Part shown: piece by piece, positions 1-41,575 of the stretch | Position numbering within the stretch: the first letter of the stretch is position 1 | How the letters are laid out: each line of letters begins with the position of its first letter | From: Methanobacteriota archaeon | GTDB taxonomy: Archaea; Thermoplasmatota; Poseidoniia; Poseidoniales; Thalassarchaeaceae | Direction: 5' to 3' | Length of the DNA stretch: 41,575 bases | NCBI GenBank assembly: GCA_002702985.1 | Contig: PADI01000026.1 | Coordinates: 1-41,575, forward strand | Notes under the pieces: model-generated | What the model was told of the DNA's origin: nothing | Database searches by the model: none | What the model saw: the letters and a program-made list of their open reading frames with translations, nothing else | Program-made: the position numbers and the translations under genes

Positions 1-82
1 CCTGGCGGGGCTGCTTGTTGTGGTACACCGTGCTGGTGTCCTTCCCGTTCTCCATTAGTACGAAGTATTTCTTCTCACTCAT
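1..82 (-). CDS. Chromosomal protein MC1, N-terminal fragment (cut by window edge)
   Basis: The first 27 codons of a gene that runs off the left edge. The visible protein starts MSEKKYFVLMENG and ends at HNKQPRQ, which matches the start of archaeal MC1, a small monomeric protein that binds and bends DNA and serves as a chromatin protein in some euryarchaea (family knowledge). A GAGGTG ribosome-binding site lies 8 bases upstream (91-96, minus strand). The fragment is about half G+C, clearly richer than its neighbours, and its codons look selected for high expression, as expected of an abundant chromatin protein. Only the first third of the protein is visible, so the rest of the fold cannot be checked. 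Confidence 0.8.
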   Translation of the reverse strand, partial: MSEKKYFVLMENGKDTSTVYHNKQPRQ

Positions 83-140
83 TTGAGTTTCACCTCAAAC
101 TTACCTGCTCCCTTCCTAGGTTATGAATATTTTCCCGAAA
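83..140 (-). promoter_or_regulatory. Putative promoter and leader of the MC1 gene
   Basis: On the minus strand the spacer upstream of MC1 reads CGGGAAAATATTCATAACC (about 122-139), a plausible purine-rich BRE followed by an AT-rich TATA-like box. A start site about 25 bases downstream would give a leader of some 20-25 bases containing the GAGGTG ribosome-binding site. This is from pattern only; no transcript start is known. Confidence 0.4.
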
Positions 141-210
141 ATCGTGATACGTCTCCAAAATAGTGGATTATTGGTGATTTCCGAGGTGTGGATACGTGCG
201 TCGAAATCGA

Positions 211-444
211 CTAAACTTCTGCGCCAGCAAGAGTTTTTGTATTCTGAACTCCTTCTATTTGGCGGATATTTTCCACTACAAATTGAGCTATCAACGCCAT
301 ATCTTCAGCAATTACCTTTGCAATCAAATCATAATCTCCAAACAATAAAGTCGAATCTGCAACTTGATCAAACTTCCCTATCGATTCGTATACTGAAAAC
401 TCGTATCCTGGTTCAACATTAATCAGAACATACCCGGTAGCCAT
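211..444 (-). CDS. Stand-alone Lrp/AsnC ligand-binding (RAM) domain protein
   Basis: A 77-residue protein that is only the alpha-beta effector-binding domain of Lrp/AsnC regulators (RAM/ACT-like fold), with no helix-turn-helix. The pattern is typical: an opening strand YVLINVEPG (residues 5-13), the conserved FGDYDLIAKV turn and strand (35-44) and a closing IEGVQNTKTL (63-72). In the family this domain forms dimers and octamers and binds amino acids; solo copies are common in archaea and may bind ligand or partner with full-length Lrp proteins. It lies 46 bases downstream of the giant surface-protein gene on the same strand and upstream of MC1, so it may be co-transcribed with the former. The start ATG at 444 has no strong ribosome-binding site. 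Family assignment is firm; ligand and target are unknown. Confidence 0.85.
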   Translation of the reverse strand: MATGYVLINVEPGYEFSVYESIGKFDQVADSTLLFGDYDLIAKVIAEDMALIAQFVVENIRQIEGVQNTKTLAGAEV

Positions 445-490
445 ACTATCCGTAGGATGACAACAGAATTGAACCCTTCGTTAATTAAAA

Positions 491-3400
491 TTATTCATTT
501 CGCAATAAATCAACTACATCTTGAGGATCTAATTCTTCATGTTCATTCGGTTCGACTTGAGTTGCATCAAGTACTCCACCGATTTCCCAAGGAGATAATT
601 CAATTTCATTATCTCTTCTAGAAATCCAAACAAATAATGATGAAATAATCAATAATATTGATCCTAAGCCAATAACTATTACAAAAATTCCTCCCTTCGA
701 TGATTTTTCTATATCCTCATCTTCAATTATTTCTACTGGTTCATCTGTAATAGTTCCTGTAATATTCATTGGAGTTTCAGAATTCCATGAATCAAATCTC
801 TTCATGCCATCTTCACAAATTATAGAAATATTTACTTCAACCATTGGACGACTAGGAGTCCATTTCACCAATATTTCGCCTTCTAAACTAGGATTTTGCT
901 CCAAGTATAGTATAGTAGAATTTTTATTTAGAACATCAATGTAACACACAACATTATTCAGATCATCTGCATCTCTAACTTTGAATTCAATCTGAATTTC
1001 TTCACCAACCTTACCGTTACTTGGTGTACTGACATTCAGAATCGAAGGGGGTGGAAAAACAATTCTAACGTCTTCCGTCCAACCAGTAGCTAAACCATCA
1101 ATATCCGATAGTATAATCACAATACTTGCATTTCCTTCAATTAAATCTGTAGGAAGATCAATCGAATACATGTATTCTGAAAAAGGGCATCCTTCTGGAA
1201 TCGATGACGATTGTAATAGAGATTCGCTCCAACCAGATTGACGTAAAGAGGGGCGTACCTGTAATATCGGCCTATGTTCATCTATAGGTACAACTAGAAA
1301 CATGGATTCACCTCTAATAAGTTCAGTACCATTTTCTATCGTGACAGTTTCTCCGTTCAAACACAATACTGCCTCATTAACTGATGGGGGTCGAGTTTCA
1401 ATTGGTACTTGGAAGGTAATCTCGGAAAGGCCTGAATCTGAATCAATTGCAGTAACTCGAATCTCGAGATTCCCAGCAGATAAACCTGAACTAGGTAGAA
1501 GTAGGGGTATCCGTTCTGTTGTTCCATTTCCTAACGTCGAGAAAGGAGCAGTAATAGGGGCCTGCTCAGGCCATGTATATTCTATCTGGCCAACAATTTG
1601 AGAAAGGGGAGAATCTGGATCATTTACAGATACTAATATCGATTCGTTACCAACTCCGAAACCAATCATCGATTCGATATTTTCTCGTTGAAATGATGCT
1701 TGTATTGAAGGAAGGAGATTTTCAACCAATACTGAACGAGTTGAAATAATATTCCCATCTGAATCAGATAAACGTGCTAAAAATGGAGACAAGGGCTCAT
1801 CTAATCCAAGTTCCAAAATAGCTGAATAGCATTGGAAGCGGGAAGAATTATCCTTAGGAAGTACTTGTAATGAAGAAATTTCTCCTCTCTCGAATAAGAA
1901 AATAGGTTGTTCATTAATTGGATTATGATCTACGTCTTCTACACATGCTCTAACATATGTAGGCACACCCCTATACATTCCAAAGGGCGTCCCCGATGGA
2001 AGGATGCTGTCCCCTGCCCAAGATGGGTCATCAGCATTTTGAATATGTATACCATACCAAATTGATGGTGAATCAACTACTTCAAGAATCTCCGATTCAT
2101 TAGCATAATCCATAAGTCCGTCAATATCTGTAATCAAAACAAACAGATCATGCATACCGAGAGATGCATATCCGGGAATGTCAAAGAAAATAGTCCAACG
2201 TATTCCATTACCAGAAGTTGCATTTCCTTCAAAAACCATGGATTCATTAGCCCCATTAATTCTGAAAAACGCAGATTCTACTCCAAATTCATCACTAACA
2301 TCAACCCAGCAAGAAACTGTACTTCCTCTAGGAGCTATAGATGATGAACAATCAATAAGATTGATGCTCGGAGGAGCATTGACTTCTACAATAGTAGAGG
2401 CTATATTGTTACTAATTACTCGTTCACTTAGTAAATAGCCTTGGACAAAAGTACTGGAATTTTGTCTCTGTCCATTATTCGCAATATATCTTACTTGTAA
2501 TTCAACAAATCCCGTAGATTCGGTAACCGTTGGAACATTTATTTCTCTTACTGAACCAGAGTGATCTCCGCTAGGTACTGAAATACTGATATTCGATAAC
2601 ACCCTATTTCCTACTCTTTCTCTTACCTCAATCCATCCATTAGCAGGAGATGGTCCAATATTTGCTAAATCAATTTGAACATCAAACGAAGTTCCAACAG
2701 ATGGCCTAGATGATACCGATACATTACGAATCTCAATATCATGAAGACGATTAGAAAATGGGGACATCTTCGGGTCTCCAACTATCACTCCCATCCAAGA
2801 TAGATATCCATTAGATGCAGTATATGATTCTCCTAAATTATACCCTGAAGCATAAAATGAAGTCAACATATCGGGAGATGAAACAGCAGTAAGATATGGT
2901 TCATACACGTATCCTTTGACTCCTGAAACTCCATCTTCCAGAAGATCTGCCACTAAACTCTGTCCATAATCTGTACCCCATGTGAATGATCTTCCTCCTG
3001 TTGATACTGCGGTTTCAGCTATTGAACCATCTACCCATTGCATGTGGGGGCGTAAAATCATAAGTTCGACATTATCAAGAAAAATGGATCCCTGCCTAGA
3101 TATGTTTTGGATTTCTATTTCTAAAGATATATTCAATTTTGTAGCATTTTCATGAGGACGGAATCGAAATTGGCTATTACCCCATGATGTCGCGATTGTA
3201 TTAGAATTTGAATAATTGGTAGAAAGAAGATTGTCGCTTGAATCAAGACCTTCGACCTTCATCGTCCATTCAGCATTAACTTCTCCAATCAATTGGGCAA
3301 CAGAAGATAATGTCCAAGCATGCCCCATGTTCTCTACACCAATTTGATATTCTTGCCAAATTGTACTAGGTCCTTGCCCACTAGCAGAGAAATATGGACA

Positions 3401-5611
3401 ATCTAAAGCAACTTCTCCATTTACTAAAGTGATTTCAGACGAATTAAGAGCTTGAGTCCAAACCTGTACCTCATCGATCAAACCTGACCAATGAGTATTT
3501 CCAGCTCGATTTACTCCGAATTTGTACAAATCAATTTCATCAATACTGCCGTTAGGAATTGTGATATTACCTACTAATATTCCATCCATATATTGCATCA
3601 ACTTATCTCCATCTTTTGCAACTACAAAGTGAACCCATTCAGATGCACTAACCTGTCCAAAATCATAGGTTCGATTGTGATAAAGTTGCCAAACCCCTGG
3701 TGAAGATCCACTTGTCATAATTTGGAATGAATCAGAATCTCCACCTACATCATTTACAGCAATTACAGATGAATATCTACTCTGACCAGTATGATTTGCC
3801 TTTGCCCAAAGAGATATTGTAAAATCGCCAAGACGGTCATCAACATCTGCTTCCAAAATATCATCAATACCGTCTAAAGAAATACAATTTCCTAGTAAAC
3901 ATGTTTGCCAAGTGGGATTTCCTATCATTGTAAGATTATCTTCCCCTACTAAATCCTCAACTATTGTACCATTGCCTGCTTCAAAGTCCCAATGATGAAC
4001 CAAGACATCACTCCTAACTGGAGAACTCAGCGCTCTAGTAAATGATGTGGACGGAATTACCTGTTTACTTTGATTAGGGCCCTCCCAAGAAACAATATGA
4101 CCGGCTCCCCCACCATGTTCAAAAAATTCTGATCTGAAAATATGCTCTCCCTGTTCTAATTCGATAGAACCACTCACTTCTCTCATACCATGTATTCCGG
4201 AATTATTCACGATTAATTCGTCATTTATCCAAACCAATACTCCATCATCAGCATTGGAGTAAAAGGTCCAATTTCCTGCTTCTGGAATTGTCAAGACTCC
4301 AGAATGCCGAACTGAAAAATAATCTGAGAATCTAGAATCTAATCCTGGCCAAAAGGAATTTGATGATGCATAATTGATATTTAATTCAGAGCGAACATGA
4401 TTTGGTACTCTTCCACTCAAATCAGGCATAAAGGAAGAGTTGTAACTTATTCCTTGATTGTCAAAGTATTCTGCAAGTAATCCATTTGTATTCTCTCCAT
4501 TTGTAGCAGAACATTGTGCTGAATTTACACTCAATCTAGCCGCAGAATTGTCCGAATCATAATCCCACTCTAATGTCTCTCCAGCAGAGAAAGTGGAAGT
4601 AGATGATGACCATGAACGAATCCCAGATGATGATGATCCATCTGGTGTATCAAAGCCATTGTCAGGAAGTTGTTGGTTATTCCAAGTATCATCATTACTA
4701 CCCCATGATGCATACATCATCACGTTACTTTCTCCAGTAACAAAAGTAGAATTCTGATTAAATAAAACTGGCATGCCTAAAGTCTCATTTAGATGACTAT
4801 GCGCTGAGTATAGAGCATCATTCCAGAACTTATATCCTGAACCATTTCTATTTGTAGCTAAATCTAAGACCGTTTGTCCATAAGAACCAAAACTATTGTT
4901 CGCTTTATCTATCAGAGAAATTGCAGTATCAACATCATAACCCGTTAGACGTGTTACTATGTAGAACCCTTGTTCAGAACGACGAAATTCTGGTACAGGT
5001 TCAGAAGAAAATTTAGCATATTCATCTCCATTATCATTTGACCAAGGTCCATATTCATGTTCTCCCCAATAAGATCCATGAATTAACGCTCCAAATTGTC
5101 CCGAATCTATGAGAGCTAGTTCTGAATCAAACGATGCGCGAATGTTAGTACCTCCATTTATTCTTAGTGGTACTCCTTTAGTGGTGACCAAATAATTTAG
5201 ATCACCGAAAAGTCCTCTTTGCTGAATCATTAATCGGATAGGATCAGCAAAATAAGTATCAAATTGATCAGAATTTATTGTTTCACTGGTAGGTGTACTT
5301 TCGTTAGTCAAAAGGAAAATCCGTTCAGGAGGAATCCCTCTAGCAGATGCAAATGCATTTCCTATTAATACACTATCAGTACTACGATTATTTATTATAA
5401 TTGCTACATCGCTATAGTTGACTGAAGTAGAATGATGGAATCCCATCGGAACTGCGACTGTTTCATCATTAACAAAATCAGAATAATTGGGCGAATTTAT
5501 AGAATGAAAAACTGAATCCTCAGAATAAATTGTTGACCATGGTGAAATCAGTAACATGAGAAGAAACAGGATTACACTGGCCCCTCTCATTGGCCACTGG
5601 GGGTCTCGCAT
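491..5611 (-). CDS. Giant membrane-anchored surface protein: TIGR03790-like domain with inserted PA14 and LamG domains
   Basis: About 1706 residues from the ATG at 5611; a TTG at 5641 and an ATG at 5590 are alternatives, the last giving the most compact signal peptide. Order: signal peptide (core ASVILFLLMLLISPW, about 11-25); N-terminal half of a TIGR03790-like domain (about 66-306, with DVAIIINNRSTDSVLIG and LVTTKGVPLRI); a PA14 lectin-like domain (about 376-525, NGLLAEYFDNQG, NADDGVLVWIND); a LamG/concanavalin-like domain (about 536-730, HHWDFEAGNGT to LIDEVQVWTQAL); a further beta-rich stretch; the TIGR03790-like C-half (about 859-951, GVSGVKGYVYEPYL, YLSWMGVIVGDP); several Ig/CARDB-like segments; one transmembrane helix (about 1640-1663), RRD stop-transfer, and a 39-residue acidic cytoplasmic tail. 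Many N-x-S/T sequons suit a glycosylated exterior. PA14 and LamG usually bind glycans. The TIGR03790 function is unknown. A role in polysaccharide or particle attachment is inferred. Confidence 0.85.
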   Translation of the reverse strand: MRDPQWPMRGASVILFLLMLLISPWSTIYSEDSVFHSINSPNYSDFVNDETVAVPMGFHHSTSVNYSDVAIIINNRSTDSVLIGNAFASARGIPPERIFLLTNESTPTSETINSDQFDTYFADPIRLMIQQRGLFGDLNYLVTTKGVPLRINGGTNIRASFDSELALIDSGQFGALIHGSYWGEHEYGPWSNDNGDEYAKFSSEPVPEFRRSEQGFYIVTRLTGYDVDTAISLIDKANNSFGSYGQTVLDLATNRNGSGYKFWNDALYSAHSHLNETLGMPVLFNQNSTFVTGESNVMMYASWGSNDDTWNNQQLPDNGFDTPDGSSSSGIRSWSSSTSTFSAGETLEWDYDSDNSAARLSVNSAQCSATNGENTNGLLAEYFDNQGISYNSSFMPDLSGRVPNHVRSELNINYASSNSFWPGLDSRFSDYFSVRHSGVLTIPEAGNWTFYSNADDGVLVWINDELIVNNSGIHGMREVSGSIELEQGEHIFRSEFFEHGGGAGHIVSWEGPNQSKQVIPSTSFTRALSSPVRSDVLVHHWDFEAGNGTIVEDLVGEDNLTMIGNPTWQTCLLGNCISLDGIDDILEADVDDRLGDFTISLWAKANHTGQSRYSSVIAVNDVGGDSDSFQIMTSGSSPGVWQLYHNRTYDFGQVSASEWVHFVVAKDGDKLMQYMDGILVGNITIPNGSIDEIDLYKFGVNRAGNTHWSGLIDEVQVWTQALNSSEITLVNGEVALDCPYFSASGQGPSTIWQEYQIGVENMGHAWTLSSVAQLIGEVNAEWTMKVEGLDSSDNLLSTNYSNSNTIATSWGNSQFRFRPHENATKLNISLEIEIQNISRQGSIFLDNVELMILRPHMQWVDGSIAETAVSTGGRSFTWGTDYGQSLVADLLEDGVSGVKGYVYEPYLTAVSSPDMLTSFYASGYNLGESYTASNGYLSWMGVIVGDPKMSPFSNRLHDIEIRNVSVSSRPSVGTSFDVQIDLANIGPSPANGWIEVRERVGNRVLSNISISVPSGDHSGSVREINVPTVTESTGFVELQVRYIANNGQRQNSSTFVQGYLLSERVISNNIASTIVEVNAPPSINLIDCSSSIAPRGSTVSCWVDVSDEFGVESAFFRINGANESMVFEGNATSGNGIRWTIFFDIPGYASLGMHDLFVLITDIDGLMDYANESEILEVVDSPSIWYGIHIQNADDPSWAGDSILPSGTPFGMYRGVPTYVRACVEDVDHNPINEQPIFLFERGEISSLQVLPKDNSSRFQCYSAILELGLDEPLSPFLARLSDSDGNIISTRSVLVENLLPSIQASFQRENIESMIGFGVGNESILVSVNDPDSPLSQIVGQIEYTWPEQAPITAPFSTLGNGTTERIPLLLPSSGLSAGNLEIRVTAIDSDSGLSEITFQVPIETRPPSVNEAVLCLNGETVTIENGTELIRGESMFLVVPIDEHRPILQVRPSLRQSGWSESLLQSSSIPEGCPFSEYMYSIDLPTDLIEGNASIVIILSDIDGLATGWTEDVRIVFPPPSILNVSTPSNGKVGEEIQIEFKVRDADDLNNVVCYIDVLNKNSTILYLEQNPSLEGEILVKWTPSRPMVEVNISIICEDGMKRFDSWNSETPMNITGTITDEPVEIIEDEDIEKSSKGGIFVIVIGLGSILLIISSLFVWISRRDNEIELSPWEIGGVLDATQVEPNEHEELDPQDVVDLLRNE

Positions 5612-5641
5612 TGGTGTTGAATGAATCGGGTCCAAAACCAA

Positions 5642-5696
5642 AAAATGTTATTTTCAATGAAACGACTATAACAAATCGCCCTGTCCCGTCAACAAT
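5642..5696. promoter_or_regulatory. Divergent intergenic region between the surface-protein and macro-domain genes
   Basis: The spacer between the outermost possible start of the minus-strand giant gene and the ATG of the macro-domain gene. On the minus strand TTATAGTC (about 5663-5671) is a TATA-like match placed to start transcription near 5641, giving a leader of about 30 bases to the ATG at 5611. No clear plus-strand TATA box was found, and the macro-domain gene has no ribosome-binding site, so it may be read from a leaderless or near-leaderless transcript. Confidence 0.3.
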
Positions 5697-6335
5697 ATGG
5701 ATACGCTCATAGTACGTGATTGCAAGCATGCGCAACTACGTATCTTAATCGGAGATGTGCTCAAAGCAGAATGTGACATCCTAGTGACAGGAGCGAACAA
5801 TAGACTGTCCGGACGAGAAGGAATTGATGCAAAAATTCACAATGCTGCTGGTGATGAACTTAGAGAAGCGTGTTCTCAAATTGCTAGGGGTCAACGTGCT
5901 TTGAATTTGCAACCATGTTCGGTTGGATCGGCTGTATCTACCTCTCCATTTAATCTTCCAGTTCAACATTTAATTCATGTTGTGGGACCCGATTGTCGTC
6001 GTCCTAATCAAGATCTTAATCGTCGTGAACTATTAGAAAAATCATACAATTCAATGTTTGAACAAATTGCATTGAGTAAAATTCGAGGAGTTGTTGCTCT
6101 TGCACCTATCTCTATGGATGTATTTTCATATCCGCATAGGGAAGGAGCAAGGAAAACAATGGAAATTCTTCTTGGAATACTCGATGGTGAAGAAGACCCA
6201 GGGATTGAACGATTACTTTTAGTTACAGATAATTCGAATTTCATAAGTAATATGAAAACTGTTTATCGTGAGACTGAAGATCAGTTTCCTGGTTCAGATT
6301 TAACTAGAGCTTTTAGACGTGGGTTAATTCAGTAA
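5697..6335 (+). CDS. Macro domain protein (ADP-ribose-binding type) with altered loop
   Basis: A 212-residue single-domain macro (Appr-1''-p-processing) protein. Family landmarks in order: LIGDVLKAECDILV (17-30), GANN (32-35, for the usual NAAN), IHNAAGDEL (47-55), a PCSVGSAVST stretch (73-82) equivalent to the usual CPTGEA segment, and LIHVVGP (92-98). Macro domains bind ADP-ribose or its derivatives, and several remove ADP-ribose from proteins, nucleic acids or metabolites. The glycine-rich loop normally reading GGGV is GREGI here (39-43), so substrate or activity may differ. It is transcribed divergently from the giant surface-protein gene and convergently with the RNase H-fold gene, 17 bases away. 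Family assignment is firm; enzymatic activity is not established by the sequence. Confidence 0.8.
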   Translation: MDTLIVRDCKHAQLRILIGDVLKAECDILVTGANNRLSGREGIDAKIHNAAGDELREACSQIARGQRALNLQPCSVGSAVSTSPFNLPVQHLIHVVGPDCRRPNQDLNRRELLEKSYNSMFEQIALSKIRGVVALAPISMDVFSYPHREGARKTMEILLGILDGEEDPGIERLLLVTDNSNFISNMKTVYRETEDQFPGSDLTRAFRRGLIQ

Positions 6336-6352
6336 TTCCAAAAATCAATTTC

Positions 6353-7141
6353 TCATATATTCCCGATAGAATCGTTGAAATCACCAATATGGTGTCTAAT
6401 TGCATCATCCAAGGTTAACCGACCCATAGCAACAGCTCTTGCTAGAGTAGAAGGAATAGTAGTTCGGCCTAGCGAATGTCTTCTACTTCTACGCTGAATA
6501 TCACGAATTTCCCCATTTGTCGGTCGAACTTTTTGTTTTTCATTAATCGTATCTCCTGAAAGATGAGCAATTCTTAATGCAGCAGAGGAGTGAGCATGTC
6601 GAGGTACACCGATGGAGGTTCTCGCTTCATTTACCATCTGAACTGTTAAACCACGAACTACACAAGTATTGATGATCCTATTTGCTATTGTTTTTGAGCC
6701 ATTCCCAACACGAATTATCAATAATTCATGTTCAATAGCTCTTGAAATTCTCATTATACTATCCACAGTATCATCTACTCCTTCAAGTTGGGCCTTTCCA
6801 AGAGTCATTCCATCCCCAACCCATGCGATTCCTGGTCTAGGGCCTGGATCAACTCCGAATGTTAAACTTCGAATTGGTCTTGAATATCTTAGTCGATGAA
6901 TTGCTTGTTCTACTGAATGCCCAACTGCATCTAATGTTACTGCGATCCCAAGAGGATCACCGCTCATTAATACCTCAGATGGAGATCCCATCCATGCTGC
7001 TACATTCGAGGGAACAGGATCAGATGGCAGAATTTGGATACAACGTATTCTTCTATTTTTTAATTCCAATAACAATCTGTAAGCAAGACGGAAATCACTA
7101 GTGCGTACGGCAATGTAACCCACGTGATAACTAATGCACAC
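6353..7141 (-). CDS. Predicted RNase H-fold (RuvX/RuvC-like) protein
   Basis: A 262-residue protein, not confidently named. The centre resembles the RuvX/YqgF and RuvC branch of the RNase H fold: FGVDPGPRPGIAW (95-107, first-strand Asp98), a LIIRVGNG strand (141-148), QMVNEARTS (168-176, with Glu172 where YqgF proteins have DERxST), and AHSSAALRIA (183-192), where the usual Asp two or three residues before AA is replaced by His or Ser. The first 90 residues form a separate alpha-beta region and the last 60 are basic and helical, suited to nucleic-acid binding. Start is GTG at 7141; a second GTG lies six codons in. It is divergent from hjc across a 122-base spacer, so a DNA or RNA processing role is inferred. 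A catalytically weakened or His-using nuclease is possible. Confidence 0.55.
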   Translation of the reverse strand: MCISYHVGYIAVRTSDFRLAYRLLLELKNRRIRCIQILPSDPVPSNVAAWMGSPSEVLMSGDPLGIAVTLDAVGHSVEQAIHRLRYSRPIRSLTFGVDPGPRPGIAWVGDGMTLGKAQLEGVDDTVDSIMRISRAIEHELLIIRVGNGSKTIANRIINTCVVRGLTVQMVNEARTSIGVPRHAHSSAALRIAHLSGDTINEKQKVRPTNGEIRDIQRRSRRHSLGRTTIPSTLARAVAMGRLTLDDAIRHHIGDFNDSIGNI

Positions 7142-7263
7142 CCGAAGGTTTTGAATGTCAGGGTTTGAAACGAAGGTTTGGCATGGTTTTGTGAATTAAA
7201 AAATCGCCTCGAACATTCCATATTCAACCAAAGAGATTAGGTTTGATAGGTTACGCGACAGAT
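7142..7263. promoter_or_regulatory. Divergent spacer between the RNase H-fold gene and hjc
   Basis: A 122-base noncoding spacer. On the plus strand an AT run GAATTAAAAAATC (about 7191-7204) is a possible TATA element for hjc, giving a leader of about 35 bases. No comparable element is clear for the minus-strand gene. No conserved RNA structure or repeat was seen. Confidence 0.3.
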
Positions 7264-7887
7264 ATGGTACAAGGGGCACAATATGAACGTGAACTCCGTC
7301 ATGTACTAGCTGGGCTTCCAGAAGGTGTTCGTGCAGTTACACGTTCATGTTCTGAATCTGAAAGAGCTCAAGCAAGACTTGTGATTGAAAAACCCTTTTT
7401 GGTTGTTAGAGCAGCAGGAAGTGGAATAGAAGGAAGTGGGGATTTACTTGCACTAAGAGGAGACATATGTTTCCCAATAGAAGTTAAAACAAGTAAAGAA
7501 AAGAAATTATATCTAAATGGAAGATTGGCTGAACAATATTCTGCTTTGGAAGATATAGGAAAGAAATGTGGATTAATGCCATTGTACGCCTACCGTCTAA
7601 AAGGAGTTAGAGGAGATTCTTGGCGAATTTTCCGTATCGATACTGGTAAATTGGAGGGAAGGTTGTCAATACTTGCTAGAAGAATTCCAACCTGTCCTTT
7701 AACAAAAAATGGAAGGCCACATTTAATTTGGGATCAAGGATTACCTCTGAATAAATTTCTAGCACTAGTATGTAGAAAAACAGAACAAGAAAGTAAATCA
7801 TTTGAAACCATTCAAGAAAGAATAGTTAGTGAATCAGAAAAATATGATATTAAAACACCTGATTGGATGAAAGGTTTCATTCGTTGA
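7264..7887 (+). CDS. hjc: Holliday-junction resolvase Hjc, extended form
   Basis: A 207-residue Hjc-family nuclease that cuts four-way DNA junctions during recombination (family role). The catalytic set is visible: acidic helix-1 residues (Glu8/Glu10 in YEREL), VVRAAGSG (47-54), Asp60 in GDLLA, and IEVKTS (72-77) with Glu73 and Lys75, forming the E...D...ExK nuclease core. The ATG at 7264 is preferred over an upstream TTG at 7243 because it starts just before the helix that opens Hjc. Two departures from the compact 120-140 residue family norm: about 25 extra residues between helix 1 and VVRAAGSG, and roughly 70-80 additional C-terminal residues with a charged end. Its 3' end overlaps the small minus-strand ORF by 11 bases. 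Family firm; effect of the extensions unknown. Confidence 0.85.
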   Translation: MVQGAQYERELRHVLAGLPEGVRAVTRSCSESERAQARLVIEKPFLVVRAAGSGIEGSGDLLALRGDICFPIEVKTSKEKKLYLNGRLAEQYSALEDIGKKCGLMPLYAYRLKGVRGDSWRIFRIDTGKLEGRLSILARRIPTCPLTKNGRPHLIWDQGLPLNKFLALVCRKTEQESKSFETIQERIVSESEKYDIKTPDWMKGFIR

Positions 7888-8089
7888 TAGAAACAGAAGG
7901 AGAAAGCAACTGTTCTTCCATGAGATTTATTCGTTGGTTAATTTCAGTAATATCTAGCTGAACTTCTTCTAATGATGCTTGTTGAAGTAAACGAACAATT
8001 GAATCAAGATCTCGAACCATAGAATCGATTTTCCTTCGTACCGAAGGAGTGGGCGAGTTATCTCCATCCATGTTATTGCGAGTGACCAT
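7877..8089 (-). CDS. Small helical/coiled-coil protein, unknown function
   Basis: A 70-residue ORF from the ATG at 8089 (alternative ATG at 8071); the frame stays open further upstream, but that part has no protein-like character and overlaps the 5' end of the M50 gene. The predicted protein is almost all helix with heptad-like spacing (IDSMVRDLDSIVRLLQQ and VQLDITEINQRINLMEEQ), suggesting a two-helix hairpin or dimeric coiled coil, and it lacks Cys and membrane segments. It ends 11 bases inside the 3' end of hjc and is divergent from the M50 protease gene. No family was recognised. It fills what would otherwise be an unusually long gap for this gene-dense window, which supports it being real. 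Confidence 0.5.
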   Translation of the reverse strand: MVTRNNMDGDNSPTPSVRRKIDSMVRDLDSIVRLLQQASLEEVQLDITEINQRINLMEEQLLSPSVSINE

Positions 8090-8162
8090 AACATGATGAA
8101 ACCAGCGGTAACAAAACAATGGAGGATTCAAATGAGGTAAAAGATAGGGCACACTAAGAAAT

Positions 8163-9701
8163 ATGACATCGAGGCACTCACTTAGGGATCGGGTTTTCTC
8201 AGCCCTCACCATAATAATGGCACTAACACTGAGGGACTGGATTTTTTTTGTATTCTCAATCATAGCTATTTTTTCCGGAGGAATGTTATTCTATTTTGGT
8301 CTAATTTTTCTTAACATATTTGTGATAAGAATACTTGAAAAAGAAGGATTTCTAGAAAAATGGAATGCAACAAAGGTCCTCGGATTTATATTAATGATAA
8401 GAACGAATAAAGGACAAAAAATATTGGAAACAATTTCTCGACCACGTAAATTTTGGAGAATGTTTGGGGAATTTTCAATTTGGATCGGATTCATTGCCTT
8501 ATTTTTCACCACTATGATGGTAATTTTGTCTTTTCTTTCCTTGTTTAATTCAAGTAGAGAAAGAATTTCAATTGAATCATCTGAAGTGTTACTTATTCCA
8601 GGAGTTACTACAGGAATCCCAATTTTCTGGCCAATAATGGCATTAATTGTAGCCTTGATTATCCATGAATATGGACATGGAATTTTAATGAGAGCGCATG
8701 GAATGAGAGTGAGAAGTTTTGGATTACTAATTTTTTCTTTGATTCCAATCGGAGCATTTGCTGAACCGGAATATACTGAGGTTTTGAAAGCACCAAAAAG
8801 AGAAAGGATGAGAATTTATGCGGCTGGACCTGCAGTTAATTTAGTATTCTCAATAATTCTTGTATCTATTTTAGCTGCAGCAATTAATGGAGTCAATCCT
8901 ACTATGCAAGGAGCATATAGTCCAGCAATTGTAGCAGATGGACCTGCCAATGAATCAGGATTAGAGCCCTATGATATCATTATCCAAGTAAATAATGAAT
9001 CTATTTCAAATGCCGATGACTTACGAAATATTCTGGAATCATCAAAGGCCGGAGATATTCTCCTACTTACAGTTCTAAAATACAATGGAACAAACATGAG
9101 TGAATGGGAAGAAGAAAATACAATCGAAGTAAAGTTAGGAGATCAATATGAATATTATCTTTCAAAAAATGCATCAGAAGAGGATTTAGAAAGACTAGGT
9201 ATCTCTCCCAAAGACCCATTCTTAGGAGTTAGAACTGATTCTACAATCGGGCAGAGTATTCGAAGTACTGACCATGGGAAAAATAGATTGATGGGGCCAT
9301 TTTATCCAAATGAAACAGCTGAAGAAAGAGTATTAGCTACTCTGTTATATCCGTTGAATCTACTTGCTACTCCTTTTGAGTTCAATGGAGAGATAATGCT
9401 AGAATCAGAGATAAAAATGCTTGATTTTGGAATTATTGAATTATTCCTTATTGAAGGTATTTTCTGGTTTTTGTGGATTAATTTTTTGTTAGGATTTGCT
9501 AACCTAATTCCTGTAATACCGTTTGATGGTGGCCACATAATGAGGGATACCATTAATTCCACTATCAATTGGATTGCTGACAAATCAGGAATTATTCATT
9601 CTCAGAAAGCAGAGATTCTTGCTACAAAAACATCGAACATTTCGTCACTCTTGTTCTTCTTCGCTTTCCTCATTCCGATAATTTATGGATTGATTAATTG
9701 A
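8163..9701 (+). CDS. Site-2-type intramembrane metalloprotease (M50) with PDZ domain
   Basis: A 512-residue polytopic membrane protein of the M50/S2P family, which cuts transmembrane segments to release regulators or clear membrane remnants. The zinc motif HEYGH is at 168-172 in a hydrophobic helix, and the third ligand motif appears as NLIPVIPFDGGH (447-458, Asp455). A PDZ-like domain lies at about 245-325 (DGPANESGLEPYDIIIQVN), followed by an acidic external stretch to about 385. Two or three extra hydrophobic helices precede the core (about 24-56 and 104-128). ATG at 8163 is used; the ATG at 8217 (Met19) is equally plausible. The last 57 bases overlap the convergent signal-peptidase gene. 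Substrate unknown; S2P enzymes usually act after a first cut by another protease. Confidence 0.88.
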   Translation: MTSRHSLRDRVFSALTIIMALTLRDWIFFVFSIIAIFSGGMLFYFGLIFLNIFVIRILEKEGFLEKWNATKVLGFILMIRTNKGQKILETISRPRKFWRMFGEFSIWIGFIALFFTTMMVILSFLSLFNSSRERISIESSEVLLIPGVTTGIPIFWPIMALIVALIIHEYGHGILMRAHGMRVRSFGLLIFSLIPIGAFAEPEYTEVLKAPKRERMRIYAAGPAVNLVFSIILVSILAAAINGVNPTMQGAYSPAIVADGPANESGLEPYDIIIQVNNESISNADDLRNILESSKAGDILLLTVLKYNGTNMSEWEEENTIEVKLGDQYEYYLSKNASEEDLERLGISPKDPFLGVRTDSTIGQSIRSTDHGKNRLMGPFYPNETAEERVLATLLYPLNLLATPFEFNGEIMLESEIKMLDFGIIELFLIEGIFWFLWINFLLGFANLIPVIPFDGGHIMRDTINSTINWIADKSGIIHSQKAEILATKTSNISSLLFFFAFLIPIIYGLIN

Positions 9702-10613
9702 AGTATCAAATTCGGGAGAAGAAGCGATTATTTTTGTCATTGCTTTTTCTATAATCATGACACTGCTCAACAACACAACCACTGCAATGATTAAACTAGT
9801 CCATGCATCTGAAGTAACTTGACTTGAATTATTAGATGCTGCTAATTTAACGATCCCAAACCATGGAACTTCAGGTCCTGCAAGGCCACTAACCCATTGA
9901 GGCCTTACTGCAGTAACTGGATTCCCAAATTCATCTCTTAATCCAAAATAATGAGGTCCTGAACCGCTATACCCCGTTGCAGTCAATTGATCAATAGTAC
10001 AACCATTAGTCCTTGGGTTATCACCAGAGGTGAGAAATCCTTCATGTTCTGGGATCCAATCTTGAATCATTAAATATCCATGAGGTTGACAAGAATATCC
10101 AGTTAGATTCATACTTATTGAAGTGACATTCAATATTGATGTCCCTTTGACATCCCATGTCAAAATACATGCTCCAATTGATCCATCAGAAGCAAGAAAT
10201 AATTCATCTAATTCTCCTTCAATACAAGTTCCATCATTATCCACAGATGTAGTTTCATTTGCGGATGCAAATAGAATAGCGCGATGTATTACGGGAGTAT
10301 CATTTCCTCCATTCTTCTTGTAAATTATAACATCTCCAGGCATTCCATGAGTAGAATATTCATGATATTGTCCTTCGGATTCAACTGCTTCAGCATAGGT
10401 GACTACTTCGCGTTTTTCAGGTTCTGTGACTAAGATAATATCTCCTGGATCAATAATTCCAACATGTGATTCTTCATCGATCATCATTGACTGAGATTCA
10501 ACTACTACCATCGGAGGTGAAGAACCTGTCATTAGTACTAATGAACCATATAAGACAAAAATCATTCCAGCAGCAAGAAGGATTTCACGAATCCATCCAT
10601 AACTACTGGACAT
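9645..10613 (-). CDS. Signal peptidase I, archaeal/ER (S26B) type
   Basis: A 322-residue membrane protease of the S26B group, which removes signal peptides on the outer face of the membrane. It has an N-terminal transmembrane helix (about 9-28), the nucleophile motif VESQSM (38-43, Ser42), PVIHRAI (107-113, His110 in place of the bacterial Lys), and the conserved SGDNP (196-200) that supplies the acidic residue. The Ser/His arrangement is that of archaeal and SEC11-type enzymes. It is longer than many archaeal relatives, with a cysteine-containing insertion (about 115-190) and a second C-terminal transmembrane helix (about 272-292) followed by an acidic tail. It begins 9 bases after the stop of the four-helix membrane protein gene, so the two probably form an operon. 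The 3' end overlaps the M50 gene by 57 bases. Confidence 0.87.
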   Translation of the reverse strand: MSSSYGWIREILLAAGMIFVLYGSLVLMTGSSPPMVVVESQSMMIDEESHVGIIDPGDIILVTEPEKREVVTYAEAVESEGQYHEYSTHGMPGDVIIYKKNGGNDTPVIHRAILFASANETTSVDNDGTCIEGELDELFLASDGSIGACILTWDVKGTSILNVTSISMNLTGYSCQPHGYLMIQDWIPEHEGFLTSGDNPRTNGCTIDQLTATGYSGSGPHYFGLRDEFGNPVTAVRPQWVSGLAGPEVPWFGIVKLAASNNSSQVTSDAWTSLIIAVVVLLSSVMIIEKAMTKIIASSPEFDTSINQSINYRNEESEEEQE

Positions 10614-10622
10614 TGATTTTCC

Positions 10623-11429
10623 TCACTCCTCTTCCGTTGATGATTTCAACGAAACCATAGGACTGGTGGACCAAAGTAATGTTCCAAATCCAATTAACAA
10701 CAGTATTGACATTAAATCAAATGAAACTGGTTCTACTAACTTATTGACATCTGAACCTAACATACTTTGGAACCAAGCTAACACATCAATGGAGTATTCA
10801 CGCGAACTTTCTGTTGTCATTCTAGCAATTCCGAAGAAAGAATTCCAAAGAAGAACAACAATTCCTGTTACTGAACTAACTATCAGTATCTTTTGGATAG
10901 AAGAAGAAGAAAGATTAGATATTCCAGTATTTTCAGATAAAATAGTGTTATCTGCATTCCACCAAGAAATTATCCATGATTCCTCTGTAGCAAAATTGGT
11001 AGCCGGTGATTGAAAAATTCGTCCTGCACGAATTCCATGATCTTTGTAATGAGCCAACAACTTTCCTTGATGGATACTTCCCAAAAGAGATGCGGCTTCT
11101 TCTGCTTCTTTTCTTCGTTTTAGTATCTCGGCCCTAGATTCTAATTCAAATACCTCTCGAAGTAAAGTCAATTGCTCGTTATATCGGAAAAATTCGGGTC
11201 CAACGACGCCAAGAAGTATTAATCCCCCTATAGCGAAAAACCAAGACATTCCAATAAGTTCTGGCATCTCACTTACTCCATCCATAAACATAAAGAAAAC
11301 GAGAGACCAAAGGAATGCTGCAAGTCCTACCAACGATAGTATGAATAGAATACTAAGATGTTGGTCTCTACGTTCTTCCCACCATCTTACGAAGATGTTT
11401 TCACTCTGCTTCTTACCTCGACGAGCCAT
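10623..11429 (-). CDS. Four-helix membrane protein with cytoplasmic coiled coil, unknown function
   Basis: A 268-residue protein starting at the ATG at 11429 (MARRGKKQSENI); the frame is open a further nine codons upstream. After a basic N-terminus come two hydrophobic helices (about 26-49 and 60-84), a charged helical stretch with coiled-coil character (about 86-115, LREVFELESRAEILKRRKEAEE), a soluble segment, then two more helices (about 177-200 and 233-256). Both ends are predicted to be cytoplasmic. No family was recognised. It lies directly upstream of the signal peptidase gene with nine bases between them, so co-expression, and perhaps a role near the secretion machinery, can be inferred but not shown. 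Confidence 0.7.
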   Translation of the reverse strand: MARRGKKQSENIFVRWWEERRDQHLSILFILSLVGLAAFLWSLVFFMFMDGVSEMPELIGMSWFFAIGGLILLGVVGPEFFRYNEQLTLLREVFELESRAEILKRRKEAEEAASLLGSIHQGKLLAHYKDHGIRAGRIFQSPATNFATEESWIISWWNADNTILSENTGISNLSSSSIQKILIVSSVTGIVVLLWNSFFGIARMTTESSREYSIDVLAWFQSMLGSDVNKLVEPVSFDLMSILLLIGFGTLLWSTSPMVSLKSSTEEE

Positions 11430-11571
11430 GATAATCAACCATTCCTGTAAGTTCAATTGTATTCTACTTTCGCATAATTAGACTCAAAATTTACTTCAAT
11501 TTTCTATGACCGGACGACGCCATGTTGATATGTTCATTCATCTACATTGGGACATCACCGGAGGTTAGGCT
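11430..11571. promoter_or_regulatory. Divergent promoter region with strong ribosome-binding site for the 1678-residue protein
   Basis: A 142-base noncoding spacer. GGAGGT (11556-11561 region) lies six bases before the ATG at 11572, among the best ribosome-binding sites in the window, so that start is secure. An AT-rich element GTTGATATGTTC (about 11524-11535) could be its TATA box. For the minus-strand gene, CTAATTATGCG (about 11473-11483, read on the minus strand) is a TATA candidate with a leader of about 25 bases. Confidence 0.45.
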
Positions 11572-14500
11572 ATGAGGAGATCGGCAATATTTGTCTTGTT
11601 TCTGTTTATTTCGATGTCTATGTCTCCACTTGTATCAGCTGCAACCACTGAAACCCAATTTGCTGATGGAACAACAACCTTCAGCCATAGTTTCACAAGT
11701 GCTACTGGTGGTGATGCTCAAACACCAGGAATTACTCTCCCATATGGCGCTTCAGTAACTCAGGCAAGATTCTCAATAGAAGGGACTGCACAAAACACTC
11801 AATGGGAAAATCGTTCAACTAATAGCGAATTTGGAGGGGCTGGAACTTCTTCTACTTCATTTACAGGAACATACTTCTCAAGTTGGTATAGGAATAACTT
11901 GAAGGTAGAAAATGATGAAATCACATTAAACACGCAACAATCAACTAATACCAACAATCTTGCTGCTTCTAGAGATTGGGATAGTGCTTCTTCTTCATAT
12001 CATAATACCACAGGTAGATTTGCTGCGAATGGCGATCAAGGATATATTAGTCCGACAATCAGTAGTAACTCCATGACTGTGCCAAATTCAATGAATTGGA
12101 ACTATCCAGGCGCACTGGTTAAGATTGGAAATACGCTATTCACTAGCAATTATCAATCTAGCTCAGTGTATCAAACCCCTGCTATTAATTCATATAATTC
12201 ATCATCTTCAAATGTAGTAAATTCTGTTACTAAGCAATATAATAGTTGTAATACTCAATCATTGTATACTCTGTATGACTTAGCAGCAGATGGAGAAGAC
12301 ACTGTTTGGGCAGTTTCATACAACTATAGAAGGATAACAAAATGGACAGTTTCTGATTCCACTTGGAGTTGTGTAGGTGACTGGACTATGTCTAGTTCTT
12401 CTTCGTACCCAGTAGGGATTGCGATAGATCCTGAAACAGATGATCTCAAGGTATTGGTTCGTTCAAGTTCCGGTTCAATTACCTACAATCTTTGGAATGT
12501 TTCTCGTTCGAATCCTACTACTGCAACTTCAATTACGTATCTAGGTACTAGTAGTACACTTTCTGGAACAATTTCTGGCTTAACCGTTAATTATCCTCGA
12601 ATTATGGTTAATTCGTATAGAAGTTCTTCATCAACTCACTTCGTACTACATAATGCAGGAGCTTGGGTTGACTTTCAGGGTTCAATCACTCTAAATGGAA
12701 AAGGGCATTATGGTATTGCTGATAACGGAGAAGGAGAGGTACTCTATGCATGTTTTTACACAGCAATCACCAGTTACTGTCCATCAACAACATCTAGAAC
12801 TGTACTTTCCTCAGGAATGGGGGCTACATATGAACAGCGTTCTTCTACACAATCTAATAGTATAGCAATTGGATCTACAACAAATCTAGGATCTTCAATC
12901 TCGACAGTTACACTTAGTGGGCTGATTACATACGAGCCTGTTGGGACGTCTGTTGAAATTGAAGTGAGTGTAGATGGAGGGAATTCATGGAAGTCGGCCT
13001 CTCTTAACACTCAAATATCATTCACAAATGGTGGAAATCAAGTAATATGGCGAGCATATCTTAACGGAACAAATAATTCTGTTTCTCCAGTGATTGATCG
13101 AGTACAACTAACATATGTGTCCAGTTACTCTTCTAGTGGATATATTCGAGGTTACAAATATCTAGGCACAACAGGTACTTCTCCTGTAGCTGCAAAGGTT
13201 TGGTGGAATTCCACGACTCCAGGTTCATCTTACTTCGATATGTATTTTCAGTTAGGTTCACAGTACACAGTTCAGAGTTCTGGACAGACTATTTCACTAA
13301 CAGGGAGTAGTTCATACATATATTTCTACATATATTTCTACTCTGGTTCTGGAGGCACTAACACACCAACGTTAGAAGATTTCAATATCCAAATATTTAG
13401 TCAAGCACCACAAAATGTGAAAATGGATATCGGTGATGATGGAAGTAATGAATGGCAAGAACAAGGCACTCTACTTGGAATCAGGGATGTTAGTAATACC
13501 AATATTTTGAATTCTATAAATTCTCAAATTCCAGGTACTGGAGTTGGAACCGTTACTATTCCAATTACACTGTCTTCAACTGCACCTGGACTTGTGAAAA
13601 TTAATTCGTTTGAACTAACGTACACCATGCAAACAGTAAATCTCGATATCATTTGGGAGGAAGGTATGGTTCTTCATGAACGGAGTGAGGCCTACGAAGT
13701 AGTAACTAGACATGTTATCGGAGAAGGTGCTACTGGAATTTCTGGAGCAACTCTAGATTTCGTTGCATCACCTAATTCTGATTCTCCATCTCTTACATGG
13801 TCAGAAACTGGTACGTTAATGGACGACGATCCTGCTGATTGGATTATTCCAATTCAACCTGGACAAGAAGGGGGGACATATACGACAAATAATAACGGAA
13901 TTTTTGAAATCCATTGGAGATTTAGAGTAACTAGTGAATTCCCCGAACAGAATAATGTAGGGTTTAGAGTCACGTGTACAGATGACCAAGGATCAACACC
14001 TGCCATGTTATCTGAAACGGTAAATACAGGAATTATCGTGAATCAATCATATGGTCTTGGATGGTTGGGGGTCAGAGATGCCGAAGGACTAGTTACTAGT
14101 CAAAATCTAACAAATGGTGCTTGGATTTCTGCAGGAGAGACAATTTTCTTCCAAGGACAAATGTGGTTTTCGAATACTGAAGATACCCCATTAAATTCAG
14201 TATTTGATGTACAAATTGCTCAAAAAGGAGAACAGGGGGATTTCGTTCAATCTTCATGGAAAGACCAGAATAATCCAGATGGTTCATTTTTCATTAGTTT
14301 AACAGTTCCTGAAATTGACATACCAGAGGGAATAACATACGAAGTTCAAACATACAATGAAAGGGATTCAACATTAGTTATTCCACCAGGTCCAGATTCT
14401 CGTCGCACATTCTTCATTGATGGCACATCACCAGAAATTACTCACAATATGCCAAAACAAGATGATTATGTTGCTGCAAGATACGATCAATCAATTATTA

Positions 14501-16608
14501 TCGATGTAGAAGATGCTGTTGGAGATCCTAAGGAGCTTACACTCCATTACTGGGTAGAGGCTGATCATGATATTAACCGAAATGGAATCGCAGATTCGGA
14601 TGAATACGTAAATCGAAGTATGGTTAATACAACAACCGCAGAAAGTAAAAGATTCTTCACTACTATTGATGATAGTCGTAATCCAAACTTAGCATCTGTA
14701 TCCTACTATGTAACTGGAAATGACCCCGCAGGTAATCTTTTGGAATCTGGAGAAGGACCTGGATTTTCTTCCGATCTTGCAACATACCGAACTAGAAAAG
14801 ATATGGAATCAGTATTTACTGGACTGCATTGGTCTGGACACAATGATGGAGATGCTATTTTCGCAGGAACTGAACAAACAATTACCACAGGATTAGTGGA
14901 TGCAAATGGTATTATTGATTTTGAGATAATTAGTTTGATTTTCGACTTTGAGGGACCAGATCCAGAAAGAGATAAGCAATCTATTTCTTTTTCAGGCAGA
15001 AACAATACATTTTGGAGCGATTCAGAATATATCGAGATTCTACAAGATAGCAAAGCTACCACAATAAGTAATGACACGGGTCTCCCATGGATTCTAATTG
15101 ATTTTCACTTCAAGGTATCATGGGATTGGCCAGATGAAGAAATCAGTGATTTAGCATTTGAATACAAACAACTTGGAGCTAGTATAAGAAGAATTGAATT
15201 CGTCGATAGAACATTTCATGTGGAAAACGATCTGGTTCTTGATCCAACTAGTTACACGGTCACAGATGTGATGCACCCTCGAGTAGGCCCCATAGATAGT
15301 TCAACATCTATCAGATCTGATGATAGAATTCAGTGGACTGGTCGCGTAGTGTATGAAAATTCTCAAACTCCTCCTCCAAATAATTTAGGAATTGTTGTAG
15401 AGGTATTTGACGGAGTCCAAATGTGGTCAGACGGTAGCCTTACAGAAAATGGAGATTACATGGTAGAAGTCCCATTAAGCGCTGCCCCTACTCTTGCTTC
15501 AGCGGAAACTCGAACTTTCTTGACTGGAATTACTGGAATCCCAGGCAGGGGAGAAGATATGACAAGAGATTCAGTTTCAACCACTTTGCAACTTAGCGTT
15601 GATCATACTCCTCCTAGGGTAATCCATAGGATTCTTCCTGTAGACATAATTGATATTGGAATCCAAGAAGATCTTACTCAAGTAGACGTTGCTTTCTTAG
15701 GAACTGAAGAATGTGTAAATGATCCGTCTGATCAACGATGTTCTGACTTGGCACAAGCTCCTCAACAAGTTCACTGGGTAATGAGAGATGGAACGACAAC
15801 TATCGCTGCAGGATACTCTGTTCTTTCAATGGAACTACAAGGTGACCTAATCCTTTGGACTGGAGCGGTTGATCTTACTAGTGGAGGATTGGTCATACCA
15901 AGAAGTGGATATATCGTTGGATTCTATATCACCGGTGAAGATGCGGCGGGAAATACATTCCCTCAAACTAGTAATAGTGAAAGTGATCCGGTAAGGGAGC
16001 CTACCAATCTGGATAATGATTTAGATCTTGCCTGGGTGACTTTGGGTGCAGATAAGAGTCCTGAGTTAAGAGCAATTAGAATTGATACAAATCAAGAACG
16101 TGTTAGCGTAGGCACTGATGTTGAATTACGAATGTATCTAACCAATTTAGGTGGTCCATTGAATGCTTCTTTCGATGTATCTTTCTTCGCTGGAGATGCA
16201 GCAGAACCATTCAATACCCAACGAATCGATAAAATCGAGGAAGGAGATACGATTTATATCGATGCGATATGGGATGCAGAAGAAGGAATTGAAAGAATAA
16301 GAGTAGTAGTAGATTCAAGTAATGAAATCGACGAAATTGATGAACAGGATAATGCCATTTCTGTTGGAATCGATGTCGCATATGGATGGGGACTTGGATG
16401 GATAGAACAAGCAAGACAAAATCCTCTCACTATTCTTCTTATCGTGATTGCTATGATTGTAGTCCCAACAGTAACTTACGTCAGTATTCGTCAAATGAAT
16501 AAAGATGCAATGGATGATGATTTTGTGAACTTATTGTTTGAAGACGATCAGTATGAAGATGATGAGGATGATGATGAGTACGAAGATGAGGATGGGGGAT
16601 GGGAATAA
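11572..16608 (+). CDS. Giant secreted, membrane-anchored beta-rich surface protein with CARDB-like domain
   Basis: A 1678-residue predicted cell-surface protein. It opens with a clear signal peptide (residues 1-23, MRRSAIFVLFLFISM then SPLVSA). The first 450 or so residues are extremely rich in Ser, Thr, Tyr and Asn and contain propeller-like repeats (DGEDTVWAVSY, ITKWTVSDSTW, GIAIDPETDDLKVLV). Several beta-sandwich-like segments follow, then a CARDB/adhesion-type domain (about 1505-1600, VGTDVELRMYLTNLGG and VVVDSSNEIDEIDEQDN), one transmembrane helix (about 1618-1637) and a very acidic cytoplasmic tail of 37 residues. The architecture parallels the 491-5611 protein. CARDB and similar modules are common in archaeal surface proteins; the ligand is unknown. 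A role in cell envelope structure, adhesion or polymer binding is inferred. The lhr gene follows by 48 bases on the same strand. Confidence 0.85.
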   Translation: MRRSAIFVLFLFISMSMSPLVSAATTETQFADGTTTFSHSFTSATGGDAQTPGITLPYGASVTQARFSIEGTAQNTQWENRSTNSEFGGAGTSSTSFTGTYFSSWYRNNLKVENDEITLNTQQSTNTNNLAASRDWDSASSSYHNTTGRFAANGDQGYISPTISSNSMTVPNSMNWNYPGALVKIGNTLFTSNYQSSSVYQTPAINSYNSSSSNVVNSVTKQYNSCNTQSLYTLYDLAADGEDTVWAVSYNYRRITKWTVSDSTWSCVGDWTMSSSSSYPVGIAIDPETDDLKVLVRSSSGSITYNLWNVSRSNPTTATSITYLGTSSTLSGTISGLTVNYPRIMVNSYRSSSSTHFVLHNAGAWVDFQGSITLNGKGHYGIADNGEGEVLYACFYTAITSYCPSTTSRTVLSSGMGATYEQRSSTQSNSIAIGSTTNLGSSISTVTLSGLITYEPVGTSVEIEVSVDGGNSWKSASLNTQISFTNGGNQVIWRAYLNGTNNSVSPVIDRVQLTYVSSYSSSGYIRGYKYLGTTGTSPVAAKVWWNSTTPGSSYFDMYFQLGSQYTVQSSGQTISLTGSSSYIYFYIYFYSGSGGTNTPTLEDFNIQIFSQAPQNVKMDIGDDGSNEWQEQGTLLGIRDVSNTNILNSINSQIPGTGVGTVTIPITLSSTAPGLVKINSFELTYTMQTVNLDIIWEEGMVLHERSEAYEVVTRHVIGEGATGISGATLDFVASPNSDSPSLTWSETGTLMDDDPADWIIPIQPGQEGGTYTTNNNGIFEIHWRFRVTSEFPEQNNVGFRVTCTDDQGSTPAMLSETVNTGIIVNQSYGLGWLGVRDAEGLVTSQNLTNGAWISAGETIFFQGQMWFSNTEDTPLNSVFDVQIAQKGEQGDFVQSSWKDQNNPDGSFFISLTVPEIDIPEGITYEVQTYNERDSTLVIPPGPDSRRTFFIDGTSPEITHNMPKQDDYVAARYDQSIIIDVEDAVGDPKELTLHYWVEADHDINRNGIADSDEYVNRSMVNTTTAESKRFFTTIDDSRNPNLASVSYYVTGNDPAGNLLESGEGPGFSSDLATYRTRKDMESVFTGLHWSGHNDGDAIFAGTEQTITTGLVDANGIIDFEIISLIFDFEGPDPERDKQSISFSGRNNTFWSDSEYIEILQDSKATTISNDTGLPWILIDFHFKVSWDWPDEEISDLAFEYKQLGASIRRIEFVDRTFHVENDLVLDPTSYTVTDVMHPRVGPIDSSTSIRSDDRIQWTGRVVYENSQTPPPNNLGIVVEVFDGVQMWSDGSLTENGDYMVEVPLSAAPTLASAETRTFLTGITGIPGRGEDMTRDSVSTTLQLSVDHTPPRVIHRILPVDIIDIGIQEDLTQVDVAFLGTEECVNDPSDQRCSDLAQAPQQVHWVMRDGTTTIAAGYSVLSMELQGDLILWTGAVDLTSGGLVIPRSGYIVGFYITGEDAAGNTFPQTSNSESDPVREPTNLDNDLDLAWVTLGADKSPELRAIRIDTNQERVSVGTDVELRMYLTNLGGPLNASFDVSFFAGDAAEPFNTQRIDKIEEGDTIYIDAIWDAEEGIERIRVVVDSSNEIDEIDEQDNAISVGIDVAYGWGLGWIEQARQNPLTILLIVIAMIVVPTVTYVSIRQMNKDAMDDDFVNLLFEDDQYEDDEDDDEYEDEDGGWE
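13316..13339 (+). repeat. Two tandem copies of a 12-base unit
   Basis: The 12-mer ACATATATTTCT occurs twice head to tail inside the surface-protein gene and encodes a repeated YIYF-type strand. Because the unit is a multiple of three the frame is kept. It probably reflects a small recent duplication in a low-complexity, Tyr/Ser-rich part of the protein. Confidence 0.6.
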
Positions 16609-16656
16609 CTCCTCAATAGGTTGAATAATTATTGATTCGATTTAGGACGAGTGAAT
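16609..16656 (+). promoter_or_regulatory. Possible promoter for a leaderless lhr transcript
   Basis: GAATAATTATTGATTC (about 16623-16638) is a TATA-like run centred some 25-30 bases before the ATG at 16657. Transcription would then start at or next to the start codon. This fits the absence of a good ribosome-binding site, but it is based on spacing alone. Confidence 0.35.
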
Positions 16657-19653
16657 ATGTCTGAGTGGGATTTGCTACATCCAAATGTTAGTCAAATTGT
16701 AGAAAAAAAAGATTGGGTTCCGACTCCTATTCAAAAAAAATCAATGCCTGCAATACTTCAAGGAAATGACGTACTATTAATCGCTCCAACTGGGTCTGGA
16801 AAGACTGAATCTGCCGCATTACCCTTGTTATCAAGGGCAATTTCTGAGAAATGGAATGAAAGTTGTATTGTATATATCACTCCACTTCGTGCTCTAAATC
16901 GAGATATTGATAGAAGATTGCCTGAATTATTCAAACCATTAGATCTGAAGGTTGCCCTTCGGCATGGAGATACCCAGAATTCAGAAAGGCAACGACAATC
17001 GAGAAAACCTCCTCATCTTTGGATTACAACTCCTGAAACTCTACAAATTATGTTATTAGGTTCTAGACTACGTGAACATCTAAGCAAAATTAAAGCAATT
17101 ATTGTTGATGAAGTTCACGATCTTGCTGCTTCAGAGAGAGGGTCTCAACTTCTTCTTGCAATAGAAAGAATTCAAGCTTTATGTCCAAAAAAAATTCAAC
17201 GAATCGGATTATCTGCTACCGTTGGGAATCCTAATGAAGTAGCGAAATGGTTGTCAGAGGATGCTCAAATTGTACATGGAGATGCACCTAGAGAAACAAA
17301 AATCAGAGTTCATGCCCCCCAACCTTCACCTGACGATAAGGTATTGGCACTTGATTGGAGAACTAGTTCAGAATCGGTAGCATCTCTAAGACACATCACC
17401 AAATTAGTCGAAGAAGAAAGTCCTGCACTTATCTTCGTCAATAGTAGAAATTCTGCAGAAACAGTTGCATTGAGAATGAGAAATATAAATCCAGATTTAG
17501 AAATTGGAGTACATCATGGTAGTTTAGCTTCTGAAACAAGAATGGATATGGAGAATCAATTACAAAATGGTGAATTAAATGCAATGATATGCACCAGTAG
17601 TATGGAATTAGGAATTGATGTTGGGAGTATCAAAAGAGTTCACCAAATTGAGAGTCCTCGTGCAGTAGATAGAATGCTACAACGAGTAGGAAGAGCAGAA
17701 CATGTTCTTGGTGGAGTAGGAAGAGGAGATCTAGTAGCTTGGAAAATAGATGATATTGCAGAAGGTGCAGCAATAGCAAGAATGGCTAAATCAAAACAAA
17801 TTGAACCAATTACTTGGAGATATCATCCTAGAAGTGTTGCTACAAATCAATTAGTTCTATTGTCACTTCAAGAGGGATGGGTTCGATGTGATCAGGCTAC
17901 ATCATTGTTGAAAAAAAGCCATTTATTTGATGGATGGAAACATGATGATACAATGGATCTTTTGCGTCTATTAGATGATAGAAGACTAGTAAGATTAGTT
18001 GACAATTTTAAGGAAAGTAATCCTCTGAGATGGCCGCCAAAATTATGGAAAAAATTAGCAGAATCAAGTGATGATGTACCCACTAAACGACCATCAATTG
18101 AAGAATTTGAACTGATGTCTGATAATGAACAACGTATACTAGTTAACAAAATGAAAAATTTGGTTCCTAATGAATTGAAAGAAAATGGATGGTATGGACC
18201 GAGTGGAAAGGCAGCTGAAGTAAGAAACAGAGGTGTTTCAATGATTCCAGATTCTGAACGTTACCGAGTTAGAGATTCAGTAAGTAGACGGGTAATTGGG
18301 ACTCTTGATGAAGCATTTGTAATGGGAATACAAGATGATGAGGCAGCAAATTTGTTTGTTATGGCAGGAAGAACTTGGATGATCGTTGATGCTGATCCGG
18401 AAGCAAGTGAACTGACTGTTATTCCAACTGCAATGAAAGCCGATGCACCCCTATGGTTTGGGGAACTACCACCGGTCCCTGAAGGAGTTGCAAGAGAAGT
18501 AGGAAGAATGAGAATACTCATTTCAAAAGAATTTGGAGGGATAGATCTCCCTCAAAAAAATGCAGCAGATCACTTAACGGGCGGACTGATTGATTCAACA
18601 TTAGACGAATATGATATTTCTGAAGAAGCAATGGAAAGATTCTCCTCATCTGTAATGGAACATCTAGAATCAACGGGATATATTCCTCATGCTGGATTTT
18701 GGACTCTTGAATATCAAGCAGATGCTATTGTATTGAATACCTGTCAAGGTACAAAAATCAATCAAACATTATCTGATTTTCTTCAAGCTATGGCTTCAAT
18801 GATTGATGGGAAGATGGGAAGAACAATTGTTGATCCATACAGAATTCATCTAATGGTTCCTGGATTAACAATCAAACATATTGAAAATTGGTTATTAGAA
18901 ACCAGTCCTGATTCAATAGAAACAATACTGAGGATGACCACTCCAAATAGTCGAGCGCTTCGCTCACGTGTAGTTGAAACTGCTAAAATAATGGGGGTGA
19001 TTTCAAGAGGAGTAGACCCTAGAAATGTGAATGTTAGAGGTATAATAAAAAGATACAAAAATACTCCTTTGATGATTGAAGCATTAGACAAATTATTCCA
19101 TGAAAGATTAGATATTCCTGGAACTGAAGATGTCTTAAGAGCGTTACAACAGGACTATATCAAACTTGAAGCAACACCTAGTGGCCCATTAGGAATTTCA
19201 GATAGAGCACAAAAGGATTTACTATTGCCCAACTTTACAGATGAAGAGATTAGATCACAGGTAGAAGAACGACTATTGAATGAAAGAGTTGTTCAAATCT
19301 GTATGAATTGTGGAGATGTAAGTAGAAGAAGAGTTGCAAAACTACCTGAAAGAACTGTAAAATGTCATTGTGGGGGTAGGCTAAAAGCTACATCTGTAGA
19401 GGCAATGGAAGAAAGATTGAGAGAATGGGTAAAAAGTAACGACCCTAAAGTTAGAGACAGAATGATGAGAAATGCAGAACTTGTTGCTGATAGGGGGCTA
19501 GATGCTGTGTTATGTCTAGTAGCCAGGGGGGTAGGGGAAACAACTGCAATCAAAATCTTGTCAAGAATTGAACCAGGAAACAGATCACGATTACTTAGAG
19601 CAATACATGATGCAGAGATACAATATGCTAGAACTAGTAGATTTTGGAAATAA
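16657..19653 (+). CDS. Lhr-type superfamily 2 ATP-dependent helicase
   Basis: A 998-residue SF2 helicase from the ATG at 16657 (an in-frame GTG lies two codons upstream). Core motifs: Q-motif region TPIQKKS, Walker A APTGSGKT (43-50), TPLRALNRD, TPETLQ, DEVH (151-154), GLSATVGNP (185-193), then the second RecA domain with TSSMELGIDVGS and QRVGRAEH. These order and spellings are typical of archaeal Lhr-like helicases, which unwind DNA or RNA-DNA hybrids and act in repair and replication restart. After the WH and Lhr-core regions comes a C-terminal zinc ribbon (CMNCG about 880 and CHCGG about 902) and a helix-hairpin-helix-like end (RGVGETTAIKILSRI), finishing RTSRFWK as in relatives. It lies between a surface-protein gene and the UPF0200 kinase gene, all on the plus strand. 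Confidence 0.88.
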   Translation: MSEWDLLHPNVSQIVEKKDWVPTPIQKKSMPAILQGNDVLLIAPTGSGKTESAALPLLSRAISEKWNESCIVYITPLRALNRDIDRRLPELFKPLDLKVALRHGDTQNSERQRQSRKPPHLWITTPETLQIMLLGSRLREHLSKIKAIIVDEVHDLAASERGSQLLLAIERIQALCPKKIQRIGLSATVGNPNEVAKWLSEDAQIVHGDAPRETKIRVHAPQPSPDDKVLALDWRTSSESVASLRHITKLVEEESPALIFVNSRNSAETVALRMRNINPDLEIGVHHGSLASETRMDMENQLQNGELNAMICTSSMELGIDVGSIKRVHQIESPRAVDRMLQRVGRAEHVLGGVGRGDLVAWKIDDIAEGAAIARMAKSKQIEPITWRYHPRSVATNQLVLLSLQEGWVRCDQATSLLKKSHLFDGWKHDDTMDLLRLLDDRRLVRLVDNFKESNPLRWPPKLWKKLAESSDDVPTKRPSIEEFELMSDNEQRILVNKMKNLVPNELKENGWYGPSGKAAEVRNRGVSMIPDSERYRVRDSVSRRVIGTLDEAFVMGIQDDEAANLFVMAGRTWMIVDADPEASELTVIPTAMKADAPLWFGELPPVPEGVAREVGRMRILISKEFGGIDLPQKNAADHLTGGLIDSTLDEYDISEEAMERFSSSVMEHLESTGYIPHAGFWTLEYQADAIVLNTCQGTKINQTLSDFLQAMASMIDGKMGRTIVDPYRIHLMVPGLTIKHIENWLLETSPDSIETILRMTTPNSRALRSRVVETAKIMGVISRGVDPRNVNVRGIIKRYKNTPLMIEALDKLFHERLDIPGTEDVLRALQQDYIKLEATPSGPLGISDRAQKDLLLPNFTDEEIRSQVEERLLNERVVQICMNCGDVSRRRVAKLPERTVKCHCGGRLKATSVEAMEERLREWVKSNDPKVRDRMMRNAELVADRGLDAVLCLVARGVGETTAIKILSRIEPGNRSRLLRAIHDAEIQYARTSRFWK

Positions 19654-19687
19654 CAACAATAATCACATATCTCCATTAGATAGTGTC

Positions 19688-20242
19688 ATGCTTCTAGGAG
19701 TTACAGGCCGAAACGCTGCAGGAAAAACTACTATCGTTGAATGGTTTATCAATCAAGGATGGGAAGGTTGTTCTTGTTCAGATGCAATTAGGCATTGGTT
19801 ACGTGAAAATGGTCAAGAAATTACACGAGAAAATCTTACTCAGGGTGGAAGAACTCTACGTTCTGAAGGAGGACCAGGTATATTAGCAGAAATGCTCCTA
19901 AATAGAATGAATCCAAAGCAAAATACAATTATCGATTCAATTCGTACTCCTGATGAAGTTCATGTACTAAGAAAAAGAGATGATTTTCTACTTCTGGAAG
20001 TTCATGTCCCTCTAGATATAAGATGGCAAAGAATGCAAGAAAGAGCAAGGGATGGTGACCCCATCAACTACGAAATTTTCCTTAGACAGGAAGATGCTGA
20101 GGCCGTAGCAGAAGATTCAGCAGGACAGGCGCTGATAGCAACCGCTGAACTTTCTGATATTATAATTAATAATCAAGGAACATTAATTCAACTCTATGAA
20201 TCACTAGAGACTCTAATCTCAACTTTCAATCAGAAAATGTAG
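19688..20242 (+). CDS. UPF0200 family P-loop kinase-like protein
   Basis: A 184-residue P-loop protein of the archaeal UPF0200 family, which looks like small-molecule kinases (adenylate kinase/dephospho-CoA kinase type). Motifs from the ATG at 19688: MLLGVTGRNAAGKTT with the P-loop at 7-14, SDAIRHWLRENG, ENLTQGGRTLRSEGGPG (lid or substrate region), IIDSIRTPDEVHVLR, and a C-terminal IIINNQGT strand. The substrate of the family is not established. The frame stays open back to 19568, overlapping the end of lhr, but the P-loop strand begins at this ATG in family members, so the upstream stretch is probably not translated. It follows lhr by 34 bases and overlaps the convergent deaminase gene by 17 bases. 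Confidence 0.75.
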   Translation: MLLGVTGRNAAGKTTIVEWFINQGWEGCSCSDAIRHWLRENGQEITRENLTQGGRTLRSEGGPGILAEMLLNRMNPKQNTIIDSIRTPDEVHVLRKRDDFLLLEVHVPLDIRWQRMQERARDGDPINYEIFLRQEDAEAVAEDSAGQALIATAELSDIIINNQGTLIQLYESLETLISTFNQKM

Positions 20243-20675
20243 TAGAACGAGTGATTACTCCGGCTTCTTTCATCATTGAACTCGATCTCTCAAAATCTTC
20301 AATCCATCGATCAGGAATTTCAATATCGCCAGGATAAACTACTTCTATCACTCCTGCTTGAATCAATGAACGTGCACATCTTGTACAAGGTGGCCAAGTG
20401 ACATATGCGGTACAATCTTTTAGAGAAATTCCAATTCTGGCAGCATGCATAATTGCATTTTCCTCTGCATGACAAATTAAGGGATATTTCAATTCACGAT
20501 CTTCTAATCGTTCCATTGAATCTTCGATACCTCTAGGAAATCCATTGAAACCTGTGGAACGGATTTCACGATCTTCACCAACTACAACACATCCAACTTT
20601 AGTTGAAGGATCCTTGCTCCAACCACTAATATGCAATGCTAAATCGATAAAACGGCGGTCCCATTTCTCATTCAT
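20226..20675 (-). CDS. Deoxycytidylate (dCMP) deaminase-type enzyme
   Basis: A 149-residue zinc-dependent cytidine/deoxycytidylate deaminase. The zinc and catalytic signature is complete: HAEENAI (69-75, His69 ligand and Glu71 proton shuttle) and PPCTRCA (95-101, Cys97 and Cys100 ligands). Early residues WSKDPSTKVGCVVV and FNGFPRG are characteristic of dCMP deaminases rather than free cytidine deaminases. The likely reaction is dCMP to dUMP, feeding thymidylate synthesis, though substrate cannot be proven from motifs. A GGTGAAGG ribosome-binding site just upstream supports the ATG at 20675. It lies 33 bases downstream of folC on the same strand; both connect to thymidylate and folate metabolism. 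Confidence 0.85.
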   Translation of the reverse strand: MNEKWDRRFIDLALHISGWSKDPSTKVGCVVVGEDREIRSTGFNGFPRGIEDSMERLEDRELKYPLICHAEENAIMHAARIGISLKDCTAYVTWPPCTRCARSLIQAGVIEVVYPGDIEIPDRWIEDFERSSSMMKEAGVITRSTTFSD

Positions 20676-20708
20676 GCCTTCACCCGAGTCATTACAGGAA
20701 AAACTCCC

Positions 20709-22184
20709 TTATGGATTCATGGGAATATCTCTGTCTCCGATTATGTCATCATCTTTCCATCTCATGGTAGTCAAAGCATCATCCGAATCCTCTCCAAGAA
20801 TAGTCAAAAGTCCTCCAATAAGATGAACACTACCAAAACACCAAACTGAACCTGTAACGCCATCAAAAATTGAGTGAGAAGAAGAATCTACAGCTTCTTC
20901 CACAGCGGTTGATAGAGCAACATGTAAATCAGGTCTTACTTGAATCCGAGCATCAGGAAATTGGAGGCGGATTTCATCTGCTAAATCATCGCATGAAACA
21001 GCAGGTAATCGTCCATCTGATGGTTCAGTAACTACAATCATTGGATTATTCATCTCTGTAATTAATTCCACGATAGGATGAACGAAAACTGACAAATCTT
21101 TCTGTTTAGTAGTACCAATTAAAATTGCAGAAGGGCAAAAGGATCGTCCTGCATCTTCTTCTCTCTGTTTTCGAAGAATTAATTCATTCACCATCTTTTC
21201 TATCCCACTTGGATTATGAGCACAATCTAGCAATAATTCAACATCTTTCGGTCCCGAGATTTGTTGCATCCGTCCAGGCCAAAATGTTCTCTCCATTACA
21301 TCGTGTAAAGGAGGAGTACCTGGATCAATTGGAAGAATGAACCATGCTGCAGCATGGCCCAATATTGCATTATCCATTTGCATTGTCATAAATCCATCAA
21401 ATACACCATGTGGGATAGTCTGACCATCCCCTAATCCTGTTCCAATTTTTCTAAATGGTTCATTTGCATTTTCAAATCCAAGGAGGGCCAAACGATCTCC
21501 TCTCCACCAATATCCACAACCTCTTGTTGTAGCTTCTTCAATAGCAATCATAACATCTGGGTTATATGGCCACTTTGCAAGCATTGTAGCTCCTGGTCTA
21601 GCGATTGCAGCCTTTTCCTTAGCAATTAATTCAATTTTTTCACCTAAAATTTCTGTATGTTCTAGCGAAATTTCAGTTAAAATTGTCAAATCAGCATAAC
21701 AACATCTTGTTGCATCTAATCTACCACCTAAACCCGTTTCTATTACAGCACGTTGAACATTTGCTGCCTTGAAGCATACCATCGCTGCTAAAAATAAAGT
21801 TTCAAAGTAAGTAGGTTGTAAAACAGGAACTTCTTGAGACATTACCCTGATTGCGTGAATTGCTTTGTCTAACTGTTCTGAATCGATAGGACGACCATCA
21901 ATTCTAATTCTTTCTTCGACACGACAAAGATGTGGAGACGTGAATAATCCAGTTTTTTTGCCAGATAAACTCAAAGTATTGGCGAGATATACACAAGTGG
22001 TTCCTTTACCATTTGTACCTGCCACATGAACACATGGAAAGGCCATTTGAGGCATCCCAAGACGAGTTAACATTGCATATGTAACTTCTAGTCCTTGACT
22101 CATTCCAATCTTTCTTCGATCTTCTAACCATTCGCGAGACGTAAGAATTTCTTCTTCTACCTGTGAGTCGGCTTCAATCCCCAT
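20709..22184 (-). CDS. folC: Folylpolyglutamate/dihydrofolate synthase family (Mur ligase fold)
   Basis: A 491-residue ATP-dependent ligase of the FolC family, which adds glutamate to folates or joins dihydropteroate and glutamate. Visible landmarks: the P-loop VHVAGTNGKGTT (52-63), LFTSPHL, RIDGRPI, AVIETGLGGRLDATR (a FolC hallmark), LTEISLEHTEILG, KEKAAIARPG, and the C-domain DCAHNPSGIEKM. It is somewhat longer than bacterial FolC (about 420-440). Archaea vary in using folates or methanopterins, and FolC-like enzymes can act on either, so the exact pterin is open. Starts with the ATG at 22184, with only 43 bases to the divergent presenilin-like gene; followed by the deaminase gene. Confidence 0.85.
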   Translation of the reverse strand: MGIEADSQVEEEILTSREWLEDRRKIGMSQGLEVTYAMLTRLGMPQMAFPCVHVAGTNGKGTTCVYLANTLSLSGKKTGLFTSPHLCRVEERIRIDGRPIDSEQLDKAIHAIRVMSQEVPVLQPTYFETLFLAAMVCFKAANVQRAVIETGLGGRLDATRCCYADLTILTEISLEHTEILGEKIELIAKEKAAIARPGATMLAKWPYNPDVMIAIEEATTRGCGYWWRGDRLALLGFENANEPFRKIGTGLGDGQTIPHGVFDGFMTMQMDNAILGHAAAWFILPIDPGTPPLHDVMERTFWPGRMQQISGPKDVELLLDCAHNPSGIEKMVNELILRKQREEDAGRSFCPSAILIGTTKQKDLSVFVHPIVELITEMNNPMIVVTEPSDGRLPAVSCDDLADEIRLQFPDARIQVRPDLHVALSTAVEEAVDSSSHSIFDGVTGSVWCFGSVHLIGGLLTILGEDSDDALTTMRWKDDDIIGDRDIPMNP

Positions 22185-22227
22185 TAAATGTACATATAAT
22201 GAAATGTGATTTGAAGTTCCCTACTAC
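22185..22227. promoter_or_regulatory. Divergent promoter region, folC and presenilin-like gene
   Basis: TACATATAATGAA (22191-22203) is a good TATA-like match for the plus strand, placing transcription start within a few bases of the ATG at 22228 and implying a leaderless or near-leaderless message. The same AT-rich core read on the minus strand (TTATATGTACAT) could serve folC but lies too close for a conventional spacing. Confidence 0.45.
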
Positions 22228-24366
22228 ATGGCGAAGGACAAGGCCCCCCTATTGGAGGTGCTCAAAGGACAATGGACCTCCATGTTTGGAATGGCAGGAA
22301 TGTTCACGATTACTATTTTTCTTTCAACACTAATTCAGCCATTTTATGACCGTGATGAATTGCGTGCATTTGGAGCAGCGGGCTCTACAAAGTTATCGTA
22401 TGTTATAATCGAGGGGGTTTTCATCCTAATTTTCACTGCAGGCATAATCTGGTTAGCCAAAAAGAATATGCAGAGATTAATTCAAGTCGGAATTCTTTTC
22501 GTTCTTTGGATTGCATTATCATATAGCCTCATCCCAATGGCCCATCTTGCTATTCCAACTGCTGAACTTACAGCTACCACGTCTGAGACACAATCAGGTG
22601 GACAGATAATTCAAGAGTTAGGAGATACTAATTCTGTGATTTTTTTTGATGGAGATAATCTCATTTCCGTAGATCGTGCAATTGGAACTGATGGGGAATT
22701 TGCAGGTGGTTCGATAAATTGGACGGCAAATATTTCAGAATCCAGAAATGAATCCGTTTCAGTTACTCTAAATGGAAAAATGAACTATCATATTATGTCA
22801 TCAGCGAATGATTTCATAATTTGTGATATGACACAATGGATAAGGATTGATTCTTCAAATGGAGAAATTGTTAACAGATTTGACGACAATTGTCATCTAG
22901 GTTTCGTAGATAATGAAGAATCTGAATGGCAGATTTTTGGACCTATTCTAATGAAAGTAGACGAATTTAAGCCTGTAGAATCAATTGATAGTCCTAGAGA
23001 TAGATCGTGGGAATGGCTCATGCCTGATGAATTTGATTCTATGAATATACTATCTGCAGAACATATTGGTGACAATCACATACTGATCATTTCTAATAGA
23101 TGGGCGGGGGTAATAGAAATTCCAATTGAACCTCATTCTGATGGCTTCAATCCTCCATACATTGAGCCTATATGGAACTTAACTTTAGAAGATGGCAATG
23201 TGTTTACTGCCTCTACGTTTGGTAGTGATACATATGAATATAAGAATAATTCAGCAGAAGAATTTAGTCTATATTTAGGTACCAATAATGGAATCGTAGA
23301 TTCATTTAGAATTAATTCTAATGGTACTGTTGTTGAAAATGAAGCTGTACAATTTGAAGGTGCATTCGAAGGACCAATTCGAGGTCTATTTTTGGAAGAT
23401 TGTTGTAATGGTGGGAAAAACGATCTGTGGGTACTAGATAATGAAAAATTAAGAGTATTCATGGGTAATTCAAAAGTTGAAGTAACTCGAGATACAACAA
23501 TTCCAGGAAATAATTTGGTATCTATGGCAATTCAGTACCCAATTCAAGAAAGATATGCTCAATATAAAGAAGGAGTAATTTTGTTAGATATCAATTCGAG
23601 CTCATTTGATGAACCATTAAAGATGGCAGAATGGAGTTTACAAGACCCTCCACCATTTGAATTTGGAGGATATGGAATTGCTTGGGCAGATATAATTGCT
23701 GTTTCTCTGAGTATTGTTCTAATGGCTGCAATAATTCTACGTCCAGAATGGTATGTAGTTAACACCACAGGTATACTCGTAGGAGCAGGAGTAAGTACTA
23801 TGTTAGGAGTTTCATTTGTTCCTTGGCTAGTGATTATCTTCATGATAGCAATGGCTATTTACGACCATTGGGCAGTTAATGGAAGTAAACATATGCTAAC
23901 ATTAGCAGACACAATGATTGATCTAAAACTCCCGATATTACTTGTTGCTCCAAAAGACAAAGGATATTCATTCCTTGAGGAAGATGATGGGAAAATGGTT
24001 GAAAGAGATAGAATTCACACAACGAATGAACCTTCTAAACCTATACCGAAAGGAGAGAGAAAAACAGCAGATGCAATGTTCATGGGACTTGGTGATGTGA
24101 TTTTCCCTGGTATATTAGTAATATCAGCAATGACATGGTTACCTGACGAAATTGGTTTTGCGGGTCTACATGGACCTACAGCAGTTGCATTTGGAACGTT
24201 GATAGGAGGACTAGTGGGATACATCATACTAATGACACAAGTGGCAAGAGGTAAGCCTCAAGCAGGCCTTCCATTACTCAACGGTGGTTCAATTCTAGGA
24301 TATTTAATTACTACAATTATTGTTCTAGGATTTGATGCATTGGCGTTGAATATTACCCTATTCTGA
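22228..24366 (+). CDS. Presenilin-like intramembrane aspartyl protease with large external insertion
   Basis: A 712-residue membrane protein whose membrane core matches archaeal presenilin/SPP homologues (PSH, family A22). Nine hydrophobic helices are seen (about 20-38, 58-77, 85-109, 484-504, 514-530, 532-549, 613-635, 650-671, 683-705). The catalytic aspartates fall where expected: YD in TM6 (Tyr545-Asp546) and GLGD in TM7 (620-623, Asp623); the AGLPLL segment before TM9 (679-684) occupies the place of the PAL motif. These proteases cut substrates inside the bilayer. Characterised archaeal relatives are about 300 residues; this one carries about 370 extra residues between TM3 and TM4, which by counting helices lie outside the cell. 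That insert is beta-rich with propeller-like repeats. Protease assignment is strong from motifs; substrate and role of the insert are unknown. Confidence 0.85.
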   Translation: MAKDKAPLLEVLKGQWTSMFGMAGMFTITIFLSTLIQPFYDRDELRAFGAAGSTKLSYVIIEGVFILIFTAGIIWLAKKNMQRLIQVGILFVLWIALSYSLIPMAHLAIPTAELTATTSETQSGGQIIQELGDTNSVIFFDGDNLISVDRAIGTDGEFAGGSINWTANISESRNESVSVTLNGKMNYHIMSSANDFIICDMTQWIRIDSSNGEIVNRFDDNCHLGFVDNEESEWQIFGPILMKVDEFKPVESIDSPRDRSWEWLMPDEFDSMNILSAEHIGDNHILIISNRWAGVIEIPIEPHSDGFNPPYIEPIWNLTLEDGNVFTASTFGSDTYEYKNNSAEEFSLYLGTNNGIVDSFRINSNGTVVENEAVQFEGAFEGPIRGLFLEDCCNGGKNDLWVLDNEKLRVFMGNSKVEVTRDTTIPGNNLVSMAIQYPIQERYAQYKEGVILLDINSSSFDEPLKMAEWSLQDPPPFEFGGYGIAWADIIAVSLSIVLMAAIILRPEWYVVNTTGILVGAGVSTMLGVSFVPWLVIIFMIAMAIYDHWAVNGSKHMLTLADTMIDLKLPILLVAPKDKGYSFLEEDDGKMVERDRIHTTNEPSKPIPKGERKTADAMFMGLGDVIFPGILVISAMTWLPDEIGFAGLHGPTAVAFGTLIGGLVGYIILMTQVARGKPQAGLPLLNGGSILGYLITTIIVLGFDALALNITLF

Positions 24367-24409
24367 GGCAAACGGTTGAAGCGAAGTGCCCCCTCGTAGG
24401 TCCGTTAAT

Positions 24410-25693
24410 ATGCTCGAGATGAGGATGTTTAGAGAGGCGGCCGATGTAATTCGTTCCGATCATGATCGTAGAGGAATATCTCATGATTTGATTGATGAAG
24501 TAATTGCGTTAGATAAACAATGGAAAGATCTTCGATACAAGGTAGATCAAATTCGTAGACAAAGAAATGATGCCGCAAGAGAAATTGCAGCCGCCAAAAA
24601 AGCTGGTGATACTCAAGAGGTAGAGAAAATACTCTCTCAAGTCGCAAATCTAGGTGCTCAAATAGAAGAATTAGGAACAACAGCAGATGAAACTGAAAAA
24701 AATAGAGACCGTATCAGAATGAAAATTCCTAATATTTTACACGAAAGTGTACCAATAGGAGATGATGAAAATGAAAATACATCGCATTCAATGCATGGGA
24801 AAATTCCTGAATTCAAATTCGAACCTAAGGTACATAATGATCTGATTGAAGAGAATAAGTGGGTTGATTTAGGGAGAGCTGCAAAAATAGCAGGTTCTAG
24901 ATTTTACTATCTTAAAGGAGACCTTGCAAGACTAGAATTAGCACTACAACAGTTTTCTGTTGAATTCTTGGTCAATCGAGGATATACGTTAGTACAACCT
25001 CCTGTAATGATGAATAGAGATGCTTACGAAGGAGTTACTGATTTATCTGATTTTGAAACCGTAATGTATGATATTCAACCAGACGGATATTATGCAATAG
25101 CAACTAGTGAGCATCCTCTAACAGCTATGTTCATGGATGAAGTGATTGAACCATCATTACTTCCAATAAAAATGGTAGGAGTTAGTCCATGTTTCCGTCG
25201 AGAAGTTGGAGCACATGGACTATCCGATAAGGGAATTTGGAGAGTTCATCAGTTCACGAAAGTTGAACAAATAGTAATATGTAAACCTGAAGAATCCTGG
25301 AATCATCATGAAGATCTTCTGCAAAATTGTATTGATTTATGGGATGAACTTGAACTCTATTACCGAGTAGTAAATATCTGCACAGGAGATATGGGCACTG
25401 TTGCAGCTAAAAAATATGATTTAGAAGCATGGTTACCGGGTGTTCAGAATTTCAAAGAAGTTGTTTCTTGTTCAAATTGCACTGACTACCAAGCAAATAG
25501 ACTCAGGATGAGGTATCGAACTTCTGATGGTAACTCTTCAGTTCATACACTGAATTCTACAGCAGTTGCTACATCAAGAGCATTAGTTGCAATAATGGAA
25601 CAATACCAAGAAGAAGATGGAAGAGTAAGAATCCCGAAGAAACTGTTACGATGGTTCAATGAACAAACTCATTTAGAAAAAACCAATTGGTAA
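24410..25693 (+). CDS. serS: Seryl-tRNA synthetase (bacterial/eukaryotic type)
   Basis: A 427-residue class II synthetase that charges tRNA-Ser. An N-terminal long-helix hairpin (about 25-105, VDQIRRQRNDAAREIAAAKKAG) is the tRNA-binding coiled-coil arm. The catalytic domain shows motif 2 (SPCFRREVGAHGLSDKGIWR), HQFTKVEQ, DLEAWLPG, FKEVVSCSNCTDYQANRL and motif 3 (NSTAVATSRALVAIMEQYQ). This is the common SerRS form, not the zinc-dependent methanogen type. The ATG at 24410 is preferred: it opens directly into the usual N-terminus (MLEMRMFREAADV); an upstream GTG at 24386 would add eight residues with no family counterpart. It follows the presenilin-like gene by 43 bases on the same strand. Confidence 0.93.
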   Translation: MLEMRMFREAADVIRSDHDRRGISHDLIDEVIALDKQWKDLRYKVDQIRRQRNDAAREIAAAKKAGDTQEVEKILSQVANLGAQIEELGTTADETEKNRDRIRMKIPNILHESVPIGDDENENTSHSMHGKIPEFKFEPKVHNDLIEENKWVDLGRAAKIAGSRFYYLKGDLARLELALQQFSVEFLVNRGYTLVQPPVMMNRDAYEGVTDLSDFETVMYDIQPDGYYAIATSEHPLTAMFMDEVIEPSLLPIKMVGVSPCFRREVGAHGLSDKGIWRVHQFTKVEQIVICKPEESWNHHEDLLQNCIDLWDELELYYRVVNICTGDMGTVAAKKYDLEAWLPGVQNFKEVVSCSNCTDYQANRLRMRYRTSDGNSSVHTLNSTAVATSRALVAIMEQYQEEDGRVRIPKKLLRWFNEQTHLEKTNW

Positions 25694-25745
25694 TTTTATT
25701 TTTCAATTGGAAAATTTGAATTTATTTATTCAGTATTTCAATTGA
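25694..25745. terminator. Bidirectional T-rich termination region between serS and the biotin carrier gene
   Basis: A 52-base convergent spacer that is almost all A and T. On the plus strand TTTTATTTTTC (25695-25705) and TTTATTTATTC follow serS; on the minus strand TTTTCCAATTGAAAAATAAAA-like T-runs follow the carrier-protein gene. Archaeal transcription often stops at oligo-T stretches without a hairpin. The imperfect palindrome TTTCAATTGGAAA (about 25703-25715) is also present. Confidence 0.45.
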
Positions 25746-26243
25746 TTAATCTGTTTCTAAGTCAAGTAGAACTGAACCCGCATCCACTTGATCACCCTGC
25801 GAAAAATGGATAGCAGTCACTGTACCTTGTTTATCTGCCAAAATTCTATGCTCCATTTTCATTGCTTCTAATACCATCAATGGTTGACCTTCGGAGACCT
25901 TCGCACCCTCCGGGATTAATACTTCCAATACTTTACCCGGCATAGGAGCAGTAAAGGCACCTTCGTTGTTTCCAGAATCAGATATGCCGGGTTCGATAAC
26001 CTCGATTATTGAAACATTTCCATCAAGATGAATCCACCATTTATCACCTACCTTGGCGCAAAAAGCAACTTTCTCAATATTACCTTTCTTTATGATGATT
26101 CTATTAGGGCGAGAATCAGAAAAAAAAGAAATATTGCCTGATTCAATTATCTCGCCGTCTAATTCAATAGAGATAGGTTTTAACGGATTTCCTCCGATTT
26201 GAACATTCCAGTTTCTTCCTTCTGAATCTCTAAGGTTAACCAT
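25746..26243 (-). CDS. Biotin carboxyl carrier protein of methylcrotonyl-CoA carboxylase
   Basis: A 165-residue protein with a C-terminal biotinyl domain: APMPGKVLEVLIPEGAKV (99-116) and LEAMKMEH (125-132), where Lys129 is the biotin-attachment site. The first 90 residues are beta-rich and resemble the linker/BT region of alpha chains of acyl-CoA carboxylases rather than a free AccB. It is the last gene of the minus-strand cluster, starting nine bases after the biotin carboxylase stop, with a GAGGTGA ribosome-binding site over the stop codon. In most bacterial and mitochondrial MCC enzymes this domain is fused to the biotin carboxylase; here it is a separate gene. Assignment to MCC rests on its neighbours. 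Confidence 0.85.
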   Translation of the reverse strand: MVNLRDSEGRNWNVQIGGNPLKPISIELDGEIIESGNISFFSDSRPNRIIIKKGNIEKVAFCAKVGDKWWIHLDGNVSIIEVIEPGISDSGNNEGAFTAPMPGKVLEVLIPEGAKVSEGQPLMVLEAMKMEHRILADKQGTVTAIHFSQGDQVDAGSVLLDLETD

Positions 26244-26252
26244 TTAATCACC

Positions 26253-27803
26253 TCACGGAAATACCCTTGATAAATTCAAAAATGGATCGTTATTACTAGT
26301 TCTACCCTTATCTTCCGAAGTTGATGCTGATATATTTCGATCGAGACCCAATTGTTCAGCGCTTGCAGCCAATAGAACTTCATGTGGAATGGTTTCTTTT
26401 GACACCCAACCATCAGGATAATGATTATCTATGAAATTTGTAGTAGTGTCTCCAGAAATAAATGACTTATGTCGCATTATATCTATCAAGAAATCAATAT
26501 TTGTCGTTGCACCAAGAATTACAAATGTACGTAATGCTCTTTCCATTCTACGTATTGCCTGATCCCTATCCGAACCATAGACTATCAGTTTAGCTAGCAT
26601 TGGGTCGAAATCGATTCTAGCCTCATCTCCTTGACGAACTCCAGTATCTAATCTAACTCCTGGACCTTCTGGGGGAACAAAAACGACAAGAGGGCCTGTT
26701 GCTGGAAGAAAACCTCGAGATGGATCTTCTGCATATATCCTAACTTCAATTGCATGGCCTCTAATTGAAAGATCATCTTGAGAAAATGGTAGAGCCAATC
26801 CAGATGCTATTCTAATTTGTTGTTCTACTAAATCGACTCCAGAAATACATTCGGTTACTGGATGTTCAACTTGTAATCTCGTATTCATTTCTAAGAAATA
26901 AAATGAACCATCAGACGATAGTAGAAATTCTACTGTTCCTGCTCCAGAATAAGAGACTTCTTGGGCAGCTAAAACTGCAGCTTTACCCATTGCAGATCTA
27001 GTTTCTTCATTGAGAACTGGCGAAGGGGCTTCTTCTACCACCTTCTGATGACGACGTTGAATACTACACTCTCTTTCGAAAAGATGAACTGTATTTCCGT
27101 GATTATCAGATAAAACTTGAACCTCGATATGTCTTGAATTTTCTAATAGACGTTCTATGTAAACTGTTCCATCTCCAAATGAACTCTCGGCTTCCCTTTG
27201 GGCTGCTAAAAATTCTTGTTGGAGGCGTTTAGGCTCACGTACTATTCGCATTCCTTTTCCACCCCCTCCAGCGCTTGCTTTGAGCAAAAGAGGATAGCCT
27301 ACGGATGTAGCAGCATCCACTAATGAGTCAATAGTTGAGGCTTCATTTGCCCCAATCAAAATTTCTCTTCCAGGAATTACTGGAACTGAGGCGTTTTCCA
27401 TTCGACGTCTCGCTGTAACCTTGTCTCCCATTGAATCAATTGCTTCTGGAGAAGGTCCAATCCAAATTATACCAGAAGAAATAACCGATTTTGCAAAATC
27501 AGCCCTCTCTGAGAGAAAGCCATAACCAGGATGTATTGCATCGGCTCCAGACGATTTTGCAGCATCAATAATTGCATCGCCATTAAGATAAGTATCTGCT
27601 AAACTCTCACCAGATAAAGAAATTACTTTATCTGCCATTTCAGTATGCAACGCACCCTCATCGGAAGAGGATTGGATCGCAATAGCTTCTATTTCCATTT
27701 CTTGACATGCACGAATAATACGGCAAGCGATTTCACCTCTATTCGCAATTAAAACAGATGAAATCGGCTTAGGAGCTTCTTTCATCCATTCTGGTCTAAT
27801 CAT
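26253..27803 (-). CDS. Biotin carboxylase subunit of methylcrotonyl-CoA carboxylase
   Basis: A 516-residue ATP-grasp enzyme that carboxylates biotin using ATP and bicarbonate. Motifs: LIANRGEIACRII (18-30), HPGYGFLSER (91-100), the ATP-grasp loop KASAGGGGKGM (175-185), ECSIQRRHQKVVEEAPSP (245-262) and EMNTRLQVEHPVTE (305-318). The length exceeds a plain AccC by about 60 residues, with a C-terminal tail but no biotinyl domain; that domain is the next gene. An AGAGGTGATT ribosome-binding site precedes the ATG at 27803. Tightly packed between the hydratase and carrier genes, it most likely works with the MCC beta subunit of this operon. Acetyl- or propionyl-CoA carboxylation is a less likely alternative. 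Confidence 0.87.
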   Translation of the reverse strand: MIRPEWMKEAPKPISSVLIANRGEIACRIIRACQEMEIEAIAIQSSSDEGALHTEMADKVISLSGESLADTYLNGDAIIDAAKSSGADAIHPGYGFLSERADFAKSVISSGIIWIGPSPEAIDSMGDKVTARRRMENASVPVIPGREILIGANEASTIDSLVDAATSVGYPLLLKASAGGGGKGMRIVREPKRLQQEFLAAQREAESSFGDGTVYIERLLENSRHIEVQVLSDNHGNTVHLFERECSIQRRHQKVVEEAPSPVLNEETRSAMGKAAVLAAQEVSYSGAGTVEFLLSSDGSFYFLEMNTRLQVEHPVTECISGVDLVEQQIRIASGLALPFSQDDLSIRGHAIEVRIYAEDPSRGFLPATGPLVVFVPPEGPGVRLDTGVRQGDEARIDFDPMLAKLIVYGSDRDQAIRRMERALRTFVILGATTNIDFLIDIMRHKSFISGDTTTNFIDNHYPDGWVSKETIPHEVLLAASAEQLGLDRNISASTSEDKGRTSNNDPFLNLSRVFP

Positions 27804-27813
27804 AAAATCACCT

Positions 27814-28674
27814 CTAATCTAATTTCCATTCCGCAGATCTTTTCTCAAGAAATGACGCTAGACCTTCTTGACCTTCTTTAGAACCGCGCATCTCACTTGT
27901 TTTATCCAATGTCCAAAGACGAAGTTCTTCGTCTGAATCTTTCCATCTATCAAAAATTAATGTTAGTTTTTTAGCTTCACCGACTGCCATAGGACCAGTG
28001 GTTAAGACTTCAGAAATTACTGCATCAATGGCCTCTACCGCTGCTTCTGGACTTTCTTCATACTGATCAACCATTCCTATTCTCAATGCCTCTTCTGAAC
28101 CAATACGAGAAGCCAACATAGCTAATCGACGAAATTGTGCACTGCCTAATCTTCGATAGACATAGGGGCCAATTACTGCAGGTAAGATACCTAATTTACC
28201 TTCTGAAAGAGCGATTCTAGTTTTAGGCTCGACAATCACATGATCTAAGCATGCAATTAATCCTGCTCCACCACCTAATGCAACACCTTGAACTACTCCT
28301 ATTGTAAAACAAGGGTGTGACCAAAGAGTATTGAATAGTCTATCTAATCTTTCTGAGTCAATACGATTCTCCTCTGGGCTTTTTGCACCTCCTTCTTTCA
28401 TCATATTGATATCTGCACCTGCACAGAAATGTCTACCTTCTCCTTGTAGAACTAGGATTCTTAGATTCTCATTCCCTTCGGAATCTTTCAAATCACCTAA
28501 TGTGAAAACTGACCTGTTAGTTGTCCAATGTAAAATTTCAATCAATTCAGAAATTAATTGGACATTCAGAGCATTGAAAACATCCGGTCTAGAAAGAGTG
28601 ATTCTTGCTACAGGTCCTTCGATTTCTAAACGACACAATTCTGTTTCAGGATAATCATTTGTAGAACTACTCAT
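27814..28674 (-). CDS. Methylglutaconyl-CoA hydratase (LiuC-like enoyl-CoA hydratase family)
   Basis: A 286-residue crotonase-fold enzyme. Landmarks: RITLSRPDVFNALN near the start, GEGRHFCAGADINMM (first oxyanion-hole segment), GVALGGGAGLIACLDHVI (second oxyanion-hole Gly region) and SEGKLGILPAVIGPYVYRRLG. The PAVIGPYV wording is typical of LiuC/GnyH-type methylglutaconyl-CoA hydratases of leucine breakdown rather than fatty-acid crotonases. It would convert 3-methylglutaconyl-CoA to HMG-CoA. The start is set at the ATG at 28674, four bases after the MCC beta stop; the frame is open further upstream but that part overlaps the preceding gene. Its place between MCC beta and MCC biotin carboxylase repeats the bacterial liuB-liuC-liuD order. 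Confidence 0.83.
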   Translation of the reverse strand: MSSSTNDYPETELCRLEIEGPVARITLSRPDVFNALNVQLISELIEILHWTTNRSVFTLGDLKDSEGNENLRILVLQGEGRHFCAGADINMMKEGGAKSPEENRIDSERLDRLFNTLWSHPCFTIGVVQGVALGGGAGLIACLDHVIVEPKTRIALSEGKLGILPAVIGPYVYRRLGSAQFRRLAMLASRIGSEEALRIGMVDQYEESPEAAVEAIDAVISEVLTTGPMAVGEAKKLTLIFDRWKDSDEELRLWTLDKTSEMRGSKEGQEGLASFLEKRSAEWKLD

Positions 28675-28678
28675 TATA

Positions 28679-30289
28679 TCACATTCTGAAAATTCCATAA
28701 TTTGATTCAGGCATGGGTGCATTTAATGTTGAACTAATACAAAGTCCAAGAATATCTCTTGTATCTCGTGGATCAATTATTCCATCATCCCATAGTCTAG
28801 CAGTGGAATAATATGGACTTCCTTCTGTTTCATATTTTTCCAAAGTAGGTTCTTCGAATTGTTGTATTTCTTGTTCATTCATTGGTTCAAGACCTTCTCT
28901 TAATCTCTGATCTTGTTTAACTGTGGATAGAACTTGAGCTGCTTGAGGTCCACCCATTACTGAAATTCTAGCATTTGGCCACATGAACAAAAAGCGAGGA
29001 TCATATGCTCTACCACACATCCCGTAATTTCCTGCGCCATGTGAACCTCCGATAATTATAGTAAATTTCGGAACAGGAACACACGAAACAGCAGTAACTA
29101 ATTTTGCACCATCTTTTGCTATTCCCCCTGCTTCGTAGTCTTTACCAACCATGAATCCAGTAATATTCTGAAGAAAAACCAAAGGAATTCCTCGTTGCCC
29201 ACATAACTCAACAAAGTGAGCTCCTTTCAAAGAGGATTCTGAAAATAAAATACCATTATTCGCAACAATTCCAACTGGATACCCGTGAATACGAGCAAAT
29301 CCACATACTATAGTTGTACCATATCGTGGTTTGAATTCATGAAATCTGGAACCATCAACTACTCTAGATATTACTTCACGTACATCGAAGGAGGTACGAT
29401 TATCTTCTGGAATTATTCCTAAGAGATCTTCTACTTCATGTCGTGGCGGTTCAGGAGTTGATACTTCTAAACGAGTTTTAGGTTTAGAATTCAAATTCTC
29501 TACGATATTTCTTACCATTCTCAATGCTTCAGGCTCGTCTTCAGCAAAATGATCTGCTACTCCTGACTGACGAGTGTGAACATCTGCACCTCCTAAATCT
29601 TCAGCACTGACTTCTTCACCAGTAGCCGCTTTGACAAGAGGAGGTCCAGCAAGAAATATGGTTCCATTTCCTTTTACAATAATTGATTCATCCGACATTG
29701 CAGGTACGTATGCCCCTCCAGCTGTACAAGACCCACATACTGCAGCAATCTGTGGAATACGTTTACCTGACATAATCGCTTGATTTCTAAAAATCCTTCC
29801 AAAATGTCCCTTATCAGGAAAGACTTCGTCCTGCATCGGTAAGAATGCACCTCCGCTATCAACGAGATAGATACAGGGAATATTGTTCTCTTCTGCAATT
29901 TCCTGAGCACGAATATGTTTCTTGACAGTCATTGGATAATATGATCCACCTTTCACAGTTGCATCATTTGCAACAAACATACATTCTCGACCATGTACAA
30001 TTCCAATTCCAGTAACAATTCCTGCTGAGGATGCCTTGCCATCATACAGTCCATAAGCAGCTAAAGGGGACATTTCCAAGAAAGGTGTTCCAGGATCACA
30101 AATCGATTGAATTCGTTCCCTAGGTAATGCTTTACCTCGACTACGATGGCGCTCAACATATTTCACACCTCCACCCAATTTCACTTTTTCCAATTCATTC
30201 CTCAGGGTCTCGATTAAACCCTTATTATGCAATACGCGATCACTAAAAATTGGATCGGAACGATTGACCCTAGTTGGTAGGACATCCAT
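28679..30289 (-). CDS. Methylcrotonyl-CoA carboxylase carboxyltransferase (beta) subunit
   Basis: A 536-residue carboxyltransferase that moves CO2 from carboxybiotin to an acyl-CoA. It contains the expected paired crotonase-like halves: [33 protein letters not shown] in the first, and [48 protein letters not shown] in the second. The end, [21 protein letters not shown] with a final YGIFRM, matches methylcrotonyl-CoA carboxylase beta chains in particular (mitochondrial MCCC2 and bacterial LiuB end in GIFRM-like sequence). MCC carries out a committed step of leucine catabolism. The gene begins 49 bases after DUF63 with no clear promoter between, so it is probably read from the upstream genes. 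Confidence 0.88.
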
Positions 30290-30338
30290 GAGTCTCGGGC
30301 CTATCGAAGACGAGGTCGTCCTTGAATGAAGCGGGAGA

Positions 30339-31769
30339 TTAGACTCCTAAGGCCATTCTCCATACATCTCTCAAACCGGGTGCTAAACCCACAGTCATCA
30401 ATGCTAAGGCCATTAAAATTCGAAGATGTCGATACCTATATTCCCATCTCTGAAGTGCATAAAACCACCATACTACAATGCCAATAAAACACTTCAAAAC
30501 CGTGAAACCATATGCTGTTCCAAAAAATTCAATCACAGCACTGGAAAAGACATGTTTCTCATGATATCCATACTCAACTAAACCAATACCTGTAGCAATC
30601 CCATCAACTGCTTGTCCATACATTGCAATAAGTACAATCGGTGATGCAAGTATTGCTTTCCAGGTTAATGACTCCATCTTATCATGAAATTGCGTTCGTT
30701 CATTCTCATAATCAGATAATGATAAACCTGGAGGTAGTAAACCTGGAATAGATATTTCACAATTTCTTAATTTCTGCAAATTAGGACGTCCAACAAATAA
30801 ATACACAGGAATAAGGACTAATGCAGGAACAACTAAGGCCCAAAATAGTGCTTCAGGATGAAATATATCGACTACTCCATCCCTTGAAACTGATGAGCTA
30901 TCTATCATATCAAGAGTTAGTTTTTGACCTGCTTCTGCTAACTTTAACATCATTCGAATGTATGAGTGAAGACATCCGTATAAGACAAAACAACCTCCAA
31001 TCCCTACCTGGAAAATTCCTTGTTCTATTGATGTCCATTTTTCCATAAATATGTGCGACAATAGAACAAATATTATGCCAATTAATCCAAAGATTGCAAC
31101 CGGCCACAAATTTAGCAGGTCTTCCATCGGAGTGCTAATACGTCCTTGTTGTAAAGACGTTAGAAACAATATTGTTTGGAATGATATTAATGCGATTGAA
31201 GATCCTGTAACCCAAATTCTATCATCAGGAGGATTACCTGATTTTGCTGCAAGAGATGCAATGAAACCAGAGAAAATAACCCAAAATGCTCCCTGAAAAT
31301 GTATACCTGGTGAAACAAACCAAGATTCTAATGCAGGACCAAAAAGTGCTGCATCCTCTACAACTTCTCCCAATGATGCCCAAATTACCCAGGGAAGTAA
31401 GGCAAATATTGTATATTCAGTTGCAGGCATTCGTACCTTCCTCAAAATTGCAGCAATTGAGATAACTGCTAAAATGAGCGTAACATTGTAAGATAACGTA
31501 TTGACTTGATTATATGAACCATCAGACATACTTTCATCCCTAATAGGATTCATAAAATACTCTTGAAAAATTGTGTTTAGGAAATTGTCAGGACTTATTG
31601 TTTCAGAAATTAGAGTAATTGAAACTATGAAGACTATGAGACTTAACGCGAAAATCGATAGTCTCTCCCACCATGAAAAATTCTCGTCACCCAAAACGGG
31701 ACCTGTACGTGTTGGATTCACAGACTGTGGACACCCACTTGGGTGATGACTATTACGCTCAATAATCAC
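30339..31769 (-). CDS. DUF63 family polytopic membrane protein
   Basis: A 476-residue membrane protein with about eleven hydrophobic helices. The segment [24 protein letters not shown] and then [20 protein letters not shown] fits the archaeal DUF63 family, in which a conserved N-T-x-x-Y helix start and an acidic R/E-x-x-E-D-A stretch recur. The family is found almost only in archaea and has no established function. Starts with GTG at 31769, whose first bases overlap the FKBP stop codon (GTGA), evidence of translational coupling. It is longer than typical DUF63 members (about 270-300), with a duplicated-looking second half containing another helix pair and a [11 protein letters not shown] loop. 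Function unknown. Confidence 0.65.
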
Positions 31770-32593
31770 TCTTCTTCATCGGATGATGATTCTGAGAGTC
31801 TAGCAATAAGATCTGCTTTCTTTCCTCCGACTGGGAGTCCTGCCGCTTTACATCTTTCTTTCAGGTCTGCAACAGATAAGGAAGTCAAATCTTCTTCGCT
31901 TTCAAGTTCATCAGCAACCATTGGAGCATGTACTTCTCTGAAAATAATGGTTTGAACACCAACATGATCTCTTAAAGTTCGGATTAAACCAAATTTAGTG
32001 TAAGCCCAATTTTGATCGTATGATACATACTCTGGCAAAGTAATTGTGAGATCATCACCATCAAACGAACATTCGAATCCATCTCTCCCAGTATTAGTTT
32101 CTAACAAAGTAGTGACTTTTTCTGAACGATCAGTTACCTCTTTGATAATCTTGTATTTGTAACGAAGAGTAACACCGGCTAAAGCGTGATTGAAATCGAT
32201 ACTAGCACGACCAGAGCGGAATGATTTGAGAATTCCATTTCTACCTCCAATCTCAACCATTCCTCCAATCTGTAGATTATCTGGATTTTGAACCGAGCGA
32301 GAAAGTTGCTGTAAACTCATTACTTCAACAGCACTTGCATCACGTTCGCCGTAAGCATCCTCGGGAGGTATGTCAAACTCATAATCGGTATCGACTTTAG
32401 CCTCATCAAGATGAGATTCAAAGCCCTTGATTAGACGACCATCTCCAATTACAGTAATCAATGGAGAATAGCTTCGATTTGCTTCGTGTCTATCATGTTC
32501 TTGGGCCACAGCCTCTCGAGTCGTTTCGATAAGATCTCCTGAATCAGCATTATACAAGTCATAATCGATGTGAACAATAGAGCCGCTCTTCAT
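31766..32593 (-). CDS. FKBP-type peptidyl-prolyl isomerase with C-terminal SAP domain
   Basis: A 275-residue protein (start at the second of two near ATGs, see the ribosome-binding-site entry). Residues 1-150 form a long-type archaeal FKBP: GSIVHIDYDLYNADSG, VIGDGRLIKGFES, DIPPEDAYGERD and IDFNHALAGVTLRYKYKI, the last being the usual C-terminal strand of the FKBP core with an insert-in-flap chaperone subdomain. A second alpha-beta module (about 158-225) is shared with long archaeal FKBPs. After an acidic linker, residues 236-268 read as a SAP domain, SLSVADLKERCKAAGLPVGGKKADLIARL, a helix-extended-helix motif that binds DNA or RNA. The acidic DEEE end follows. FKBPs assist protein folding; pairing with a nucleic-acid-binding domain suggests action on ribosomal or chromatin proteins, which is inference. 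Confidence 0.87.
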   Translation of the reverse strand: MKSGSIVHIDYDLYNADSGDLIETTREAVAQEHDRHEANRSYSPLITVIGDGRLIKGFESHLDEAKVDTDYEFDIPPEDAYGERDASAVEVMSLQQLSRSVQNPDNLQIGGMVEIGGRNGILKSFRSGRASIDFNHALAGVTLRYKYKIIKEVTDRSEKVTTLLETNTGRDGFECSFDGDDLTITLPEYVSYDQNWAYTKFGLIRTLRDHVGVQTIIFREVHAPMVADELESEEDLTSLSVADLKERCKAAGLPVGGKKADLIARLSESSSDEEE

Positions 32594-32669
32594 ACACATT
32601 ACCTCCTTAAGGACAAACGCGCGACCTACTTCCCCCTTATGAGAGTGGCCCTTAATTCATTCAGATAAA
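32594..32669 (-). promoter_or_regulatory. FKBP leader with near-perfect ribosome-binding site
   Basis: On the minus strand AAGGAGGTAATGTGTATG precedes the coding region. The GGAGGT core (32601-32606) is one base from the first ATG (32599) but seven from the second (32593), so the second is the expected start. It is the strongest ribosome-binding site in the window. A GC-rich stretch GGTCGCGCG and AT-rich TAATTTATC (about 32661-32669) lie farther upstream; the latter may be a TATA element. CcmF ends at 32670, so this leader separates two operons. Confidence 0.6.
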
Positions 32670-35027
32670 TTACTCAGATTCATCAAAGCTATTTCGACGA
32701 ATTTGTTTCAGAGTGAACACTGATCCAATCATTATCATAATCCATCCTATCCATACTAAATGACTTCCTGGCAAATCATAAACCGTTAGACGAACTCGAT
32801 CAACATCATCTAATTCACCCATCATCGCATGAGTCATAATTTGATTCATCTGAGATAAATCAAGAATGAGAATTGTATCTCCTTTCCAATCAACTAATCT
32901 ATCAACTTCAGATCTCGGTCGAATTGCTCCGTCTGCAGAATCAAACCTCAAAACACCAGGTTCTACAGAACTAATTAATTCCCCATTAGTATCGTAAACG
33001 TTTATCTGAATTCCAAAAAAACCATCAGCTACTCTAAATTTTTCATTAAATTCAGGATCTTCATCTCTGACTAAGGTGGTGATATCTGTCATTTCATAAA
33101 GAAAATCTCCATGACGTATTTGTTCATTCCTAATCAAAGTTATCTGATGGGAGGGATCTACACGATCGACTAAGGTGGTGGTTAGGACGTGCCCTACTAA
33201 CAATATTAGGATGCCTGCATGTGCTAAATGTGAACCTAAAATCCTTAAATTTGGTTTCTTTCTCTTTCTGACAGTTGAGGTTTTTCTAATTGTTGAAGTT
33301 AAATCAACTATCGAAGGAGGTATTGCAATAATTAACCAAACTAACAAAAATCTACTGATATGTCCTCTATCTATTGATTGAGTAAGTAACTGATCTGCAT
33401 TACCAGGAAGAGGGAAGTAATTAACTCCATACAATGTAGCCAATAAAGAAACAATGATACCCAAAATCAAAATGATTCTTCGTTGGTATTCTGAAGCTTT
33501 TCTGAGGGAATAAATTAGCAGACCAGCGGCTAACATAGCAATCAGAATAGATCCAAACGCTTCATGTGCTTGAGGTGAAGCCCCATCAATTTCTGCTAAT
33601 AATAATAACCATGTAAGAACTAGGAAAGATCCACCACCGACTAACGGAATATGTAATGATACAGATGATAATGAGGGAGATTTCCCATTAGATTCTTCTT
33701 CTGATGCTAACAACCATGGTAAAAGTAACAAAAACATTCCAATTCCAGCCTGTGTTGAATCTAGATGCCATGACCATCTAGAGAAAAGAAGAATTACAAC
33801 TCCTGCAGCAGGCCACAAAACTGCCTGATTTCTATCATGTATCATCAAGAAAATTACAGGAAGTAATAGAATTGCTACAGACAGCGATTGTGAAGTATAT
33901 AAAATCGCTAATTCTATGATTAGAATACTGAAGGCCAAAATAGGTCGAGCTGTCAACAAGGTTTCTTGACCTGATACTAATACCCGTTCTGAGCGATATC
34001 GTCCCAACCAAAATGTTGCAAAACATATCAGAATAATCATTCCAATAAATTGAATCAACACTTCTATGCCTTCTACACCTGAATCCCACAGAGAAAGTAC
34101 TCTCATGTAAGCATCATTATTCAGAGATTCACTTTCTTGAGATGCAACGAATGCATGAACTGAAGCCCATACACCATTTGCTCTGGTAACTAATGTAGAA
34201 TGAAGAGCTAAAGCTCCTGTCAGTAATGCTAATACTGGGGACCAAACTAATGCTGAATGTCTATTCTTTACCTTCGGAGACATACGAAGATGAATCAACA
34301 ATAACAGAGAAAGCCAAGGTAGTAATGATGCTGTTTCTACAGGATCCCATGCCCAATATCCTCCCCAATCCAAAACAGTATATGCCCATAATCCACCTAA
34401 TCCTATCCCTAATGTCCCTGCAAAGAAGGCCGCACGAGCTAGGGGTAATACATCCTGATGAATCTCTAATGGATTTGTTTCATTCAATATTCCTTCCATT
34501 GCTAAGGAAGAAACAACAAGACAAAGGGCATAAAATGCAAACACTATAGGTGGATGGATAACCATCAAATCAGTCTGAAGAAATACATTTAGTTCTGTTC
34601 TTGGTGGTGAGTTATCAAGAGCAAATGGTTCAAGCAAAAAAGCTACAAAAAATAAACAAAATGTCAGAAAATGAAGGACTCCGCCTGTTCCAATTCTTTT
34701 CTTTTCTGTTTCTTTATCTGAAATATAACGCCACCATAATCTTGCAGCTGATAGCCAAGCTATCCACAGTAACAATGGGCCAGAACGACCGGCCCAAACT
34801 GCTGACACGCGATAATGAATAGGAAGATCGTAAGATCCATTAATTCGAACTGTACGCAATAAATCGAAATCAACAATAAATGCGATAATCAAGAAAAGAA
34901 AAGGTAAGGCTTGCAAGCCTAAAATAGAAAACTCGTGAGGATGGGGCTTTCTGAAAACAATAGTATGACGGAAAGCGATTAATGTAGCAAAAGAAGGAAC
35001 TCCGAGAAGAAGAAGGTCAAGCCACAT
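32670..35027 (-). CDS. ccmF: Cytochrome c biogenesis heme lyase CcmF-type protein
   Basis: A 785-residue polytopic protein (at least 13 hydrophobic helices) of the heme-handling family. It contains WAGRSGPLLLW (78-88), the HPP motif (158-160), and the tryptophan-rich heme-binding WWD motif WGGYWAWDPVE (221-231). Near the C-terminus come SHLAHAGILILLVGH with further conserved His and a soluble OB-like region before the last helix, as in CcmF. In system I, CcmF attaches heme to CxxCH of apocytochromes outside the membrane. Other ccm genes are not in the window. Presence here implies that this archaeon makes c-type cytochromes. It is on the minus strand, 54 bases downstream of the geranylgeranyl-reductase gene, with which it may be co-transcribed. 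Confidence 0.88.
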   Translation of the reverse strand: MWLDLLLLGVPSFATLIAFRHTIVFRKPHPHEFSILGLQALPFLFLIIAFIVDFDLLRTVRINGSYDLPIHYRVSAVWAGRSGPLLLWIAWLSAARLWWRYISDKETEKKRIGTGGVLHFLTFCLFFVAFLLEPFALDNSPPRTELNVFLQTDLMVIHPPIVFAFYALCLVVSSLAMEGILNETNPLEIHQDVLPLARAAFFAGTLGIGLGGLWAYTVLDWGGYWAWDPVETASLLPWLSLLLLIHLRMSPKVKNRHSALVWSPVLALLTGALALHSTLVTRANGVWASVHAFVASQESESLNNDAYMRVLSLWDSGVEGIEVLIQFIGMIILICFATFWLGRYRSERVLVSGQETLLTARPILAFSILIIELAILYTSQSLSVAILLLPVIFLMIHDRNQAVLWPAAGVVILLFSRWSWHLDSTQAGIGMFLLLLPWLLASEEESNGKSPSLSSVSLHIPLVGGGSFLVLTWLLLLAEIDGASPQAHEAFGSILIAMLAAGLLIYSLRKASEYQRRIILILGIIVSLLATLYGVNYFPLPGNADQLLTQSIDRGHISRFLLVWLIIAIPPSIVDLTSTIRKTSTVRKRKKPNLRILGSHLAHAGILILLVGHVLTTTLVDRVDPSHQITLIRNEQIRHGDFLYEMTDITTLVRDEDPEFNEKFRVADGFFGIQINVYDTNGELISSVEPGVLRFDSADGAIRPRSEVDRLVDWKGDTILILDLSQMNQIMTHAMMGELDDVDRVRLTVYDLPGSHLVWIGWIMIMIGSVFTLKQIRRNSFDESE

Positions 35028-35081
35028 ACCTATCCCGGTGGTTGACCGATGCTACCCTCTCAATAGGGCATCGGTCTTAGG

Positions 35082-36311
35082 TTACCATCCGTAGTGCTTA
35101 GCCCGACTATAACCGAACGCTAGCATGGCGGGAATTATTCGTCTGAAATACAAACTTGGTCTTCTAATTAACAGTCTAATGGCAACCATTGCCTTTCCAG
35201 AAATACCCATATCTGACATTTCATCAGGAAAACATCTACCCATCACAGACATGTCATTATCTGATAGAGAATACAAAGCACTTTTACCTCTCAAAATTTT
35301 ATGATAAGGAGGAAACTCAGTCTTCCAACTTTCAGTATATTCTTTCAGTTTATTAGCAGTGTAATCTCCTTTTGAAATTGCATCTGCTGCTGTTATTGCC
35401 GCAAATTGAGCCGATTTAAGCGCAAGATGTGAGCCACCTTCAAAGAGAGGTGATGTAAACCCTGCAGCATCACCAATCAACAAAATTCCATCTGAATGTG
35501 TAGTTTCATGTGGCCCAGAAATAGGAATTGTTCCTCCAAATCCACGTACTTTTCTTCCATCATCTCTCCAAGGCGGATTAACTACCTCGAGATTTTTGAA
35601 TTCATCGGTATCTGCAATAAAGCGATCTAATTCTTTTACAGCACCACTTTTATCTTCGGTAACAAGACCTACATTTGCACGACCTTCGCATTTAGGAATC
35701 ATCCACAAATATCCTTTTTCGGCATATTCTGGCCAAATATAAAAATCGAGGTAATCATCAGTTGGAACTTCTAGCATTTCATATTGCATTCCAGCAATCA
35801 CTTTTGGTCGTTCATTAAGTTCTAAGATTTTAGAACAAATACCTGCAACTCCAGATGCATCAATTACAATCTTCGCATTAATAGGAAATTGATCTCCTTT
35901 TCCATCACAAAGGTGTCCCATAAATTTTCCATTTTCTTCTACACGCTCCATCGATTGTAATTTATGTCCAAGAAACAGACTAGCACCTAATTCGACTGAT
36001 TGATCTACTAACCATTGTTCAAAAAGGTGTTTTTCCAAAACATATCCATGTTCTGTAAGTCGTTTTTGAGTCCCATCAGGAAAAATAACTCTAATTCCGT
36101 GTACTCGCTTACTAATCACCTCGTCTGGTAATGTCAAATCGAGATTTGAAAGAGCGATGTCAGAAATACATTCACCACAGTGAACTGGAGTCCCAATTTC
36201 ATTGTGATCTTCTATCACAACAACGTTCAGACCCAATCTAGCAGCATGTAAAGCGGCAGATCCTCCACCTGGTCCAGCCCCTACAACAAGTACATCGCAT
36301 GTTGTAACCAT
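35082..36311 (-). CDS. Geranylgeranyl-reductase family FAD-dependent oxidoreductase
   Basis: A 409-residue flavoprotein. The N-terminus has the Rossmann FAD motif DVLVVGAGPGGGSAALHAA, then VIEDHNEIGTPVHCGECIS with the family Cys pair, a VIDASGV strand, and GDAAGFTSPLFEGGSHLAL, the second FAD contact. Family members saturate geranylgeranyl chains of archaeal lipids (digeranylgeranylglycerophospholipid reductase) or of menaquinone. The gene-level context of UbiA/UbiD divergently transcribed allows either lipid or quinone side-chain reduction. The start is the ATG at 36311; an upstream TTG at 36362 opens with unrelated sequence and is rejected. A TATA-like GGTTTACTT (about 36346-36354, minus strand) would give a leader of about 20 bases. 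Confidence 0.82.
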   Translation of the reverse strand: MVTTCDVLVVGAGPGGGSAALHAARLGLNVVVIEDHNEIGTPVHCGECISDIALSNLDLTLPDEVISKRVHGIRVIFPDGTQKRLTEHGYVLEKHLFEQWLVDQSVELGASLFLGHKLQSMERVEENGKFMGHLCDGKGDQFPINAKIVIDASGVAGICSKILELNERPKVIAGMQYEMLEVPTDDYLDFYIWPEYAEKGYLWMIPKCEGRANVGLVTEDKSGAVKELDRFIADTDEFKNLEVVNPPWRDDGRKVRGFGGTIPISGPHETTHSDGILLIGDAAGFTSPLFEGGSHLALKSAQFAAITAADAISKGDYTANKLKEYTESWKTEFPPYHKILRGKSALYSLSDNDMSVMGRCFPDEMSDMGISGKAMVAIRLLIRRPSLYFRRIIPAMLAFGYSRAKHYGW

Positions 36312-36394
36312 ACCCCGTCCAAACAAAACCAGTGCATCAATTAGTCGATTGAAGTAAACCAAATGTATTCATGTAGAGACATAAACGGAGCATC
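36312..36394. promoter_or_regulatory. Divergent promoter region, geranylgeranyl reductase and ubiD
   Basis: An 83-base spacer between divergent genes. GGAG six bases before the ubiD ATG is a modest ribosome-binding site. AAATGTATTCAT (about 36360-36371) may be the plus-strand TATA region; GGTTTACTT serves the minus strand. No other structure was seen. Confidence 0.35.
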
Positions 36395-38356
36395 ATGGCG
36401 TGGAGGACTCTGAGGCGCTATCTGCGTTCTTTGGACAAAGATGGTGATGTACTAAGGATTAAACGCCCAGTAAAGGTAGAATTAGAGGCAGGATGTATTG
36501 CAGATCTTTTGGTAAAAACTGGAGGACCCGCAGTAGTTTTTGAAAAACCAGAATTAAGTGATGGTTCAATTTCAGAAATTCCTCTCGTGATGAATCTCTT
36601 TGGAACTAAAGAAAGAACATTAACGGCTTTACAAGCAAATAGCGATACTGAAATTGGTGACCGTTTAGTTTCATTAATGAAACCAGATATTGGAACATTT
36701 GTATCAAAACCTTGGAAAGGAATTCCATTGGCAAGAGATGCATTAGCATTACCTCCAAGAAAAGTTCGTAGAGGTAAATGTCAAGAAATTGTTATGGAAG
36801 GAGTAGATCTAACACGATTACCGATTCCTAAAACATGGCCTATGGATGGAGGGCATTACGTTACTTTGCCATTAGTAGTTACAAAAAATCCAGAGACTGA
36901 AGAACATAATCTTGGAATGTATAGGGGGCAAGTACATGGCAAAAAAGAGTTAGGGCTGCATTGGCAGATTCACAAACATGGAGCAGATCATGCTTCATCT
37001 TACGAAGACGGAAAAATGCCTGTTGCAGTATGTATAGGTGGGCCACCGGAGCTAATTTTCTCTGCGATTTCACCTCTTCCGGACAATCTAGAGGAATATA
37101 TGTTCGCGGGATTCTTAGGAAGAAAACGACTGAAAATTACAAAGGCACTAACTCAAGATATTTGGGTTCCAGCTGATGCTGATATCGTCATTGAAGGATA
37201 TGTGATACCTGGGGAAACAAAAACGGAAGGCCCATTTGGAGATCACTTTGGTTTTTACTCATTAACCGGACAGTATCCTGTACTCAAAGTTACAGCAATT
37301 ACCCATAGAAAAGATGCGATGCTACCTGCTACGATAGTTGGTCTTCCACCAATGGAAGATGGTTTTCTAGGTGAAGCAATTGGAAAACAATTCAGTCCTG
37401 TACTAAGGTTCCAACATAGAGATGTTGTAGGAGTACATTTGCCTATGGAAACCGGTTTTCACAATCTAGCCATAGTTTCATCTAAACAGAGATATCCAAG
37501 ACAGGCAAGAAAGACAGCATTAGGATTGTTCGGAGCGGGACAAATGATGTTTCTAAAAACCATTGTTGCAGTAGATTCTGACCAAAATCCTGATGATTTA
37601 GAACTATTATTGGATTCTCTAAATGACAAGGTAGATCCTCGAGAAGATATCATCGTTATTGAAGGAATGGTTGGGGATTCGTTAGATCCAGCAACACCTT
37701 ATGAAAATGTTCAATCTAAGATATTGATAGATGCCACAACAATTCCTGATGCCGATCCTCGTAGTGATTCAGAAGGACCAGAAGGATCCCCCAAACGAAC
37801 TTCACCGGGGTGGAGAAAAGGAAAGGGGAAACCACCAGGTGTTCCTGATGGGTTTTTACAATCAGTTCTCGATTTAGAAAATGTATCTGATGCAAGGTTA
37901 CTTCGCCCTAGTATCCTTGTAGTTACTACTAGAATTGAGGGGAGGCCAGATCCTAGAAAAGGAATGTTTGGATTAAATGAAGAATTAGCAAAAGAGAAAG
38001 ATGATGCAATTTCTCAATTGACAAATTCAATTTGGCAATTGCAAAATTCAAAGACTTTGAGATGGCTTTTCATCACAGATGATGATCTTGATTTGCATGG
38101 TCCAAAGGCAAGGAGAAGGTTACTGTGGCAATTATTTGCTAGATTTGATGTTGACAGAGGGTTAAGATTTGATGTTGGAAAAAGTAGAGTTTCTTGGGAT
38201 GCTACAGTGCCAATTCCCTCGATGAATGGCCCTCATCCAATAAGACGATGGCCGGCAGTAACTCTGCATGATCCGGAAATAATTGAACGAGTAAGAAAAC
38301 ATGCTGATGAAGATGGTCTGGGAAGTAGAAATTGGCCCCCACATCTTCTAAGTTAG
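36395..38356 (+). CDS. UbiD family decarboxylase (prFMN-dependent), long form
   Basis: A 653-residue member of the UbiD family, enzymes that use prenylated FMN to decarboxylate aromatic or polyprenyl-aromatic acids. Signatures: NLGMYRGQV (172-180), LHWQIHKHGADH (188-199), IEGYVIPGE (267-275, Glu268) and TEGPFGDHFGFYS (277-289, Glu278 and Asp283), giving the R-E-D/E type catalytic set. A basic, low-complexity segment (about 467-485, KRTSPGWRKGKGKPPG) and a long C-terminal part (about 555-653) distinguish the long branch from the 490-residue E. coli enzyme. Next genes are UbiA and an SDR, so a quinone-synthesis role, such as the late decarboxylation of a futalosine-derived naphthoate (MqnL-like), is inferred rather than shown. 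Confidence 0.82.
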   Translation: MAWRTLRRYLRSLDKDGDVLRIKRPVKVELEAGCIADLLVKTGGPAVVFEKPELSDGSISEIPLVMNLFGTKERTLTALQANSDTEIGDRLVSLMKPDIGTFVSKPWKGIPLARDALALPPRKVRRGKCQEIVMEGVDLTRLPIPKTWPMDGGHYVTLPLVVTKNPETEEHNLGMYRGQVHGKKELGLHWQIHKHGADHASSYEDGKMPVAVCIGGPPELIFSAISPLPDNLEEYMFAGFLGRKRLKITKALTQDIWVPADADIVIEGYVIPGETKTEGPFGDHFGFYSLTGQYPVLKVTAITHRKDAMLPATIVGLPPMEDGFLGEAIGKQFSPVLRFQHRDVVGVHLPMETGFHNLAIVSSKQRYPRQARKTALGLFGAGQMMFLKTIVAVDSDQNPDDLELLLDSLNDKVDPREDIIVIEGMVGDSLDPATPYENVQSKILIDATTIPDADPRSDSEGPEGSPKRTSPGWRKGKGKPPGVPDGFLQSVLDLENVSDARLLRPSILVVTTRIEGRPDPRKGMFGLNEELAKEKDDAISQLTNSIWQLQNSKTLRWLFITDDDLDLHGPKARRRLLWQLFARFDVDRGLRFDVGKSRVSWDATVPIPSMNGPHPIRRWPAVTLHDPEIIERVRKHADEDGLGSRNWPPHLLS

Positions 38357-38365
38357 AGTGATATT

Positions 38366-39295
38366 ATGGGAATAAAAGAAATTCTTGAATTCGTCAAAAT
38401 TGAACATACCCTATTCTCACTCCCATTTGTGTTAATCGGATATATTCTAGCCCACAATCAGTTCGTTCACGATATTTCATCATCAAAGTATGGCGTTGAT
38501 ATTCTCTGGATTCTTATTGCAGCAGTTGGAGCAAGAGGTTTGGCCATGGCATTGAATCGGATAATTGACAGAGATATAGATGCAGCAAATCCGCGAACTA
38601 AAAATCGTCATTTGGTCTCTGGATCTATGTCAATGAACACTGCTTGGACGTTGTCATTAGTTTTCCTAGGGATGCTTCTTTTCGGAGCTTGGCAACTCAA
38701 TGAAGTTTCCTTTATGATGGCTTGGTTGCCAGTATTAGTTTTCGTAATCTACCCCTATACTAAACGATATACCTGGCTTTGTCACTTCTGGTTAGGACTT
38801 TGTTTAGGTCTTGCGCCCGCCGCTGCTTGGGTTGCCGTTTCTGCAGATGTGTATGGCTGGGCATCAATTACGGGTATGCATGAAGGATTTACCGAATTCT
38901 ACTGGTATCCTGAAATCTTTTACATTTCTTTAGGAGTTGCAATATGGATTGCTTCCTTTGACATAAACTACGCCAGAATGGATGTAGAAAGTGATAGACA
39001 AAACGGTATTCATTCATTTCCTTCCAGATTTGGTGAAGACGTAACCACTAGTACATCTATACTACTCACGCTTCTCTGGTTTGCGTGCTTCGCTATTTCG
39101 AATCCGATGGACGAGGTTTGGTTTCTTTTTGCAGCAGGAATTATGTCTGCTTTGAATATTGGAGTCGTAATATTAAGAGAAAGATTAGTAGATTTTCAAA
39201 CAGTATTGTTCCGGGTTTCCATGCTAACTGGATGGGTTCTGTTGGCAGCCATAATAATGATTGATCCATATACGACTGATGGGTTATTGGATTAG
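38366..39295 (+). CDS. UbiA family polyprenyltransferase, MqnP-like
   Basis: A 309-residue polytopic enzyme that attaches a prenyl chain to an aromatic ring. First aspartate-rich motif NRIIDRDID (64-72, Asn64, Asp68, Asp72) followed by AANPRTKNRHLVSG, and second motif YARMDVESD (202-210, Asp206, Asp210). The N-terminal FVKIEHTLFSLPFVLIG and the NPRT...R...SG wording resemble MqnP/UbiA of the futalosine menaquinone route more than archaeal geranylgeranylglyceryl-phosphate synthases. A GAGTGAT ribosome-binding site lies eight bases ahead of the ATG, and the gene starts nine bases after ubiD, so the two are co-expressed. Substrate (naphthoate, hydroxybenzoate or lipid) is not proven. Confidence 0.85.
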   Translation: MGIKEILEFVKIEHTLFSLPFVLIGYILAHNQFVHDISSSKYGVDILWILIAAVGARGLAMALNRIIDRDIDAANPRTKNRHLVSGSMSMNTAWTLSLVFLGMLLFGAWQLNEVSFMMAWLPVLVFVIYPYTKRYTWLCHFWLGLCLGLAPAAAWVAVSADVYGWASITGMHEGFTEFYWYPEIFYISLGVAIWIASFDINYARMDVESDRQNGIHSFPSRFGEDVTTSTSILLTLLWFACFAISNPMDEVWFLFAAGIMSALNIGVVILRERLVDFQTVLFRVSMLTGWVLLAAIIMIDPYTTDGLLD

Positions 39296-39303
39296 GTGAG
39301 AAA

Positions 39304-40029
39304 ATGGGTCTAGCAGTAATTACCGGCGGAGGAAGAGGAATTGGTGCTGCAATCTCAAGAAGACTTGCGAAAGATGGGCATCAAATTCTATTGACATACA
39401 ACACAGATTCTCAATCAGCCGAATCTGTGATTGCTGATCTTAGAAAGGATAATGTTGATTGTGTAGCTGCAAAAGTAGATTGTGGAAATACTGACGAAGT
39501 GTTCATACTAGCCGATCATCCATGGATGAAAAATGGAGTTGATATTTTAGTTCTAAATCATGGGATGTATCAACGAAGTTCTGCTAAAGAACTAACATTA
39601 GATGAATTAGAACTGACTATGGATGTAAATTTCAAAGGATCAGTTGCAGTCTATACTGCCCTCTGCCCACATCTAAATAATTCTGCTAAAATTATTGCTA
39701 TAGGGAGCCAATTAGGAATTAAAGGAAGTCCACATGGAGCACACTACGCTGCATCAAAAGGGGCACTTCATGCATGGGCTAGAAGTCTCGCAAGTAATGT
39801 TGCAAAATCGGGACAGAGAGTGAATGTAATTGCTCCAGGAGCAATTGACACAGATATCCTTGGTGGCGATTCTAAAGAAAAAAGAAAACAAAGAGAAATT
39901 GAAATTCCAATGGGCAGGATAGGAAATCCTAGTGAAATTGCTTCTGTTGTTTCGTTCTTATCTAGTGATGATTCATCATACATTACGGGAGCGATAATAC
40001 ACGTAAATGGTGGTCTGTTTTTACCATGA
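39304..40029 (+). CDS. Short-chain dehydrogenase/reductase (FabG-like)
   Basis: A 241-residue classical SDR. The cofactor motif TGGGRGIG (7-14) and catalytic set Asn109, Ser135 (IAIGSQ), Tyr148 and Lys152 (YAASK) are intact; the end GAIIHVNGGLFLP is typical of FabG-like 3-oxoacyl reductases. NADP preference is suggested by the Arg after the glycine motif but is not certain. The ribosome-binding site AGGTGAG overlaps the UbiA stop codon, showing translational coupling in the ubiD-ubiA-SDR set. The true substrate is unknown; the family acts on acyl-ACP, acyl-CoA, quinones, polyols and others. Confidence 0.85.
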   Translation: MGLAVITGGGRGIGAAISRRLAKDGHQILLTYNTDSQSAESVIADLRKDNVDCVAAKVDCGNTDEVFILADHPWMKNGVDILVLNHGMYQRSSAKELTLDELELTMDVNFKGSVAVYTALCPHLNNSAKIIAIGSQLGIKGSPHGAHYAASKGALHAWARSLASNVAKSGQRVNVIAPGAIDTDILGGDSKEKRKQREIEIPMGRIGNPSEIASVVSFLSSDDSSYITGAIIHVNGGLFLP

Positions 40030-40039
40030 GGATGAAGAA

Positions 40040-41575
40040 ATGAATACCTCAAATGATCCTTACGATCTTTCAAATTCGATTGAAATTTTTCATAGCAAAG
40101 ACATGATTCCATTCAAAATAGAAGCAGAATTTAGCCCTGCAGGAGATCAAGAAAATGCAATTGAAAAAATTGTTTCTCAATTGGAAAATTCACAAGAGCG
40201 ATGTATACTTTTAGGAGTAACTGGATCGGGGAAAACATTCGCAATGGCACATATTATCGAACGCCTTCAAATTCCAACTCTAATACTAAGCCATAACAAA
40301 ACTTTGGCTAGACAACTATGGCAAGAAATGTCATCACTTTTTCCAAACAATGCTGTTGAATACTTTGTTAGTCATTATGACTATTATCAACCAGAAGCTT
40401 ATGTTCCCACTAGAGACTTATACATAGACAAAGAGTTGCAAATGAATGAACGTATTGAGCAAGAACGTTTTTCCACTGTTGCCTCTTTAGTCACAAGATC
40501 TGATGTTGTTGTTGTCGGGACTGTGTCTACTATCTATGGTCTCAACCCTCCTGAAACGTTCCTACAACATCATGTAAGAATATTTGTAGGTCAAGAAACA
40601 GAACCTATGGAAATCGTAAAAGAGCTTATTGATCTGCATTACGGAAGAGTTACAGGTTCTGATTTTCAGCGAGGAGACATACGACTTAGAGGAGAAATCC
40701 TAGATATTTGGATGCCAAGCAGAGATGATCCTCTTAGAGTAAAATTTGGATTTGAAGGTATAGAACAGATACAAATTTGTGAATCGGTAAGTTTTGAGCC
40801 ACTAGATGAGATAGAAGAAGCTTGGATTCATCCCAAAGAATTCTACATCACTTCTGAGGATTCATTTGAACGTGCTTTAGAAGAAATTGAAAATGACAGG
40901 GATGAAAGAGAAAAATGGTTCAAGTCTGAAGGTAAAGATTTGGAAGCACACAGAATAGTGACAAGAACAGATTTTGATTTAGAACTATTAAGGGAACTTG
41001 GCACATGTAAAGGGATTGAAAATTATAGTAGACACTTTGATGGAAGAAAAATTGGTGAAAGACCTTATTGTTTATTTGATTTTATGGCCGCATGCGCTCA
41101 ATCATTCCATGGTGACCCTGAAAAATACTTGGTGATTATGGATGAAAGTCATGTGACTTTACCTCAGTTAGGTGGCATGCATGGAGGTGATCGATCAAGA
41201 AAATCTAACCTAATCGAACACGGATTCCGACTACCATCTGCATATGATAATCGTCCATTAAGAGTCGATGAATTTCAATCATTAATTCCTAGAATGGTTT
41301 ACGTTTCTGCCACACCAGGTGAAAGGGAATTAAGACATTTGGCAGAAGTGACAGAACAATCAATCCCTGAAGGTCTACAACATGTTGCTGGAGGTGGAGG
41401 AGCAATTGAATCTAATTTACCAAAAAAGAGATCGAGTATGCTAGAAACTATGGAAGGTATTGATGGAATTGTAAGAATGGAAATTCGACCTACGGGCCTA
41501 TTAGATCCAGAGATTGAAGTTCGCTCCACAGAAGGACAGGTACAGGACTTGCTTGATGAAATTAATTTTTGTATC
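40040..41575 (+). CDS. uvrB: Excinuclease ABC subunit B, 5' part (cut by window edge)
   Basis: The first 512 codons of uvrB, which loads on damaged DNA and makes nicks with UvrC during bacterial-type nucleotide excision repair. Seen: an approximately 22-residue extension, then PFKIEAEFSPAGDQ, Walker A GVTGSGKT (59-66), LSHNKTLARQLW, the beta-hairpin YDYYQPEAYVPTRD, VVVVGTVSTIYGL, the DESHVT motif with QLGGMHGGDRSRK, YVSATPG and later RPTGLLDPE. Between the last two motifs 56 residues replace the usual 16 or so, an in-frame insertion discussed in the findings. GAGGATGAAGAA just before the ATG is the ribosome-binding site; the SDR stop is ten bases upstream. UvrB in archaea is thought to have come from bacteria. 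The C-terminal third lies outside the window. Confidence 0.93.
   Translation, partial: MNTSNDPYDLSNSIEIFHSKDMIPFKIEAEFSPAGDQENAIEKIVSQLENSQERCILLGVTGSGKTFAMAHIIERLQIPTLILSHNKTLARQLWQEMSSLFPNNAVEYFVSHYDYYQPEAYVPTRDLYIDKELQMNERIEQERFSTVASLVTRSDVVVVGTVSTIYGLNPPETFLQHHVRIFVGQETEPMEIVKELIDLHYGRVTGSDFQRGDIRLRGEILDIWMPSRDDPLRVKFGFEGIEQIQICESVSFEPLDEIEEAWIHPKEFYITSEDSFERALEEIENDRDEREKWFKSEGKDLEAHRIVTRTDFDLELLRELGTCKGIENYSRHFDGRKIGERPYCLFDFMAACAQSFHGDPEKYLVIMDESHVTLPQLGGMHGGDRSRKSNLIEHGFRLPSAYDNRPLRVDEFQSLIPRMVYVSATPGERELRHLAEVTEQSIPEGLQHVAGGGGAIESNLPKKRSSMLETMEGIDGIVRMEIRPTGLLDPEIEVRSTEGQVQDLLDEINFCI

Follow-up and report, generated by a model that had tools for sequence, protein, structure and literature searches.

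The window analysed here, a stretch of 41,575 nucleotides from an archaeon of the order Poseidoniales (contig PADI01000026.1), contains an open reading frame at 22228-24366 (+ strand) for a protein of 712 amino acids. The initial annotation described it as a presenilin-like intramembrane protease with a domain of roughly 370 residues between its third and fourth transmembrane helices (TM3 and TM4). The locus raises the question of what such a domain is, how widely it occurs, and what it might do for a protease to which it is joined in one chain.

The gene product is a PSH, an archaeal homologue of presenilin (peptidase family A22). Presenilin itself is a protease that cleaves proteins within the membrane and is linked to Alzheimer's disease. 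It scored 184.4 bits against the Pfam SPP profile PF06550 (cut-off 23.9) and 222.6 bits against the NCBIfam equivalog NF041679, 'presenilin family intramembrane aspartyl protease PSH' (cut-off 125). Among the PDB sequences, that of the crystallised MCMJR1 PSH (4hyc) matched the protein with an E-value of 1e-30, the match spanning TM4-TM9. The family assignment of the initial annotation was therefore confirmed.

To model the full chain, AlphaFold2 (AF2) was fed with 74 long-form sequences, i.e., sequences carrying the insert. The resulting model (mean pLDDT 79.8, pTM 0.65) contains nine core helices: TM1-TM3 at residues 8-40, 56-78, and 82-108 (22249-22551, +), with which the loop charges given below agree, TM4-TM6 at residues 486-504, 508-529, and 532-552 (23683-23883, +), TM7 at residues 621-637 (24088-24138, +), and TM8 and TM9 at residues 649-673 and 680-700 (24172-24327, +). 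A Foldseek search with the full model returned the PSH crystal structures 4y6k, 4hyg, and 4hyc (28-29% identity) together with beta-propellers, so the predicted model has the nine-helix PSH fold. The motifs noticed initially lie where the family would have them. The catalytic D546 of the YD motif (residues 545-546) is in TM6 (23863-23865, +), the catalytic D623 of the GLGD motif (620-623) is at the start of TM7 (24094-24096, +), and AGLPLL (679-684; 24262-24279, +), the equivalent of the PAL motif, precedes TM9. None of the three varies across the 74 aligned relatives, and we infer that the window protein has PSH proteolytic activity.

Between TM3 and TM4 the AF2 model places an all-beta domain at residues ~116-484, mostly with pLDDT values of 80-95, in agreement with the insertion point originally given for the ectodomain (residues 112-484; 22561-23679, +). 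Modelled alone, the insert reached a pTM of 0.82. Its 28 strands, grouped by an eye count as seven sets of four, fit a seven-bladed propeller. When the insert alone was searched with Foldseek, the matches were BBS7, DDB1, RACK1, BamB, Atg18, and similar propellers, with E-values of about 1e-7. On the sequence level the insert had no significant Pfam or NCBIfam match, and no propeller sequence model was found. The insert is thus predicted to be a beta-propeller, as had been suggested from its repeating strand patterns.

The charges of the loops agree with the proposed extracellular side of the insert. Over the 74 sequences, the mean numbers of K+R and D+E residues were 2.7 and 0.5 in the TM2-3 loop, 9.9 and 10.7 in TM6-7, and 1.5 and 0 in TM8-9, while on the opposite side they were 1.4 and 2.7 in TM1-2 and 0 and 1.0 in TM7-8; the insert itself averaged 14.7 and 65.1. 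As the TM2-3, TM6-7, and TM8-9 loops are the K/R-rich ones, the positive-inside rule places the insert on the exterior of the cell. N-glycosylation sequons were considered as further evidence for an outside location and dropped: their 1.74-fold enrichment over shuffled sequences in the inserts is uninformative, since values for neighbouring cytosolic proteins ran from 0.33 up to 1.95, and that for the PSH core was 2.37. The paired cysteines that had been pointed out in the insert were borne out in part. C222 (22891-22893, +) is invariant in 74/74 relatives, and all 74 inserts have a second cysteine at most 70 residues upstream, as a disulfide requires. In the window protein the probable partner is C199 (22822-22824, +); this position is shared by 35 of the 74 rows, the partner being elsewhere upstream in the others and shifted in Poseidoniaceae. 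The C392/C393 pair was found in only 21 of the 74 relatives and hence is not a general feature.

To examine the occurrence of the insert, 148 genomes from eleven genera of Thalassarchaeaceae were surveyed; a named collection identified this family and its sister family as Thalassarchaeaceae and Poseidoniaceae (Marine Group II). The long form was found in genera g1, g2, g8, and g9, whereas g3-g7, g10, and g11 had a short form (about 350-440 amino acids). A profile of the insert detected 38 genomes, all in the four long-form genera and always within the PSH gene; the 108 genomes of the seven short-form genera gave no hit, and there was no stand-alone copy. In the sister family Poseidoniaceae, 26 of the 29 sampled genomes had PSH frames of 684-902 amino acids (the remaining three appear to be cut), and their insert is homologous to that of the window (hhalign probability 100%, E=3e-50). 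An adjacent family of the class carries a short-form PSH. The presence of the insert in the same gene of 38 genomes, with relatives from independent assemblies, means that it is real and neither a chance product nor an assembly artefact. The architecture, which had seemed unusual for the window genome, is instead typical of the order. Three loci (L087, L089, and L090, in genomes G207, G220, and G173) had frames of 439-476 amino acids lacking the insert; their extra length is N-terminal low-complexity read-through only, probably from wrong starts. Additionally, a long PSH of the Poseidoniales type was present in L192, titled Flavobacteriales bacterium isolate SP95, which is probably a mislabelled or mixed bin.

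The neighbouring genes are also conserved. With or without the insert, PSH is single-copy, and both forms share the gene order Lhr helicase, kinase-like ORF, dCMP deaminase, folC, PSH, serS, biotin carboxyl carrier, and biotin carboxylase (labelled PccB). Long and short forms are therefore orthologues at one locus. Elsewhere on the PSH contig are a site-2 protease (Peptidase_M50 with PDZ; 8163-9701, +), whose 3' end is overlapped convergently by an ORF at 9645-10613 (-) that on visual inspection resembles an archaeal signal peptidase and has no Pfam hit, and a surface protein of 1716 amino acids with laminin-G, PA14, and a C-terminal TM (491-5641, -).

In a tree of the membrane core, the Poseidoniales PSH form one clade (support 100), and in a careful tree the short forms form one clade inside it (100/100). 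Within the order, one change of state is enough in these core-only trees. Since Poseidoniaceae and the rest of Thalassarchaeaceae have the long form, the short one is a secondary loss. Monophyly of the long Thalassarchaeaceae gave an AU p of 0.40, which leaves this inference unaffected. In trees of SerS, biotin carboxylase, FolC, and Lhr the short-form genera again formed one clade, and the loss thus followed vertical descent. Altogether, the trees support a single, secondary loss of the propeller in one lineage. Where the insert is retained, its dN/dS of about 0.1-0.2 among close relatives indicates purifying selection, and in close pairs its dN exceeds the core's by a factor of 1.4 to 3.3. 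It appears constrained yet freer than the core, as would be expected of a selectivity domain. An accelerated evolution of the core after the loss was considered and is not supported: the stem of the short clade is long in PSH (0.58), but the neighbouring genes vary as much (0.12-0.97). At the thresholds used, no fixed core substitutions separated the long from the short forms.

Outside the order, the TM3-TM4 loop also carries a large insert in six further families of Thermoplasmatota (L126-L131, L133, and L134). Whole-domain homology between these and the Poseidoniales insert was not detected (hhalign probabilities at most 39%), and the insert of L128 matched propeller and FG-GAP models weakly, with E-values of 1e-5 to 1e-3 that are below the cut-off. 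Either an ancient propeller has changed so far that its kinship is no longer recognisable, or ectodomains have entered this loop more than once. In a seventh family (f5; genome G292, L132 7174-8289), the same loop holds a DUF11 beta-sandwich of ~105 residues, with 35.0 bits against a cut-off of 24.6, which favours at least two insertion events. In PSH, the TM3-TM4 loop seems to be a place where ectodomains recur.

The window protein shares with the archaeal PSH of Methanoculleus marisnigri (MCMJR1; 4HYC, 4Y6K) the nine-helix core, the YD/GxGD aspartates, and the PAL-like motif. However, MCMJR1 PSH has 301 residues, a short TM3-TM4 loop, and no ectodomain. Gamma-secretase likewise has a large ectodomain outside a presenilin-type core, a position that is predicted for the window protein; there it is nicastrin, a separate subunit of another fold, while here a single chain would carry a propeller. 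The fold of nicastrin is aminopeptidase-like, and no nicastrin was found in the Pfam and PDB sequence searches or among the 50 best fold matches. As the two folds differ, the domains could be equivalent only in function, through convergence. SPPL2 is also an intramembrane aspartyl protease with a built-in lumenal or extracellular domain that affects substrate recognition, but its PA domain precedes TM1, whereas the different domain of the window protein sits between TM3 and TM4. Pfam gave no hit to a PA domain in the window protein, and the modelled TM1 begins already at residue 8. The WD40-type seven-bladed, BBS7, DDB1, and BamB propellers resemble the insert in fold (E-values about 1e-7) at about 10% identity, and to our knowledge none of them is fused to an intramembrane protease. 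Raut et al. (2021; cited in PMC9263693) reportedly dealt with the archaeal roots of these proteases. Close full-length homologues of the window protein are numerous, but the literature covered, on presenilins of archaea, propellers, and proteases of Marine Group II, which included few subscription papers, yielded no account of a PSH that bears an ectodomain.

What the domain does can be approached by analogy. In gamma-secretase, nicastrin is reported to be a gatekeeper that covers presenilin (PMC6551803); in SPPL2 proteases, the PA domains reportedly have a part in substrate recognition (PMC12043953). On these grounds we propose that the propeller, lying above the catalytic helices on their outer face, would pick the membrane proteins that are admitted to the PSH active site, either through steric exclusion or by docking the outer stubs of substrates. 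Its placement over the helices is unsure because the pTM of the full model is only 0.65. That the protein is an active PSH whose outer TM3-TM4 propeller sits atop the catalytic helices and selects substrates has, in our estimate, slightly less than an even chance of being correct. For the core reaction the propeller is dispensable, as seven genera have lost it with the protease intact; MCMJR1 PSH, which has no ectodomain, is proteolytically active (PMC2947513).

The domain could also be a sensor or docking platform, on which the binding of a ligand or a surface partner sets the timing of cutting. Propellers bind many kinds of partner and are common platforms for ligands, and a candidate partner or substrate is encoded in the same conserved gene block: a giant surface protein of 1678 amino acids (11572-16608, +) with an apparent signal peptide, CARDB, a C-terminal TM, and an acidic tail. 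Within Thalassarchaeaceae, its full-length orthologues occur in the long-form genera and in none of the seven short-form genera, and 15 of 17 sampled Poseidoniaceae also have it. This co-loss is, however, a single event in one lineage, and numerous other genes could have disappeared with it; in genus g20 the propeller is present and a full-length orthologue of the surface protein absent, the distant long-form families are without this protein, and no ligand site was identified in the propeller. We consider a sensor rather unlikely. The archaellum, reported in all Poseidoniaceae and half of the Thalassarchaeaceae genera (PMC6461757), resembles the long-form pattern as well, but a link was rejected, since archaellin (PF01917) was not detected in the long-form genus g2 and does occur in the short-form g6 and g11. 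Less probable again is a propeller that serves stability, oligomerisation, or envelope anchoring of an ordinary housekeeping PSH clearing signal peptides and membrane stubs. The single-copy gene does have the same housekeeping neighbours (folC, serS, biotin carboxylase) whether it carries the insert or not, the catalytic core is kept in both forms, and this loop holds unrelated inserts in other families, but a 370-residue domain under purifying selection throughout the order suggests more than a spacer. A dead protease acting as a surface receptor is highly improbable, as the invariance of YD546, GLGD623, and AGLPLL in the 74 relatives speaks against it.

Taken further, the substrate-selecting propeller might be a case of a wider pattern, in which the TM3-TM4 loop is a recurrent docking site for ectodomains such as propellers and a DUF11 sandwich, the Poseidoniales propeller is a functional, single-chain counterpart of nicastrin, and the lineage with the loss runs an ungated enzyme; we regard this combination as doubtful. 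How presenilin-type proteases choose their substrates is an old question, and the four-subunit eukaryotic complex is hard to dissect. Here, a single chain holds both protease and large ectodomain, and among archaea that abound in the ocean, sister genera have orthologues at one locus that either carry the domain or lack it. The long and short forms thus make a ready comparison for what an intramembrane aspartyl protease gains from an ectodomain.
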